Assembly: GCF_030053135.1 (NCBI RefSeq)
Contig: NZ_CP125652.1
Coordinates: 2,867,001-2,931,000, forward strand
Direction of reading: 5' to 3'
Source: Rhizobium sp. BT04
GTDB taxonomy: Bacteria > Pseudomonadota > Alphaproteobacteria > Rhizobiales > Rhizobiaceae
Length of the DNA stretch: 64,000 nucleotides
Below, piece by piece: positions 1 through 64,000 of the stretch; the stretch's first letter is position 1, and each line of letters starts with the position of its first letter. Below the pieces are notes generated by a model. That model saw only the letters and a list, made by a program, of their open reading frames with translations, made no database searches and was not told the origin of the DNA. Both the position numbers and the translations under genes were made by a program.

Positions 1-3000
1 TTTCCTGCAGCAGCAGCTCCGCCGCCTCGATGACCGGATCGGAGTGGAAGAGCTCGCGCAGATGGCCGTTGAAGGCGACGTTGGCGACCGCTGCGATCGA
101 CATGCCGTGATGGTGGGCATAATAATTGTAGACCACGGCGCATTTCTTGCCTTCCGGCACACGCGTCGGCGTGAAGTCGACGGCATCGTGGAAGCCGAAC
201 TTGCCGAGCGCGCCGACCTTGCGCAGCCTCTGCAGGTTTTCGAGCGCGCCCGGCGGGTCGTACTGGCTGGCGAGCAGCGATGCATAAGGCGCGATGACGG
301 CATTGTGGCCGAGGCCGCGCTTCAGGCCGAGCGTCGGCACGCCGAAATTCGTATACTGATAATTGAGGTTATGGTCGCGGGCATTGAAGGCCGCTTCCGA
401 AATGCCCCACGGAATGCCGAGCTTGCGGGCGTAATTCATCTGCTCGACCACGACCAGATTGTTGGTCTGGTTGAGAATGCCCCCGCCGCGCTCCTGCATG
501 ACGAGCGGCGGCATCAGATATTCGAACATCGAGCCGGACCAGGAGACCAGCGCACCGCGTGACCCCACAGGCACGACCTGGCGGCCAAGGCGGTACCAGT
601 GTTCCGTCGGCAGATCGCCCTTGGCGATGCCGAAGAGGCTGGTCAGGCGGCATTCCGAGGCGAGAAGGTCGTAGCAGGCCTGATCGAGTTCACCGCTTTC
701 GACGCGGTAGCCGATCGACAGCAGGCGCCGCTCCGGCCGGAACAGGAAGCCGAAATCCATCGAGAAGGCGAGATCGCGGGCCTTGTCGCGCAGCGCTATC
801 AGGCGCGGCCGCAGCGCATCGACCTTGGAAAGGTCGAAGGTGCTGTCTGATATATGCGCCTCGCAGACCTTCACCAGGGATGCCGCCCATTGGGTGACCT
901 CTTCGCTCTGCTTCGACTTGACCTCATGGTCGAGATTGGCGGCGAGCTTCTCGATGTCGCGCGCGAGAACGGCAAGGTTGATGATGCGGATCGAGGCGAA
1001 TTCATGCTCGCGCTTGACGGCGGCAAGCGCATTCTGGAAGCCGACGATGCGTTCCTCCAGCCGCCGGCGCAGCGGGCGCACGGTCTTGCGGTCGTCGGGC
1101 AGGTCTGCCAGCACTTCACCGAGAATGCCGGCCGTGTCGCCGACGCCGTCGAGGTTGCCCTGCATATGGGCGGACGGCGCCTCTGCCCAGTTGCGGCAGG
1201 CCGACGAAATGGCGATCAGATGGCCGGCGAGATTGCCGCTGTCGACAGCCGAGACATAACGGGGCCCGAGCGTCTGCAGCGTATCGGTGTGATACCAGTT
1301 GAACAGATGGCCGCGGAATTTCTCCATTCTGTCGATCGTCGCGATCGTCTGCTCGAGCCGCTCCAGCGTCTCCTCGAAGGAGAACCAGCCGAATTGCCGG
1401 CCGGAAACGACGGAGAGCAGATAGACGCCGATATTCGTCGGCGAGGTCCGCGCCGCGACGATCACATGCGGCGTTTCCTGGATATTATCAGGCGGCAGAT
1501 AATTCTGCTCGGCCGTGGTGAAGGTCTCGAAATAACGCCAGGTGCGCCGGGCGATCTTGCGCAGTTCGCTGGACACGGAATCGGCGACCTCGAGCCGGTC
1601 CTCGGTCTCTGCCGACTGGCTGACATACCAGGCGACGACGGGCGACAGGATCCACAAAAGCGCGAAGGGAATGCCGACGACGAAGGCGTTGTCGCCGGGG
1701 AGGGCTGCAAAACCGAGCGCCAGCAGCGCCAGCGCGGGCGCATGCCACATCGCCTTGTAATACGAGATCAGCGTCCCCTGGCCGCCGGCCTGGACGCTGG
1801 CGGCGGTCCGCCACTGCAGCATCAGCTTGCGGCTGACGAACAGGCGGTAGAGCGAACGGCCGATCGCATCCGCCATCATGGCGGCCGAATCGGCGATGAA
1901 GACGATCCGCAACGCGACCTGCGCATTGGCGGCGGTGATATCGGACCAGACCGTATAGAGATGGGCGCGGGCGATGATATCGCTGGTGCGCGGAATGATG
2001 CCGTTGATCAGCGACAGCGTCGGCGCGACGAAGAGGCAGAAAATCAAGAGAATCTGCCAGATGAGCGCGCCGAGCGGACTCATGAAATACCAGCCGAGCA
2101 CGGAGGCGAAGAACCATGCGATCGGCGTCAGCGAGCGGCGCAGATTGTCGAACATCTTCCAGCGGCCGAGGGCCGTGACGCCGTATTTCGGATTGAACAT
2201 ATAGGGCAGCAGCTGCCAGTCGCCGCGCGCCCAGCGATGCTGACGCGAGGTCTCGACTTCGTAGCGGATCGGGAAATCCTCGACCAGCTCGAGATCGGTG
2301 ACGAGCGCGCAACGCGCCATCGAGCCTTCGAGAAGGTCGTGGCTGAGCACGGAGTTCTCGTCGATCCGGCCCTTCAGCGACGCTTCGAAGGCATCGACAT
2401 GATAAAGGCCCTTGCCGGTGAAGGTGCCTTCGCCGGCGAGATCCTGATAGACGTCGGAAACGGTGAAGACGTAAGGGTCGAGGCCGCGGTTGATCGAAAA
2501 GACGCGCTGGAAGACCGACGCGTCCTTGCCTGTTGTCAGCGACGGGGTGACGCGCGGCTGCAGCACGCCGTAGCCGCTTTCGACACGGCCGGTTTTCGGA
2601 TTGATGACCGGGCGATTGATCGGATGATAGAGCTTGCCGACGAGCTTGGTGACGGCATCGCGCATCAGGCGCGTATCGGCATCGAGCGTCATGACATACT
2701 GCACGTTGGCCGGCACGGTGTTGGCGCCCGGCAGATAGGTCGTGTCGCGGTCGCCGCGCAGCAGCATGTTCAGCTCGTGCAGCTTGCCGCGCTTGCGCTC
2801 CCAGCCCATCCACACACCTTCGGAAGGGTTATAGAGGCGACGGCGATGCAGCAGATAGAAACGCGTCTTGCCGTCATAGGCATAGCGGGCTGAAAGATTG
2901 GCGATCTCGCGCCGGGCATAATCGAGAACCTCGAGATCGGCGGGCGTTTCCTCGGTGTCGCTGTCCGGCCAATCGCTGAGCAGCGCGAAATAGAGTTCGC

Positions 3001-4552
3001 CGCGCGGATTGGCGAGATAATGAACCTCGAGATTGCGCACGTGGTCGTCGACGCTGTCGCGGTTCGAGATCAGGCAGGGCACGACGAGCAGCGTGCGCGC
3101 ATCCTCCGGAATGCCTTCCTTGAACTCGTAGCCGACCAGGCGCGCCGGCGTCACGAAGAAGGAAAGCACGGTGTTGAAGAGACCTGTGGCTCCCTCCGAT
3201 GCCGGCAGTGAGAACATGATCAGCAGCAGGGCGATTTCGATCGGCCCCATGCCGGCATTCGCCATGAACCGGCCGACGATCGCCATGGCGATGACCGTCA
3301 GCAGCATGACGGGCACGGCAATTGCCAGCCAGTTGAACTGGCGCACGGCGCGCACGAAATGCTGGATGAAGGTCGGGCGATAATTCGCCCGCGCCTCGAG
3401 CTTCGGCCGCTGCGCGCCGGACAGGAAACCGCCGACATTCGGTTCATGCGGCTGCGGCTCGTCGGAGGCCTTGGCGGCATCCGTCATGTCGAGCGCCAGC
3501 TGGGCGATTTCCATTTCCGTCAGCGGCGAGCGCTTGGCCAGCTTTTCGATCTGTTTGCGATATTTGTTGCGCGAGCCGGAATCGAGGATGCCGTAGTCCG
3601 AATGCTCCCAGAGCAGCTTGTCGACATGGCTGACCTGCTCGACCCAGACCGACCATTCGGCATCGTCGATCTCGCGAAGGCTGCGGATGATGTTGCCCAT
3701 CGTCACGTTGCCGGAAGACAGGCGGCTGTGTTCTGCGGTCGTCGCTTCTTCGGTGTTGCGGCCGAGTTCTTCCAGCCGCTCGTCGAGCCAGGTGATCGCC
3801 AGGCTCGATGTCTGCGAGCCGTCGCGCAGGCGATAGAGAAACTGTGTCGAGAAGGTATTGTCCTCGGCAAGCGGTTCCAGTGTCTTCAGATAGCTGGCCG
3901 CACCGGCCGGATCGGTCAGGCGCACCAATTCGTCGGCCGCCTCGTTGGCGCGGCGGCGCATGCGGCGGCTGGCTTCGACGCGGCTGGAAATGCGGCGAAG
4001 GTTTTCCACGAGCACGTAGCGCACAAGCGAAGGCAACGCCCAGAGTTCGCCGATCCTCAGCGTCTCGCTGGCCTGAAAACCGTCGACCAGCGCCGTCAGG
4101 CTTTCCTGCGAGATCGTGCTGTGGGTATGGGCGACGTAGAGCCAGGCAAGCACGAGGGTGCGCGGTACCTCGACGCCGCCGACGACCATGGTCGGCAATT
4201 CGCGATAGAAGCGGCGGGGAAAGTCGCGCCGCACCTCCTGGATCGCCTCTTCGACGATATAATGATTGTCCAGCAGCCATTCCGCCGCCGGCGTGATCGT
4301 CTCGCCGGCTTCGACGTCGGTCGCCGTCGTCCGGTAGACGCGCAGGATTTCCTTCTCGTTTTCCTTGTGGCGCGCGAAGAAATCGAAGGGGGCGAAAGCC
4401 GGCAGCTTGTCGACGCCGCTGCGGGCGACCGCATCGCCCATCGCCTTGATGTCCTCGATGGCAAGATAGGTCGAGCGGATCGAATCGTTGTGATCGATCT
4501 GCTTCGTCTCGGATTCGCGCGGAAGGCTCGGAGAAAGATTGGCAATAGACAT
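1..4552 (-). CDS. ndvB: Cyclic beta-1,2-glucan synthase, N-terminal part (3' end outside window)
   Basis: Inner-membrane enzyme that makes periplasmic cyclic beta-1,2-glucan, needed for osmotic adaptation and nodule or plant infection (ndvB/chvB). The minus-strand frame is open from the ATG at 4552 (MSIANLSPSLPRESE) to the window edge, giving about 1517 residues; the family is about 2,800 residues, so the C-terminal glycoside-phosphorylase part lies outside. Visible parts are a hydrophilic N-terminus, membrane segments near residue 400 and after residue 790, a glycosyltransferase core with LDADTRLM near residue 620, and RQHRWARGDW near residue 770. The many ORFs on the opposite strand are shadows. 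Identification is strong; the start is inferred from the first in-frame ATG of a typical NdvB N-terminus. Confidence 0.95.
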   Translation of the reverse strand, partial: MSIANLSPSLPRESETKQIDHNDSIRSTYLAIEDIKAMGDAVARSGVDKLPAFAPFDFFARHKENEKEILRVYRTTATDVEAGETITPAAEWLLDNHYIVEEAIQEVRRDFPRRFYRELPTMVVGGVEVPRTLVLAWLYVAHTHSTISQESLTALVDGFQASETLRIGELWALPSLVRYVLVENLRRISSRVEASRRMRRRANEAADELVRLTDPAGAASYLKTLEPLAEDNTFSTQFLYRLRDGSQTSSLAITWLDERLEELGRNTEEATTAEHSRLSSGNVTMGNIIRSLREIDDAEWSVWVEQVSHVDKLLWEHSDYGILDSGSRNKYRKQIEKLAKRSPLTEMEIAQLALDMTDAAKASDEPQPHEPNVGGFLSGAQRPKLEARANYRPTFIQHFVRAVRQFNWLAIAVPVMLLTVIAMAIVGRFMANAGMGPIEIALLLIMFSLPASEGATGLFNTVLSFFVTPARLVGYEFKEGIPEDARTLLVVPCLISNRDSVDDHVRNLEVHYLANPRGELYFALLSDWPDSDTEETPADLEVLDYARREIANLSARYAYDGKTRFYLLHRRRLYNPSEGVWMGWERKRGKLHELNMLLRGDRDTTYLPGANTVPANVQYVMTLDADTRLMRDAVTKLVGKLYHPINRPVINPKTGRVESGYGVLQPRVTPSLTTGKDASVFQRVFSINRGLDPYVFTVSDVYQDLAGEGTFTGKGLYHVDAFEASLKGRIDENSVLSHDLLEGSMARCALVTDLELVEDFPIRYEVETSRQHRWARGDWQLLPYMFNPKYGVTALGRWKMFDNLRRSLTPIAWFFASVLGWYFMSPLGALIWQILLIFCLFVAPTLSLINGIIPRTSDIIARAHLYTVWSDITAANAQVALRIVFIADSAAMMADAIGRSLYRLFVSRKLMLQWRTAASVQAGGQGTLISYYKAMWHAPALALLALGFAALPGDNAFVVGIPFALLWILSPVVAWYVSQSAETEDRLEVADSVSSELRKIARRTWRYFETFTTAEQNYLPPDNIQETPHVIVAARTSPTNIGVYLLSVVSGRQFGWFSFEETLERLEQTIATIDRMEKFRGHLFNWYHTDTLQTLGPRYVSAVDSGNLAGHLIAISSACRNWAEAPSAHMQGNLDGVGDTAGILGEVLADLPDDRKTVRPLRRRLEERIVGFQNALAAVKREHEFASIRIINLAVLARDIEKLAANLDHEVKSKQSEEVTQWAASLVKVCEAHISDSTFDLSKVDALRPRLIALRDKARDLAFSMDFGFLFRPERRLLSIGYRVESGELDQACYDLLASECRLTSLFGIAKGDLPTEHWYRLGRQVVPVGSRGALVSWSGSMFEYLMPPLVMQERGGGILNQTNNLVVVEQMNYARKLGIPWGISEAAFNARDHNLNYQYTNFGVPTLGLKRGLGHNAVIAPYASLLASQYDPPGALENLQRLRKVGALGKFGFHDAVDFTPTRVPEGKKCAVVYNYYAHHHGMSIAAVANVAFNGHLRELFHSDPVIEAAELLLQE

Positions 4553-5194
4553 GGGTTCGGTTCTGGATCCAAACAAAGTTATGGCTGTTTTGCTCAGCCT
4601 TTTGCACTGCTTATCATGACTGCTACATGAACGGAGCCCAATTCTTCGAAGATCGATGAATCGGGATAAATGACGCTTCGGCCCAACGCTGCGAACGGGC
4701 TACGCCCCGGTTTCAGCGCGCGGCCCGACGGATGATCGAGACCATCGGTACCCTGTCCGCGAAAGCCATGGCGAAAACTTGGCCATCATCGGAATAATTC
4801 AAGTCATGAGGCAGGAGCTATAGCCCCGGCGGGCAAGTCTTGGCGGCGGGAATGACAAGATGCCGGTAATGCGAGAGCTCTTTGATTTCGGGAAAGGAAT
4901 GGGTGGGGCGTCACCGGCAAAACCGATCCCCTCCGGCCGAACGCTGGAGTGCGGATCGTCCAGGTGCGCAGCGGAAATAGGAAGCCAGCCACATCGCATG
5001 AACACGCTCGATGCGATCGCTTCAAATGGCGTGAAAAGATTAGGGAAGAATGACGATACGGATGGCAATGCCGGCCACCGGAGCAAGAGTGCTCGAGTGT
5101 CAGGAGAACGACGGGACAATCAAACGTTCCGGAATTCAATAAGGGCGGAAACCACCGCAGCGCCGGCATCTGCCGACGCCTATCATCGCCCGGA
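4553..5194. other. Gene-poor upstream region of ndvB
   Basis: About 640 bases without a convincing gene. It should hold the ndvB promoter, but no clear -35/-10 pair was recognised. Open frames on both strands (for example 4860-5273 plus and 4804-5259 minus) have low-complexity composition with no recognisable domain and no good ribosome binding site, so they were not called. Confidence 0.5.
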
Positions 5195-5359
5195 TTATCC
5201 GACGACGCCGCAAACCATCCCCACGACGAACAGGAATGCCGCCGTGAAGATTGCGCCATGGAGCGCCGTCTGAAGCCGGTGACGCGTGGTGAGCGGCTTC
5301 CTCGTCCCTACGGAACCGTACTGGTTCACGTGAGTATGCGAAATACCCAGATCTGCCAT
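5195..5359 (-). CDS. Small single-pass membrane protein, 54 residues
   Basis: An unrecognised small protein starting MADLGISHTHVNQYGSVGTR. Residues 1-32 are polar and basic, and residues about 33-54 form one strongly hydrophobic helix (LHGAIFTAAFLFVVGMVCGV) that ends two residues before the stop. The ATG at 5359 is preceded by a good GGAGG about 5 bases upstream. A T/A-rich palindrome (5417-5443) lies about 60 bases upstream and could be an operator. The predicted topology is a cytoplasmic N-terminus with a C-terminal tail anchor. Function is unknown; the start signal and the clean helix support a real gene. Confidence 0.6.
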   Translation of the reverse strand: MADLGISHTHVNQYGSVGTRKPLTTRHRLQTALHGAIFTAAFLFVVGMVCGVVG

Positions 5360-5416
5360 ATGTCGCCTCCGTTGTTCTCGTTCGGCCGGTTGTGCGGCTC
5401 GCGCTTATATTCTTAT

Positions 5417-5443
5417 TTTATCTATCAAGTAGGTAGAGATAAA
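5417..5443. promoter_or_regulatory. Imperfect A/T-rich palindrome upstream of the 54-residue membrane protein
   Basis: TTTATCT and AGATAAA arms flank a 13-base core; a second, inner inverted repeat is TCTATC-N5-GGTAGA. The size and position fit a TetR-like operator over the promoter of the small gene that starts at 5359. No regulator gene is adjacent, so the assignment is only a suggestion. Confidence 0.35.
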
Positions 5444-5485
5444 TTTCCGTCTAGAGCGTACGGAAGAGAAAATTCAACCCGCCCT

Positions 5486-5674
5486 TCAGCAGAGCGTGCG
5501 CCATGCCCAGATCCACGACCGCTCGACGGCGTCCTCAGTCTGAGACGGGTTTGCGGGGGCCTCGATCAGCCGACGGTCCTTCTCCGCGGGAATGCATGTT
5601 GAAATCTGTTCCCTGCGGTCGGCTTTAACGGGAGGATCGAGGTAGCCCATGGTCATCCCACCGAGAAAGAACAT
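5486..5674 (-). CDS. Hypothetical small protein, 62 residues
   Basis: Begins MFFLGGMTMGYLDPPVKADR. The ATG at 5674 has GGAGG 7 bases upstream, which is the main reason for reporting it. No transmembrane segment or domain is evident beyond a short hydrophobic N-terminus, and it ends in a Trp-rich tail (ERSWIWAWRTLC). It is on the same strand as the 54-residue membrane protein 127 bases downstream. It could be a chance ORF. Confidence 0.35.
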   Translation of the reverse strand: MFFLGGMTMGYLDPPVKADRREQISTCIPAEKDRRLIEAPANPSQTEDAVERSWIWAWRTLC

Positions 5675-5836
5675 GCTTCAACCTCCATCGATCACGAAAG
5701 CTAACAAACGTTAACGAGATCATGACAGAAGCAAGGCAGCTGTCAATAGTCTAGTTGAATGGTCGTCTTTTAGCAAAGCATTATCCTTAACGCCGCCGCC
5801 GGCCTTTTCTTTTCAACGATTTGAAAAGATTGCCCT

Positions 5837-6586
5837 TCACGCTTTGACGAAACCCTTGCTCGCGATCATCAAATTTTTCGTGTAGTCCTCCTGTACCGCG
5901 CCCCTGGCCAGGTCTTGCGAGCTCAATCGCTCGACGACGGCGCCGTTGCGCATGACGCCGAGCCTTTCGCACATATGGGTGACGACGCCGAGATCATGGC
6001 TCACCATCACGAAGGTGAGCTTGCGGTCGCGCCGGATCTGTTCCAAGAGGTTCAGCACCTCGGCCTGCACCGAGGCATCGAGCGCCGATGTCGGCTCGTC
6101 GAGCAGCAGGATAGACGGTTCGACGATCAGCGCCCGGGCGATCGCCACGCGCTGCCGCTGGCCGCCCGAAAGCTGGTGCGGGTAGCGGAAACGGAACCCA
6201 TTGCCGAGGCCGACCTCGTCGAGTGCCCGGGCGATGCGCCTCTCGCTCTCGCCGATGCCGTGGATGGCAAGCGGTTCCAGCAGGAGCCGGTCGATCGTCT
6301 GGCGCGGATGCAGCGAACCATAAGGGTCCTGAAACACCATCTGCACGCGCCGATAGAAGGTTTTGCTGCGTTTCGAACCCGTCAGCGCTTCGCCGTCGAT
6401 GGAGATTGCGCCGCCGCTGATCGGCGCAAGCCCGGCCACGGCCCGCAGCAGGGTCGACTTTCCCGAGCCGGATTCCCCGACGAGACCGAAGGATTCACCG
6501 CCTTCGACGGTGATGCTGACATCCTTCAGCGCATGAAATTCGTCGTAAACGACGCTGAGATCGTCGATCTCGAGAGTTGCGCTCAT
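5837..6586 (-). CDS. Dipeptide/oligopeptide ABC transporter ATP-binding protein (DppF-like)
   Basis: One of two cytoplasmic ATPases energising peptide import. The sequence has a Walker A motif GESGSGKST near residue 40, the Q-loop FQDPYGSLHPR, the signature LSGGQRQR and Walker B LLLDEPTSALD. The start at 6586 (MSATLEIDDL) was chosen because its ATG overlaps the stop of the preceding ATPase gene as ATGA; an in-frame ATG three codons upstream is less likely. At 249 residues it is shorter than many DppF proteins and lacks the usual C-terminal oligopeptide-binding extension. It is the last gene of a five- or six-gene operon. Confidence 0.9.
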   Translation of the reverse strand: MSATLEIDDLSVVYDEFHALKDVSITVEGGESFGLVGESGSGKSTLLRAVAGLAPISGGAISIDGEALTGSKRSKTFYRRVQMVFQDPYGSLHPRQTIDRLLLEPLAIHGIGESERRIARALDEVGLGNGFRFRYPHQLSGGQRQRVAIARALIVEPSILLLDEPTSALDASVQAEVLNLLEQIRRDRKLTFVMVSHDLGVVTHMCERLGVMRNGAVVERLSSQDLARGAVQEDYTKNLMIASKGFVKA

Positions 6587-7416
6587 GCCGCCCACTCCGG
6601 CCTGCGGTCGAGCACCGGCAGCGGATGGCGGTTTGCGCCGATCTCGGGCATGCAGTTCAGCAACCCTTGCGTATAGGGATGTTTTGCCTGTTTGAGATCG
6701 GCGGCCGCCAGTTCCTCGACGATCTTTCCGGCATACATGACGATGACGCGGTCGCAGAAGGAGGAGACCAGCCTCAGATCGTGGGAGACGAAGATCAGAC
6801 CCATGCCGCGCTCCGACACCAGCCTGTCCATGATCCTCAGCACATCGAGCTGCACCGTCACGTCGAGCGCCGAGGTCGGCTCGTCGGCAATCAGCAGTTC
6901 AGGCCCGGCGATCAGCATCATGGCAATCATCGCCCGCTGCCCCATGCCGCCCGAGACCTCATGCGGATGCAGGTCGAAGACGCGCTGGGGATCGCGGATC
7001 TGCACCGCTTCCAGCATGGCGAGCGCGCGATCGCGCGCCTCCGCCTTGCCGACCTTCTCATGCGTGCGCAGCGTTTCGCAGATCTGCCGCCCGATCGTCA
7101 TGACCGGATCGAGCGAGTATTTCGGATCCTGCAGGATCATGGCGATGCGCTTGCCACGCAGCCTGCGCCTTTCGCCGGCAGACGCCTTGATCAGGTCGAT
7201 GCCGTTGAAATCGAGCCGGTCGGCCGTGACGATGCCGTGTTTCGGCGTCAGACCCATGATCGCCCGGCCGGTCTGCGACTTGCCGGAACCGGATTCGCCG
7301 ACAATGCCGAGCCTTTCCTTGCCGAGGGTGAAGGAGACGCCGCGCACGGCCTCGATCACGCCGGTGCGCGTGGGGTAGCTGACCTTGAGCTTGTCGACGG
7401 TCAGAAGTGTCGTCAT
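6583..7416 (-). CDS. Dipeptide/oligopeptide ABC transporter ATP-binding protein (DppD-like)
   Basis: A 277-residue ATPase paired with the DppF-like subunit. It carries GESGSGKSQTGR (Walker A), the Q-loop LQDPKYSLDP, a signature variant VSGGMGQRAMIA and LIADEPTSALD, followed by a C-terminal segment rich in basic residues and ending PVLDRRPEWAA, typical of oligopeptide ATPases. The longer frame to 7569 is an upstream extension in the wrong reading of the permease gene; MTTLLTVDKL at 7416 overlaps the permease stop as ATGA and is the better start. Translational coupling with both neighbours suggests stoichiometric expression. Confidence 0.92.
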   Translation of the reverse strand: MTTLLTVDKLKVSYPTRTGVIEAVRGVSFTLGKERLGIVGESGSGKSQTGRAIMGLTPKHGIVTADRLDFNGIDLIKASAGERRRLRGKRIAMILQDPKYSLDPVMTIGRQICETLRTHEKVGKAEARDRALAMLEAVQIRDPQRVFDLHPHEVSGGMGQRAMIAMMLIAGPELLIADEPTSALDVTVQLDVLRIMDRLVSERGMGLIFVSHDLRLVSSFCDRVIVMYAGKIVEELAAADLKQAKHPYTQGLLNCMPEIGANRHPLPVLDRRPEWAA

Positions 7417-8348
7417 TGGCCGCTCTCCTTCGGATCGAGCGCGTCGCGCAGGCCGTCGCCGAGGAGATTGAAGCCGAGGCTGACGATGAGGATGGCGATG
7501 CCGGGCATCGCCGCGACCCACCATTGATCGAGAATGAAGCGCCGGCCCGAGGCGATCATCGCACCCCATTCCGGCAGCGGCGGCTGCGCGCCGAGGCCAA
7601 GGAAACCGAGACCGGCCGCCGTCAGGATGATGCCCGCCATATCGAGCGTCACCCGCACGATCAGCGAGGAAATGCAGAGCGGCATGACATGGCGCACGAT
7701 GATGCGGAGCGGCGAGGCGCCCATCAGCTTCACCGCCGAAATATAGTCGGACCGCCGCACCGTCAGCGTCTCGGCACGCGCGATGCGGGCATAGGGCGGC
7801 CAGGATGTGATGGCGATGGCGATGATCGCGTTCTGGATGCCCGGACCGAGAGCGGCGACGAAGGCCAGCGCCAGCACCAGCTTCGGAAAGGCGAGGAAAA
7901 TATCGGTGATGCGCATCAGCGTCGCATCCACCCAGCCTCCGGCATAACCGGAGACCGTGCCGACGATCAGCCCGATCGGCGCCGAGATGACGGCGACGAG
8001 CACGACGACGAACAGCGTCAATCTCGATCCGTAGATCAGCCGCGAATAGATGTCGCGGCCCTGGTCGTCGGTGCCGAGCAGAAATTCACCCGTTCCGGGC
8101 GGCAGCAGCCGGGCATTGCGGAGATCGCCGACGACGGGATTGTGCGTGGCGATCACATCGGCGAAGGCGGCGATGAAAAGCAGCGCCACGATGATCAGCA
8201 GGCCGACCACCGCAAGCCTGTTGGCCGTGAACTGCCGCCAGGTGATGTAGGCGCGGCCGAGGCGGGCCTGCAGGCGCGATTGCGGCCGGTCGGAAAGCAG
8301 CCACTCGCGGCGGCTCATCGTCGGAGATGGGCTGGCAGGGGCCGTCAT
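7413..8348 (-). CDS. Dipeptide/oligopeptide ABC transporter permease (DppC-like)
   Basis: Inner-membrane permease of 311 residues, starting MTAPASPSPTMSRREW. An N-terminal OppC-type segment is followed by a first helix (VVGLLIIVALLFIAAFADV) and a BPD_transp_1 domain with the EAA loop around the sequence SDYISAVKLMGASPLRI. The open frame continues upstream to 8780, but the N-terminal part of that frame is arginine-rich shadow of the preceding permease; the ATG at 8348 overlaps the upstream stop as ATGA. Together with the DppB-like protein it forms the translocation pore. Confidence 0.92.
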   Translation of the reverse strand: MTAPASPSPTMSRREWLLSDRPQSRLQARLGRAYITWRQFTANRLAVVGLLIIVALLFIAAFADVIATHNPVVGDLRNARLLPPGTGEFLLGTDDQGRDIYSRLIYGSRLTLFVVVLVAVISAPIGLIVGTVSGYAGGWVDATLMRITDIFLAFPKLVLALAFVAALGPGIQNAIIAIAITSWPPYARIARAETLTVRRSDYISAVKLMGASPLRIIVRHVMPLCISSLIVRVTLDMAGIILTAAGLGFLGLGAQPPLPEWGAMIASGRRFILDQWWVAAMPGIAILIVSLGFNLLGDGLRDALDPKESGQ

Positions 8349-9457
8349 CGGTTTCGCGTCCTCGGGTCGAGCGTCCGGTAGAGAAGATCGGACAGAAGGT
8401 TGATGCCGATGAAGATCGTGCCGATGACGATCGTGCCGCCGAGCACGGCATTCATGTCGGCATTCTGCAGCGAATTGGTGATGTAGAGCCCGATGCCCGG
8501 CCAGGAAAACACCGTCTCGGTGAGCACCGACCCTTCGAGCAGACCGGCATAGGAAAGCGCAATCACGGTGACCAGCGGCACGGCGGCATTGCGCAGCGCA
8601 TGGCCCCAGATCACCCGCGTTTCCGAAAGACCCTTGGCCCGCGCGGCAACGATATATTCCTGCGAAAGCTCGTTCAGCATGAAGCTGCGCGTCATCCGGC
8701 TGATATAGGCAAGCGAGAAATAGCCGAGCAGCGAAGCGGGCAGGATGATGTGGCGGAAGACGTCGTAGAAAACATCCCATTGCCCCTGCCAGGCGCTGTC
8801 CAAGAGATAAAAGCCGGTGATCGGCGTGAACGTATATTCGAAGACGATGTCGATGCGGCCGGGAAAGGCCACCCAGCGCAGCTGCGCGTAGAAGATGACG
8901 AGCGAGATCAGCGCCAGCCAGAAGATCGGCACCGAATAACCGATCAGGCCGACGACGCGCACCACCTGGTCGGCGATGCTGCCACGACGCACGGCGGCGA
9001 GAACGCCGAGCGGCACGCCGACGAAAGCGCCGATCAGCGTTCCGAGCGTTGCGAGCTCTATCGTCGCCGGAAATGCACGGCGAATATCGACCATGACAGG
9101 ATTGGTCGTCAGCACCGAATTGCCGAAATCGCCGGACAGGACGCCTTTGATATAGATGAAGAACTGCTGATAGAGCGGCAGATTGAAACCCATCTCCTGG
9201 CGCACCCGCTCGACGACATGGTTGGGGGCGCGATCGCCGAGGATGGCGAGCACGGGATCGATCGGCACGACGCGGCCGATGAAGAAGGTGACGGCCAAGA
9301 GGCCGAGATAGGTGGTGACGGCGGCAAACAGGAACCGCCCCAGCGCCTTTGCGAAGGCCTTGGCACGGCCCTTTCGGGGCCGCGCCTCCTGTCTTGTTTC
9401 GACGGTGCTCAAACCACTCAATCCTGCCGGACTATTCCTTGGCGATCGGACCGACAA
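8345..9457 (-). CDS. Dipeptide/oligopeptide ABC transporter permease (DppB-like)
   Basis: Permease of up to 370 residues with the DppB/OppB N-terminal domain (PIDPVLAILGDRAPNHVVER, a proline-rich periplasmic loop) and a BPD_transp_1 core with QEYIVAARAKGLSETRV as the coupling loop. The ATG at 9457 would overlap the binding-protein gene by 26 bases. TTG codons near 9409-9418, preceded by AGGA, are credible alternatives that would remove the overlap and shorten the protein by about 14-17 residues. Function assignment is firm at family level; the peptide specificity cannot be read from sequence. Confidence 0.9.
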   Translation of the reverse strand: MSVRSPRNSPAGLSGLSTVETRQEARPRKGRAKAFAKALGRFLFAAVTTYLGLLAVTFFIGRVVPIDPVLAILGDRAPNHVVERVRQEMGFNLPLYQQFFIYIKGVLSGDFGNSVLTTNPVMVDIRRAFPATIELATLGTLIGAFVGVPLGVLAAVRRGSIADQVVRVVGLIGYSVPIFWLALISLVIFYAQLRWVAFPGRIDIVFEYTFTPITGFYLLDSAWQGQWDVFYDVFRHIILPASLLGYFSLAYISRMTRSFMLNELSQEYIVAARAKGLSETRVIWGHALRNAAVPLVTVIALSYAGLLEGSVLTETVFSWPGIGLYITNSLQNADMNAVLGGTIVIGTIFIGINLLSDLLYRTLDPRTRNR

Positions 9458-11075
9458 AATTGGTGTCGAAGCTCGGACCCAGCTTGAAGTCCTTCAGGTT
9501 CTTGCGATAGCCAGCGACCTCGGTCTGCTGGAAGATGAAGACGAAGGGGCTGTTTGCCAGATACTTCTTCTGGATGTCCTGATATATGGCGGCGCGCTTG
9601 GCCGCGTCGCGTTCCAGAAGGGCTGCCTTGGCTTGCTTGTCGAGTTCCGGCGCTTCCCAGCTGTTGCGCCATGCGAGCGTCTTCACCGTGCCGGCGTCGG
9701 AATTGTCGGGATTGCCGGTAAAGGTATCGGCATTGGAATTCGGATCGAAATAGTCCGAACCCCACTGGCCGATATACATGTCGTGGGTGCGGGCGCGGTA
9801 CTTGGTCAGCGTCTGCTTGCCATCGCCGGGGATAATTTCCATCTTCACGCCGGCCTGCGCCAGCGTCTGCTGCATGGATTCGGCGATACCGGTGACCGGC
9901 TGCGTGTTGCGCACGTCCATGGTGATCGAGAAACCGTCGGCCAAGCCGGCCTTGGCGAGCAGTTCCTTGGCCTTGGCGACATCGAGCTTGTAGGGATTCT
10001 CGTCGAGTGCGCCGAGCTGGCCCTTCGGCAGGAAGGTCTGATGAATTTCGCCGATACCCTTGATCAAGGTGGCGCCGATCGCATCGTAATCGACCAGGTA
10101 TTTGAAGGCTTCCTGGACTTCCGGCTTTTTCAGGTTCTCGTTCTTGTTGTTCAGGCTGACATAATAGATCGTGCCCTTCGGCGCACTCGTGGTCGCGAGA
10201 TCGGCATTCTTCGACACCGCGTCGATGTCGCCCGGCTCGAGGTTGCGGGCGATATCGATGTCGCCGGCTTCGAGCGCCAGCCGCTGGGCAGAACTTTCCT
10301 TCATATAGCGGTAGATGACGCGGTTGAGCCTCGCCTTGTCGCCGTAATAATTGTCGTTGCGCTCCAAGACGACGACTTCGTTAGCGCGCCATTCGCGCAG
10401 CTTGTAGGCGCCGGAACCGGCATAGCCGGTCTTCAGCCATTCATTGCCGAAATCATTGTCGTATTTATGCTCGGCATCCGGCGTCACCGCCTTCACATGC
10501 TCCAGCACCAGCTTCTTGTCGACGACCGACGCGACCGTTGCCGTCAGGCAGTTCAGCACGAAGCTCGGCGCATAGGCCTTGTCGACCGTGAAGACGAAGG
10601 TATTGGCATCGGCCGCCTTGGCCTTTTCGGCAATATTGTCGCCGGTCAGGCCGAACTGGGTGAGGATGAAAGCCGGGCTCTTGTCGAGCTTGACGGCACG
10701 TTCGAACGAATAGGCGACATCGTCGGCGGTGATCGGGTTGCCGGAGGCGAATTTCAGGCCCGGCTTCAGCTTGAACGTATAGGTGAGGCCGTCATCGGAA
10801 ACGCTCCAGCTCTCGGCCAGATCACCCTTCACCTTGGAGGTGTCGTCCATGTCGAGACGAACGAGCAGGCTGTAGCTGTTGGTGGTGATTTCGGCGGTCG
10901 ACAGCTCGAAAGCCTCGCCCGGATCCATCGTGATGATATCGTCGATGGCAAAACCCTCGACCAGCGTGTCTTTGGGCGTCTCGGCGAAAGCCGAGGGTGC
11001 GGCCATCATCAGGAGCGAAAGAGCGGCACCCGCGGAAAGCAGTCGGAAATTGCGGCTGAGCCTGGTGATCATCAT
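9432..11075 (-). CDS. Periplasmic substrate-binding protein of the peptide ABC transporter (SBP_bac_5)
   Basis: A 547-residue DppA/OppA-type binding protein that delivers peptides to the downstream permeases. The N-terminus (MMITRLSRNFRLLSAGAALS, cleavage after AFA) is a Sec signal peptide. Family landmarks include GEAFELSTAEITTNSYSLLV and LKPGLKFASGNPITADDVAYSF near residues 70-135. The chosen ATG at 11075 follows AGGGGAA; a frame extension to 11279 runs through the intergenic space and was dropped. The gene order dipeptidase, binding protein, permeases, ATPases suggests import of dipeptides and their hydrolysis. Confidence 0.93.
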   Translation of the reverse strand: MMITRLSRNFRLLSAGAALSLLMMAAPSAFAETPKDTLVEGFAIDDIITMDPGEAFELSTAEITTNSYSLLVRLDMDDTSKVKGDLAESWSVSDDGLTYTFKLKPGLKFASGNPITADDVAYSFERAVKLDKSPAFILTQFGLTGDNIAEKAKAADANTFVFTVDKAYAPSFVLNCLTATVASVVDKKLVLEHVKAVTPDAEHKYDNDFGNEWLKTGYAGSGAYKLREWRANEVVVLERNDNYYGDKARLNRVIYRYMKESSAQRLALEAGDIDIARNLEPGDIDAVSKNADLATTSAPKGTIYYVSLNNKNENLKKPEVQEAFKYLVDYDAIGATLIKGIGEIHQTFLPKGQLGALDENPYKLDVAKAKELLAKAGLADGFSITMDVRNTQPVTGIAESMQQTLAQAGVKMEIIPGDGKQTLTKYRARTHDMYIGQWGSDYFDPNSNADTFTGNPDNSDAGTVKTLAWRNSWEAPELDKQAKAALLERDAAKRAAIYQDIQKKYLANSPFVFIFQQTEVAGYRKNLKDFKLGPSFDTNFVGPIAKE

Positions 11076-11172
11076 GGTTTGTTCCCCTGTTCTCGATTGA
11101 TTGCGAAGCGTTTTGTCGACATGTCCATTAAACTGTTGTCCGTTCTGAGCGCGTCCAGAGGCGCGCGGCGCT

Positions 11173-12231
11173 TTAGGCCCGCGCCTCCCGCCAAGCTTGT
11201 GCCAGAATGCGAAGCCAATTTTCACGGGCAAGTTTCGTGAGATCGGCTTCACCATATCCAACCTCCCGGAGAGCGGCAATCAGCTTCTGATTGCCGGCCG
11301 CATCGCCGATTTCCTCAGGAATGGTGGCGCCGTCGAAGTCCGATCCGAGCCCCACGCAATCTATGCCGACGCGGTTCACGAGATAGTCGATGTGGCGGAT
11401 CATGTCGGCAAGCGGCGTCTCGCTGTCCGAGCGGCCGTCGGGACGCAGCATGGCGGTGGCGTAGTTGATGCCGACGAGCCCGCCGCTTTCGCGGATCGCA
11501 TCGAGCTGCTTGTCCGTCAGATTGCGCGCCACCGGCGTCAGCGCGTGGGCGTTCGAATGGCTGGCGACCAGCGGCTGGTCCGTCGTTTTCGCCACGTCCC
11601 AGAAACCCTTTTCGGTGATATGGGCAAGATCGATCAGGACCCCGAGGCGATTGCATTCCCTCACCAGCGCGAAGCCGGCATCGGTGAGGCCCGGCGCCGT
11701 ATCCGGCGACATCGGGAAGGCGAAGGGCACCCCGTAACCAAAGACATTGTGCCGGCTCCAGACCGGCCCGAGCGACCGCAGACCGGCCGCATAGAACACC
11801 TCGAGCGCCGAAAGATCGGCGCCGATTGCCTCGCAGCCTTCCATATGCATGACGGCTGCAAAAATGCCGTCCGCCATGGCGCCGCGGATATCCTTCACCG
11901 TCCGGCAGAGCCGCCAGGCGCCGGCCTGGTCCAGCCGCAGCGCAATCGCCGCCATTTCGGTGGCGATGGCAAGGGAAGGCAGCGGATCGAGAGGGGCCGC
12001 CATCGGCGTGATATAGCGACCGTCGGCATCCGGGTCGGCGAAGACGAGATCGCCCGAGGGAATGTAGATGGCGCAGAGACCGCCCGAAAGGCCGCCCTCC
12101 CTGGCCCGCCGGGCATCGATATGGCCGACCGTCGTACCGCCTGCGAATTCGGCGATCGGATCGCTGCCGTCTTTTGAATGTGTCCAGAGTCGGAGGAGAA
12201 CGTCGTTGTGACCGTCAAATACGAATTGCAT
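11173..12231 (-). CDS. Membrane dipeptidase, peptidase family M19 (renal dipeptidase-like)
   Basis: Zinc-dependent dipeptidase of 352 residues that would hydrolyse imported dipeptides, possibly including D-amino-acid-containing ones. Metal-ligand landmarks are DGHND near residue 7, the glutamate in MHMEGCEAI, DLAHITEKGFWD, SHSNAHAL and GLGSDFDG. No signal peptide is seen, so it is probably cytoplasmic. It is first in the peptide transport operon, 97 bases upstream of the binding-protein gene, which supports a peptide-catabolic role. Confidence 0.93.
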   Translation of the reverse strand: MQFVFDGHNDVLLRLWTHSKDGSDPIAEFAGGTTVGHIDARRAREGGLSGGLCAIYIPSGDLVFADPDADGRYITPMAAPLDPLPSLAIATEMAAIALRLDQAGAWRLCRTVKDIRGAMADGIFAAVMHMEGCEAIGADLSALEVFYAAGLRSLGPVWSRHNVFGYGVPFAFPMSPDTAPGLTDAGFALVRECNRLGVLIDLAHITEKGFWDVAKTTDQPLVASHSNAHALTPVARNLTDKQLDAIRESGGLVGINYATAMLRPDGRSDSETPLADMIRHIDYLVNRVGIDCVGLGSDFDGATIPEEIGDAAGNQKLIAALREVGYGEADLTKLARENWLRILAQAWREARA

Positions 12232-12271
12232 CTGTCTTCCTGCGCTGCCCTACTGCATAATTCCTTAAATC

Positions 12272-12332
12272 GGAATCGATTCAAAGTGCTACAGCGTCCT
12301 TTACGCGTCTTTTCAGACGCGCGGCGCTGCAG
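12272..12332 (-). repeat. Dispersed rhizobial palindromic repeat, family A (copy 1)
   Basis: On the minus strand it reads ...AAAGACGCGTAAAGGACGC then TGTAGCACTTTGAATCG. The same order of elements, AGACGCG-n-GACGCTGTA-CACTTTGAAT, occurs at 51575-51629, with a degenerate piece near 11145. This is typical of short mosaic palindromic repeats scattered between rhizobial genes. Confidence 0.65.
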
Positions 12333-12430
12333 AGGGCGAATGATGCAGTCAGAATAGAAAAGCTGACGGAATTCGCCACCTCTTTTTTCAGAAATTGGTT
12401 ACCGACCTCCGGAGCTTCGCCGGAATCGAA

Positions 12431-12450
12431 GCGGGGGCCGAAGCCCCCGC
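12431..12450 (-). terminator. GC-rich hairpin after the sugar transporter operon
   Basis: Eight-base-pair perfect stem GCGGGGGC/GCCCCCGC with a TTCG tetraloop on the minus strand, 28 bases past the permease stop. There is no long U-run, so termination efficiency is uncertain. Confidence 0.5.
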
Positions 12451-12477
12451 GAAAACCTCGGATCGTGTGGCCGCAAA

Positions 12478-13503
12478 TCAGTGCTTGCGGCGCTTCTTCT
12501 GTCGGTAGACGTCGATGACGACAGCCGCGACGATGATGAAGCCCTTGACGATCTCCTGGTAATAGGCGTCGATCCTGAGGAAGGTGAAGCCTGATGTCAT
12601 GACGCCGAGGATGATGGTGCCGATGACGGTGCCGGTGATACGCCCGACGCCGCCGGTCAGCGAGGTGCCGCCGATGACGGTCGCGGCGATCGCGTCGAGT
12701 TCATATCCGACGCCCATGCTCGCCTGTGCGGTTTCGGCGCGGGCCGCCGTAACGATCCCGGCCAGGCCGGCAAGCAATCCGGCAATCACGTAGACCTTGA
12801 CGAGATGCGCTTCGATGTTGATGCCGGAAACGCGTGCCGCCTGCGGGTTCGCGCCGATGGCATAGGTGAACTTTCCGTAGCGGGTATAGCGCAGCGCAAT
12901 GTGAAAGATCAGCGCAACGACCAGGAAGACGACGACCGGCCACGCCTTGGTTCCGATGAAATGAAACTGCTCGGTGATCCCGGAAACCGGCTGGCCCTTG
13001 GTATACCACTTCGCCACACCTCTGGCGGACACGAACATGCCAAGCGTTGCAATGAACGGCGGGATCTTGGTGTAGGCAATGAGCGCGCCGTTCGCCAGAC
13101 CCGCGGCCGCCCCGATCAACAGGCCGACGACGATCGGCACGACGGCCGGCAGGTCGGTCAGCGACGGGAAGACGGCCCGCCCCCAGGTCGACGACTGGGC
13201 AAAACTGGTCGCGATCATCGCGGTCATGCCGACGACCGAACCTGACGAAAGATCGATGCCGCCGGTGATGATGACCTGCGTGACGCCGACGGCGATGATG
13301 CCGATGACGGAGACCTGCAGGATCATGATCGTCAGGCGCTGCGAATTCATCAGGAAGCTCTGGCCGATGAACATCCAGCCGAGCACTTCATAGATGAGCG
13401 CGATGCCGACGAGCACGAGGAAAATGCTGAGCTCAGTCGGCAAGCGCCGCCGCCGTTGCCGGGTTGCGAGCGGAGCCGCGCCCTCTGCTGCCTTGGTACT
13501 CAT
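12478..13503 (-). CDS. Sugar ABC transporter permease (CUT2/RbsC family, possibly myo-inositol)
   Basis: A 341-residue inner-membrane permease of the ribose/xylose/inositol family with about ten hydrophobic helices. Family landmarks are GGIDLSSGSVVG near residue 80, PPFIATLGMF, and the coupling region YAIGANPQAARVSGIN; GGTSLTGGVGRI is the conserved C-terminal half motif. It is last in a three-gene operon, binding protein - ATPase - permease. The IolR-like site upstream of the operon suggests inositol (IatP-like), but ribose-, fructose- or xylose-type specificity cannot be excluded. Confidence 0.92.
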   Translation of the reverse strand: MSTKAAEGAAPLATRQRRRRLPTELSIFLVLVGIALIYEVLGWMFIGQSFLMNSQRLTIMILQVSVIGIIAVGVTQVIITGGIDLSSGSVVGMTAMIATSFAQSSTWGRAVFPSLTDLPAVVPIVVGLLIGAAAGLANGALIAYTKIPPFIATLGMFVSARGVAKWYTKGQPVSGITEQFHFIGTKAWPVVVFLVVALIFHIALRYTRYGKFTYAIGANPQAARVSGINIEAHLVKVYVIAGLLAGLAGIVTAARAETAQASMGVGYELDAIAATVIGGTSLTGGVGRITGTVIGTIILGVMTSGFTFLRIDAYYQEIVKGFIIVAAVVIDVYRQKKRRKH

Positions 13504-13537
13504 GTCAAACCTCCCTTGGGCGATCGCCGACGGCGCA

Positions 13538-15079
13538 TCACTGCGCAGCCAGCTCCATCACCTTGATCTGCGTTGCTTCATCGCGATTGAGGAAACCGGT
13601 CACGCGCCCCTCATGCATGACCATGATGCGGTCGCTCATCCCGAGAACCTCGGGCATTTCGGACGAGATCATGATGACTGCCACGCCGTGGCGCGCCATC
13701 TCCGTCACCAGCCGGTGGATTTCCGCCTTGGCGCCGACATCGATGCCGCGCGTCGGCTCATCGAGGATCAGGATCCGCGGATTGGTGAGCAGCCAGCGCC
13801 CGATCAGCACTTTCTGCTGATTGCCGCCTGAAAGGTTTTCCACCCGCTCGTAAAGATTGGGCGTTTTCACCCGCAACTTTTTTGCCATGTCTTCGCAGGT
13901 CGCTTCGATGGCGCCCTGCTGCACGAAACCGCCCTTGACATATCTGTCCTGCAGAACGGCGATCTGCATGTTCTCGAGAATATCGAGGATCAGCAGACAG
14001 CCGGTATCTTTGCGGTCCTCGGTCAGGAACGCCATCTGGTGACGGATAGCCTCGGTCGGCGACGAAATCGTCACCGGCTTGCCGTAGAGTTCGATCGAGC
14101 CGGAGCTTGCCGGCGTCACGCCGAACAGCGTTTCGGCGACATTCGATCGCCCGGAACCGACAAGGCCGGCCACACCGAGGATCTCGCCCGCCCGCACCTC
14201 GAAGGAGACGTTCTTGAAGACGCCGTTGAGGCAAAGATCCTTGACGGAGAGCAAGACCTCGCCGATCGGCACGTCCTCTTTGGGAAACATCTGGGTGATT
14301 TCGCGCCCGACCATCATGCGAATGATGTCGTCGCGGGTAACGTCGGTCGAAGCGTGCGTGCCGATATATCGGCCGTCACGGAAGACCGAAAACTCGTCGG
14401 CGATCTCGAAAAGCTCGTTCATCTTGTGGGTGATGTAGACGATGCCGATGCCCTGAGATCTGAGATCGCGGATGATGCGGAAGAGATGCTCGACCTCGCG
14501 CTCCGTCAGCGCCGAAGTCGGCTCGTCCATGATCAGCACGTCGGAATTATAGGAAACGGCCTTGGCAATCTCGACCATCTGCCGGTTGGCGACCGACAGG
14601 TACCGGACCTCGATATCGGGATCGATGTCGATATTGAGCCTGGTAAACAGCTCCTCGGTCATGCGGTGCATGGCGCCGTGATCGACGAAACCGAGGCGGT
14701 TCTTCGGTTCGCGGCGGATCCAGATATTTTCCGCGACCGTCATGAACGGCATCAGGTTCAGTTCCTGATGGATCATGGCAATCCCGTTCTCCAGCGCGTC
14801 GAGCGGAGATTTCAACCGGATCTCAACGCCCTTCAAGCGGATATCGCCCTTGTCGGGTATGTAAATGCCGGCAAGGATCTTCATCAATGTCGATTTGCCG
14901 GCGCCATTTTCGCCCATCAGCGCATGCACGGAGGCGCGCTTCAGCCGGAACTGCACGTCGTCGAGCGCGACGACGCCCGGAAATTCCTTGCGAACGCCCT
15001 CGGCGCTCAGCAGATATTCCGCATTCGGAACTGCGCCGCTCGCACGCACGGCGGCCATGGTTGTCGGGCTGACGGCCAT
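13538..15079 (-). CDS. Sugar ABC transporter ATP-binding protein, two ATPase domains (CUT2, RbsA/MglA family)
   Basis: A 513-residue duplicated ATPase. Domain 1 has [14 protein letters not shown] (Walker A), [13 protein letters not shown] as the signature region and [11 protein letters not shown]; domain 2 has the degenerate [29 protein letters not shown] and [13 protein letters not shown]. This asymmetry is normal for the family. The start at 15079 follows GGAGGAGATGAT; the open frame upstream to 15547 belongs to a shadow of the binding-protein gene. It provides energy for sugar uptake with the permease 34 bases downstream. Confidence 0.94.
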
Positions 15080-15147
15080 ATCATCTCCTCCGGATACGGA
15101 CAGGCGGAAAGGATGCGGGCAGAACCCGCATCCTGGTGGCACTCGTC

Positions 15148-16077
15148 TCAGTTCTTGGTGACGAAGTCCTTGACGTTGGCAGGCGTGACGAGCTGGAAGG
15201 GAATATAAACCTTCTTGTCGATCTTTTCGCCCTTGGCGAGCTTGATCGCCGCATCGAGCGAGCCCTTGCCCTGGCCGGCGGCATCCTGGAAGACGGTGAC
15301 GTCGAGATCGCCCGCCTGCATGGCGGCAAGCGCGTCCTGCGTGGCGTCGACACCGCCGATGACGACCTTGGTCATGTCCTTGCCGGCCGCCTTCAGCGCC
15401 TGGATGGCGCCGATCGCCATTTCGTCGTTGTTGGAGATGACAGCGTCGAATTCGATGCCGCTGGAGAGCCAGTTGGTCATCAGGTCGGCGCCCTGGGTGC
15501 GGTCCCAATTGGCCGTCTGCTCTTCGACGATCTCGATGCCCTTGCATTCATCGGTCTTGATCACGTCATGGACGTCCTGGGTGCGCGTGCGCGCAGCCTG
15601 GTTGGAGAGCTCGCCCATGATGACGACGGCCTTGCCCTTGCCGCCGAGAATGCGGCAGATTTCCTTGGTTTCCAGCGTGCCGGATTCCAGCTCGTTGGAT
15701 GCGACGAAGGCCTGCTTGTCCGGCAGCGTGTCGACGTTGACAGGCTGGCGGTTGACGTAGACCAGCGGAATGCCGGCATCGGCGGCGAGCTTCGACATAG
15801 CCGTCGTCGCATCGGTATCGACAGGGTTGACGATGATTGCATCGACCTTGGAGGCGATGAAATTCTGGATCTGGCTCTGCTGCTTGGAAACGTCGTTCTG
15901 CGCGTCTTCGACCTGCAGCGTCACGCCGGAAAGCGTCTTTGCATAATCGGTCATGCCGTTGCGCAGAACGGTCAAGAAGTTGTCGTCGAACTTCGCCATC
16001 GAGACGCCGACGGTTTCCGCGTGAGCGGCCGTTGACATGACGAGCGCCATCGCAGTGCCCAGGATAAACTTTTTCAT
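15148..16077 (-). CDS. Periplasmic sugar-binding protein (CUT2 family, possibly myo-inositol)
   Basis: A 309-residue type I periplasmic binding protein. The signal peptide [20 protein letters not shown] ends at an AHA-ET cleavage site. Typical Peripla_BP_4 features are [39 protein letters not shown], and [18 protein letters not shown]. The start has GGAGGAAGTGAAA upstream; a longer frame to 16191 has no such signal. It resembles IbpA/IntA-type inositol-binding proteins in my judgement, but this rests on recollection plus the operator upstream, not on an alignment. Confidence 0.9.
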
Positions 16078-16224
16078 TTTCACTTCCTCCACAAAGCGGT
16101 GCCCGGCTGCACCCTCCTCACACCGGAGCTCCAGGCATTTGCCCTGAAGCCGCAATTTCCTCGCGCCGCCTCTCCCGCGGCGCTTCAGCAAAACGGAACA
16201 AACAAACCGTAAAATTTGTTCTTC

Positions 16225-16238
16225 GGAATATTCATTCC
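16225..16238. promoter_or_regulatory. GGAA-N6-TTCC palindrome, IolR-type operator candidate
   Basis: The sequence GGAATATTCATTCC lies 148 bases upstream of the binding-protein start. GGAA-N6-TTCC is the motif reported for the RpiR-family inositol repressor IolR of rhizobia. A further GGAA at 16247-16250 makes an everted partner with the right half. The rest of the 374-base gap (16078-16451) shows no gene. Confidence 0.5.
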
Positions 16239-16451
16239 ATTTTCTGGGAACGGCGTCAAGCCTCTTTAGTGGCGATGAGCGATGGATAAAGGTGCAATGC
16301 CGCGGACTTGGCGATCGGCGCCCGCGTTGCCCCTGTTGTGAAAGGCGAAGGCCGCATCCATCTATGGGAGGGCCGAAGAGAAGGCCGCGGCCGCAGGCAT
16401 CTTCGATCTTACGACGCGGCCGGTCATTTAAAGATTTTGGAGACAGGACAA

Positions 16452-16949
16452 ATGTCCATTTCGATCTATCGCCTCACCGTTCCGATGTTCCAGCGCGGCC
16501 TCGGAAGCCTGAAAACCTATCTCGACAAGGCCGAGACCTATGCGAAGGAAAAGAATATCGATCCTGCCATATTGGTCGCTGCACGCCTTGCGCCCGACAT
16601 GCTGCCGCTCTCCGGCCAGTATCAGCGCGCCAGCGATAGCGCCAAATTCACGCTCGCCCGCCTGACCGCCACCGACGCCCCGAAGTTCGAGGACGATGAG
16701 AAGACCTTCGATGAGCTGCGCGAGCGCCTGGCAAAGACCGAAGCCTATCTCGCCACCTTCTCGGCGCAGGCGCTGGAAGGCGCGGAAAGCCGTGAGATCA
16801 CCCTGCCGGGCAAGAGCGGTATCGTGCTGCCCGGTGCCGAATATGTCACCGCCTTCGCCCTGCCGAACTTCTATTTCCACGTCACCACCGCCCACGCCAT
16901 CCTGCGCAACCAAGGTGCGCCGATCGGCAAGCGCGATTATCTCGGGTAA
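16452..16949 (+). CDS. DUF1993 family protein
   Basis: A 165-residue soluble protein, MSISIYRLTVPMFQRGLGSL..., with the DUF1993 hallmarks: an N-terminal helical bundle, MLPLSGQYQRASDSAK in the middle, and a C-terminal NFYFHVTTAHAILRNQGAP with the conserved histidine pair. Distantly related helical-bundle proteins (DinB-like) bind metal through such histidines. The start follows GGAGACAGGACAA; the in-frame upstream extension to 16308 lacks a ribosome binding site. It is expressed alone, ending in a shared bidirectional terminator. The physiological role is unknown. Confidence 0.85.
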   Translation: MSISIYRLTVPMFQRGLGSLKTYLDKAETYAKEKNIDPAILVAARLAPDMLPLSGQYQRASDSAKFTLARLTATDAPKFEDDEKTFDELRERLAKTEAYLATFSAQALEGAESREITLPGKSGIVLPGAEYVTAFALPNFYFHVTTAHAILRNQGAPIGKRDYLG

Positions 16950-16955
16950 AAGGCG

Positions 16956-18515
16956 TCAGGGCCGGCGTGTCACCGGCCCTCTTTCCGTCAGCTCGGTATA
17001 GGCAAGCGTCTGGTCGAGATGCCGGGCCCTCAGCGACAGCAGCTTTTCGGCATATTCGAGCCGGATCGCTGCATAGGCCGGGTCGACCGCGACATTGTCG
17101 AGCTCCGTCGGATCGTCGCGGAGATTGAAGAGCAGCGGCGGCAGGGCGGCAAAGTGCACATATTTGAACCGCGCATCGCGGATCACCGCGAGATTGCATT
17201 CGCTCGATTTCAGCCCGAAATACCGCTCCGTTTCACCCTCGGCGATATCACGGAAATCGAATTCCCAGAAGGCTGCATCCCGCCAGTCCGGTCTGCTCCC
17301 GCCGTTGACGAACGGCATCAGCGACCGGCCGTCGAGCCCGTTTTTCGCGTCGATGCCGAGCCTTTCGCAGAGGGTCGGAAAAACATCCGCAGCGCTGGTG
17401 AAATCGTCGACGGCCCCGCCCCCAGCACCGCTTGCGGGATCGCGAATGACCAGCGGAATATGATAGCTGCCATCGAAGAAGCCGCCCTTGCCGAGCGTCC
17501 AGTGATCGCCCGCCATCTCGGCATGGTCGGAGGTGAAGACGATCAATGTATCGTCCCAGGCACCCGCATCCTTCAGGGCCTGCCAGATGCGGCCGAGCTG
17601 CGCATCGACCTCCGATATCATGCCGTAATAGATCGCCCTTATCGCGGCGAAATCCTCGGCGTTCCAGCCGCCGAGCGGCCCCGTCGCACCGTGGATGAAG
17701 TTGCCCTTGTCAACGCGCGGCATGGCAAAAGCGAGATAGGGATGACTGTCCTGTTCCACGGCCCGGTTTGCCGCACGCGCAAAAGCCGGCCCCTCGCCCG
17801 GCTTGAACATCCGGTTGAACGGCTCCGGCACGGAGAATGGCGGATGCGGGCGCAAGAAGGAGACATGCGCAAACCACGGCCGATCCTGCTCGCCCAACCA
17901 ACGAATGAACTCGCCGGCCAGGAACGCCGTCTGGGTCTCGTCGCTGGAATAGGCCGGCGCGCCATCGGAAATTTCGCCGGCTTGCGCGCCGACGGGAATA
18001 TGGATGTCGCGGCTGACGGCATGCCGATGGCCGCGGGACCTCAGCCAGGAGAGCCATTGTCTTTCATGTTCGGGCAGAAGCTGGCGGGCCGTAAAGCCCG
18101 GCAGCACGCCTTCATAACTCGTCAGATGCGGATCGTTGGCAGCCATGCCGCGCGGATCGGGCGCCGTGTCGGTGTAGCCGAACAGCGTCGGGTCATATCC
18201 CGCCCGCCGGGCGGCGAGCGCCAGATTGTCGAAGCGGGCATCGAGCGGCGAACCATTGCGGCAGACGCGGTGGTTCATCTGGTAAAGGCCGGTATAGAGT
18301 GTCGCCCGCGCCGGCGAGCAGGGTGCGGCCCCGGCATAATGCCGCCGGAAGAGCGTGCCTTCCCGTGCCAGCGCATCGACGGCAGGTGTTTTCACGCAAG
18401 GGTGGCCGACGGCCGACAGGCAATCGCCGCGCCATTGGTCCGCCGTGATCAGCAGAATGTTCGGCCGGCGGACCTTTTCAATGCGGGTTGGCTCAATGCT
18501 GGTTGGATTTTGCAT
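16956..18515 (-). CDS. Sulfatase-family hydrolase (arylsulfatase/phosphonate monoester hydrolase type)
   Basis: A 519-residue alkaline-phosphatase-superfamily enzyme. NILLITADQWRGD supplies the first metal aspartates, CSPARATLYTG is the formylglycine (CxPxR) site near residue 73, and FTSDHAEMAGDHW completes the metal site. The C-terminal stretch WEFDFRD...YVHFAALPPLLFNL closely recalls rhizobial phosphonate monoester hydrolase, so phosphodiesters or phosphonate esters may be preferred over sulfates. No signal peptide is seen, consistent with a cytoplasmic enzyme. The ATG at 18515 lies inside the 3' end of exoB (23-base overlap), suggesting coupled expression. Confidence 0.88.
   Translation of the reverse strand: MQNPTSIEPTRIEKVRRPNILLITADQWRGDCLSAVGHPCVKTPAVDALAREGTLFRRHYAGAAPCSPARATLYTGLYQMNHRVCRNGSPLDARFDNLALAARRAGYDPTLFGYTDTAPDPRGMAANDPHLTSYEGVLPGFTARQLLPEHERQWLSWLRSRGHRHAVSRDIHIPVGAQAGEISDGAPAYSSDETQTAFLAGEFIRWLGEQDRPWFAHVSFLRPHPPFSVPEPFNRMFKPGEGPAFARAANRAVEQDSHPYLAFAMPRVDKGNFIHGATGPLGGWNAEDFAAIRAIYYGMISEVDAQLGRIWQALKDAGAWDDTLIVFTSDHAEMAGDHWTLGKGGFFDGSYHIPLVIRDPASGAGGGAVDDFTSAADVFPTLCERLGIDAKNGLDGRSLMPFVNGGSRPDWRDAAFWEFDFRDIAEGETERYFGLKSSECNLAVIRDARFKYVHFAALPPLLFNLRDDPTELDNVAVDPAYAAIRLEYAEKLLSLRARHLDQTLAYTELTERGPVTRRP
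16958..16980. terminator. Bidirectional terminator between DUF1993 and sulfatase genes
   Basis: Stem AGGGCCGG/CCGGCCCT with a seven-base loop, followed on the plus strand by CTTTCC. It overlaps the sulfatase stop codon. Confidence 0.6.
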
Positions 18516-19476
18516 GCCAGTTCCAGGCGGAGCGGATGATCTCGGACAGATCATACTGCGGCACCCAGCCGAGCACGTCGCGCGCCTTGTCGTTATTGGC
18601 GACCAGCGTATGCGAATCGCCTTCGCGACGGCCGATATATTCGACCGGGAAAGGCCGGTTCGACACGTCCTCGATCGCGCCGAGCAATTCCTTGACCGTC
18701 GTGCCGGTGCCGGTGCCGAGGTTGAGCGCGACAGAATCGCCGCCCTCCAGCAGGTATTCGACGGCGCGCACATGCGCATCGGCAAGATCCAGCACATGGA
18801 TATAGTCGCGCACGCAGGTGCCGTCGCGCGTCTCGTAATCGCTGCCGAACACCTTGAAGCCCTGGCGGCGGCCGAGTGCCGCATCGATCGCCAGGGGTAT
18901 CGCATGCGTCTCCGGCTGGTGCCATTCGCCGATCCGGCCTTCGAAATCGGCGCCGGCCGCATTGAAATAGCGCAGCACCACCGAGCGCAGGCTTCTGTAC
19001 TGGTCGTAATCGGCAAGCGCCTGTTCGACGATATATTTCGTCCGCCCGTAGGGATTGATCGGCACCTGCCGGTGCGTCTCGTCGAGCGGCACGCTCTGCG
19101 GCAGGCCGTAGGTGGCGCAGGTCGAGGAGAAGACGAAGGCATTGACGCCGGCCGCCTGCGCCGCCGAAAGCAGCGTCAGCGTGCCGATCACATTGTTCTC
19201 GTAGAAGGACACCGGATCCTTGACCGATTCGCCGACCTCGATCAGCGCCGCGAAATGCAGGATCGCCGCCGGCTTGTGCTTGGCCAGCACCTCGTCCAGC
19301 CGGGCGCGATCGCGAATATCGCCTTCCTCGGCCGGGCCCCATTTGACGAATTCGCGATGGCCGTTCGAAAAATTATCGAAGACGACGGGCTTGTAGCCCT
19401 TGTTCGCCAGGTCGAGGCACGTATGCGAGCCGATATAGCCGGCGCCGCCGACCACAAGAACCGTTTCACCTGCCAT
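18493..19476 (-). CDS. exoB: UDP-glucose 4-epimerase
   Basis: Interconverts UDP-glucose and UDP-galactose, supplying galactose for exopolysaccharide and LPS in rhizobia (exoB/galE). The 327-residue extended SDR shows the NAD-binding VVGGAGYIGSHT at residue 8, FSSTCATYG with the active-site serine region, and the YGRTK (YxxxK) catalytic pair near residue 143. ATG at 19476 is the natural start. It shares its 3' end with the downstream sulfatase gene. Confidence 0.95.
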   Translation of the reverse strand: MAGETVLVVGGAGYIGSHTCLDLANKGYKPVVFDNFSNGHREFVKWGPAEEGDIRDRARLDEVLAKHKPAAILHFAALIEVGESVKDPVSFYENNVIGTLTLLSAAQAAGVNAFVFSSTCATYGLPQSVPLDETHRQVPINPYGRTKYIVEQALADYDQYRSLRSVVLRYFNAAGADFEGRIGEWHQPETHAIPLAIDAALGRRQGFKVFGSDYETRDGTCVRDYIHVLDLADAHVRAVEYLLEGGDSVALNLGTGTGTTVKELLGAIEDVSNRPFPVEYIGRREGDSHTLVANNDKARDVLGWVPQYDLSEIIRSAWNWHAKSNQH

Positions 19477-19697
19477 ACACCACCCTTATTATTAGCGAGA
19501 GATGAAAGAAACCTAGACGAGATACACGTCAATAAAAAGAAGGAATTGCGATAGGCGTGAATGGACAATAGGTCAAATGCCGAACCGCCCCGGTCGCATG
19601 CGATTTGTACCGGATCGGCGATCGGTGAATTATTCGCGTGATTTGCATAACCGCCCGTTTTAAGGGGCTTTGGCAGCAATCAGCCAGGAGCGCGCGA

Positions 19698-20342
19698 ATG
19701 AGGAAGGCATTGGTCGTTTGGGGCGGCTGGCAAGGCCATGAGCCGGAGCAATGCGCTCATATCGTCGCCGATCTCCTGCGCCAGGACGGCTTCGCGGTAG
19801 ACGTGACCGGCGATCTCGGCATATTCGGCTCTCCGACGCTTGGCAAAACCGATCTGCTGGTGCCTGTTATAACAGGCGAAACGCTCGAAAAACCTCATGC
19901 CGCCGCCCTGGTCGAGGCGGTGCGCGGCGGGCTGGGGCTTGCCGGCCATCACGGCGCGCTCGCCACCTCCTTCAAGGAAAGCGCCCCTTTCCGCTATGTC
20001 TCCGGCGTCACTTGGGTTGCTCATCCCGGCAACATCATCGACTTCCGCGTCGCCGTCACCCGCCAGGACGATCCGGTCATGCAGGGCATTCCCGATTTCG
20101 ACTACCGTTCGGAGCAATATTATCTGCACTATGATCCCACCGTCGAAATCCTGGCGACCACCACCTTCACCGGCGCCTACGATCCGGCGGCCCGCAATGT
20201 CGTGATGCCGGTCGTCTTCAAGCGCCATTTCGGCGCCGGCCGCATCTTCTATTCCGCTCTCGGCCATGTCGCGGCCGAATTCGACCATCCCTACATGCCG
20301 CTCATCCTGCGGCGCGGCCTCAGCTGGGCCGCCCGTCAGTAG
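19698..20342 (+). CDS. ThuA-like (trehalose utilisation family) protein
   Basis: A 214-residue class I glutamine-amidotransferase-like fold protein. Landmarks are VVWGGWQGHEPEQCAHIVAD at the N-terminus, GGLGLAGHHGALATSFKES, GVTWVAHPGNIIDF and FGAGRIFYSALGH. ThuA-type proteins take part in disaccharide catabolism in rhizobia, but this copy stands alone without thuB or transporter genes, so its substrate is open. The start follows CCAGGAG; the longer frame to 19638 is not needed. Confidence 0.85.
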   Translation: MRKALVVWGGWQGHEPEQCAHIVADLLRQDGFAVDVTGDLGIFGSPTLGKTDLLVPVITGETLEKPHAAALVEAVRGGLGLAGHHGALATSFKESAPFRYVSGVTWVAHPGNIIDFRVAVTRQDDPVMQGIPDFDYRSEQYYLHYDPTVEILATTTFTGAYDPAARNVVMPVVFKRHFGAGRIFYSALGHVAAEFDHPYMPLILRRGLSWAARQ

Positions 20343-20400
20343 CAGTGGAGGGCGGGGGGAGCGGTCTTGCCGATCGCCGACCCGCGCCTAATCTCTCCGC

Positions 20401-20970
20401 ATGCCGGATCGCTTCTCTTTCCTCCCCGCCACGGCCGACCGCCTGAATGATATAGAAGCAGTCTTCGACGATTGCTCCGGCGGCCGGAATTGTCGCTGCG
20501 CCTACTGGTATCTTCCGAATGCCGAATACAAGGCCGGATGGGGCGAGGGAAATCGCAGCTGGTTTCGAAGCCTCGTCGTCGGGCCGCGCCCGCCGGGCAT
20601 TCTCGGCTATCACCAGAACGAGCCGGGCGGATGGTGCGGTGTCGCGCCGCGCGCCGTCTTCGACCGGCTGCGCCGCTCAAAACCCTTCGCGCCGGTCGAC
20701 GACAGGCCGGTTTGGTCGATCAATTGCTTCATCGTCCGCAAGCCGTTCCGGCGGCAGGGCCTGGCGCGATCGTTGTTGAAACACGCCGTCGAATTCGCAA
20801 GCGCGAACGGGGCCGAATGCCTCGAAGCCTACCCCGTCGACCAGGCAGCCCGTGCTTCGAACGGAGCCGAGCTCTATCCGGGAGCGCTCTCGATGTTTCT
20901 GGATGCCGGTTTCGTCGAGGTGGCAAGACGCCTGCCGGCAAGGCCGATCGTCCGCCTGGAATGCCGCTGA
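20401..20970 (+). CDS. GNAT-family N-acetyltransferase
   Basis: A 189-residue acetyltransferase. The acetyl-CoA pyrophosphate-binding motif is FIVRKPFRRQGLARSLLKHA near residues 112-131, preceded by a beta strand (WSINCF). The N-terminal region has a cysteine-rich RNCRCAYWY and WCGVAPRAVFDRL typical of a subgroup often annotated simply as GNAT. The target is unknown. No strong ribosome binding site is seen before the ATG at 20401. It lies 58 bases after the ThuA-like gene and may be cotranscribed. Confidence 0.82.
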   Translation: MPDRFSFLPATADRLNDIEAVFDDCSGGRNCRCAYWYLPNAEYKAGWGEGNRSWFRSLVVGPRPPGILGYHQNEPGGWCGVAPRAVFDRLRRSKPFAPVDDRPVWSINCFIVRKPFRRQGLARSLLKHAVEFASANGAECLEAYPVDQAARASNGAELYPGALSMFLDAGFVEVARRLPARPIVRLECR

Positions 20971-21004
20971 GTATTTCGGCAACCCAAGGATTGATAAATA
21001 CAGG

Positions 21005-21256
21005 CTAGCGAGCCGCCTTGATCTGCCGATCGCTCTCGACGGCGGGGGCCTCGTCATAGACCCGCATCAGCCGCCCGGCTGCCTTCAGCTTCTCGATAAG
21101 ATCGTTTCCATCGGGCGAGGCCTTGGTCAGCTCCAGCTGCTCAAACTCCCTTAGCGCCTGCGCCCAATGGTTCTCCCCGCGCCCGTCCGGCCTGCCTTCC
21201 GATTCCCACAGTGAATAAGCGCGCTGGCTGACCCAGGCGTCTTTATTACGACTCAT
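21005..21256 (-). CDS. DUF2934 family small protein
   Basis: An 83-residue protein (MSRNKDAWVSQRAYSLWESE...) with the DUF2934 core RAYSLWESEGRPDGRGENHW followed by a charged C-terminal helix. Such proteins are common in rhizobia and their role is not known. The ATG at 21256 has GGGG 6 bases upstream; a TTG two codons earlier is a possible alternative. It is convergent with the upstream GNAT gene. Confidence 0.8.
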   Translation of the reverse strand: MSRNKDAWVSQRAYSLWESEGRPDGRGENHWAQALREFEQLELTKASPDGNDLIEKLKAAGRLMRVYDEAPAVESDRQIKAAR

Positions 21257-21457
21257 AATCAACCCCAGCGAGAAATTTCGGAAAGAATATTCGATGGGAA
21301 CAAGGTGCCAAAACCGGCTTTAGGAGTCGTTACGAGGCAGCGTTAGTTTTTAGCTAATACCGCAGCGCCGGGGGATTGTCCCCGGCACACATTTCTGGAC
21401 CTTGGCCACGTGCCGGCTCCAGGATAGGGTCATCCGCAGAAACGACAGCGATGACCG

Positions 21458-22894
21458 ATGGTAGCCAAGACAACCCTCAATGCGAAGAATCTCGAATCCC
21501 TCGGTGCGCAGCGGCTTGCCGAACTGCTGATCGAAATCAGCACAGGCAGCGCCGCCCACAAACGACGGCTTCGAATGGAGCTTGCCGGCAATCACGGCAG
21601 TGCGGAAGTGGCGCGCGAGGTGCGCAAGCGCCTTGCCAGCATCGCGCGGGCACGCACCGTCATCGAATGGCATAAGGTGAAGGCGGTCAACGCGGATCTC
21701 GAAACGCAGCGGTCAGCGATCGTCACCGTCGTGGCGGCCGACGATCCGAAGGAAGCGTTCGATCTCATCTGGCAATTCCTTGCCGTCGCCGATTCGATAT
21801 GCCGGCGATCCAACAGCAGCGACAGCGCCTTCATCGAGACGTTCCACCAGGCATGCGCCGATGCCGGCGTCATCGCCAGCTCCGCGGGGATCGGTATCGA
21901 TGTCCTTGCCGACAGGGTCTTCACGGCGCTGCAGGATAACGACCACGGCCAATATGATCCGCTGATCGCCGAGATGGTTCCAGCGCTGGGCAAGGACGGC
22001 CTGGAACGTTTGAAGAGTCTCCTGGTGCAATGGTCGAACGAACCGGAGGAGAAGCCTGCCGACGCCGACCGAGAGATTCTCGGCTGGGGCGGCGACGGGC
22101 CGATCTACAGGGACGAGCTCTACGCCAATCAGCGGCAACTGACGGCGCGCATCGCTCTGCAGGAAATTGCCGATGCCCAGAATGATGTCGATGCCTTCAT
22201 CGCCCAGCAGCCGGAACCAACGTTAAGGGCGCCGATGGTCGCAGCGGAGATTGCCGACCGTTTGCTCCTGGCTGGACGCGCCGAGGAAGCATTGGAGATT
22301 TTGGACGCCGCCGATCGCAGGGGGTGGTTCGAACTGCCGTTTGAATGGCAGTCCGCCCGCGTCAAAGCACTCGACGCCCTGGGACGAGCCGAGGAAGCGC
22401 AGGCCTATCAATGGCAATGCTTCGAGCAGGCGCTGAATGGCGAGCACCTTCGCGCTTTCCTGCGAAGGCTCGCCGACTTCGACGATATCGAGGCAGAGGA
22501 GAAGGCATTCGCCTTCGCGCACGGCTTTCCGGATGTTCATCGAGCCCTTGGCTTTTTCCTGACGTGGCCCGCACCCGCCGAGGCAGCGAAACTCATATCC
22601 AACCGCCAGGCGGAACTGGACGGCGAGCTGTACGAGCTGATGACACCGGCCGCCGAGATGCTGCAGGAGAAACACCCGCTCGCGGCAACCCTGCTGCTGC
22701 GGGCGATGATCGGCTTCGCCCTCGATTACGGCCGATCCAGCCGTTACAGGCATGCCGCACGCCATCTGGCGGAATGCGCGTCGCTGGCACCTCATATCGA
22801 CGATTTCGGCAGCGCCCGGCCCCACGACGCCTATGTGGTGGAGCTGAAGCGCCAACATGGGAATAAGCATGGCTTCTGGAGCCTGCTGCGTTGA
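21458..22894 (+). CDS. Uncharacterised helical repeat protein (DUF6880-like)
   Basis: A 478-residue cytoplasmic protein with no signal peptide or membrane helix. It is alpha-helical and Ala/Leu/Glu-rich, with TPR-like stretches such as ADRLLLAGRAEEALEILDAA and LDALGRAEEAQAYQWQCFEQ near residues 265-325. It ends in a conserved-looking RPHDAYVVELKRQHGNKHGF with a terminal WSLL. I believe rhizobial relatives carry the DUF6880 label, but this is from memory. It stands alone between the DUF2934 gene and vapBC; function unknown. No strong ribosome binding site precedes the ATG. Confidence 0.7.
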   Translation: MVAKTTLNAKNLESLGAQRLAELLIEISTGSAAHKRRLRMELAGNHGSAEVAREVRKRLASIARARTVIEWHKVKAVNADLETQRSAIVTVVAADDPKEAFDLIWQFLAVADSICRRSNSSDSAFIETFHQACADAGVIASSAGIGIDVLADRVFTALQDNDHGQYDPLIAEMVPALGKDGLERLKSLLVQWSNEPEEKPADADREILGWGGDGPIYRDELYANQRQLTARIALQEIADAQNDVDAFIAQQPEPTLRAPMVAAEIADRLLLAGRAEEALEILDAADRRGWFELPFEWQSARVKALDALGRAEEAQAYQWQCFEQALNGEHLRAFLRRLADFDDIEAEEKAFAFAHGFPDVHRALGFFLTWPAPAEAAKLISNRQAELDGELYELMTPAAEMLQEKHPLAATLLLRAMIGFALDYGRSSRYRHAARHLAECASLAPHIDDFGSARPHDAYVVELKRQHGNKHGFWSLLR

Positions 22895-23001
22895 GCCGAA
22901 TGCCCGATCTTACGAGCGAAACGGACATCGCCATGAAGAATCGTCACTCCGCTCGAAACCATTGAGCGCATTATCTCCGCTACCTCCGCCACCTGAATGA
23001 A

Positions 23002-23031
23002 TTGACCACAGCTCTCAACACATGATAGATA
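23002..23031 (+). promoter_or_regulatory. vapBC promoter (-35 TTGACC, -10 TAGATA)
   Basis: TTGACC at 23002-23007 and TAGATA at 23026-23031 are separated by 18 bases. The -10 element is also the left arm of the palindrome at 23026-23045. Confidence 0.55.
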
Positions 23032-23045
23032 TTAATAAGTATCTA
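23026..23045. promoter_or_regulatory. Palindromic operator candidate of vapBC
   Basis: Perfect six-base arms TAGATA and TATCTA flank eight bases. The site covers the -10 element and lies 18 bases before vapB, the position expected for autorepression by a VapBC complex. Confidence 0.5.
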
Positions 23046-23063
23046 CCAGGGGAGTCCGTCACG

Positions 23064-23306
23064 ATGAGCGCGACCGCCAAGCTATTCACGCATGGGCGCA
23101 GCCAGGCCGTGCGCCTGCCAAAAGAGTTCCGCTTCGAAGGCAAGGAGGTTCGGGTCAGCCGGGTCGGCAATCGAGTCATCCTCGAACCGCTCGACGCTGA
23201 CAATGCCATGCCTTGGGCAGCAATCGACAAGCTGGGCGACACGCCTTTCATGCCCGAAGGTCGTGAGCAACCATCGATGCCAGCCGACCGCGCCGTGTTC
23301 GACTGA
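23064..23306 (+). CDS. vapB: VapB-type antitoxin (AbrB/SpoVT fold)
   Basis: An 80-residue antitoxin: SATAKLFTHGRSQAVRLPKE is the classic swapped-hairpin DNA-binding domain of VapB/MazE antitoxins, and the acidic C-terminal tail would wrap the toxin. The ATG at 23064 follows GGGGAG; an in-frame ATG at 23022 lies inside the promoter region and is unlikely. It is overlapped by the toxin gene by one base (TGATG), as is usual for such pairs. Confidence 0.9.
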   Translation: MSATAKLFTHGRSQAVRLPKEFRFEGKEVRVSRVGNRVILEPLDADNAMPWAAIDKLGDTPFMPEGREQPSMPADRAVFD

Positions 23307-23722
23307 TGATCCATCTTGATACCAATGTCGCAGTCGCGCTCTTGAACGGACGGCCACGTCAAGTTCGCGAGCGCTTCGATGAGGCGCGAAATGCAGGAAC
23401 CCCGCTCGGCCTGTCAATCATCGTCTATCATGAACTGATGTATGGTGCCGCAGCCAGCGAGCGCCGACACGCGAACGAGGAGAAGATCGCCCTGTTCATC
23501 GCTTCGGGCGGGATTTCTCTGATCGATTTCAACGAGGGCGACGCACAAGAAGCAGCGGATATTCGTGCCCATCTCCGGAGACAGGGCACTCCGATCGGGC
23601 CGTATGATGTGCTGATCGCCGCCCACGCGCGCCGAGCCGGCACCGTGCTGGTGACAGCCAATACAGGCGAGTTTGCCCGTGTGCCTGGCCTGCAAGTGCT
23701 GGACTGGGCAGCAGCCTCGTAG
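23306..23722 (+). CDS. vapC: VapC-type PIN-domain ribonuclease toxin
   Basis: A 138-residue PIN-domain endoribonuclease. The acidic active site is visible as D5 in MIHLDTN, E43 in YHELMYG and the aspartate in GPYDVLIAAHAR, with the C-terminal VTANTGEFARVPGLQVLDW matching the usual VapC ending. All expected residues are present, so the toxin is probably functional. It is translationally coupled to vapB and lies 77 bases from the 3' end of a tRNA gene on the other strand. Confidence 0.92.
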   Translation: MIHLDTNVAVALLNGRPRQVRERFDEARNAGTPLGLSIIVYHELMYGAAASERRHANEEKIALFIASGGISLIDFNEGDAQEAADIRAHLRRQGTPIGPYDVLIAAHARRAGTVLVTANTGEFARVPGLQVLDWAAAS

Positions 23723-23798
23723 CTGCCGGCACTAATGGACTGAAGCTTGTTGAGAGAAATCAGCAGTCGCGGGGAAACTTTACGGCCCAAGGTCCAAG

Positions 23799-23888
23799 TG
23801 GCGGAGAGGGTGGGATTTGAACCCACGATACCCTTGCAGGTATGCCGCATTTCGAGTGCGGTGCATTCGACCACTCTGCCACCTCTCC
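23799..23888 (-). tRNA. tRNA-Ser (anticodon CGA)
   Basis: Class II tRNA with a 7-bp acceptor stem GGAGAGG/CCTCTCC, discriminator G and an encoded CCA. The anticodon stem CCGCA/TGCGG holds the loop CTCGAAA, giving anticodon CGA for UCG codons. The long variable arm (TACCTGCAAGGGTA) and GGTTCAAATCC T-arm are clear. Confidence 0.95.
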
Positions 23889-23984
23889 GCGGTCTTGGTC
23901 GGCGCTTGTTCGGCGCGGGCGTTCTCATAACGAGCATATGACAGGTTGGCAAGCCGAAAAGTCGAAGCATTCCATCCTTTTGCC

Positions 23985-24013
23985 TTGACAGTTTTTTGTC
24001 GCTCGCGTATCTC
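23985..24013 (+). promoter_or_regulatory. Promoter of rplU-rpmA (-35 TTGACA, -10 TATCTC)
   Basis: TTGACA at 23985-23990, a 17-base spacer, and TATCTC at 24008-24013, leaving a leader of roughly 175 bases before rplU. A leader of this size could carry regulatory structure, but I recognise no known element in it. The gap 23889-24195 holds nothing else. Confidence 0.6.
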
Positions 24014-24195
24014 GGCTGCGCAATAGGTTTGGAGAAATCCGTGCCTTGTTTGTCCTGCGCTTGCGTGGGGCGCTTCACCGGCAGGAAGAGTTCGAGGGTA
24101 GCCCTCTGAAATCCCTGCTTAACTTCGACTGATAAAAAGACGGCCACCTTGCTCAAGCGGCGAGGAGAGCTGGAACGAACATGAAAGGATAAAAA

Positions 24196-24513
24196 ATGTT
24201 CGCAGTCATCAAGACCGGCGGTAAACAGTACCGTGTGGCAGCCAACGACGTGCTGACCATCGAAAAGCTGGAAGCCACCGCTGGCGATTCCATTGAATTC
24301 ACCGAAGTGCTCGTGATCGGCGAAGGCGCCGACGCTGCGATCGGTGCGCCCTTCGTTACCGGCGCCTCTGTCAAGGCAGAAGTCGTCGAACAGAACCGCG
24401 GCAAGAAGGTCATCGCCTTCAAGAAGCGCCGCCGTCAGAATTCGAAGCGTTCGCGCGGCCATCGTCAGCATCACACGGTCGTCCGTATCACGGACATCGT
24501 GGCTGCCAAGTAA
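24196..24513 (+). CDS. rplU: 50S ribosomal protein L21
   Basis: The 105-residue L21 of the large ribosomal subunit: [18 protein letters not shown] at the N-terminus and the basic [20 protein letters not shown] rRNA-binding stretch near residues 69-90. AAAGGATAAAAA precedes the ATG. It is followed by rpmA, the conserved bacterial order. Confidence 0.98.
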
Positions 24514-24547
24514 GATCAACGGGTTTCAGGTTTAAAGGAGAACTCCA

Positions 24548-24817
24548 ATGGCACACAAAAAAGCTGGCGGTTCCTCGCGCAACGGTCGCGATTCCGAATC
24601 CAAGCGCCTTGGCGTGAAGAAGTTCGGCGGCGAAGCCGTCATCGCAGGCAACATCCTCGTGCGTCAGCGCGGGACGCAGTGGCATCCGGGTTCCAACGTC
24701 GGCCTCGGCAAGGATCACACGATTTTTGCGCTTACCGCCGGCAATGTGAACTACCGAACGAAGGCCAACGGTCGCGTCTACGTGTCTGTCATGCCGAAAG
24801 CGGAAGCAGCGGAATAA
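24548..24817 (+). CDS. rpmA: 50S ribosomal protein L27
   Basis: The 89-residue L27, whose N-terminal tail [20 protein letters not shown] reaches the peptidyl transferase centre. Typical length, and no N-terminal cleavage extension as found in Firmicutes. It starts after AAAGGAGAACTCC, 34 bases from rplU, and is followed by a strong terminator at 24889-24917. Confidence 0.98.
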
Positions 24818-24888
24818 GCCGGTAGCGCTCAAAAACAGCCGGCGTCTCATCGACCCGGCTGGCCGTATCAGGTTCAGTCCAGAAAACA

Positions 24889-24917
24889 GGGGAGATGGGA
24901 CGCCATCTCCCCTTTTT
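24889..24917 (+). terminator. Rho-independent terminator after rpmA
   Basis: Perfect stem GGGGAGATGG/CCATCTCCCC with a GACG loop and a TTTTT run. It lies just before the ribosome binding site of the next gene, so the acetyltransferase genes need read-through or their own promoter. Confidence 0.85.
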
Positions 24918-24942
24918 CTTTGTCCAAACAGGAGGACTGAAC

Positions 24943-25599
24943 ATGCAAGGCGAATTGTTAAGGGTAGACCAATCACGGTCTCCCCGGGAAGACCGGGTGT
25001 CTTCCGAAGAACGGCTGAGGCCGGAACGGTTAAGGACCGATTGCCCTGTCTTATTATCGGAAAGGCTCGTCATGCGCGCGCCCCACGAAGAAGACATCGA
25101 CGCCCTTGCCCATCTCGCCAACAACGCCAAAGTCGCCACCATGGTATCGCGTATGCCGCACCCCTATACCGCCGATGATGCTGCTGACTTCGTGCGTCGC
25201 ACGAAAAATGGCGAGATTGGCAAATGCGTCTATGCGATCACCAAGGCCGAAAACGGCGCCTTTATCGGCTGCTGCGGTGTCGAGCCGCATGCCGACGGCA
25301 GGACCGTCGAAATCGGTTACTGGCTGGGCGAACCCTATTGGAACAAGGGCTATACGACCGAGGCCTGCCATGCCCTGGTCGATATGGTGTTCAGAACCCG
25401 CCAGGACGTCGATCAGATCGACGCCCGCTGCCGGGTGATGAACGTCGCCTCGCGGCGCGTTATCCAGAAGTGCGGCTTCCAGTTCCAGGGTTCGGGGCTC
25501 GCCGCCTCACTGGCGCTCGGCAGCAACGTGCCTGTGGAATGGTACAGGCTCGACCGCAAGACCTGGATGTCGCTCCGAAGCTGGGGGAACATCGCATGA
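24943..25599 (+). CDS. GNAT-family N-acetyltransferase (RimJ/RimL-like)
   Basis: A 218-residue acetyltransferase_3-type enzyme. The fold begins at LLSERLVMRAPHEEDID near residue 37 after a charged 35-residue N-terminal extension, and the acetyl-CoA region is EIGYWLGEPYWNKGYTTEA near residue 125. NVASRRVIQKCGFQFQG is the typical C-terminal motif. The ATG at 24943 follows GGAGGACTGAAC. RimJ/RimL relatives acetylate ribosomal protein N-termini, and the position beside rplU-rpmA and obgE fits a ribosome-related target, but this is inference. Confidence 0.87.
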   Translation: MQGELLRVDQSRSPREDRVSSEERLRPERLRTDCPVLLSERLVMRAPHEEDIDALAHLANNAKVATMVSRMPHPYTADDAADFVRRTKNGEIGKCVYAITKAENGAFIGCCGVEPHADGRTVEIGYWLGEPYWNKGYTTEACHALVDMVFRTRQDVDQIDARCRVMNVASRRVIQKCGFQFQGSGLAASLALGSNVPVEWYRLDRKTWMSLRSWGNIA

Positions 25600-26183
25600 G
25601 CACGACCGCGCTGCAAAGGCCGGAGGTCACGCCGATGATGCCAGGCCCCGCGCCTGTCATCTCGACCGCCCGGCTGACGCTCCGTCCCCACCGGCTGAGC
25701 GATGCGCCTGCGATCGCGGAATCGCTCTCCGATTTCGCGGTCACGCGCATGCTGTCCCGCGTGCCCGCGCCGTTCGACCGGCAGGATGCGCTGGACTGGC
25801 TGATCCCGGTCACCTCCGGCACCTTGCCGGACTGGCCGCTGGCGATCACCGGCAAGGACGATGTCCATATCGGTAATGTCTCGATCGAGCTGCGCCACGG
25901 CCGCTGGCACCTCGGCTACTGGCTGAACCGCTACTACTGGCGGCGCGGCTATATGAGCGAGGCGGTGGCGGCGATCATCGAGCGCTTCTCGCGCCGCATG
26001 CCGGAGACGCCGGTTCATTCCGGCGTCTTCGCCGACAATCCGGCCTCACTGCGGCTGCAGGAGAAGCTCGGTTTCCGCATGACGGGCTGCGGCGAAATCT
26101 ATTGTTTCGCCCGCAACACCATGGTGTCGCACATCGAAACCGTGCTGCAGCCGGGCATGTTGCCGCCGCGCAAGGTGGCCTGA
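25596..26183 (+). CDS. GNAT-family N-acetyltransferase, second copy
   Basis: A 195-residue relative of the preceding protein with ISTARLTLRPHRLSDAPAIA, HLGYWLNRYYWRRGYMSEA as the acetyl-CoA region and NPASLRLQEKLGFRMTG. Its ATG overlaps the upstream stop as ATGA, so the pair is cotranslated; the long upstream frame to 25224 is a shadow. The two are divergent paralogues, probably from an old duplication. The pair sits upstream of obgE in rhizobial genomes. Confidence 0.87.
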   Translation: MSTTALQRPEVTPMMPGPAPVISTARLTLRPHRLSDAPAIAESLSDFAVTRMLSRVPAPFDRQDALDWLIPVTSGTLPDWPLAITGKDDVHIGNVSIELRHGRWHLGYWLNRYYWRRGYMSEAVAAIIERFSRRMPETPVHSGVFADNPASLRLQEKLGFRMTGCGEIYCFARNTMVSHIETVLQPGMLPPRKVA

Positions 26184-26186
26184 TCG

Positions 26187-26219
26187 AAAAAAGGGAGGCG
26201 CCGCCACAGCGGCGTCTCC
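26187..26219 (-). terminator. Terminator of the EEP-family gene
   Basis: On the minus strand the stem GGAGACGCCGC/GCGGCGCCTCC with a four-base loop is followed by CTTTTTTC, directly after the stop codon at 26221. Confidence 0.8.
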
Positions 26220-26220
26220 G

Positions 26221-27087
26221 TCAATCGCCGATCTCGACCCAGAGAGGGAAATGATCGGAGCCCTCGGATTGCGTATCGATCCGGGCGGATTTCAACCGGC
26301 CCTCGAGGCCGCAACTGACGAAGCAATAATCGAGATGCATGCGTTTGCTGTGATCTTCGGGATCCATCCAGCTGTAGCTTCCCGGCCGATAGGCCGAAAG
26401 CGCCGCAAAGGCGTCGATCGGCGTGCCGATCCGGGCGACACGGCCGTAATATCCGCCGCCGGCACCGGCAAGCGCGCAATATTCCGGCGATTCCGGCTCC
26501 ATGTTGAAATCGCCCATGATGACGTAATCCTCCGGCAGCGGCGGCTCCGGCAGATCGAATTCGCCACCGCCCGTCAGCGAACCGCCCTCCTGGACGAAGG
26601 CATTGATCTCAGCGTTCAGGAATTGCAGCTGGCGGATGCGCTCGTCGGCCGAGACATGGTCGAGATGGACGGAATAGACGCGGATCGCGCCGCCGGGTGT
26701 TGTGATGACCGCCTCGGTTGCGCCGCGCTGCAGGTTGATCTTGCCGATCGTCCGGCTGCGCGGCAGAAGCAGCGTTCGGGTCGAGATGACAGGCCAGCGC
26801 GACAGCACCATGTTGCCGAATTGGAAGCGGGTGCCCGGCGGCGGCTGAGGCCTGCCTTCAGCTGCCTCGACATGCATGTCGCAGGCCGGCCCATACACCC
26901 AGAAATAGTCGGGAAAAAAGGCTGCAACATCGGCCACTATGTCGGCAAAACCGTTGCGCGAGAAGCCGCGGGTCACCTCCTGTAGCGCGATGACATCGGC
27001 GCCCTCAAGGCTGCGGGCAATGCGCGCCAGATCGTATCTGCCGTCGAGACCGAAGCCGTACTGTATGTTATAGCTCGCAAAATTCAC
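26221..27087 (-). CDS. Endonuclease/exonuclease/phosphatase (EEP) family protein
   Basis: A 288-residue protein of the EEP superfamily (DNase I/sphingomyelinase-like). Metal and catalytic landmarks are NFASYNIQYGFG at the N-terminus, VIALQEV (metal-binding Glu) near residue 33, YSVHLDHVS, IMGDFNMEPES and the terminal GSDHFPLWVEI. No signal peptide is visible. The start is unusual: GTG at 27087 lies 12 bases from GGAGG, whereas an ATT two codons upstream is at ideal spacing. It is divergent from obgE, with 84 bases between starts. Confidence 0.87.
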   Translation of the reverse strand: MNFASYNIQYGFGLDGRYDLARIARSLEGADVIALQEVTRGFSRNGFADIVADVAAFFPDYFWVYGPACDMHVEAAEGRPQPPPGTRFQFGNMVLSRWPVISTRTLLLPRSRTIGKINLQRGATEAVITTPGGAIRVYSVHLDHVSADERIRQLQFLNAEINAFVQEGGSLTGGGEFDLPEPPLPEDYVIMGDFNMEPESPEYCALAGAGGGYYGRVARIGTPIDAFAALSAYRPGSYSWMDPEDHSKRMHLDYCFVSCGLEGRLKSARIDTQSEGSDHFPLWVEIGD

Positions 27088-27099
27088 GATAATCTTTGA

Positions 27100-29402
<2,303 letters not shown>

Positions 29403-29410
<8 letters not shown>

Positions 29411-30686
29411 TACCGTTGCGCCAGGCCCTGACATTGACGTGCTGATGAACGACATCGGCCGCAAGGCGAGGGCTGCCGCACGACCGCTGAGCTTTGCGTC
29501 CACCGAGGTCAAGAACAGCGCGCTGAATGCGATGGCCGATGCGATCCTGGCGAACAAGGCTGAGATTCTTGCCGAAAACGCCAAGGACCTGAGGGACATC
29601 GAAGGCACCGAGATGCTCGCCTCCTTTGTCGACCGGCTGACGCTGAACGACAAGCGCATCGCCGAAATGGCCGAGGGAATCCGCGCCATCGCCGCCCTTG
29701 CCGATCCGGTCGGCGAAGTCATTGCCGCCTGGGACCGGCCGAACGGCCTGAAAATCGAGCGCGTCCGCACGCCGCTCGGCGTCATCGGCGTCATCTTCGA
29801 AAGCCGGCCGAACGTCACCGCCGATGCCGGCGCCCTCTGCCTCAAGGCGGGCAATGCCGTCATTTTGCGCTGCGGGTCGGATTCGCGCCATTCATCGCAG
29901 GCTATCCATGCCTGCCTGGTCGAGGGCCTGAAAGCGGCAGGGCTTCCAGAGCATGCTATCCAGCTCGTCCCGGTCACCGACCGCGCCGCCGTCGGCGCCA
30001 TGCTGCGCGGCCTGGACGGGGCGATCGACGTCATCGTGCCGCGCGGCGGCAAGAGCCTGGTCGCCCGCGTGCAGAGCGAGGCCCGCGTGCCGGTTTTTGC
30101 CCATCTCGAAGGCCTTTGCCACATCTATGTCGATGCCTCCGCCGATATCGAGATGGCAAAGCAGATCGTCGTCAATGCCAAGATGCGCCGTACCGGCATC
30201 TGCGGCGCGGTTGAAACCCTGCTCGTCGACGGTGCCGCGATCGGCACGCATCTGACGCCGCTGCTCGAGATTCTCACGGAGGCCGGCTGCGAGATCCGCG
30301 GCTCCGCAACCGTTCTGAAGGTCGCGCCCGGCATGAAGCCGGCGACCGAGGAGGACTGGTCGATCGAATATCTCGACGCGATCATTTCCGTTGCCGTCGT
30401 CGACGGCATATCGGGCGCGATCGCCCATATCCAGACCTATTCCTCGAACCACACCGAGGCTGTCATCGCCGAGGACCCTGACGTCGTTGCGCGGTTCTTC
30501 ACCGAGGTCGATTCGGCGATCCTGCTGCACAATGCCTCGACGCAGTTTGCCGATGGCGGCGAGTTCGGCATGGGTGCGGAAATCGGCATTGCCACCGGCA
30601 AGATGCATGCCCGCGGCCCGGTCGGCGTCGAACAGCTCACCTCTTTCAAATATCGGGTGCACGGCGCCGGACAGACGCGACCCTGA
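29403..30686 (+). CDS. proA: Gamma-glutamyl phosphate reductase
   Basis: Second step of proline synthesis, NADPH-dependent reduction of glutamyl phosphate to glutamate semialdehyde. The 427-residue aldehyde-dehydrogenase-fold protein shows [30 protein letters not shown] and the catalytic-cysteine region [15 protein letters not shown]. It overlaps proB by eight bases, so the two are translationally coupled, as expected for enzymes that channel a labile intermediate. Confidence 0.97.
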
Positions 30687-30705
30687 CGTGGCGATTGGGC
30701 CTGAC

Positions 30706-31341
30706 GTGGTGATTGAGAATGTGGACCGGCACTATCTCCGCATGCCGCACAGCGAGCGCGGCATGGTCGTCGGTCTGTTCGGCGGTTCGTTCAACCCGCC
30801 GCATCAGGGCCACGCGCTCGTCGCCGAGATCGCCCTCAAACGGCTCGGCCTCGATCAGCTCTGGTGGATGGTCACCCCCGGCAATCCGCTGAAGAGCCGC
30901 AACCAGCTCGCTCCGCTTGCCGAGCGCATTGCCGAAAGCGAGCGCATTGCCCCCGATCCCCGCGTCAAGGTCACCGCCTTCGAACAGACGCTCGGCGTCA
31001 GCTATACCGCCAACACGCTTGCCCGCGTCAAGGCGCGCAATCCGCATGTGCATTTCATCTGGATCATGGGCGCGGACAGCCTGCAGACCTTTCACAAATG
31101 GCAGAAATGGCAGGAAATTGCCCGCACCTTCCCGATCGCCGTGATCGACCGGCCGGGTGCGACGCTCTCCTTTCTCTCCTCGAAGATGACGAGGACCTTC
31201 GATTTCGCCCGTGTCGACGAGGATGACGCGCGTGTGCTCTGGAAGAAACCCGCGCCGGCCTGGACCTTCATCCACGGACCGCGCTCCGGCCTGAGCTCGA
31301 CGGCAATCCGCAACGGCTCTGCGCCGGGCAGCTCCGAATAG
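30706..31341 (+). CDS. nadD: Nicotinate-nucleotide adenylyltransferase
   Basis: Converts nicotinate mononucleotide to deamido-NAD in NAD synthesis. The core begins GLFGGSFNPPHQGH (nucleotidyltransferase motif) and ends with GLSSTAIRNG, the ISSTxIR motif. The start is not certain: GTG codons at 30688, 30706, 30709 and 30721 and an ATG at 30742 are in frame, with no strong ribosome binding site; 30706 was chosen because relatives have roughly ten residues before MPHSERGM. It is the last gene of the obgE-proBA-nadD run; the usual partner rsfS is 4 kb away. Confidence 0.93.
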   Translation: MVIENVDRHYLRMPHSERGMVVGLFGGSFNPPHQGHALVAEIALKRLGLDQLWWMVTPGNPLKSRNQLAPLAERIAESERIAPDPRVKVTAFEQTLGVSYTANTLARVKARNPHVHFIWIMGADSLQTFHKWQKWQEIARTFPIAVIDRPGATLSFLSSKMTRTFDFARVDEDDARVLWKKPAPAWTFIHGPRSGLSSTAIRNGSAPGSSE

Positions 31342-31363
31342 GTCGGTTTTTAGGGAAATCCCA

Positions 31364-31489
31364 GAAACGAGAAAGCCCGACGGGGGAGGAGATCCGTCGG
31401 GCTTATGAACTCGATCGACAACTGGGAGGAGGAGTGTTGTCGATCCTACCGAACGGCTATGGGAGGAGGAGATGCCGTTTCGATGAGTC
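31364..31489 (-). ncRNA. Small regulatory RNA with three anti-Shine-Dalgarno hairpin loops (alpha-r14/NfeR1-like)
   Basis: On the minus strand three consecutive hairpins each expose CTCCTCC(TCC)C in the loop: stem 1 at 31450-31482 (CGAAACGGC/GCCGTTCG with one bulge), stem 2 at 31413-31445 (perfect 10 bp, GATCGACAAC/GTTGTCGATC), stem 3 at 31373-31404 (11 bp, AAGCCCGACGG arms). Stem 3 is followed by TTTCTCGTTT and serves as terminator. The architecture, length of about 125 nt and loop sequence match the alpha-r14 family (NfeR1 of Sinorhizobium, the cuckoo-type CCUCCUCCC RNAs), which pair with ribosome binding sites of transporter mRNAs. A TATGAT -10 element sits at 31496-31501 on the minus strand. 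End points are inferred. Confidence 0.85.
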
Positions 31490-31495
31490 TGTTGT

Positions 31496-31501
31496 ATCAT
31501 A
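31496..31501 (-). promoter_or_regulatory. -10 element (TATGAT) of the small RNA
   Basis: TATGAT on the minus strand lies 7 bases before the inferred 5' end near 31489. No TTGACA-like -35 is present at the proper distance, which suggests activator dependence. Confidence 0.55.
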
Positions 31502-31527
31502 TTCCGCAAGAAGGTGAATATCGATTG

Positions 31528-31546
31528 GTGCATTGCAGCAATGCAC
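31528..31546. promoter_or_regulatory. Perfect 19-bp palindrome upstream of the small RNA promoter
   Basis: GTGCATTGC-A-GCAATGCAC has nine-base perfect arms. Its centre lies about 48 bases upstream of the inferred RNA start, a classic activator position next to a promoter with a weak -35. Confidence 0.55.
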
Positions 31547-31752
31547 TGAGTGCAAATCTCCGGAGAGATTTGGCTTCGCCGTTGCCGCTTTTATTAGCAA
31601 CAATTAAAGGAAGCATCCTCTGCCGCCGGGAGTCCCTGCGGTTCGCAGACTGTCTCCGAGTATTTTCGCCCTACCGATCTCGATTTCGGCGGGAGCCATG
31701 CACCTGCCGAATGCGTGAACATTGCGCCGCTGCGAACACGGATCCGGGATCT

Positions 31753-31819
31753 GGTTATATTTTCCTGGATATATCCCTAGCCAAGCCGCACCGCTCGTTA
31801 TATTCGTCGCAATATTTCG
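31753..31819 (+). promoter_or_regulatory. Two ModE-box-like inverted repeats before modA
   Basis: CGTTATATT-N6-AATATTTCG at 31796-31819 fits the ModE box pattern of AT-rich arms with a six-base spacer, and ends 18 bases before the modA start. A second inverted repeat, GGTTATAT-N8-ATATATCC, lies at 31753-31776. A ModE-type regulator is encoded at the end of the cluster, which supports molybdate-responsive repression. No molybdenum-cofactor riboswitch was recognised in the leader. Confidence 0.5.
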
Positions 31820-31837
31820 AATCCCTGGGGAGTGAAC

Positions 31838-32629
31838 ATGCAAAACCGTCGCCAATGGATGAAACTGGCAATTGCCGCGATGGCGGCCCTCTGGCTTGGC
31901 ACAGCAGCGCTTCCGGCGCCGGCCACTGCGGCCGAAAAGCTCACCGTCTTTGCGGCGGCGAGCCTCAAGGATGCGCTCGATGCCGCCAATGCCGCCTGGA
32001 CTGGGGAAAGCGGTAAGGAAGCCGTCGCCTCCTATGCGGCGAGCGGGGCACTGGCCAAGCAGATCGAAAATGCGGCGCCCGCCGATATCTTCATCTCGGC
32101 CGACCGCGACTGGATGGATTACGTCGCCAAGAAGAACCTGATTAAGGCCGACACCCGTTCGGACCTGCTTGGAAACCGGATCGTGCTCGTTGCCGAAAAG
32201 GACAAGGCCAAGCCCGTCGAGATCAAGCAGGATTTCGATCTCGCTGCTTTGCTCGGTGACGGAAGGCTTGCCATGGGTGAACCGAAATCGGTTCCGGCCG
32301 GCAAATACGGCATGGCTGCGCTGGAAAAGCTCGGCGTCTGGAAATCGGTCGAATCCAAGGTTGCCGGCGCCGAAAGCGTCCGTGCTGCCCTTGCCCTCGT
32401 CTCCCGCGGCGAAGCGCCTTATGGCATCGTCTACCAGACGGATGCCGCGGCCGATAAGGGTGTCGCCGTCGTCGGCACCTTCCCGGCCGATTCCCACCCG
32501 CCGATCATCTATCCGATCGCCATCCTGGCTTCGAGCAGGAACCCGGATGCCGCAGCCTATCTCGACTTCCTGAAATCCGATAAGGCCGCCGCTTTCTTCA
32601 CCGCGCAGGGCTTCACCATCCTCAAGTGA
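31838..32629 (+). CDS. modA: Molybdate-binding periplasmic protein
   Basis: High-affinity molybdate-binding protein of 263 residues. The signal peptide (MKLAIAAMAALWLGTAALPA, cleavage near TAA-EK) leads into KLTVFAAASLKDALDA, the first oxyanion-binding motif, then SYAASGALAKQIE and DIFISAD. ATG at 31838 follows GGGGAGTGAAC; a GTG two codons earlier is possible. It feeds molybdate to ModBC for molybdoenzymes and nitrogenase. Unusually, a 370-base gap with a repeat element separates it from modB. Confidence 0.94.
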   Translation: MQNRRQWMKLAIAAMAALWLGTAALPAPATAAEKLTVFAAASLKDALDAANAAWTGESGKEAVASYAASGALAKQIENAAPADIFISADRDWMDYVAKKNLIKADTRSDLLGNRIVLVAEKDKAKPVEIKQDFDLAALLGDGRLAMGEPKSVPAGKYGMAALEKLGVWKSVESKVAGAESVRAALALVSRGEAPYGIVYQTDAAADKGVAVVGTFPADSHPPIIYPIAILASSRNPDAAAYLDFLKSDKAAAFFTAQGFTILK

Positions 32630-32786
32630 TCGAGGGGCGAAATGATGGCGGAATCAACGACCGCAGCGCTGACAAAGTCGGCCAATTATTCTTTCGTCAC
32701 ACTCGGGCTTGTGTCCTAAGCATCCGCATCGATAGATAGCAGATATCAGGCATAGGGCTGATGGGTGTCCGCTTCGTGCCGATGGT

Positions 32787-32961
32787 TGCCCCTCACCCTA
32801 ACCCTCTCCCCGTAAACGGGGCGAGGAGACGTGCCCTGCGAGACGTTGGCGAGGGACGGAGAGGTTGCGGCTATTCCCCTTCGCCCCGCGCGCGGGGTCC
32901 GAAGGACGGGCCGAGACACATGGCTCGACCCCGGTCGGTACCGGCAGGCGGATGAGGGGCA
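32787..32961. repeat. MITE-like repeat element with terminal inverted repeats, between modA and modB
   Basis: About 175 bases bounded by TGCCCCTCACCC and, inverted, TGCCCCTCATCC. Inside are further palindromes (CTCCCCGTAAACGGGG and CGCCCCGCGCGCGGGG-like). It has no coding content and looks like the high-copy intergenic repeats of rhizobia. It splits modA from modB, so it may lie within the operon transcript. Confidence 0.6.
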
Positions 32962-33002
32962 GGCATCGGGTGACACCGGATTTTCCAGGGAGACGGCTGC
33001 AT

Positions 33003-33704
33003 TTGGATATCTTCGGCCTGAGCAACGAGGAATGGACGGCGATCTTGCTCAGCCTGCGCGTCTCGATCGTCGCCATGCTGGCGAGCCTGCCCTTCGGCAT
33101 CCTCGTCGCCCTACTGCTTGCCCGCGGCCGCTTCTGGGGCAAATCGGTGCTGAACGGCATCGTTCATCTGCCGCTGATCCTACCCCCCGTCGTCACCGGT
33201 TTCCTTCTCCTCATCCTGTTCGGCCGTCGCGGTCCGGTCGGCAGCCTGCTCGACCAGTATTTCGGCATCGTTCTCTCCTTCCGCTGGACGGGTGCGGCTC
33301 TGGCCTGCGCCGTCATGGCCTTTCCGCTGATGGTACGCAGCATCCGCCTGTCGATCGAGGCGGTCGACCGCAAGCTGGAGGAGGCGGCTGGAACGCTCGG
33401 CGCCGGTCCCACCTCGGTCTTTTTGACCATCACGCTGCCGCTGATCTTGCCCGGCATCATCACCGGCATGATCCTTTCCTTCGCCAAGGCGATGGGTGAA
33501 TTCGGTGCGACGATCACCTTCGTCTCCAACATCCCGGGAGAAACCCAGACGCTGTCGGCAGCGATCTACACCTTCACCCAGGTGCCGGGCGGGGATGCCG
33601 GCGCGCTGCGCCTGACGCTCGTCGCCGTCGCCATCTCGATGGCAGCCCTGCTCGCCTCCGAATTCCTCGCCCGCCTCGCCGGTCAAAGGATCGATCCGGA
33701 ATGA
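33003..33704 (+). CDS. modB: Molybdate ABC transporter permease
   Basis: A 233-residue permease with five to six helices and the coupling loop [39 protein letters not shown] is the conserved ModB C-terminal stretch. The start is a TTG at 33003 (decoded [11 protein letters not shown]) preceded by AGGGAG at about 11 bases; the long frame from 32865 runs through the repeat element and is artefactual. modC overlaps its stop as ATGA. Confidence 0.93.
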
Positions 33705-34768
33705 CGCTGATCGTCGAGGCAAAACAGCGGCTCGGCGCCTTTTCGCTCGATGCCGCCTTCACCTCCGAGCGTGGCGTCACCGCGCTGTTCGGCCGCTCCG
33801 GCTCCGGCAAGACCTCGCTGATCCGCATCATCGCCGGCCTCGCCCGTCCGGACGATGGCCGCGTTGTCCTTGACGGCGAGCCCCTGACTGAAACCGCAGC
33901 CGGTATTTTCGTCCCGAAACATCGCCGCCGCTTCGGTTATGTCTTCCAGGAGGCCCGGCTTTTCCCGCACCTCAGCGTTCGCGCCAATCTCTCCTATGGC
34001 CGCTGGTTCGCGGCGAGAGCGGCAGGCGGTGAAAGCTTCGATCGCATCGTCGACCTGCTCGGCATCGAGCCGCTGCTGGAGCGCAGCCCCGCAAAACTTT
34101 CCGGCGGCGAGAAGCAGCGCGTCGCCATCGGCCGCGCCCTTCTCTCCACGCCCCGCCTGCTGTTGATGGACGAGCCGCTCGCCGCCCTCGACGAGGCGCG
34201 CAAGGCCGAGATCCTGCCTTATCTCGAGCGATTGCGCGACGAGACTGACATTCCGATCGTCTATGTCAGCCATTCGATCGCCGAGGTGGCGCGGCTGGCA
34301 AACCAGGTGGTCGTCATGCGCGACGGCAAAGTGGAAGCGACCGGTCCTGCCGTCGACATATTGAGCCGCCCCTCTGCGGCATCCGACCGGAAGGAGACCG
34401 GCGCGCTGTTGGAAGGCACGGTCGAAAGCTTCGACGCGCTTCATCGCCTGTCGACCGTCGCGCTGAAATCCTGCCAGCTGCATATTCCGGGTGCGGCCCT
34501 TGCACCCGGCAAATCGGTCCGCATCCACATTCCCTCCCGCGATGTCATGCTGGCGACGACAAGACCCGAAGGGCTGAGCGCACTGAATATCCTGGAAGCA
34601 AGGATAGAGCAGATATCGCCGACGGAGGACGGAACGGTGGAAATCCGGCTCGATTGCGGTGGCGATATCATTCTTTCCCGCATCACCATGCTCTCCTGCG
34701 AGCGTCTTGATCTTCGACCGGGAAGGGCAGTGTTCGCCGTCATCAAGACGGTTGCCCTGGAGGCCTGA
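33701..34768 (+). CDS. modC: Molybdate ABC transporter ATP-binding protein
   Basis: A 355-residue ATPase for molybdate import. [13 protein letters not shown] is Walker A (residue 30), [15 protein letters not shown] the signature, [15 protein letters not shown]alker B, and the C-terminal 65 residues ([14 protein letters not shown]...) form a Mop/TOBE domain that can bind oxyanion. It ends directly against the stop codon of the convergent regulator gene with no base between. Confidence 0.95.
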
Positions 34769-35146
34769 TCAGCCGCGCTCGCCCTGCTCCAGGTTGCGCT
34801 TGCCCTCGAGCCAGGCGAGGTCTTCGGCAAGGCTCGTACGCATCGTCTTTTCCATCCGGCGGAAACGCTCGAGCAATTCCTCGCCGAACGGCGTCAACGC
34901 CGCGCCACCGCCCTTTTGCCCGCCGCGCTGCGATTCCACCACGTGTTCGCAGAACATCCGGTTCATCTCGCTGACCAGCAGCCATGCCCGCCGATAGGAC
35001 ATGTCCATCGCCCGCCCCGCCGCCGAGATCGATCCGGTCGCGCGGATATGTTCCAGCAGTTCCATCTTGCCGTGGCCAAGCCGATCCTCGTCCGGGAAGC
35101 TGATTCGCAGGACGGGCACGAGGGTTTTTGCGGCTGAGTCGGTCAT
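34769..35146 (-). CDS. ModE-type winged-helix transcriptional regulator, DNA-binding domain only
   Basis: A 125-residue regulator: LLEHIRATGSISAAGRAMDM followed by SYRRAWLLVSEMNRMF is the ModE/LysR-like winged helix, with GGQKGGGAALTPFGEELLE as the wing. Full-length ModE is about 260 residues with tandem Mop domains for molybdate; these are absent. It could sense molybdate through the ModC Mop domain or another partner, or respond to nothing. ATG at 35146 (MTDSAAKTLV) was chosen over an upstream frame that starts at 35242. The position beside modABC supports a role there. Confidence 0.85.
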   Translation of the reverse strand: MTDSAAKTLVPVLRISFPDEDRLGHGKMELLEHIRATGSISAAGRAMDMSYRRAWLLVSEMNRMFCEHVVESQRGGQKGGGAALTPFGEELLERFRRMEKTMRTSLAEDLAWLEGKRNLEQGERG

Positions 35147-35356
35147 TGAATCCGGAGATCGTGGAATTTGCTGCACTTTACGCTGCGGCACGGAAACTGT
35201 ACACCGCCCGCAATAAGCGGCCCGAGTGGCAATATTCTTCAATTCGGGCGTCGGATCGGATTTTCAGCCGTTCTGTATCTTAGCACGTCTTGAAACATTA
35301 ATGGTTTGATGCCTATCTTAACCATGATCCGGTCTCGATCGGATCTCGTGTTGTGC

Positions 35357-35800
35357 ATGGTTTGTCATTCCAGGAAAGGGAAAAAACTGACAACAGTACA
35401 CGCCAAGGGAAAAACGCTCGCCGTTATCCCGAAGAGTGCGGAACGTGGCGCCGATGCCGCTGCCCGCGCCCTAGAAACCGTCCTCGCCAGCCTCGAGGAC
35501 TCCAAAGCTGAAGATATCGTCACCATCGACATTGCCGGAAAATCGGCGCTGGGAGACTACATGATCGTCGTCTCCGGCCGCTCGAACAGGCATGTCATGG
35601 CGATCTCGGATCATCTGCTCACCGACCTTAAGGATGACGGCCTCGGCACGGCCCGCGTCGAAGGCCAGGAAGGCGGCGATTGGGTCCTGATCGACACCGG
35701 TGACATTATCGTGCACGTGTTCCGTCCCGAAATCCGCGAGTTCTACAACATCGAAAAGATGTGGGCGGCTCCGGATATGGATGAAGAAACACGGCACTGA
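35357..35800 (+). CDS. rsfS: Ribosomal silencing factor RsfS
   Basis: Binds L14 and blocks subunit joining under starvation. The RsfS/YbeB core is visible as LASLEDSKAEDIVTIDIAGK, DYMIVVSGRSNRHVMAI, WVLIDTGDIIVHVF and FYNIEKMW. The start is ambiguous. The ATG at 35357 gives 147 residues, but the best ribosome binding site (AGGAAAGGG) lies 7 bases before a CTG at 35387, where homologues begin (xTTVHAKGKTLAVIP). A CTG start would be unusual. It is followed by rlmH in the conserved order. Confidence 0.92.
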   Translation: MVCHSRKGKKLTTVHAKGKTLAVIPKSAERGADAAARALETVLASLEDSKAEDIVTIDIAGKSALGDYMIVVSGRSNRHVMAISDHLLTDLKDDGLGTARVEGQEGGDWVLIDTGDIIVHVFRPEIREFYNIEKMWAAPDMDEETRH

Positions 35801-35917
35801 CAGGCAGCCGGCATTTGTCCGGCGCCTGAGATGTGGCATTGGCTGGCCGGACAAGTTTAGAAGCCGGCTGGTGGCGCCTTATGCGCCCGATGTGCCGCAT
35901 CAGCGGGGAGCGGAAGA

Positions 35918-36400
35918 ATGCGAGTTGGTCTTTTTGCGGTGGGACGGCTGAAGTCCGGCCCCGAAAAGGACCTTGCGGCCCGTTATTTCGACCGTTTCGC
36001 CAAGGCCGGCCCTGCCGTCGGCCTTGAATTTACCCGTATTGCCGAAGTTGCCGAAAGCCGTGCCTCCAATGCGGACACCCGCAAACGCGAGGAAGCCGCA
36101 CTGCTGTTGAAATCGCTTGCCGATGGCAGCATCCTCATTCTTCTCGACGAACGCGGCAAGGCGCTCGACAGCGAAGCCTTCGCGGGCCTGCTTGGCTCCT
36201 ATCGGGACCAGGGCAAACGCGAACTGACCATCGCCATCGGCGGCGCCGACGGCCTCGATCCTTCCCTCTATGACCGTGCCGACGCCACGCTGTGCCTGGG
36301 CAAGATGACCTGGCCGCATCAGCTCGTGCGCACGCTGATCGCCGAACAGCTATATCGCGCCGTCACCATCCTGTCCGGCCACCCCTATCACCGCGTCTGA
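35918..36400 (+). CDS. rlmH: 23S rRNA pseudouridine-1915 N3-methyltransferase
   Basis: A 160-residue SPOUT methyltransferase acting on assembled 70S ribosomes. The knot motifs are LILLDERGKALDSEAFAGLL, IAIGGADGLDPSLY and the C-terminal QLVRTLIAEQLYRAVTILSG ending HPYHRV. GGGGAGCGGAAG precedes the ATG. It forms a module with rsfS. Confidence 0.97.
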   Translation: MRVGLFAVGRLKSGPEKDLAARYFDRFAKAGPAVGLEFTRIAEVAESRASNADTRKREEAALLLKSLADGSILILLDERGKALDSEAFAGLLGSYRDQGKRELTIAIGGADGLDPSLYDRADATLCLGKMTWPHQLVRTLIAEQLYRAVTILSGHPYHRV

Positions 36401-36519
36401 ATGCGTCGCAATGTCACGCAGCCGTGTTTGCCTCGCCGCCCGTTCTGCGCCGAACGTTCTGGCAAAGCGTGCCAAATCAGCTTAGGCTCCGCGCGATTTG
36501 AGAAAGTGCCCGAACACGC

Positions 36520-37950
36520 ATGACGACAACAGCAACCAGGCGACACCGCATGATCCTGCCGGCGATCGCCGCCAGTGTCGGTGTGGCGGTGATTGCCGTG
36601 TCGGCAAATCCCTTCATCGTTCGAGCACAGGATGCCGCACCCGAGGCAGCACAATCTGCACCGCCGCCGACCGCCGAGCCGGCGCCAGCCGATCCGGCCG
36701 CCGAACTGGCCGCCAAACGCGACCAGACCCGCGCCGAACTCGAAACCCTGTCGAAAACCATCAACCTCTCCGGCGACAAGGTGAGCGCGCTTCAACAGAG
36801 CATCGCCGATCTGGAAAAGAGCACGCAAAGCATTCGCCAGGCGCTGATCGAGTCGGCTGCCCGCCGCAAGACGCTCGACAGGCAGATCCTCGAAAGCGAG
36901 AAGAAGCTAGCCGATCTCGGCGTCAAGCAGGATGGCATCCGCCGCTCGCTGCACGAACGCCGCGGCCTTCTGGCCGAGGTGCTGGCAGCACTCCAGCGCA
37001 TGGGACGCAACCCGCCGCCCGCTTTGCTCGTCACCCCGGATGACGCGCTTGCCTCGGTGCGCAGCGCCATCCTGCTCGGTGCCGTCGTGCCCGGCATCCG
37101 CAAGGAGACCGACAAGCTTGCCGCCGACCTTGCAAGCCTCGCCGCATTGCAGACCGCGAGTGCTGCCGAGAAGGCCGGCCTGACCGCGACGATGACGGAC
37201 GGTATCGAGGAAGAGCGGCGCATGGATCTGCTGCTGGCCGAAAACGACAAGCTCAGTCGCAGCAATGCCGCTGAACTCGCGGCCGAGAAAAAGCGTTCCG
37301 AGGAGCTGGCCGGCAAGGCAACCAGCCTTGAGGGCCTCGTCGCCTCGATGGAATCCGAGATCGCTTCGGTGCGGGACGCCGCCGCGGCCGCCCGCCAGGC
37401 AGAGGAAAACCGCAAGCTGATGACGGACGAGCAGCGCGCCCAGGCCAAGGCGTTGGCCGACAGCGGCGTGCCCGATAAAAACCGCATTGCGCCCGCATAT
37501 CCCTTCGGAGAATTGAAGGCGAAATTGGAGGTGCCCGTTGCGGGCGATATCCTGCGCCAGTTCGGCGATGCCGACGGCACCGGGCACGAGGCCATGGGCA
37601 TGACGGTCGCCACCAATCCGGAGACGGTGGTAACGGCGCCTGCCGATGGCCTGGTGGTTTTCGCCGGCGCATTCCGCAGTTATGGCCAGATGATCATCCT
37701 CGACACCGGCGACGGATACCACCTGGTTCTCTCGGGAATGGATACGATCAATACCCGCCAGGGAAAATTCGTTTTCTCCGGCGAGCCGCTCGCCGTGATG
37801 GGCGCGAAAAGAGTGGCAAGCGCAACTGCATTGGCGCTGGAAACGGACCGGCCAACGCTTTACATTGAATTTCGAAAGGACGGTAAACCGGTCGATTCCC
37901 GGCCGTGGTGGACCGCCAAAGACACTGGAAAGGCACGCAATGATTCGTAG
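36520..37950 (+). CDS. EnvC-like murein hydrolase activator (M23/LytM domain)
   Basis: A 476-residue exported protein: signal or anchor segment at residues 10-32 (cleavage near VRAQ), a Pro/Ala-rich linker, a long coiled coil from about 60 to 310, and a C-terminal LytM domain starting at PAYPFGELKAKLEVPVAGD. The zinc-binding pattern is incomplete: GHEAMGMTV keeps one histidine but not the HxxxD aspartate, and YHLVLSG lacks the second HxH histidine. As in E. coli EnvC, it probably activates amidases instead of cutting peptidoglycan. It overlaps ctpA by 11 bases. Confidence 0.9.
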   Translation: MTTTATRRHRMILPAIAASVGVAVIAVSANPFIVRAQDAAPEAAQSAPPPTAEPAPADPAAELAAKRDQTRAELETLSKTINLSGDKVSALQQSIADLEKSTQSIRQALIESAARRKTLDRQILESEKKLADLGVKQDGIRRSLHERRGLLAEVLAALQRMGRNPPPALLVTPDDALASVRSAILLGAVVPGIRKETDKLAADLASLAALQTASAAEKAGLTATMTDGIEEERRMDLLLAENDKLSRSNAAELAAEKKRSEELAGKATSLEGLVASMESEIASVRDAAAAARQAEENRKLMTDEQRAQAKALADSGVPDKNRIAPAYPFGELKAKLEVPVAGDILRQFGDADGTGHEAMGMTVATNPETVVTAPADGLVVFAGAFRSYGQMIILDTGDGYHLVLSGMDTINTRQGKFVFSGEPLAVMGAKRVASATALALETDRPTLYIEFRKDGKPVDSRPWWTAKDTGKARNDS

Positions 37951-39262
37951 GGCTTCTCTTGTTCTGGTCGGCGCATTGATGGGTGCGACCGCCATGAGCG
38001 TTATTTACTCGGCAGGTGTGCCGGCAGAAGCGGCCGGATCCTCGACCTATAAGGAGCTTTCGGTTTTCGGCGATGTCTTCGAGCGTGTGCGCGCGCAATA
38101 CGTGACGCCGCCGGCCGAAGACAAACTGATCGAGAACGCCATCAACGGCATGCTCTCCTCGCTCGATCCGCATTCGAGCTACATGAATGCGAAGGACGCC
38201 GAGGACATGCGCACCCAGACCAAGGGTGAGTTCGGCGGCCTCGGCATCGAGGTTACGATGGAAGACGAACTCGTCAAGGTCATCACCCCGATCGACGATA
38301 CGCCCGCCGCCAAGGCCGGCGTTCTCGCTGGCGACTATATCTCGGAGATCGACGGCCAGTCCGTACGCGGCTTGAAGCTGGAAGACGCCGTCGAGAAGAT
38401 GCGCGGCGCCGTCAACACGCCGATCAAGCTGACGCTGATCCGCAAGGGTGCCGACAAGCCGATTGAGCTGACGATCGTCCGTGACGTTGTTGCCGTCCAG
38501 GCCGTCAAATCGCGTGTCGAGGACGATGTCGGCTACCTCCGCATCATCTCCTTCACCGAGAAGACCTATCCCGACATGGAAAAGGCGATCAAGAAGATCA
38601 AGGACACCGTTCCGGCCGACAAGCTGAAGGGTTATGTCCTCGACCTGCGACTCAATCCGGGCGGTCTGCTCGACCAGGCGATCAACGTCTCCGATGCCCT
38701 GCTGCAGCGCGGCGAAGTGGTTTCGACCCGCGGCCGCAATCCCGATGAAACCCGCCGCTTCAATGCCGGCCCGGGCGATCTGACGGATGGCAAGCCGGTT
38801 ATCGTGCTGATCAACGGCGGTTCGGCTTCCGCATCGGAAATCGTCGCCGGCGCTCTTCAGGATCTGCGCCGTGCCACCGTTCTCGGCACGCGCTCCTTCG
38901 GCAAGGGTTCCGTCCAGACGATTATCCCGCTCGGCGAAAATGGCGCGTTGCGCCTGACCACGGCGCTCTACTACACGCCATCCGGCCGCTCGATCCAGGG
39001 CACCGGCATCACCCCCGACATCAAGGTCGAGGAGCCGCTGCCGCAGGAACTGCAGGGCAAGATGGTGACCGAAGGCGAATCCAGCCTGCGCGGCCATATC
39101 AAGGGCCAGAGCGAGACCGACGAAGGGTCGGGCTCCGTTGCCTATGTCCCGCCGGACCCGAAGGACGACGTTCAGCTGAACTACGCGCTCGATCTTCTGC
39201 GCGGCAAGAAGACCGATCCGGCCTTCCCGCCGAACCCCGACAAGGCCGTCGTGGCCAAATAA
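37940..39262 (+). CDS. ctpA: Carboxy-terminal processing protease (S41)
   Basis: A 440-residue periplasmic serine protease. After a signal segment (residues 5-30) come a helical N-domain (SSLDPHSSYMNAKDAEDM), a PDZ domain near residues 95-165 (GGLGIEVTMEDELVKVITPI), and the catalytic core with NGGSASASEIVAGAL (Ser nucleophile) and GTRSFGKGSVQT (general-base Lys). Family members degrade cell-wall hydrolases, consistent with the upstream EnvC-like gene. The start at 37940 has GGAAAGG upstream. Confidence 0.96.
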   Translation: MIRRASLVLVGALMGATAMSVIYSAGVPAEAAGSSTYKELSVFGDVFERVRAQYVTPPAEDKLIENAINGMLSSLDPHSSYMNAKDAEDMRTQTKGEFGGLGIEVTMEDELVKVITPIDDTPAAKAGVLAGDYISEIDGQSVRGLKLEDAVEKMRGAVNTPIKLTLIRKGADKPIELTIVRDVVAVQAVKSRVEDDVGYLRIISFTEKTYPDMEKAIKKIKDTVPADKLKGYVLDLRLNPGGLLDQAINVSDALLQRGEVVSTRGRNPDETRRFNAGPGDLTDGKPVIVLINGGSASASEIVAGALQDLRRATVLGTRSFGKGSVQTIIPLGENGALRLTTALYYTPSGRSIQGTGITPDIKVEEPLPQELQGKMVTEGESSLRGHIKGQSETDEGSGSVAYVPPDPKDDVQLNYALDLLRGKKTDPAFPPNPDKAVVAK

Positions 39263-39271
39263 TTCATCCCC

Positions 39272-39300
39272 TCAAGGCCGGGCACATCGCCCGGCCTTGA
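39272..39300. terminator. Hairpin terminator after ctpA
   Basis: Twelve-base-pair perfect stem TCAAGGCCGGGC/GCCCGGCCTTGA with a five-base loop; followed by CCCTTTCTG, so the U-run is imperfect. Confidence 0.65.
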
Positions 39301-39339
39301 CCCTTTCTGCTGTTTCCCGATTTTGGAGCGGGCGAAAAA

Positions 39340-40536
39340 TTGGGAACGGACCTGCATGCGCCTTTGGGCCGCAACCGAAAAACCGGCAACCGGCGCCCGG
39401 GTATTCTGCGCCTGGGCCGGATCGCCGCCAGTCTTTGTCTTTTCGCGATAGGCGGCTTTTCCCTCTATACGGCGTTTCGCGGCGACGGGCTCGAACGCAC
39501 CAAACCGCCGGCGGCCGAACAAGCTGCCACGCCGCCCTCCGATAGCCCTCAGCCGCCGACGACAGCCGCCAATCAGGCGGCGGACGGTATGCCCCGCGCC
39601 GAACCGCGCTCGGGCGCCAATGTCGAACAGATGGTCACCGGCGACGGCTCCGTCGTCACCAAATACACTCCCCGCCCGCGCGATGGCAGCGGGCCTGTGC
39701 TGGTTGACGCCATGCAGATCGGCCAGGATCCGCGCATGGCGGCCCAGCCGAATGAAACGCTGCTTGAGGAAACCCCTTTTGGCAAGCTTCCGATCGTCGG
39801 CCCCGATGGCCGCCGCCCGATGGATCAATATGCCCGTCCCTCGTCCGGCGCGCGTGGTGTGCGTATCGCCATCGTCGTCAGCGGCCTCGGGCTCAGCCAG
39901 ACCGGGACACAACGCGCCATCGCGCAATTGCCGGAGGAAATCACCTTCGCCTTTGCCGCAAGCGGCAACAGCCTGCAGCGCTGGATGCAGGAGGCGCGCC
40001 GCGGCGGCCACGAGATTCTGTTGCAAGTCCCGTTCGAGCCATTTGATTACCCGGCGAATGATCCCGGCCCGGAAACGCTTCTAACCACGAAGCCGGCCGC
40101 CCGCAATATCGAGAACCTGCACAAGGCGATGGGCGAGATCACCAATTATACCGGCGTCATGAATTATCTCGGCGGCCGTTTCCTGTCGGATACCACCGCC
40201 ATGGAACCCGTCATGCGCGATATCGGCAAGCGCGGCCTGCTGTTCCTCGACGACGGCACGTCGGCGCAGTCGAAAACGGCTGTGGTCGCCAAGGGAACCG
40301 AACTGCCCTACGCCTTCGCCGACCTGCAACTCGACGGCCAGCTCGATATCAACGCCGTCCTGAAGAAGCTTGACGAGCTCGAACGCATCGCCCGCAAGAA
40401 CGGCCAGGCGATCGGCGTCGCCTCGGCTTTCGATGAGAGCGTTGACGCCATTGCCAAATGGAGCGAGGAGGCTGCGATGCGCGGCATCGAGATCGTCGGC
40501 GTCGCCGCCCTTTCCAACGACCCTCGGAATCCTTGA
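39340..40536 (+). CDS. Divergent polysaccharide deacetylase family protein (DUF610)
   Basis: A 398-residue protein anchored by one N-terminal helix (IAASLCLFAIGGFSLYTAF, residues 28-46), with a Pro/Ala/Thr-rich linker to about residue 110 and a NodB-like domain from RIAIVVSGLGLSQTGTQRAI. The domain keeps LLQVPFEPFDYPANDPG and TGVMNYLGGRF but lacks the typical HxxxH metal pair, hence divergent. The start is TTG at 39340 with GGAGCGGGCG upstream. The order ctpA-DUF610-rppH is conserved in Rhizobiales, suggesting a cell-envelope role. Confidence 0.88.
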   Translation: MGTDLHAPLGRNRKTGNRRPGILRLGRIAASLCLFAIGGFSLYTAFRGDGLERTKPPAAEQAATPPSDSPQPPTTAANQAADGMPRAEPRSGANVEQMVTGDGSVVTKYTPRPRDGSGPVLVDAMQIGQDPRMAAQPNETLLEETPFGKLPIVGPDGRRPMDQYARPSSGARGVRIAIVVSGLGLSQTGTQRAIAQLPEEITFAFAASGNSLQRWMQEARRGGHEILLQVPFEPFDYPANDPGPETLLTTKPAARNIENLHKAMGEITNYTGVMNYLGGRFLSDTTAMEPVMRDIGKRGLLFLDDGTSAQSKTAVVAKGTELPYAFADLQLDGQLDINAVLKKLDELERIARKNGQAIGVASAFDESVDAIAKWSEEAAMRGIEIVGVAALSNDPRNP

Positions 40537-40573
40537 GAGCGATCCCAGAGACGATTCCTGAACGGAGAAGACG

Positions 40574-41107
40574 ATGAGCCAAACGACCGTAGAAGCCGAG
40601 GATCTGCCCTACCGCCCCTGCGTCGGGGTGATGATCCTGAATCGCGATGGCCTCGTCTGGGCCGGGCGGCGCATTCCCGACGGCAATTCGGAATATGACG
40701 GCTCACCGCAGCTCTGGCAGATGCCGCAGGGGGGCATCGACAAGGGCGAGGATCCGTTGGATGCCGCCTACCGCGAACTCTACGAGGAGACCGGCATCAA
40801 GACGGTGACCCTGCTGGCCGAAGCAAGAAACTGGATCAATTATGATCTTCCGCCGGCACTGATCGGCATCGGATTGAAGGGAAAATTCCGCGGCCAGACG
40901 CAGCGCTGGTTCGCCTTCCGCTTCGAGGGCAACGACAGTGAGATCGCCATCAACCCGCCGCCGGGCGGCCACGAGCCGGAATTCGATGCCTGGGAATGGA
41001 AGCCGATGCGGGAACTGCCGGGCCTGATCGTCCCCTTCAAGCGCGCCGTCTACGACCAGGTCATCGCCGAATTCGAGCATCTGGCGGCACTGCAATCGGA
41101 AGACTGA
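40574..41107 (+). CDS. rppH: RNA 5'-pyrophosphohydrolase (Nudix)
   Basis: Removes pyrophosphate from mRNA 5' ends to start RNase E decay. The 177-residue protein opens with [20 protein letters not shown] and has an intact Nudix box, [20 protein letters not shown] followed by [24 protein letters not shown] is typical of RppH. ATG at 40574 follows GGAGAAGACG. The palindrome and the GC-rich hairpin downstream probably end transcription. Confidence 0.95.
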
Positions 41108-41133
41108 TCGATACGGGATGATCGGACCGGTTT

Positions 41134-41154
41134 GCACCTGATAATATCAGGTGC
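41134..41154. repeat. Perfect 21-bp palindrome between convergent rppH and bfr
   Basis: GCACCTGATA-A-TATCAGGTGC has ten-base perfect arms around one base. There is no U-run directly after it on either strand, so it may be a protein site or part of a compound terminator. Confidence 0.55.
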
Positions 41155-41161
41155 GGAATCC

Positions 41162-41186
41162 CGGCCGCGGCGGCGGCCGGTTTCTC
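41162..41186. terminator. GC-rich hairpin between rppH and bfr
   Basis: Stem CCGGCCG/CGGCCGG with a six-base loop, followed on the plus strand by TTTCTCG. Lies between convergent genes and can serve both. Confidence 0.5.
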
Positions 41187-41196
41187 GTGCGAATGG

Positions 41197-41682
41197 TTAT
41201 TCGGCTTCGTCGGCGGAGTCGGCGTTAAGCTGGCCGTATTTGCTTTCGCCGATTTTCCCGAGCAGCTCGAGCTGCGTTTCGAGGAAGTCGATATGACCTT
41301 CCTCATCCGCCAGCAGCTCTTCGAAAAGCTTCATGGAGACGTAATCGCCGGCCTCATAACAGATATCGCGCGACTTCTTATAGGCCGCGCGGGCGTCGTA
41401 TTCGCCGGCAAGATCGGCTTCCAGCACTTCTTTGACGTTCTGGCCGATGCGCAGAGGTGCAAGGGTCTGCAGATTGGGATGGCCTTCAAGGAAAATGATG
41501 CGCGCAACAAGCCGATCGGCATGATGCATCTCTTCAATAGATTCGGCGCGCTCCTTCTTGGCGAGCTTGGTGTAGCCCCAGTCCTCAAGAAGCCGATAAT
41601 GAACCCAATATTGATTGACCGCCCCGAGCTCGAGGAACAACGCCTCGTTAAGCCGCTCGATGACCTTTTTGTCGCCTTTCAA
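41197..41682 (-). CDS. bfr: Bacterioferritin
   Basis: Haem-containing iron-storage 24-mer subunit of 161 residues. Ferroxidase ligands are visible in [20 protein letters not shown] and [20 protein letters not shown] (which also holds the haem-ligand methionine), then the C-terminal [20 protein letters not shown]. The start is a TTG at 41682 ([12 protein letters not shown], normally MKGD) with AGGAGAG 6 bases upstream. It overlaps the ferredoxin gene by 35 bases. Confidence 0.95.
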
Positions 41683-41959
41683 TGTCCGCTCTCCTGTTTT
41701 CCTCATGGAATTGTTTCAAGCGGGACATGAAATCAAATATTTCAGTCTCCGTCGAGTGGCGACGGGCGTGATACTCCTCGGTCGTCTGGATAATGATATC
41801 GACGACGTTGGGGAAACAGCCGCAGCAGCGGCCGCGTTTTTCCATGGCGTGGTAGACCTTCGCCGGCACGATAAGCTGCCAACAGTCTTCATCGAGAAGG
41901 TTGGTGATAACCTCCCGGATTTCCTTGTCGGTTATATAATTGCAGCTGCAGACAAGCAC
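41648..41959 (-). CDS. bfd: Bacterioferritin-associated ferredoxin
   Basis: [2Fe-2S] ferredoxin that reduces the bacterioferritin core to release iron. The GTG start at 41959 gives [18 protein letters not shown]; cluster ligands are C4, C6, C45 and C48 (CxC and CCGC). At 103 residues it is longer than the roughly 64-residue E. coli Bfd because of a charged C-terminal extension after residue 62. The frame to 42121 has an unlikely N-terminus. It is first in a bfd-bfr operon. Confidence 0.9.
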
Positions 41960-42167
41960 GTCTTCATTCCAAACATGACACTGACTATCGTGTTTTCTGC
42001 TAAAGAAGATGGTGGCTGTCAAGAAAAAATTCGAGCCCCGGATCATCGAGCCCGGTGTCCGGATGCGACTCCGATGCATATCGTCCGAGATTATCCAGTG
42101 GTTCCAGGGTGATGACGCCATAAGGCGGTGAAGGCATGCCGTATGATCCCGATCAGTGCGGCGCCCT

Positions 42168-45100
42168 TTAATGAAAGTTGCGTCCGCGCGGCATCACTTC
42201 GGCGGTTTCCGCCGCGCCCGTATGGCGGCCTGCCACAACCATCCGTTTTTCCAGCTCCGCCCTCTCCGGCGCATTCGCAAGCTTTTTCTGCCGTTGATCG
42301 CCACCCGGTCTCAGCACCTCGTCTGCCCGCTCGCAGCCCCCGAAACGCCGGGCCTCGCGTTGCAGGATCCCGAGCGCCGGCGTCATGTCCTCGATATGTT
42401 CGACGACGGTATGGATCACTCCGCTCTGGCTTTGCAGCCGACCGCGGATTTTCACCAGCCGCGCGCCCATCACAACCGAGCGGTATGTGTCGAATATCTT
42501 GTTCCAGACGATCGCATTGGCAATCCCGGTCTCGTCTTCCAGCGTCATGAAGATCACACCTTTGGCCGAACCCGGCCGCTGGCGCACCAGCACGAGGCCG
42601 GCAATCGTCACCCTCTTTCCGTTCGCGACCTTCAACAGATCGACATTGCGCGTGATGCCCATCCTTTGAAGCTCCTCCCGCAGAAATGAAACGGGATGCG
42701 CCTTCAGCGACAGCGAGAGATAACGATAGTCCTCGATGACCTGCTCTCCCGGCAGCATGTCCGGCAGCTTCGTTGCAGGCTCGACCTGGAGATCGACGTG
42801 ACGGGCCTGCTCGAAAAGCGGCAGCTCCTCGGCCGCGCTCTTCACATCCAGCGCCCGCACCGCCCAGAGCGCATCGCGTCGCGATAGTCTGAGGGATTGG
42901 AACGCATCCGCATCCGCCAGTCGTTCGATGACGGATTTCTGCAGGCCGGACCGCAGCCAGAGATCCCGAACGGAACTGTACCCTTTACCTCGATTTTTGA
43001 CGAGCAGCGCCATCTCTTTATCCGAGACACCCTTGATCTGCCGAAAGCCGAGCCGCACCGCGTGCCGGGCCTTGATAATCTCGCGCATCTCACGGTGGCG
43101 GAAATCGACGGCATTCGGATCGAAGGCCGCCTCTTCCAGACCGCAATTCCAGTCGGATTCGTTGATGTCGACCGGCAGGATTTTTACCCCGTGTTCGCGT
43201 GCATCGCGCACCAGCTGCGCCGGCGCATAAAACCCCATCGGCTGGGAATTCAGCATCGCCGCGCAGAAGACATCGGGGTAATAGGCCTTGAGCCATGAGG
43301 AGGCATAGACGAGCAGCGCAAAGGAGGCGGCATGGCTTTCAGGGAAACCATATTCACCGAAACCTTTGATCTGGTTGAAACATTGCTGCGCGAATTCCTG
43401 GGTATAACCCTTTGAGGCCATTCCCTCGATGAACCGCTTCTCGAAATTGCCGATCGTACCGGTTCTCTTGAATGTCGCCATCGCTCTGCGAAGCTTGTCG
43501 GCTTCCGCCGGTCTGAAGCCTGCAGCTGTGATGGCGATCTGCATCGCCTGTTCCTGGAACAGCGGCACGCCGAGGGTTCTTTCCAGAACCGCTTCCAGCT
43601 CCTTGCTCGGATATTCGATCGGAATGTTTTTGGCCCGCTGCTCCCGGCGCTTCAGATAGGGATGCACCATATCGCCCTGGATCGGCCCCGGCCGGACGAT
43701 CGCCACCTCGATGACGAGGTCGTAGAACACCGTCGGTTTGAGACGCGGCAGCATGCTCATCTGTGCCCGGCTCTCGATCTGGAAGACGCCAAGCGTATCG
43801 GCCCGGCCCATCATCTCATAGACCGGTTTGCCTTCGTCCCCATGTTCCCGGTTGCCGAGATCTGCAAGCGTCTTCTTGACCTCGTAATGCAGTTCAAGCA
43901 GCGAAAAGGCCTTGCGCAGGCAGGTCAGCATGCCAAGCGCCAGCACATCCACCTTGAGGATCTTGACGTTGTCGAGATCGTCCTTGTCCCACTCGATCAT
44001 GTAGCGATCCGGCATTGCCGTCTTCATGATCGGCACCACCTCGTCGAGCCGGTCCCGCGTAATGACGAAGCCGCCGACATGCTGGGTGAGATGGCGGGGA
44101 AAGCCGAGAAGCTCGGAGGCATATTTCAGCACGTTCCGTGTCACCGGATCCTTGATATCGAGGCCGGCTGCCTTGGCATCACGTTCCGAGAGATTGTCCT
44201 CCGACCAGCCCCAGACGAGACTGCTGATCGCCGACTGGACATCCTCCGACAGCCCGAAGGCCTTGGCGACTTCACGGCCGGCCGAACGGGTCCGGTAGGT
44301 GGTCACACCCGCCGTCAGCCCGGCATGTTCTCTTTTGTAGGTTTTATAGATGTACTGGATGACCTCTTCACGCCGGTCATGTTCGAAATCGACATCGATA
44401 TCCGGCGGTTCGTCGCGATCCATCGAAATGAAGCGGTCGAAGAGCAGCGTGCTCTTTTGCGGATCGACTTCCGTTATTTCGAGGCAATAGCAGATAACCG
44501 AATTTGCTGCCGATCCGCGCCCCTGGCACAAGACCTTGAGTTCATAACGGGCGTGCTGGATGATCCTGTGAACCGTCAGGAAGTAAGAGGCATATTTCTT
44601 ATCGCCGATAAGTTTCAGCTCATAATCGATCTGCATCGCCACCTTGGGCGGGATACCCTCGGGATAGCGCTTTGCAGCTCCCGTTCTCGTCAGCCTTTCC
44701 AAGGTCTCCTGCGGCGTTTCGCCGGGATCGTTTTCAGGTGGATAATTATGCTCCAGCTCCGTCAGCGAAAAGCTCAGCTTGCCGAAGAAGACCTGCGTAT
44801 TTTCGATCGCACCGGGATAGTCCCGGAAGATCCGGACCATTTCACGTGAATCCTTGAGGTAGCGTTCGGCATTCGGCGCCAGCAGGAATCCGGCCTGCGC
44901 TATCTGTACATGCTCCCGGATCGCGATCACGACATCCGAAAGCGGCCGGCGTTCGGGATGATGGTAAAGCGGCTGGTTGGTCGCAATCAGCGGCAGGCGA
45001 TTTCGTGCCGCAAGCATGGCAAGCACCGCAAAGACCTGCCTGTCGCGGCCGTCATAGGCTGGCGCCAGCGCCATAAAAAAAGCCTTGCCGAACCGTCTGC

Positions 45101-45632
45101 GAAACCGCTCCAGATAATCCTCCAGTGCCGACTGCCCGGCCTGGCTCTCGACAAGAGTGCGATCGGGAACGAGGACAAGCATCATCTCGTCCCCCCATTC
45201 CATCAATTCCGCTTCTGTCAGAATGCAGCTTCCCTTGACCGCTTCATCCTTCAGATTGCCGGCGCTGAGAAGGCGGCAAAGATTTGCCCAGCCCCGCCGG
45301 TTGCGTGGGTAGGCGAGGATATCAGGCGTATCGTCGGAAAAAACGAGACGGGCGCCGGGCTGAATCCGGATGGGATCGACAATCTCTTCCTTTTTCCCCT
45401 CCTTCTCCGCTTGAGCCATTATCGCATCTCTGTTCTTGTATCTCTCCTCGAGTTGCAGCGCCTGCGCATGCGCCCTGACCACGCCGGCAACCGAATTCCG
45501 GTCCGCAATCCCGAGACCGCCGAGCCCGAGATGAGCGGCCTGCACGACCATCTCTTCCGGGCTGGAAGCGCCTTCGAGAAACGAAAAATTCGTTCTCACG
45601 CCGATCTCGAAAAATGCGGGTTCGCTTTTCAT
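42168..45632 (-). CDS. dnaE2: Error-prone DNA polymerase III alpha subunit DnaE2 (ImuC)
   Basis: Translesion polymerase of the SOS mutasome, 1154 residues. It has the PHP domain ([18 protein letters not shown]), the polymerase core with [18 protein letters not shown] and [16 protein letters not shown] (catalytic aspartates), [13 protein letters not shown], and a C-terminal OB domain ([20 protein letters not shown]). DnaE2 lacks the replicative polymerase's C-terminal tau-binding tail. It is the third gene of imuA-imuB-dnaE2, and its ATG at 45632 overlaps imuB as ATGA. Confidence 0.97.
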
Positions 45633-47239
45633 GCAAAGACCCCATGCATGAACCAGCGAGGATCCAATTCCCCGCCATAGAAACCGCGGCGATAGATCCA
45701 GAAGCGATGCCCGGTCTCGTCCTCGATGCGGAAATAGTCGCGCGCCTCGGCGTCATCCCCATCGATCCACCATTCCATGGCAATCCGTTCCGGCCCTTCG
45801 CTTCTAGCCACCTGATGCTGCATGCGCCGCCAGCGGAACACCTGCGGCGGACCATCGGGCACTTCGGCGAGCATGATCTCGACCGGCTCCGGCGTTGCAA
45901 AGAGCCGCAGCGGGCGCTCTTGGCGGAAAGGAAGTTGGATGTCCGGCGCCGCCTTCCGCCTGGGAAGACCCTCCATTACAGGCACCGTGATGACGGCGCG
46001 TTCCGGCACATGGCTCTCGCGGAGCTGGAAGCTTTGCAGGCAATCCGCACCCAGTCGGGCCGAGACCCGGTCGACGAAAACCGAAAGCGAGATCTCTCCC
46101 TGGCGGTCGCCCTCGAAATCAGCCTGCGCCTCATTGAAGGGATCATGTCGCAACACATTCAACCGCAGGATTTCGAAACCATAACCGGCATCGAGATCGT
46201 CATAGACCGCCTGCAATCGCTCGGCAAAAAGCCCGGCGATGACCTTTGGTTCGCGCAGCGGCTGCGAAGCGCCGACGGAGATACGAAAGACCCTGCCGTC
46301 GACGCGAAACAGCACCAGTTCGAACACCCGCCCGCCGGCGCCCCGCGCCTCCAGCGACGGCTGCAACGATAGGGCGACCTGCCTGGTGACGGCCAGGATC
46401 TGTTCTTCCGTGCCGATGGGCTCGATCAGCCGGCTTTCGGCCGAAAGGCTGGCGACCGGACGCCGGGGCGAGACCGGCTCCTCTTCACGCCCCAGCGCCT
46501 GGTCGAGACGCAAAAGCAGCTGCGGGCCGAACCGGCGGGTCAGCGGCGCTCGCGGCGCATCGATGACGTCGCCGACATATTTCAGACCGAGCTTCTTCAG
46601 GGCATCGACGGTTTGTTCTTGCAGCCGCAAGGCTGCAACCGGCAAGGACATCAGCACATGGTCCGTCTCCTCGTCCTCGATCACGCCGCCTTGCCCGAAG
46701 CGGGACACGGCCCAGGAAAGGCCCGGCGACGATGAGACCGCCCCGCACGCATCGAAGCCCATATGAAAAAGCCGTGACAGCACATCCCTGAGAAGTGCCT
46801 TTTCACCGCCGAAGAGATGGGCGCAGCCGCTAATGTCGAGAAACAGACCGTCCTTGTCGTCGAACGCCACCAGCGGCGTATAACGGTCGCACCAATCGGC
46901 AATTGCCTCCAGCAACCGGCGGTCGGCCACCGGATCCTCTTCGACGACCTCGAGCGTTGGGTACATGGCACGCGCTTCGGCAACGCCCAACTCCTTCTTC
47001 AGCCCCAGACTCTCGGCCAACTCGTCCAGTGCCGTCAGCCGCATGACATTGTTGAGTTTGCCGGAACAGACGATAGGCGGGGTCTCAGGACGCCCTTTCG
47101 AACGCCAGGAGAGCCCCCATCGCCTGCGGGCGATGCGGTCCGTTGGCAGATGCGGGAAGCTGATCGCCAGAATGCGCTGACTGTTCGCCTGGAGGACGAA
47201 CGAGGTTTGGTTCGGCGACAGGGAGAAATTCGCGTTCAT
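45629..47239 (-). CDS. imuB: Y-family polymerase-like protein ImuB
   Basis: A 536-residue mutasome scaffold that bridges ImuA, DnaE2 and the beta clamp. It has the Y-family fold ([52 protein letters not shown]) but the usual acidic catalytic triad of Y-family polymerases is not preserved, as is known for ImuB. The start at 47239 follows GGAG at 10 bases and gives an unusually long 155-base overlap with imuA. Confidence 0.93.
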
Positions 47240-48029
47240 GGGGATTCCACTCCAGAAGAAAGGAGAGCGGGGCCGGATTGCGGCTCTTCTCCAGCGTCAG
47301 ACGGAAAATCGGATTGCCGATGCTGCCGGAAAGCTTCGATCCGTCCGGCAACGGCCGCAGAGCGGAGGGGCCCGGTTCGACATGCAGGCGGAAGGCCGCA
47401 CTGCTTGCCTCCTCCGCCCCGGCCTGGCGGACGAGAAAGAGCGGATGGCGGGCAGCCCGCGCCCGAAGACTGAGCCTGCGGCTTTCGGTCAGGCCGAAAT
47501 GGGCGGGATTGCCTCGCACCTCGAAGATGACCGCCGAGAAGGCAGCGCTTTCCACCGCGGCCTCCACCAGCCAGAGCGCCTCGTCCAGCTTGCGCGGCGC
47601 GGCATGGAGAAACCGCTCCGGGCTCAGTCCGAAATCCCGAAGCCCGGGAGCATAGGGACGACCGGCCTCCAGCGTGCCGACAGCATCGCCGATCCACAGC
47701 AACGGCAAAAGCCTGCCGGCATCCGCCTCCTGTTTCTGCAGCCGCGCGGCAACAGCCATCGCCAGCCCGCTTGCAGCACCTGCATCACGAGACAGAGCCG
47801 AGCGGAATTCGGTGATCGCATCGAGCGGCAGGCCGCCTTCCAATGCCCCATCGAGAAACTCCACCCCAAACGGTAGGGGCGGCAGAATGCGCTCCTGGTG
47901 GTTCTTACGTCCTTCTGCCAGGGCTTCCTGCTCCGCTGCGGCAAGCGCTGGCGCGGGCCTTCCCTCCAGTCGGGCAATGGTTTCGCGGAGCGCAAAAAGC
48001 CGCTCGCGCGCCAGGGCGTGCTGCGCCAT
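47085..48029 (-). CDS. imuA: Mutasome protein ImuA (RecA-like fold)
   Basis: A 314-residue ImuA-type protein: FGVEFLDGALEGGLPLDAIT followed by EFRSA is the hallmark N-terminal region, and ARLQKQEADAGRLLPLLWIG resembles a RecA-like strand. It interacts with ImuB in related bacteria. The ATG at 48029 is 21 bases from a LexA box, so the whole cassette should be induced by DNA damage. Confidence 0.92.
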   Translation of the reverse strand: MAQHALARERLFALRETIARLEGRPAPALAAAEQEALAEGRKNHQERILPPLPFGVEFLDGALEGGLPLDAITEFRSALSRDAGAASGLAMAVAARLQKQEADAGRLLPLLWIGDAVGTLEAGRPYAPGLRDFGLSPERFLHAAPRKLDEALWLVEAAVESAAFSAVIFEVRGNPAHFGLTESRRLSLRARAARHPLFLVRQAGAEEASSAAFRLHVEPGPSALRPLPDGSKLSGSIGNPIFRLTLEKSRNPAPLSFLLEWNPHEREFLPVAEPNLVRPPGEQSAHSGDQLPASANGPHRPQAMGALLAFERAS

Positions 48030-48049
48030 GGCGTTCTCCGATCCGTCTT

Positions 48050-48064
48050 GTTCCTGTTATGTTC
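48050..48064 (-). promoter_or_regulatory. LexA (SOS) box of the imuA-imuB-dnaE2 operon
   Basis: GTTC-CTGTTAT-GTTC on the plus strand (GAAC-N7-GAAC read with the operon) is an exact alphaproteobacterial LexA direct repeat, 21 bases upstream of imuA. Confidence 0.85.
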
Positions 48065-48190
48065 TTATAGATTCCAGAGAGCTAATGAAGAGTCAACGGC
48101 CATTTTCTATGAATTTATTCCTGCCTTTGATTCCGCACTCGAAAATCGGCGATAAAGGTTCTATATGGGCCCGCAAAGGAAGGAATATTC

Positions 48191-48628
48191 ATGGCCCGCA
48201 TAGACCAGAGCGATGATTGGCGGGACCGCCATGCGCCGACGATCAGCACCTTCGAGTCGCTGGCCATGGAGGCCTACAGCCATCTGCCGGATGAATTCCG
48301 CCAGCTGACGACCAACCTCACGATCGAGATCGAAGATTTCCCCGATGACGACGTTTTCGAGGACATGGCGCTGGAAACCCCTTTCGATCTGCTCGGCCTT
48401 TTCGAGGGCAGGGGCATTTCCGAACGTTTCACGCTGGAAACCGGCGAGATGCCGAACCGCATCCGCCTCTACCGGCGCCCCATCCTCGATTACTGGGCTG
48501 AGAACGACGAGACGCTCGGCGATATCATCACCCATGTCCTGATCCACGAGATCGGCCACCATTTCGGGCTGAGCGACGATGACATGGAGCGGATCGAGGC
48601 CAGCGCCGAGGAAGCCGCCGAACGCTAA
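48191..48628 (+). CDS. Minimal zinc metallopeptidase (zincin) family protein
   Basis: A 145-residue protein of the possibl_zn_met family: HVLIHEIGHHFGLSDDDMER carries the HExxH zinc motif plus the third ligand region, near residues 115-134. FESLAMEAYSHLPDEFRQLT is the conserved N-terminal helix. No signal peptide is present. Substrate unknown. The ATG at 48191 follows AAGGAAGGAATATTC. It is divergent from imuA but its start is 127 bases from the LexA box, so SOS control is possible but unproven. Confidence 0.88.
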   Translation: MARIDQSDDWRDRHAPTISTFESLAMEAYSHLPDEFRQLTTNLTIEIEDFPDDDVFEDMALETPFDLLGLFEGRGISERFTLETGEMPNRIRLYRRPILDYWAENDETLGDIITHVLIHEIGHHFGLSDDDMERIEASAEEAAER

Positions 48629-48735
48629 AGCGCGTCGCAATCTTTCAGATTCGCTCCTTGCGCTTTAGCTCTTTGTTTTACGCATGTCGTTGCCGCAAAA
48701 CCGCTGCACACTTTTGCGCGACATGCTTTAAGCCG
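48629..48735 (-). repeat. Dispersed rhizobial palindromic repeat, family B (copy 1)
   Basis: Read on the minus strand: TAAAGCATGTCGCGCAAAAG, then TGTGCAGCGGTTTTG, then ACGACATGCGTAAAAC and a terminal GCGACGCGCTTTA. GCATGTCG...CGACATGC forms the outer stem. Related copies occur at 62966-63030 and 63920-63985. Confidence 0.65.
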
Positions 48736-48753
48736 CGCGTTCGGCAGAACGCG

Positions 48754-48960
48754 CTATTGCTCGGAGAGCTTCATCTCGGGATCGTAATCCTTGCCTTCGA
48801 CAGACTTGACGACGGCCTGGCCGCATTGCATCGCGCCGGTTGCGGCATTGAAGGCATAGGTCGGCGAGCCTTCCAGCGACCAGCCCTTGTTGAGGGCAGC
48901 GGTGACCTTGTGGCAGAAGGAAGCGTCGTCGGGACCGGTCAGGAAGCGGTAGAGTTTCAT
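48754..48960 (-). CDS. DUF1737 family small protein
   Basis: A 68-residue protein, MKLYRFLTGPDDASFCHKVT, with the DUF1737 pattern LTGPDDxxFCHKVTxALNKGW followed by CGQAVVK. Its ATG overlaps the stop of the upstream lyase gene by one base (TGATG), so the two are co-translated. Function unknown; often found as a short rhizobial ORF. Confidence 0.85.
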   Translation of the reverse strand: MKLYRFLTGPDDASFCHKVTAALNKGWSLEGSPTYAFNAATGAMQCGQAVVKSVEGKDYDPEMKLSEQ

Positions 48961-49859
48961 CAGGCGGGCTTTCTTGCAGAAATCAGGCGAGCTTTATGAA
49001 CCAGAGCTTCGGCTTGAACAAGATGCAGACGCTCGATCATCCGCCCACCTGCATTGATGACGTTCAACCCATCGGAGGCGGGATCGGCAAAAGCAGCGAT
49101 GATCGCCTCGGCTTCCGCAATCGCGGCCGGATCCGGGCCGAAATGCCGGTTGGCGGGCTCGATCTGCGCCGGGTGGATCAGCATCTTGCCGGCAAAGCCC
49201 ATGGCCCGGCCCTGCCGGCATTCGGCATCGAAACCCTGCTCGTCCCTGAAATCGTTGAAGACGCTGTCGATTGCATCGAGCCCGTAAGCGCTGACCGCAA
49301 GCACGACCTGCATCAGCCACGGCACCAGATAGCCCCGCCCCGGCTGCGCCAGCACGCCGGTTTCCTTGCGCAGGTCGTTGAGCCCGACGACGAGACAGTC
49401 GAGCCGCGAGCCCGGCGTGCGCCCGGCTTCGGCGATCGCTCCCGCATTCAGGATACCGCGCGGCGTCTCGATCATCGCCCAGATGCGCAGATCTTCCGAT
49501 GCATCCGCCTCGGAGAGAAGGTCGCTGATATCAGTGACATCCTGCGGCTCGTCGACCTTCGGCAGCAGCACGGCAGCGGGAGCAAGGGCCGTCACCAGCT
49601 CCATATCGTCCAGGCCGAAATTCGATGACAGGCTGTTGATGCGAATGATCCGCTCCTTATTTTCGAGCGGACGATCCGAAAAGAAGCGCCTCAGGTTTTC
49701 CCGCGCTTCCAACTTCTTTTCCGGCGCCACGGAATCCTCGAGATCGAAGATCACCGCATCGCAATCGACCGCATGGGTCTTTTCCAGCGCCCGGGGATTG
49801 ATGGCAGGCACGCTCAGCACCGAACGGCGCAGGCGGGGGGTCACGGGGTTTCGGCTCAT
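48960..49859 (-). CDS. HpcH/HpaI aldolase/citrate lyase family protein (CitE-like)
   Basis: A 299-residue TIM-barrel acyl-CoA lyase or thioesterase relative. Landmarks are RRSVLSVPAINPRALEKT, DAVIFDLEDSVAPE (metal-binding Glu/Asp), LLPKVDEP, IETPRGILNA and GFAGKMLIHPAQIEPAN. Candidates include (S)-citramalyl-CoA or malyl-CoA lyase activity; sequence alone does not decide. The ATG at 49859 is used; the frame to 50222 is a shadow of the small gene opposite. Confidence 0.88.
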   Translation of the reverse strand: MSRNPVTPRLRRSVLSVPAINPRALEKTHAVDCDAVIFDLEDSVAPEKKLEARENLRRFFSDRPLENKERIIRINSLSSNFGLDDMELVTALAPAAVLLPKVDEPQDVTDISDLLSEADASEDLRIWAMIETPRGILNAGAIAEAGRTPGSRLDCLVVGLNDLRKETGVLAQPGRGYLVPWLMQVVLAVSAYGLDAIDSVFNDFRDEQGFDAECRQGRAMGFAGKMLIHPAQIEPANRHFGPDPAAIAEAEAIIAAFADPASDGLNVINAGGRMIERLHLVQAEALVHKARLISARKPA

Positions 49860-49998
49860 GGCCGAATTAGTGCCAAGCTTTGCACGCCGAAGCAAGCAGC
49901 CCATGCCAGACGTCCAGCAGAACAACAAAAAGCCATGCTTGCCTTGCAGAGAGGAAAGAGAAGGACCACATTCCTTTCCGAAGAAAGGTCTCAAACCC

Positions 49999-50232
49999 AT
50001 GCAGAACATTCGCTCCATCTTCCTCATGCTTGCCGGCGCCACCGTTTTCGTGGCCATGCTGCTTCTCACCTTTTCGGTGACACTTGCCGTCGGCGGCATC
50101 CTGACCGTACTCATGGTCGGGCGCGCGCTATCGATGAAGATGAAACCCGCTCCGGTCCGTGCCAAGGCAAATAACGGTAAGCCGGAGATGCGGGTCTGGA
50201 ACGACGGCCGCGGCACGATCATCGATCTCTGA
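49999..50232 (+). CDS. Small inner-membrane protein, 77 residues
   Basis: MQNIRSIFLMLAGATVFVAM followed by LLLTFSVTLAVGGILTVLMV forms one long or two short hydrophobic helices (residues 5-43), then a basic cytoplasmic-looking tail with a conserved-looking MRVWNDGRGTIIDL ending. AAGG lies about 10 bases before the ATG. Its function is unknown. It is divergent from the CitE-like gene. Confidence 0.7.
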   Translation: MQNIRSIFLMLAGATVFVAMLLLTFSVTLAVGGILTVLMVGRALSMKMKPAPVRAKANNGKPEMRVWNDGRGTIIDL

Positions 50233-50358
50233 TCACCTTTTCGCTGAAAATTTTGGTTCGCCGAAAAATTTCGGCCGACACTGTCGGATCATGCTTCCAT
50301 GCTACGTCCTTGAAGCAGCCAGGCATTCAGCCGGCGCTAAGATGAATGGAGGACAAGC

Positions 50359-50781
50359 ATGGATGCAACGACAGAAAGCAACCCGACCAAGATGCCGCCG
50401 GTCAAGAATGGCCTGTTGCCCTATCTGACGGTCGGTGGCGCGGTGAAAGCCGCCGAATTCTACAAGAAGGCTTTCGGCGCCGAAGAGGCCTATACCGTGC
50501 CGGTCGACGAGAGCGGCCGGACGATGCATGTGCATCTCTACATCAACGGCAGCTCCCTCATGCTGTCGGATGCCTATCCCGAATACGGCCACCCCTTCAA
50601 AGGGCATGAAGGCTTCGCCATCCAGTTGGTGATCGATGATATCGATTTCTGGTGGGATCGCGCCGTCGCTGCCGGCGCCGAAGTCGTCATGCCGGTCGAA
50701 CTGATGTTCTGGGGCGACCGATACGGCCAGCTTCGCGACCCGTTCGGCGTCCTCTGGGGCCTGAACGCACCGACCAAATGA
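50359..50781 (+). CDS. VOC-family (glyoxalase/bleomycin resistance-like) protein, PhnB-type
   Basis: A 140-residue vicinal-oxygen-chelate protein. GLLPYLTVGGAVKAAEFYKK opens the first beta-alpha-beta-beta-beta unit, and GDRYGQLRDPFGVLWGLN is the typical PhnB/YdcG-like ending. The metal site is incomplete compared with glyoxalase I, so the substrate is unclear. GGAGGACAAGC precedes the ATG. Confidence 0.85.
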   Translation: MDATTESNPTKMPPVKNGLLPYLTVGGAVKAAEFYKKAFGAEEAYTVPVDESGRTMHVHLYINGSSLMLSDAYPEYGHPFKGHEGFAIQLVIDDIDFWWDRAVAAGAEVVMPVELMFWGDRYGQLRDPFGVLWGLNAPTK

Positions 50782-50914
50782 CGAAACACGCACGATGGCA
50801 GGCCGCGCGAAACATCGCGTGGCCGCCATTTTAGAAAGATTCTCCTTCATTTCGGCGGAAAACTGGACTAGATGCAAATTCAGGAAGTAGATTTGCAGAA
50901 ATGGAGCATGGGTC

Positions 50915-51523
50915 ATGGATAAATTCGTGAAGCTCACGGGCGTTGCTGCGCCCTTGCCGGTCGTCAACATCGACACCGACATGATCATCCCGAAGGATTA
51001 TCTGAAGACGATCAAGCGCACCGGCCTCGGCACCGGCCTCTTCGCGGAGGCCCGTTATAACGAAGACGGCTCCGAAAACCCGGATTTCGTGCTGAACAAG
51101 CCGGCCTACCGCGATGCCAAGATCCTGGTTGCCGGCGACAATTTCGGCTGCGGCTCCTCGCGTGAGCACGCGCCCTGGGCGCTTCTCGATTTCGGTATCC
51201 GCTGCGTCATCTCGACCAGCTTCGCCGATATTTTCTACAACAACTGCTTCAAGAACGGCATCCTGCCGATCAAGGTCAGCCAGGACGATCTCGACAAGCT
51301 GATGGACGACGCCTCGCGCGGCTCCAACGCCATCCTGACCGTCGATCTCGAAAACCTCGAGATCACCGGCCCCGACGGCGGCTCGATCAAGTTCGATCTC
51401 GACGAGTTCAAGCGTCACTGCCTGCTGAACGGCCTCGACGACATTGGCCTGACCCTGGAAAAGGGCAAGGCGATCGACAGCTTCGAAAAGAAGAACGCCG
51501 CGTCGCACCCCTGGGCGGCCTGA
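50915..51523 (+). CDS. leuD: 3-isopropylmalate dehydratase small subunit
   Basis: With LeuC, isomerises isopropylmalate in leucine synthesis. The 202-residue swivel-domain protein shows [36 protein letters not shown] (substrate loop) and [17 protein letters not shown]. leuC is not in the window. Start at 50915 follows GGAGCATGGGTC. It is followed by a terminator and a family A repeat. Confidence 0.97.
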
Positions 51524-51546
51524 GCGCTCTCCAATAATGATCGATC

Positions 51547-51575
51547 AAGCCGGACTTTCGCCCGGCTTTTTCTTT
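51547..51575 (+). terminator. Terminator after leuD
   Basis: Stem AAGCCGG/CCGGCTT with an eight-base loop, followed by TTTCTTT. Confidence 0.75.
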
Positions 51576-51629
51576 AAAGCGTCGCGCCTCTTTCCAGACG
51601 CGCAAAAGACGCTGTAACACTTTGAATTG
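51575..51629 (+). repeat. Dispersed rhizobial palindromic repeat, family A (copy 2)
   Basis: AAAGCGTCGCGCCT, TTCCAGACGCG, then AAAAGACGCTGTAACACTTT and GAAT match copy 1 at 12272-12332 in order and spacing. Confidence 0.65.
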
Positions 51630-51636
51630 CGGTCGA

Positions 51637-52569
51637 TCAGAGAAGCTTTTCTTTCCAGGCCTTAAGCTTTTCGAGCGACACGCCGATGCCGCCGCAGACT
51701 TCGATCAGCGGATTGTCGAAGCGCTGAAGCAGCCCGGCATGCACATCGGCAACGGCAAGGGCCGCCCCACAGGCCGGCTCGACCAAGATGCGATAGGCAT
51801 CGGCAAATTTCAGGCAGGCGGCGACCGCATCGGCGTCGCTGACGACGACACTTTCGATCGGATGCTGCTCCGGCAGGTCGAAAACATGCTGCGCCACCTG
51901 CCGCGCCCCGAGCGAATTGGCAATCGAGGTGATGGCGGGAAGGACAATGCGCTCATTCGCCTCGAGGCTGGCATTCAGCGAGGCCGCCCCTTCCGTTTCG
52001 ACGGCGATAACAGGCACATCGGAAAGCCCGTTTCGCTTCAGCCCCTCGACAATGCCGGCCAGCAGCCCGCCGCCACCGACGCTGGTGACGACGCAATCGA
52101 ATTTGGCACCCTTCGCCACCACCTCATCGATCAGCGTCGCATGGCCGTCCCACAGAAGCGGATGGTCGAAGGGGTGCACATAGGTCGCGTTGCGGCTCCG
52201 GGCGAGTTCGACCGCATGGGCATTGGCTTCGTCGAAAACCGAACCATGAACGAGGACATTCGCGCCCGTTGCGGCGATCGTCTGCCGCACATCGGCCGCC
52301 GTCGTTTCCGGCACGACGATGGTGACCGGCACACCGAGCGCCCGTCCGGCATAGGCCGCGGCAATGCCGGCATTGCCGCCGGACGCGCAGAAGATCTCGC
52401 GCGCACCATTTTCCACCTCATGCCGGCAAAGCCGGCCGACGCCGCGCAGCTTGAAGCTGCCGGAAGGCTGCAGCGCATCGAGCTTCAGCCAGAGCGGCTT
52501 GCCGCTGGCGCTGTAGCCAGGTGCTGTCTGAACCAAGGGGGTGTCGAGATGGAGAGATGCGAAAGACAT
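51637..52569 (-). CDS. PLP-dependent serine/threonine dehydratase family protein
   Basis: A 310-residue fold-type II PLP enzyme. The lysine is in LQPSGSFKLRGVGRL near residue 41, the substrate loop is ASGGNAGIAAAYA, and the phosphate-binding glycines are SVGGGGLLAGI. It lacks an ACT regulatory domain, like catabolic L-serine dehydratases of the animal SDS type, so it probably deaminates serine or threonine to a keto acid. The start at 52569 (MSFASLHLD) follows GGATGG; an ATG three codons earlier is possible. It separates leuD from leuB on the opposite strand. Confidence 0.88.
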   Translation of the reverse strand: MSFASLHLDTPLVQTAPGYSASGKPLWLKLDALQPSGSFKLRGVGRLCRHEVENGAREIFCASGGNAGIAAAYAGRALGVPVTIVVPETTAADVRQTIAATGANVLVHGSVFDEANAHAVELARSRNATYVHPFDHPLLWDGHATLIDEVVAKGAKFDCVVTSVGGGGLLAGIVEGLKRNGLSDVPVIAVETEGAASLNASLEANERIVLPAITSIANSLGARQVAQHVFDLPEQHPIESVVVSDADAVAACLKFADAYRILVEPACGAALAVADVHAGLLQRFDNPLIEVCGGIGVSLEKLKAWKEKLL

Positions 52570-52739
52570 AAGAACCATCCAGGGAAATTAAAGCGGGGTC
52601 TGCCGGTTCTAATCCTTTTGCAGGCGCAGGAGCAATATCGCGGCGAAGAGCCAAGCGTACCGATTCGCCCCTTCTCTCGCTTGAAATGCCCATTTCCGGG
52701 GTCTAAGAAACCGCAACTTGTTTTTCCCAGGAGGGTTTC

Positions 52740-53852
52740 ATGACAGCGCGCAATCTTTTCCTGCTGCCGGGTGACGGCATCGGTCCCGAGGCCATGGGCG
52801 AGGTCCGCAAGATCATCGCCTATATGAACGAGGCGATGAATGCCGGTTTCGTCACCGACGAAGGCCTTGTCGGTGGCAGCGCCTACGATGCGCATGGCGC
52901 GGCGATCTCCGAAGCCGACATGCAGAAGGCGCTTGCCGCCGATGCCGTGCTCTTCGGTGCCGTCGGCGGCCCGAAATGGGATAGCGTGCCTTACGACGTG
53001 CGCCCGGAAGCCGGCTTGCTGCGCCTGCGCAAGGATCTGCAGCTCTTCGCGAACCTGCGCCCCGCCATCTGCTATCCCGCCCTGGCCGCGGCCTCGTCGC
53101 TGAAGCCGGAACTGGTCGAAGGCCTCGACATTCTGATCATCCGCGAGCTGACGGGCGGCGTCTATTTCGGCGAGCCGAAGGAAATCATCGACCTCGGCAA
53201 CGGCCAGAAGCGCGGCATCGACACGCAGGTCTACGATACCTACGAGATCGAGCGCATCGCCGGCGTCGCCTTCGAAATGGCCCGCACGCGGCAGAACCGC
53301 GTCTGCTCCATGGAAAAGCGCAACGTCATGAAGTCGGGCGTGCTCTGGAACCAGGTGGTCACCGAGACGCACAAGGCGAAATATTCCGACGTCCAGCTCG
53401 AACACATGCTGGCCGATGCCGGCGGCATGCAGCTGGTGCGCCAGCCCAAGCAGTTCGATGTCATCGTCACCGACAATCTCTTCGGCGATATGCTTTCCGA
53501 CGTCGCCGCCATGCTGACCGGTTCGCTCGGCATGCTACCGTCGGCCTCGCTCGGCGCGCCTGACGGCAAGACCGGCAAGCGCAAGGCGCTCTACGAGCCG
53601 GTGCATGGCTCGGCCCCCGACATTGCCGGCAAGGGCATCGCCAATCCGATCGCCATGATCGCCTCCTTCGCCATGTGCCTGCGTTATTCCTTCAACCTGG
53701 TGAAGGAAGCCGACGACCTGGAAAAGGCGATCGCCAACGTGCTCGACAAGGGCATCCGCACCGGCGACATCATGGCCGATGGCGCAAGGCAGGTCGGCAC
53801 CGTCGAGATGGGCGATGCGATCCTCGCCGAGTTCAAGACGCTTTCCGCCTGA
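52740..53852 (+). CDS. leuB: 3-isopropylmalate dehydrogenase
   Basis: NAD-dependent oxidative decarboxylation step of leucine synthesis. The 370-residue protein has [48 protein letters not shown] [31 protein letters not shown] and the NAD motif [26 protein letters not shown] lies just before the ATG. Immediately after its stop is a parS-like sequence, then a terminator. Confidence 0.97.
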
Positions 53853-53868
53853 TATTTCACGTGAAACA
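53853..53868. other. parS-like ParB-binding site
   Basis: TATTTCACGTGAAACA matches 15 of 16 positions of the conserved bacterial parS sequence TGTTTCACGTGAAACA and starts one base after the leuB stop. The 12-base core TTTCACGTGAAA is a perfect palindrome. Chromosomal parS sites cluster close to oriC, so this also gives a map hint. Confidence 0.8.
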
Positions 53869-53875
53869 GTTCCGG

Positions 53876-53908
53876 CCCTTCGCATGATGCATGCGGAGGG
53901 CTTTTTTC
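53876..53908 (+). terminator. Terminator after leuB
   Basis: Eleven-base-pair stem CCCTTCGCATG/CATGCGGAGGG with an ATG loop (one G-U pair), followed by CTTTTTTCTT. Confidence 0.85.
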
Positions 53909-54026
53909 TTAAGAACGCGACCCGGACCGGCTTGGTCGAATTATCCCAAACGGACTATTCCTAGCCACAATCTCGTGTATTTTTGCGCCGGATTTAACGA
54001 GCGGGCAAATTCGAACGGACGACGGC

Positions 54027-54779
54027 ATGCGGGCATTTTGGGCTTCCCTGGACAGGCGCTGGCGCCGGAGCAGCGTCGGCATGCCGCCTTTGCGCTGGCA
54101 GGCCTGTCTCTTCATCACGCTCAATGCCGTGATCCTCTCGATGCTGCTCTTCGACGCACCGATCGGCGCCAGTGAAGCTCCAGCACCAGTGAAGCACCTC
54201 GGCGAAATGCTGACCGGTTTCGGCGATTCCGCCTGGCTGATCTACACCAGCATCCTGCTGTTCTTTCAGGGCCGGGCGGGCTACAAGCTTGTGAAGACGG
54301 CGCGCTCCAAGGCGCAGGCGCTCTATGTCAGCTGGATCGGCGCCTATCTCTTCACCACGGTCGTCTTGTCGGGGCTTCTCGCCAATCTGCTGAAGCGGGC
54401 GATCGGCAGGGCGCGTCCCGATCATTTTCACGATTACGGCATGTTTTCCTTCACGCCCTTTTCAGGCCATGCCGCTTTCGAAAGTTTTCCGTCCGGGCAT
54501 TCCACCACGGTCGGCGCCTTCTTCGCCGCTTTCGCCCTGCTGTTTCCACGCTACCGCGTTGCCTTCATCGCCTGCGCCATCTGGCTCGGCATGACCCGTG
54601 TCATGGTCGGCGCCCATTATCCGAGCGACGTCATCGCCGGCCTTGCGTTCGGGGCCTGGTTCTCGCTGCTGACGGCGATCGTCTTTGCCCGCTGCGGCCT
54701 GCTCTTCAAACTGGCGCCGGATGGCTGGCCCCTCGCCAAACGCTTGTTTTCCGATACAGAAAAGCCCGGCGCCTTGTAA
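54027..54779 (+). CDS. PAP2-superfamily membrane phosphatase
   Basis: A 250-residue integral membrane phosphatase with about six helices. The three PAP2 signatures are KRAIGRARP near residue 124, SFPSGHSTT near residue 153 and TRVMVGAHYPSDV near residue 190, all with catalytic residues intact. Candidate substrates are undecaprenyl pyrophosphate, phosphatidylglycerol phosphate or lipid A phosphate; LpxE/LpxF-type roles are known in rhizobia but cannot be assigned here. Its stop codon lies within the loop of the terminator. Confidence 0.88.
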   Translation: MRAFWASLDRRWRRSSVGMPPLRWQACLFITLNAVILSMLLFDAPIGASEAPAPVKHLGEMLTGFGDSAWLIYTSILLFFQGRAGYKLVKTARSKAQALYVSWIGAYLFTTVVLSGLLANLLKRAIGRARPDHFHDYGMFSFTPFSGHAAFESFPSGHSTTVGAFFAAFALLFPRYRVAFIACAIWLGMTRVMVGAHYPSDVIAGLAFGAWFSLLTAIVFARCGLLFKLAPDGWPLAKRLFSDTEKPGAL

Positions 54780-54796
54780 GCGCCGGGCCTTTTTTC
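54764..54796 (+). terminator. Terminator that contains the PAP2 gene stop codon in its loop
   Basis: Perfect nine-base-pair stem GCCCGGCGC/GCGCCGGGC, loop CTTGTAA holding the TAA stop, then CTTTTTTTC. Confidence 0.85.
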
Positions 54797-54816
54797 TTAA
54801 ACGCGAATGCGCTTCC

Positions 54817-56703
54817 TCAATCCATGGCGTGGATATCTCTGTTCTTCGTCTCCGGCAGGAAGATCAGGCCGATCACCAGCGTGATCGTCGCAAAGACGAT
54901 CGGATACCAGAGACCATAATAGATATCGCCCGCGGCAGCGCTCATCGCGAAGGCCGTCGCCGGCAGCAGGCCGCCGAACCAGCCGTTGCCGATGTGATAG
55001 GGCAGCGACATGCCGGTATAGCGGATGCGGGTCGGGAAGAGCTCGACCAGCAGTGCCGCAATCGGGCCGTAGACCATGGTCACATAGAGGACGAGGACGA
55101 ACAGGATGGCGATCGTGCCGATCCAGTTGACGCGGGCCGGATCGGCCGCCATGGCAAACGTGCCGCCATTGGCGACGTTGTAGACCGCCATATCGGTGAC
55201 GCCGTTGGCCTCATCGGCCGTCAGCAGCTTGGTTTCGACCAGCTTGGCCGCCGGCACGGTTTCCTTTTCGCCGGCGCGCACGGCATCGGCATTGAGCGAC
55301 AGTTCCGGATTGGCCGCGATAAAGGCATCGAGCTTGGCATCCGGCACCTTGGCCACGCCGCGCTTCAGCGGGTAACCGGCATCGTGAAGCGCGATGTTGA
55401 CGCCCTTTTCGAAGGCGGCGGTCATGCCCTTGGCCTTGTCGCCGGCAGCGACGACGTCGAAGCTCGGGATCGTCGCGTTGCCGATCTTCACCGTTGCCGG
55501 CTGACCGGCGGGACCCGGCACGACGTCGTAAGGCACCGAGTTCCTCGTCAGGAACGCCGTCGCCACGTCGCAGGAGCTGGTGAACTTCGCCGTGCCGGTC
55601 GGGTTGAACTGGAACCTGCAATCCGCCGGATCGGCCGTCACCGTTGCCCGGATCGTTGCCTGCGCTTCGGCAAGCGCCGGGTTCGCAGTCCAGGTCATCG
55701 CCTTGAACAGCGGATTATAGGTCACCGCCGTGATGAGAAGACCCGCCATGATGATCGGCTTGCGGCCGATCTTGTCGGAAAGGCCGCCGAAGATGACGAA
55801 GAACGGCGTGGCGAGGAAGAGCGCGATGGCGACCATGATGTTGGCCGACTGCAGATCCACCTTCAGCACGTTCTGCAGGAAGAACAGTGCATAGAACTGG
55901 CCGCCGTACCAGACGACTGCCTGGCCCATGGTGGCGCCGAGAAGCGCGATGATCGCGATCTTGGCGTTCTTCCATTGGCCGAAAGCTTCGGTCAGAGGCG
56001 CCTTGGAGCCCTTGCCTTCCGCCTTCATCCGCTGGAACGCCGGCGATTCGTTCATCTTTAGGCGGATCCAGACGGAGACGCCGAGCAGGACGACCGAGAC
56101 CAGGAACGGAATGCGCCAGCCCCAGGCGGCGAATTGAACCGGGCCCATCAGATATTGAACCAGCACGATGACGATCAGCGACAGGAACAGGCCGAGCGTT
56201 GCCGTCGTCTGGATCCACGACGTGAAATAGCCGCGGCGGCCATTCGGCGCATGTTCGGCGACATAGGTCGCCGCGCCGCCATATTCACCGCCCAGCGCCA
56301 ATCCCTGCAACAGGCGTAACGCGATCAGGATGATCGGCGCTGCGATGCCGATCGTGGCGGCGCCCGGCAGGATACCGACGAGAAAGGTCGACAGACCCAT
56401 GATCAGGATCGTCACTAGGAAGGTGTATTTGCGTCCGACGAGATCGCCGAGACGGCCGAACACCAGCGCGCCGAAGGGGCGCACCAGGAAGCCGGCGGCA
56501 AAGGCGAGCAGCGTGAAGATGTTGCGCGTCGCCTCGGGATATTGGGTGAAATAGGTCGCGCCGATATAGGTGGCGAGCGAACCGTAGAGATAGAAATCAT
56601 ACCATTCGAAAACGGTGCCGAGCGAAGAGGCGAAGATCACCTTCTTCTCTTCGCCCGTCATCGGACCGGCCTTCGCGCCGTCGATGCTTACGACATTAGC
56701 CAT
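54817..56703 (-). CDS. MFS transporter of the metabolite:H+ symporter (MHS) family with a large periplasmic insertion
   Basis: A 628-residue transporter. The first half is classical MHS: ASSLGTVFEWYDFYLYGSLA near residue 25, GRLGDLVGRKYTF (motif A) near residue 83, QGLALGGEYGGAATYVAEHA and GRRGYFTSWIQ. Between helix 9 (IIMAGLLITAVTYNPLF) and helix 10 (IGTIAILFVLVLYV) about 185 residues (340-525) are inserted; most MHS members are about 430-550 residues. The insertion is hydrophilic with two cysteines. Relatives carry dicarboxylates, osmolytes or aromatic acids. The start follows GGAGGACAGACA. Confidence 0.9.
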   Translation of the reverse strand: MANVVSIDGAKAGPMTGEEKKVIFASSLGTVFEWYDFYLYGSLATYIGATYFTQYPEATRNIFTLLAFAAGFLVRPFGALVFGRLGDLVGRKYTFLVTILIMGLSTFLVGILPGAATIGIAAPIILIALRLLQGLALGGEYGGAATYVAEHAPNGRRGYFTSWIQTTATLGLFLSLIVIVLVQYLMGPVQFAAWGWRIPFLVSVVLLGVSVWIRLKMNESPAFQRMKAEGKGSKAPLTEAFGQWKNAKIAIIALLGATMGQAVVWYGGQFYALFFLQNVLKVDLQSANIMVAIALFLATPFFVIFGGLSDKIGRKPIIMAGLLITAVTYNPLFKAMTWTANPALAEAQATIRATVTADPADCRFQFNPTGTAKFTSSCDVATAFLTRNSVPYDVVPGPAGQPATVKIGNATIPSFDVVAAGDKAKGMTAAFEKGVNIALHDAGYPLKRGVAKVPDAKLDAFIAANPELSLNADAVRAGEKETVPAAKLVETKLLTADEANGVTDMAVYNVANGGTFAMAADPARVNWIGTIAILFVLVLYVTMVYGPIAALLVELFPTRIRYTGMSLPYHIGNGWFGGLLPATAFAMSAAAGDIYYGLWYPIVFATITLVIGLIFLPETKNRDIHAMD

Positions 56704-56943
56704 TGTCTGTCCTCCACAGAGTGATGAGCAACGCGCGCGACCTACTCTCCTCAAAGCAGACCCCTGGCCGCGACACGCCTGACGAGAGTGTGCCAGAAAA
56801 GACGGGCCACAAAGAGAGAGGCTTTGGGATTATGACTTTAGTCTAAGAGAGACAGGTTTTGTCAGGCACATCGGCACGTCCACCGCCCGTGAGCATTCAG
56901 CCGCCGGAGAGGCTTGGAAGGAGATCTTGTTTACGCCAATGCA

Positions 56944-58248
56944 CTATGCCCTCAGCGCCTGTGCCGGCGATTGCCGGTAGGCGAGCACCGCCGGCAGTGC
57001 TGCAAGGATTGTCGCAAAGGCAAGCAGCACCCCTGCAAGTCCGGCATCCTCGCGGGCAAAGCCCACCGGCATGGCGATCCCGCTCGTCTGCGAGAACATC
57101 CCTGACAAGGTCAGCGCCGCGGCATAACCGAACGCGAATCCGAGCCCGATGCCGACCGCCACCAGGAAGAAGAATTCCAGCCAGACGATGCCGAAGATCG
57201 CGCCGCGCGGGGCGCCGAAAGCCCTAAGCGCGCCGATCTGGCGGCGGCGCTGGCCGATATGGATGACCGTGACCAGCACCAGCGAGGCTGCGACGAGAGC
57301 TTGCGCGCCGGCGGCGACCGCGACGAGGATCTGCTTGGCGTCGCCGAGCGTGGCGTAGAGATTGGTCAGCACCTCGCCGGGAAAGACGGCGACGGTATTG
57401 CCGCTGCGATATTCCTGCCGCAGCCTGTAGGCGTCGGCGATCGTCTTCGGCTTGACGAGAATGGCGGGAAGGCCGGGCGCGTCTGCAGTCCAGCGCTCGT
57501 TGAGCGCGGCATCCGGGTCAAGCTTGCCGTGATGCTCATGCCCCTCGTGATGGTCGCCGGCGTCCTCATGCGCATGGCCATGTTCAGCCGTACCCGTGCC
57601 GGACGCCGTTTCATGCTCGTGCTCGGTCCCAGCACCTTCCTCCGCCTCCAGGCCATGGATATGCCAGACGGCCTGGATCGGAACAAGAATGGCCCGGTCC
57701 CAGGCAGTACCCGTCGGCCGCAGGCGGCCGGCGATATGGTAGACGAGTTCGGTATGGGTCTCGCCGCCCTCTTCAGGCAAACCGTGCATCGGCTTGATCT
57801 CGCCGCCGAGCGCCAGCTTGACGGCGGAGCCGATGACCGCTTCCCCCTCGCGCGCGAAAACCTTGCCCTCGGTTAAGCCGCCGGACAGGTTTTGCACCAA
57901 CACAGTCGTCGTGCCGACGATCGGATAGCCGGAGAAGGAATCGCCGAAGCCGATCGGAGCGGCCCAGTCGACACGGCGATCGGCGGCAAGCCTGCCCAGC
58001 ACCTCGCCCGCCATCAGCGGCAGCGGCGAGGGTTGCAGGAAGACCGAGGACAAAACGAGCTGCGTCTCGCTGCCGCCGGCGCCGATGACGAGATCGAACT
58101 TGTCGGCGGCGCGCGCGCTGCCGAGACGAAGCGCCCGCTCCTGCAGCACGACGGAAACGCCGAGCGCGCTCGCCAGCGCCACCAGGAGCACGACCACCAG
58201 CGACCCTGCCCAGAGGCGACGAAGATCGGAAAGGATGAAGCGGATCAT
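56944..58248 (-). CDS. FtsX/MacB-type ABC permease with a histidine-rich periplasmic segment
   Basis: A 434-residue permease: helix at residues 14-36, a large periplasmic domain, then three helices from about residue 315 (FtsX domain, GQRRRQIGALRAFGAPRGAI). Residues 196-240 hold 13 histidines in HIH, HEHE, HGHAHE, HHEGHEHH clusters, a probable metal-binding loop inserted in the periplasmic domain. The start at 58248 overlaps the ATPase stop as ATGA. FtsX-type permeases usually move lipoproteins or act mechanically; the His-rich loop and DUF3299 neighbour point to zinc. Confidence 0.88.
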   Translation of the reverse strand: MIRFILSDLRRLWAGSLVVVLLVALASALGVSVVLQERALRLGSARAADKFDLVIGAGGSETQLVLSSVFLQPSPLPLMAGEVLGRLAADRRVDWAAPIGFGDSFSGYPIVGTTTVLVQNLSGGLTEGKVFAREGEAVIGSAVKLALGGEIKPMHGLPEEGGETHTELVYHIAGRLRPTGTAWDRAILVPIQAVWHIHGLEAEEGAGTEHEHETASGTGTAEHGHAHEDAGDHHEGHEHHGKLDPDAALNERWTADAPGLPAILVKPKTIADAYRLRQEYRSGNTVAVFPGEVLTNLYATLGDAKQILVAVAAGAQALVAASLVLVTVIHIGQRRRQIGALRAFGAPRGAIFGIVWLEFFFLVAVGIGLGFAFGYAAALTLSGMFSQTSGIAMPVGFAREDAGLAGVLLAFATILAALPAVLAYRQSPAQALRA

Positions 58249-58937
58249 GCAGCCTCCCCCGCCTTTGCCGCGGAATCGTCGCTGATCCGGCCGGAGCCGA
58301 AGGTGATGCACCGGTCGAGGCGGCCGGCCAGGCGCTGATCATGCGAAACGACGATCAGCGTGCTGCCTTCGGCAATGGCAAGATCGAGAATGAGATCGCC
58401 GACGGCTTCGCCGCTTTCGGCATCGAGGCTTGCCGTCGGCTCGTCGGCGATGATGACGCCGGGCTTGCGCAGCAGCGCCCGGCCGATCGCCACGCGCTGC
58501 ATCTCGCCGCGCGACATGGTTTCGATCTTCTGGCCCGGACGGGAAAGACCGACAGTGCTCAAAAGCGAATGCGCCCGCTCGATGACGCCAGCCGTGGCGG
58601 CGCCGGCAAGCCGCGCCGGCAAAAGCACGTTTTCCAGCGCCGACAGGCCGGGGAAAAGATGGAACTCCTGCATGACCAGGCCGATATTGGCGGCACGGAA
58701 CCGGTCGCGCCGGTTTTCCGAAAAGCCCGCAATATCCTCGCCGTTCCAACGGACGCGGCCTTGGCGTGTCCGCTCCAGCCCGGCAACGATATTGACGAAG
58801 GTGCTCTTGCCGGAACCGGACGCCCCCGTGATGGCGACCCTGCTGCCGGCATCGATCGACAGGCGGTCGATCGCCAGTGCCGGCGAGGACAGGCCCGGAA
58901 AGGTGACATCAAGGTTTTCGATATCAAGAGCGAGCAT
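58245..58937 (-). CDS. ABC transporter ATP-binding protein (LolD/MacB type)
   Basis: A 230-residue ATPase with ITGASGSGKSTFVNIVAGLE (Walker A near residue 38), the Q-loop LVMQEFHLFPGL and VIIADEPTASLDAES. The signature reads [16 protein letters not shown] in place of LSGGQ, a variant found in this small subfamily. It is coupled to the permease (ATGA) and starts six bases after the DUF3299 gene, so the three form one operon. Confidence 0.92.
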   Translation of the reverse strand: MLALDIENLDVTFPGLSSPALAIDRLSIDAGSRVAITGASGSGKSTFVNIVAGLERTRQGRVRWNGEDIAGFSENRRDRFRAANIGLVMQEFHLFPGLSALENVLLPARLAGAATAGVIERAHSLLSTVGLSRPGQKIETMSRGEMQRVAIGRALLRKPGVIIADEPTASLDAESGEAVGDLILDLAIAEGSTLIVVSHDQRLAGRLDRCITFGSGRISDDSAAKAGEAA

Positions 58938-58943
58938 ATCGGT

Positions 58944-59405
58944 TCAGACAGCGGAATATTCGGCTTGGCGAAGGCGCAGCAGGCTGACGAAGCCGGTGTC
59001 CGGGTCCATCCAGGAACCGTATTCCAGCGTGCCGCGCACTTCGATCGTCTGGCGCGGCTGCACGAAGGTCTGCCTCTCCCCGAGATAGACGACGACGATA
59101 TTATCCGGCCAATCCGCATCCGAGGAGCAGAAGGGGCAGAGCGACATCGGCACTTCGGTGAGCACGAAGAACTGCGCCTCGGCTTTCAACGGCGGCGCCA
59201 TGAAGCCCTTCATGCTGACGTCTTTGCCGGCAAGGCGCTTCACCTTGTCGGAGAATTCGAGGCCGAGCACGCCGAATTTGCCATAGAGCTCGTCGAAGGA
59301 GAGCGAAGAATCGGCCGCCCGAACGGGAGAAACGGTAAAGGGAAGCGCGACGGCGGCACCGATCAGCCGGCGCCGGCTGAGATGCAGCGAAGAGAATATG
59401 TCCAT
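58944..59405 (-). CDS. DUF3299 family exported protein
   Basis: A 153-residue protein, first gene of the ABC operon. The N-terminus HLSRRRLIGAAVALPFTVSP ends in VRA-AD and carries a twin-arginine-like SRRRL, so Tat export is possible. The DUF3299 body has KDVSMKGFMAPPLKAEAQFF and LCPFCSSDADWP with C90 and C93 as a CxxC pair that could bind metal or be redox-active. In Vibrio and Pseudomonas, DUF3299 genes accompany zinc-regulated ABC genes (Zrg-type), to my knowledge. The chosen ATG follows GGAGG. Confidence 0.82.
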   Translation of the reverse strand: MDIFSSLHLSRRRLIGAAVALPFTVSPVRAADSSLSFDELYGKFGVLGLEFSDKVKRLAGKDVSMKGFMAPPLKAEAQFFVLTEVPMSLCPFCSSDADWPDNIVVVYLGERQTFVQPRQTIEVRGTLEYGSWMDPDTGFVSLLRLRQAEYSAV

Positions 59406-59504
59406 GGCGACCTCCAGGAAGCAAATCCCGGCCGCTGAACGGCCGGGACCATGATCGGTGAAAGAGGCAGAGCCGGCAAGCGGCCCTGCCGGATCGGCCA
59501 GAGC

Positions 59505-59612
59505 ATGATGCCGAAAAGTGTGCGCGCTTTCGGACGACATCATGCTCTATTTCTTTGATTTAGATGCGGATTCAGATTTTAGGCCGATCCGGTCTAAAAT
59601 CATCCGCATCTA
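59505..59612. repeat. Dispersed rhizobial palindromic repeats, family C, in tandem
   Basis: GAGCATGATGCCGAAAAGTG ... ACGACATCATGCTC (59509-59552) is a palindromic unit related to family B. It is followed by AGATGCGGATTCAGATTTTA ... TAAAATCATCCGCATCT (59565-59610), a second palindrome. They fill the space between the DUF3299 start region and the alkaline phosphatase stop. Confidence 0.6.
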
Positions 59613-59616
59613 GAGA

Positions 59617-61371
59617 TCAGTTCGTCTGCTTGGCACCGAGGGCGAAAGTGTCGGCAAGCACGCGATAGACGTCGCTCTGTTCCATGTAACCATGGAACTC
59701 TTCCGAACCCGGACCGGCCGACTGCAGGACGACGTCGTCGACGGCGTGAACGCCGCTTTCGCTGCTCTTCGGAAGATTGCCCTGAACGAAGACGGCGCCG
59801 GGAACATCCTTATACTGCTCGTTGGCGACATATTCCTTCTTTTCGTTCTGGACAGCCGGAACGAACGGACCGTCGAGCTTCGGACGGAAGGTCTCGTAGT
59901 GATCGGGGCCGTTGTTGGCGCTCAGAAACAGCCGGCGGCTGACGTCGACCCTATCGGGATAGCCGTCGCCGTTTTCATCCTTGTAGTTCGGGAAGCCGGC
60001 TTCTGCGTAGGTCCCGACCTTTTCGCGCATTTCCGTGCCGGGCTTCTCGTCGTCGACGGTGCCGATGATCGATACGCCGTGCGTGTGGTCGCCGGTAACG
60101 ACGATCAGCGTGTCCGGATGGGCTTTCTGGAACTCGCGGGCAACGCCGATCGCCTGGTCGAATTCGATGGTTTCGATGACCGCACGATCCCAATCGAGCG
60201 GATGGGACATCTTGTCGATCGAGGAGCCTTCGACCATCAGGAAGAAACCGTCAGGATTTTTGGACAGGCGGTCGAGCGCAACCTTGGTCATCTCGACGAG
60301 ACCCGGCTGGTTCGGGAACTTGTCGACGGTGCCCTTCTTCAGGAACTCGCGATCGAGCGTGACGTCCATGTTGCCGGTGTGGAAGAGACCGAGGAGGTTG
60401 CCTTCAGCCGATGCATTGGCGGCGAGCTCGTTCTTGTCGGTGGCAAGCTTGTAGCCGGCGTCCTGGAACAGCTTGATGTAATCCTGATTGTCCTTGCGCT
60501 TGGAACCGGCGACTTCCTTGCCGAGGAAATAGGCCGAGCCGCCGCCGAGAAGGACTTCGGGCTTGACGTCGAGCAGCATGCCGACGACATCGGCCTTGTC
60601 GTTGCGGTTGCGGGTATGGGAAACGACCGCAGCCGGCGTGGCGTCTTCGACCTCGGCCGTCGCAACGATGCCGATCGACTTCTTGCTCGTGCGGCGGAGA
60701 GCTTCCGCGAAGGTCTCGACACGCGGGTCATCGAGGGAGGCCGGCGTACGGTCCGCGTAGACGCCGAGCGCGTTGACGGCTGTCTTGTGGCCCGTCATGT
60801 AGGCCGACATGGTGTTGGCCGAGTCCGTGGAAACTGCGTTCGTCGACGACGTGCCGATGAAAGCCATGCGGTCGAGGTCGTCCATGTTCAGGCGGCCGTT
60901 CGCCTTGCCCTCGGTCATGCCCTTGGACATGATCCGGGCAGCGGTACGATGCGCAACGGAAAGCCCGTCGCCGAGCAAGAAGATGATGTTCTTGGCCTTC
61001 GGCTGGGCCGCGGTTTCGTAGACGTTCCAGGTGACGGACTTCGTTTCGTCGCCGGCGGCGACCTCGACCTTATAGGCGCCGGGCGTGGAAATCTTCAGGC
61101 CGCGCAGCAGCAGAGCGGAACCGAGCGCCTTATCTTCCTTGCCCTTTTCCAGTTCGACGAACTGCGCCTCGCCCCCGAGAACGGTCTTGTAGTCCTGGCC
61201 GTTGACGGTAATCTTCACGTCTTCGGGCTTGACCTGCTTGTTCAGCTCGACCTTGAAATCGAACGGCGAGCCGACGAGAATCGTGGCGCGATCGAGCGGA
61301 TAGACCGTCGTCGCCTGAGCGGCGCCCGCAAGGATGGTGGTGGCCGCAAAGGCGGCAAGAAGCGTACGCAT
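59617..61371 (-). CDS. phoA: Alkaline phosphatase (PhoA type)
   Basis: A 584-residue periplasmic phosphomonoesterase. A Sec signal (MRTLLAAFAATTILAGAAQA) is followed by an extra N-terminal beta-rich domain of about 100 residues and the phosphatase domain from KNIIFLLGDGLSVA. The catalytic serine is in STDSANTMSAYMTG (S184), with metal ligands in MVEGSSIDKMSH and VTGDHTHG. The E. coli enzyme is about 470 residues, so the N-terminal domain is an addition. A PHO box lies 58 bases upstream. Start at 61371 replaces a long upstream extension. Confidence 0.93.
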   Translation of the reverse strand: MRTLLAAFAATTILAGAAQATTVYPLDRATILVGSPFDFKVELNKQVKPEDVKITVNGQDYKTVLGGEAQFVELEKGKEDKALGSALLLRGLKISTPGAYKVEVAAGDETKSVTWNVYETAAQPKAKNIIFLLGDGLSVAHRTAARIMSKGMTEGKANGRLNMDDLDRMAFIGTSSTNAVSTDSANTMSAYMTGHKTAVNALGVYADRTPASLDDPRVETFAEALRRTSKKSIGIVATAEVEDATPAAVVSHTRNRNDKADVVGMLLDVKPEVLLGGGSAYFLGKEVAGSKRKDNQDYIKLFQDAGYKLATDKNELAANASAEGNLLGLFHTGNMDVTLDREFLKKGTVDKFPNQPGLVEMTKVALDRLSKNPDGFFLMVEGSSIDKMSHPLDWDRAVIETIEFDQAIGVAREFQKAHPDTLIVVTGDHTHGVSIIGTVDDEKPGTEMREKVGTYAEAGFPNYKDENGDGYPDRVDVSRRLFLSANNGPDHYETFRPKLDGPFVPAVQNEKKEYVANEQYKDVPGAVFVQGNLPKSSESGVHAVDDVVLQSAGPGSEEFHGYMEQSDVYRVLADTFALGAKQTN

Positions 61372-61428
61372 GGAAAACCCCCGTTTTCGTTGCAGACATT
61401 GATAACCGGGCCGGGATATCTCCCGAGG

Positions 61429-61446
61429 ATGACAGCGGCATGACAA
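61429..61446 (-). promoter_or_regulatory. PHO box (PhoB-binding site) of the alkaline phosphatase gene
   Basis: TTGTCAT-GCCG-CTGTCAT on the minus strand: two heptamers 11 bases apart, the standard PhoB repeat. It implies induction by phosphate starvation. Confidence 0.85.
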
Positions 61447-61501
61447 AACGTCGCAGCATGGCGGCGGCCGCTTTCGCCTTCCGGCTCTGAGCGCAAAAAC
61501 C

Positions 61502-61529
61502 TTGACTCCTGTGGAAAACCTTCTAAGAG
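61502..61529 (+). promoter_or_regulatory. Candidate promoter upstream of asd
   Basis: TTGACT at 61502-61507, a 16-base spacer and TAAGAG at 61524-61529. It would give a leader of about 245 bases before asd that contains the small ORF at 61552-61671. Confidence 0.4.
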
Positions 61530-61551
61530 CAACAACGGAAAAGGAATATCC

Positions 61552-61671
61552 ATGGTTCGCGACGAACACGCCATTGCTGCATGCAATGACCGGGCACGGG
61601 TTGCCGGGGTGGACATTGCCGTTCCGGTTTCTGCCAAAACCAAGGCCAAAACGACGACGAAAACCGTCTGA
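61552..61671 (+). CDS. Possible 39-residue small protein or leader peptide upstream of asd
   Basis: Begins MVRDEHAIAACNDRARVAGV and ends in a Lys/Thr-rich tail (AKTKAKTTTKTV). The ATG is preceded by AAAAGGAATATCC, good spacing. Thr and Lys are end products of the aspartate pathway that asd serves, and 6 Lys/Thr pairs at the tail recall attenuator leader peptides, but no terminator hairpin was found before asd. It may be a chance ORF. Confidence 0.35.
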   Translation: MVRDEHAIAACNDRARVAGVDIAVPVSAKTKAKTTTKTV

Positions 61672-61781
61672 CGTCTCTGGCCTGCCGCTCTCTCCCCGGC
61701 TCGGCTGGGGACAGGAAGACGCGATCCGTCGCGCCTTTCCCCTCACCGGACAGAGGAGAGAAGAGAAAGAGAGCTTGAGAA

Positions 61782-62816
61782 ATGGGTTTCAAAGTAGCAA
61801 TTGCGGGAGCGACCGGAAATGTCGGCCGGGAGATGCTCAACATCCTCTCCGAACGCGGCTTCCCCGCCGATGAGGTCGTGGCGCTCGCCTCCGCGCGTTC
61901 GCAGGGCACCGAGGTTTCCTTTGGCGACCGGACGCTGAAGGTCTCCAATCTGGAGAATTACGATTTCTCCGATACCGACATCTGCCTGATGTCGGCCGGC
62001 GGTGAGATCTCCAAGAAGTTCTCGCCGAAGATCGGCCAGCAGGGCTGCATCGTCATCGACAATTCGTCGGCCTGGCGTTACGATGCCGACGTGCCGCTGA
62101 TCGTGCCGGAAGTGAACCCGGATGCCATCAGCCAGTTCACCAAGCGCAACATCATCGCCAATCCGAATTGCTCGACCGCCCAGCTGGTGGTGGCGCTGAA
62201 GCCGTTGCACGACTTCGCCAAGATCAAGCGCGTCGTCATCTCGACCTACCAGTCGGTCTCCGGCGCCGGCAAGGACGGCATGGACGAGCTGTTCAACCAG
62301 ACGCGCGCCGTCTTCGTCGCCGATCCGATCGAGAACAAGAAGTTCACCAAGCGTATCGCCTTCAACGTCATCCCGCACATCGACGTCTTCATGGAGGACG
62401 GCTACACCAAGGAAGAGTGGAAGGTGCTGGCCGAGACGAAGAAGATGCTCGACCCGAAGATCAAGGTGACCTGCACGGCGGTGCGCGTGCCGGTCTTCAT
62501 CGGCCATTCGGAATCGGTCAACATCGAGTTCGAAAACGAGATCACCGCCGACCAGGCCCGCGACATCCTGCGCGATGCGCCAGGTTGCCTCGTCATCGAC
62601 AAGCGCGAGAACGGCGGCTACATCACGCCTTATGAATCCGCCGGCGAGGATGCGACCTACATCTCGCGCATCCGAGAAGATGCGACGGTTGAAAACGGCC
62701 TCAACATCTGGGTGGTTTCCGACAATCTGCGCAAGGGTGCGGCATTGAACGCCATCCAGATCGCCGAGCTGCTCGTCAATCGCGGCCTTGTCAAGCCGCG
62801 CAAGCATGCCGCCTGA
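61782..62816 (+). CDS. asd: Aspartate-semialdehyde dehydrogenase
   Basis: Makes aspartate semialdehyde for lysine, threonine, methionine and diaminopimelate. The 344-residue enzyme shows VAIAGATGNVGREMLNIL (NADP-binding), ANPNCSTAQLVVAL with the catalytic cysteine near residue 129, and TYQSVSGAGKDGMDEL. AGAGAGCTTGAGAA precedes the ATG. A strong terminator follows at 62842-62871. Confidence 0.97.
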   Translation: MGFKVAIAGATGNVGREMLNILSERGFPADEVVALASARSQGTEVSFGDRTLKVSNLENYDFSDTDICLMSAGGEISKKFSPKIGQQGCIVIDNSSAWRYDADVPLIVPEVNPDAISQFTKRNIIANPNCSTAQLVVALKPLHDFAKIKRVVISTYQSVSGAGKDGMDELFNQTRAVFVADPIENKKFTKRIAFNVIPHIDVFMEDGYTKEEWKVLAETKKMLDPKIKVTCTAVRVPVFIGHSESVNIEFENEITADQARDILRDAPGCLVIDKRENGGYITPYESAGEDATYISRIREDATVENGLNIWVVSDNLRKGAALNAIQIAELLVNRGLVKPRKHAA

Positions 62817-62841
62817 CACCATTTGTAAACCATAATGTGTT

Positions 62842-62871
62842 AAAGCCCTGCTGATGAAGGCAGGGCTTTTT
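62842..62871 (+). terminator. Terminator after asd
   Basis: Ten-base-pair stem AAAGCCCTGC/GCAGGGCTTT with an eight-base loop and a T-run. Confidence 0.88.
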
Positions 62872-62965
62872 GCCGAGCCGTAGGCGCCCTTATCCATAAG
62901 CGCTGACTCAAAGGTGATCGTGACAAGGTCGCTTTCGGCTGGCATTCTGCCCGGCGTCAAGCCAA

Positions 62966-63030
62966 GCTATGCCGCCTGAAACCGTGCAGCGGTTTTGGGA
63001 CAACGGCAGGAACAGAACGAAGATTTAGGG
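62966..63030 (+). repeat. Dispersed rhizobial palindromic repeat, family B (copy 2)
   Basis: ATGCCGCCTGAAACCGTGCA then GCGGTTTTGGGACAACGGCA and AACGAAGATTTAGGGCG matches the family B order at 48629-48735. It lies before the lytic transglycosylase gene. Confidence 0.55.
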
Positions 63031-63090
63031 CGCGTCGCATGGCTCCGATCGGCCGCGGCGCGCTTCAGCAGACCGGAAGCGGGGTTTCTC

Positions 63091-63915
63091 ATGCGCATGA
63101 CAACATTCCTTCTGGCCGCGTTAACGACAGCCGGCGTCCTCCACGCGCTGCCGGCAGCGGCCCAGGGCGCCCAATGCGGCAACAATAGCAGCGGTTTCAC
63201 CGCATGGGTCGCCGACTTCAAGGAGGAAGCGGCGGCAAATGGGGTCAGCCGTTCGGTCCTCGACCGCGCCTTCGCCAACGTCAATTACAACAAACCGACG
63301 ATCGCCGCCGACCGCGGCCAGAAGAGCTTCAAACTCTCCTTCGACGCTTTCATGCAGAAGCGCGGCGGTGCCACCGTCATCTCCCGCGGCCGTTCGATGA
63401 AGGCCGCCAACCAGGCACTTTTTGCCTCGATCGAGCGCCGTTTCGGCGTTCCTGCCGGCCCGCTGATCGCGATCTGGGGCATGGAGACCGGTTTCGGCAG
63501 CTATATGGGCAACCAGCATACGCTGTCGGCTGTTTCGACCCTTGCCTATGACTGCCGTCGTTCGGATTATTTCACCGACCAGCTCTATGCCGCGCTCCAG
63601 CTCGTCTCCGAGGGTTATCTCAGCCCGCAGGCGAAGGGCGCTGCCCATGGTGAAATCGGCCAGACGCAGTTCCTGCCGCGAAATGTCGTACGTTTCGGCG
63701 CCGACGGCGACGGCGACGGCCGCGTCGACATGGTCGGTTCCCGCGCCGATGCCCTGGCCTCGACGGCGAATTTCCTCAAAGGCCACGGCTGGCGCGCCGG
63801 CGCCGGTTATCAGCCGGGTGAGCCGAATTTCGTCGCCATCCAGGGCTGGAACGCCGCCAGCGTCTATCAGCAGGCAATCGCCTATATCGGCCAGCAGATC
63901 GACGCCGGCAGATAG
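63091..63915 (+). CDS. Lytic murein transglycosylase (MltB-type)
   Basis: A 274-residue periplasmic enzyme that cleaves peptidoglycan glycan strands. The signal peptide MRMTTFLLAALTTAGVLHAL ends near AAAQG, with no lipobox cysteine, so it is soluble and unlike lipoprotein MltB. The MltB domain shows ADFKEEAAANGVSRSVLDRA, AIWGMETGFGSYMGN with the catalytic glutamate near residue 132, and AHGEIGQTQFLPRNV. The start at 63091 replaces an upstream extension from 62995 through the repeat. Confidence 0.92.
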   Translation: MRMTTFLLAALTTAGVLHALPAAAQGAQCGNNSSGFTAWVADFKEEAAANGVSRSVLDRAFANVNYNKPTIAADRGQKSFKLSFDAFMQKRGGATVISRGRSMKAANQALFASIERRFGVPAGPLIAIWGMETGFGSYMGNQHTLSAVSTLAYDCRRSDYFTDQLYAALQLVSEGYLSPQAKGAAHGEIGQTQFLPRNVVRFGADGDGDGRVDMVGSRADALASTANFLKGHGWRAGAGYQPGEPNFVAIQGWNAASVYQQAIAYIGQQIDAGR

Positions 63916-63917
63916 TG

Positions 63918-63985
63918 CATGTCGCCTGGGGCGTGCGCAGCGGTTCCGGGATAACGACATGCATAAAACAAAAGGCCTTTAAGCC
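63918..63985 (+). repeat. Dispersed rhizobial palindromic repeat, family B (copy 3)
   Basis: GCATGTCGCCTGGGGCGTGC, then GCAGCGGTTCCGGGATAACG and ACATGCATAAAACAAAAG. The outer arms GCATGTCG/ACGACATGC can pair. It directly follows the transglycosylase stop. Confidence 0.65.
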
Positions 63986-64000
63986 TTCGTCAGCACCAAT

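Follow-up and report, generated by a model that had tools for sequence, protein, structure and literature searches.

An ar14 (NfeR1-type) small RNA convergent to nadD in Rhizobium, with a probable LsrB box inside a promoter palindrome

The best-described relative of the locus studied here is nfeR1 of Sinorhizobium meliloti. According to the accessible text of PMC10746234, LsrB acts on its promoter as an activator at -72 to -57, NfeR1 expression is LsrB dependent, and NtrC acts as a repressor at -116 to -100 through a TGC-N11-GCA site. A section of PMC7143759 reports that only one of the six S. meliloti copies was reliably detected by Northern blot. For the VtlR/LsrB box, PMC7486931 speaks in part of confirmation in B. 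abortus and of a hypothesis in A. tumefaciens. In S. meliloti, the box upstream of abcR1 lies at -61 to -49, and LysR and ArsR-type genes flanking tandem abcR copies are a published arrangement (both from excerpts of PMC8844928). An LsrB site in the abcR1 promoter is reported by a paper cited in the portion of PMC10746234 available to us, but a passage in PMC7486931 states the contrary, that LsrB does not regulate abcR in S. meliloti.

Here, we followed up a first-pass annotation of a 64,000-nt stretch of Rhizobium sp. BT04 DNA (the window), which had proposed an NfeR1/alpha-r14-like RNA downstream of a palindromic activator site. The alpha-r14/NfeR1 interpretation is supported, and the locus is well conserved and an unexceptional representative of an RNA family already studied. 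With a probability of about 0.85, we read it as an alpha-r14 (ar14/NfeR1) RNA that would be activated by LsrB via a box in the palindrome, repressed by NtrC, and silence ntrB and transporter mRNAs.

The ar14 RNA and its position beside nadD

The RNA, its hairpins, and the neighboring genes are as follows.

31368-31488, minus strand: ar14 (NfeR1-type) small RNA, RF02344 positions 1-123 (Rfam cmscan, 111 bits)
31450-31482, minus strand: hairpin 1, CTCCTCCTCCC anti-Shine-Dalgarno (anti-SD) loop (fold; 93.7% of cells paired in 30 orthologues, the weakest stem)
31413-31445, minus strand: hairpin 2, CTCCTCCTCCC anti-SD loop (10-nt arms 31413-31422 and 31436-31445, an exact 10-bp inverted repeat)
31373-31404, minus strand: hairpin 3, CTCCTCCC in the loop, terminator-like stem (11-nt arms 31373-31383 and 31394-31404, an exact 11-bp inverted repeat)
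30742-31338, plus strand: nadD, convergent neighbor (own-genome match, coordinates converted)
31838-32629, plus strand: modA, divergent neighbor beyond the promoter (TIGR01256 and NF007958 above cut-off)

The family assignment was borne out by the Rfam covariance model: minus strand 31488-31368 is a full-length match to ar14 (RF02344) at 111 bits against a gathering cut-off of 58.8 bits, and in the Rfam scan of 31368-31488, in which a match to cuckoo (CcsR) RNAs was also of interest, ar14 was the sole family above its cut-off. The ar14 traits are all present, namely three hairpins with variable stems and CCUCCUCCC-type loops that are unpaired, with CTCCTCCC in the third loop. The three CTCCTCC-type loops claimed from the sequence hold for hairpins 1 and 2, which carry CTCCTCCTCCC, but not for hairpin 3, which carries CTCCTCCC. 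Calling the last hairpin a terminator agrees with its exact 11-bp, terminator-like stem; it is absent from the terminator scan, which is limited to loops of 8, against its own of 10. The computed fold energy was -49.1 kcal/mol compared with -29.2 +/- 3.2 for 200 shuffled sequences (z -6.2, none as low), and the three anti-SD loops were 89-100% unpaired. Hairpin 1 was drawn by hand with 8 pairs and a bulge (approximately 31450-31482); the minimum-energy fold gave it 10 pairs and added a 5-pair outer helix around hairpins 1 and 2.

Covariation among close relatives had been named as one point on which the proposal depended, and it was found in a MAFFT alignment of 30 orthologues (29 pairs, 867 cells). 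Changes on both sides of a pair occurred in 8 of the 29 pairs and in 40 cells, compared with 9.5 +/- 4.3 in shuffles (0/500 as high). Overall, 98.0% of the 867 cells were paired, whereas versions of the structure slid along the alignment paired 20-48% of cells with at most 13 both-side-change cells. Both-side changes fell in 3 of 10 pairs of hairpin 2 and in 3 of 11 pairs of hairpin 3, in which 100% of cells were paired. The count of further pair types was no higher than in shuffles for the same 30 orthologues (18 versus 17.0; 178/500).

The locus was traced through the genus sample of 40 genomes, the window's own included. All 40 have ar14 matches over the cut-off, and ar14 is convergent to nadD in 30/30 fetched loci (the best 30 nadD loci of the 40 genomes). 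In four more genomes, an ar14 match is listed no more than 80 bases from the nadD match, and in the last six, CTCCTCC loop pairs occupy the corresponding position in the same orientation, as a pattern only. The family sample comprised 61 genomes, 59 of them from other genera and 57 of these with a nadD match; ar14 was beside nadD in 0/28 of these other-genus loci (the best 28 of the 57). On the far side, a ModA-like ORF is present in the window by profile match and in three other loci by eye (L039, L050, and L060). In the window (31838-35242), the ORFs after modA resemble an ABC permease and an ATPase, probably modBC as judged by eye, and the same region holds a short minus-strand protein with a ModE-domain match of 83.8 bits, below the cut-off of 98.5.

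Promoter elements and the putative LsrB site

Five elements lie upstream of the RNA, with distances given from the Rfam 5' end.

31496-31501, minus strand: -10 TATGAT, with a weak -35 TCGATA (promoter search)
31528-31546: perfect 19-bp palindrome, with the 15-bp core at 31530-31544 reading GCATTGCTGCAATGC on the minus strand (exact repeat)
31532-31544, minus strand: VtlR/LsrB box GCAT-N3-TG-N3-T, probable activator site (sequence match; consensus from the accessible part of PMC7486931)
31541-31554, minus strand: TGCA-N6-GCAT, the motif published as the LsrB site in S. meliloti PnfeR1 (sequence match)
31583-31599, minus strand: TGC-N11-GCA (TGCTAATAAAAGCGGCA), NtrC-type, probable repressor site (sequence match)

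The TATGAT -10 (31501-31496) had been described as lacking a -35. The -10 stands, but the -35 is weak rather than wholly missing, because TCGATA, 17 nt upstream, matches TTGACA at 4/6 positions and a site of such quality occurs once in the stretch versus 0.4 expected. The palindrome reported at 31528-31546 and centered near -48 is exact, with 9-nt arms (31528-31536 and 31538-31546) around one base and a center approximately 49 nt upstream of the Rfam 5' end; its pattern, with up to three mismatches, matches once in the window versus 0.01 expected. Both the three-hairpin RNA and the palindrome are thus confirmed as observations. Full 19-bp symmetry is a trait of few species: the perfect dyad occurs in only 3/34 nadD-linked orthologues, and the 15-bp core is perfectly symmetric in 13/34.

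The conserved part of the palindrome is GCATTGCTGCAWTGC, which is the VtlR/LsrB box GCAT-N3-TG-N3-T. Of the 34 nadD-linked orthologues, 32 have it at -56, one has it at -55, and one (L056) does not have it. TGCA-N6-GCAT lies at -66 in the window and is kept there in 15/34. An exact search of the window's own genome for the 15-mer core hit two ar14 promoters, at -56 in each, and nothing else; allowing up to two mismatches, the search gave 27+21 matches (some counted on both strands) versus 8+4 for the reversed pattern. A query of genome contigs with the promoter string TGCANTCARTGCATTGCTGCA proved too strict, returning two records from unrelated organisms. The regulator of the palindrome, which the first-pass annotation had called not known, is probably a known one: judging by the box, the palindrome is very probably the site of LsrB. 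Its proposed role as an activator site likewise fits the LsrB-dependent NfeR1 promoter published in PMC10746234 and the box consensus in PMC7486931, so far as the accessible sections of the two papers go.

The same genome has two tandem AbcR-type (ar15) copies, flanked by a LysR gene on one side and, by eye, an ArsR-type gene on the other. The first copy, abcR1 by position, has the same VtlR/LsrB box at -61. The LysR protein is close to the solved LysR regulator 9hh1 (E 6.5e-191); no NCBIfam model gave it a match over the cut-off. It is probably LsrB (VtlR), a name we give it because of the gene arrangement at the tandem abcR copies. Two further ar15 copies in this genome have the box at -60 (L123, first base off) and at -62 (L124, exact).

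Under our reading, LsrB (VtlR), a LysR-type activator, would bind the box inside the palindrome and recruit RNA polymerase to the promoter with its weak -35, and NtrC would bind TGC-N11-GCA further upstream and repress transcription. The three anti-SD loops of the RNA, approximately 121 nt long, would pair with ribosome-binding sites and so silence ntrB and transporter mRNAs. As a functional NfeR1 orthologue, the RNA would also be induced by nitrogen stress and in nodules. LsrB and NtrC binding, expression, and targets are inferred here by analogy with S. meliloti.

Copies across the genus, the NtrC-type site, and candidate targets

The window's own genome (6.99 Mb, seven contigs) contains six ar14 copies. 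Across the 40 genomes, 235 matches were listed and 153 copies were analyzed, or 152 after one at a contig end with a wrong strand offset was dropped (L030); another is cut by a contig end, and its positions are approximate (L207). An anti-SD loop up to 60 nt upstream of the ar14 model start was counted as an extra loop. Such a loop, outside RF02344, is present in 54/152 copies, 51 of which have the VtlR/LsrB box at -97 to -90. Among the 98 copies with no extra loop, the box is at -55 to -57 in 60 and missing from there in 38. Over the 34,002 bases upstream of the 153 copies, it has three other occurrences. Because the boxes concentrate at these two respective places, the box keeps its distance from the 5' end of the RNA as the RNA gains a hairpin.

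The extra-loop copies comprise L004 and L005 in the window's own genome (contigs C7 and C4) and 52 others, most with the box approximately 38 nt further upstream. L005, on a 422,655-base contig, folds into four main hairpins and over 246 bases is identical to a Rhizobium etli CFN 42 plasmid and to plasmids of other bean-nodulating Rhizobium, so the genome is likely that of a Rhizobium that lives in symbiosis with bean. We do not count the extra hairpin as a novelty; an accessible passage of PMC3927594 already describes four-hairpin members as SmelA099. Another copy in this genome, L003, and copies similar to it have no LsrB box; upstream they have a similar GC-rich stretch with, by eye, possible hairpins that have no anti-SD loops. 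In other genera, the exact box occurs within 180 nt upstream of only 3/28 best-scoring ar14 copies, which may not be the LsrB-controlled ones.

The separate NtrC-type site, TGC-N11-GCA at -111 to -95 in the window, had been missed by the earlier sequence-only reading. It starts 45 nt upstream of TGCA-N6-GCAT; in S. meliloti, the published spacing is 44 nt. Near -111, the site is present in 16/34 orthologues, namely 15 of the 16 loci L038-L053 and L190, where it looks doubtful, and in 0/14 of L054-L067. The latter group has the block AGAAGCGTTTTTTGGGCA at -101 (exact in 7/14, within two mismatches in 13/14), perhaps the site of another repressor. The block covers positions -101 to -84 relative to ar14, in place of the NtrC-type site of the other clade. 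Searched at up to two mismatches in six genomes, it matched exactly at the ar14 locus in 4/4 clade-B genomes; one of these (G018) had one further two-mismatch match, the other three had this locus alone, and G000 and G007 had none.

The ntrB gene was named by its place after dusB and by its best NCBIfam match, NF008293, at 193 bits, below the cut-off of 240. Its start is preceded by CGGGAGGC, with GGGAGG present. The RNA is predicted to pair with this ribosome-binding site at -18.4 kcal/mol, or -20.3 kcal/mol with the loops cut differently. A value below -18.4 was reached by 4 of 50 crude window gene calls, one of them the sugar ATPase at 15079, although several starts were tried for window genes, with the best one kept, and only one for ntrB, and the gene caller was poor, calling several antisense ORFs and missing modA and the binding protein. 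The two ABC genes offered earlier as targets are only plausible: the ATPase at 15079 ranked third among the 50 calls (-19.6 kcal/mol), and the binding protein at 16077, scored apart, reached -15.5. As modeled, predicted pairing cannot single out targets.

A comparison of 28 genomes, leaving out G003 (no ntrB start in the locus) and G038 (no fetched nadD-linked copy), found GGGAGG at the ntrB ribosome site in 14/14 genomes where the NtrC-type site is present and in 3/14 where it is missing; 10 of the 14 site-less promoters carry AGAAGCGTTTTTTGGGCA at -101 within two mismatches. On a dusB tree of the 28, the NtrC-type site changes three times and GGGAGG twice, leaving three independent pairs; averaged, 0.9 of these agree, none oppose, and 2.1 show no difference. 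The joint pattern is therefore indistinguishable from one split. These patterns might suggest that only part of the genus has the published NtrC-NfeR1 double-negative loop and that it was rewired at both arms, which we consider unlikely. Against such rewiring, two site-less genomes still have strong predicted ntrB pairing (G021, -18.7; G031, -20.2), a site-bearing genome with a doubtful site has weak predicted pairing (G008, -13.9), and another was counted as site-less for one base (G023). The reach of the NtrBC-NfeR1 loop could be tested cheaply by comparison across the clade split in the NtrC-type site.

Alternative readings and comparison with known systems

The palindrome fits TGC-N11-GCA as well as it fits the LsrB box, with the NtrC pattern at -57 both in the window and, among the 30 orthologues scanned, in 6 others, so it could itself be the site of NtrC or of another symmetric dimer, and NtrC could compete with LsrB for the same bases in palindrome-bearing species. 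We consider this very unlikely: orthologues that have lost the outer symmetry retain the 15-bp core, the center is not A/T-rich, unlike the NtrC site described in the available text of PMC10746234, and NtrC has a candidate site of its own at -111. Less probable still is an undescribed regulator unrelated to LsrB. The LysR gene was not identified as LsrB by any family model, which leaves some room for one, but the fit to GCAT-N3-TG-N3-T is exact, the same box stands at abcR1 in this genome, an LsrB requirement is published for S. meliloti nfeR1 (PMC10746234, in the accessible part), and the two other one-mismatch palindrome places in the genome (L098 and L099) were set aside as lying inside long coding-type ORFs. 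LsrB is thus the very probable name for the regulator of the palindrome.

That this ar14 copy is a paralogue expressed rarely or not at all is also unlikely, if somewhat less so. The genome has six copies, and the S. meliloti Northern data cited above from PMC7143759 would be in keeping with silence; retention of the RNA in all 30 fetched nadD loci of the genus, together with its conserved promoter core and covarying stems, speaks against it. On the LsrB-activated reading, the NfeR1 promoter architecture extends to a fixed nadD-linked locus across the genus, legume symbionts included. Two modest points may be new: that the locus is fixed and that the NtrC-type site divides by clade.

The closest known system is NfeR1 (SmelC397/Smr14C2) of Sinorhizobium meliloti, which shares the three anti-SD-loop hairpins, the LsrB motif, the status of one of six genomic copies, and an NtrC-type motif at nearly equal spacing (45 nt here, 44 nt there). 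The copy described here differs in sitting between nadD and modA, in having a weaker -35 than the published CTTAGAC, and in its exact palindrome. The window copy has no structural difference from the Rfam ar14 family (RF02344), whereas 54/152 genus copies add the 5' anti-SD loop outside the model. Two anti-SD RNAs, RFMSmelA075 with three hairpins and RFMSmelA099 with four, are alike by description in having CCUCCUCCC loops, variable stems, and several copies per genome (PMC3927594, accessible part). AbcR1 and AbcR2 (ar15, RF02345) resemble the RNA in their LsrB/VtlR box at a similar upstream distance, their anti-SD motifs, and their ABC-transporter targets, but they belong to another RNA family at separate loci.
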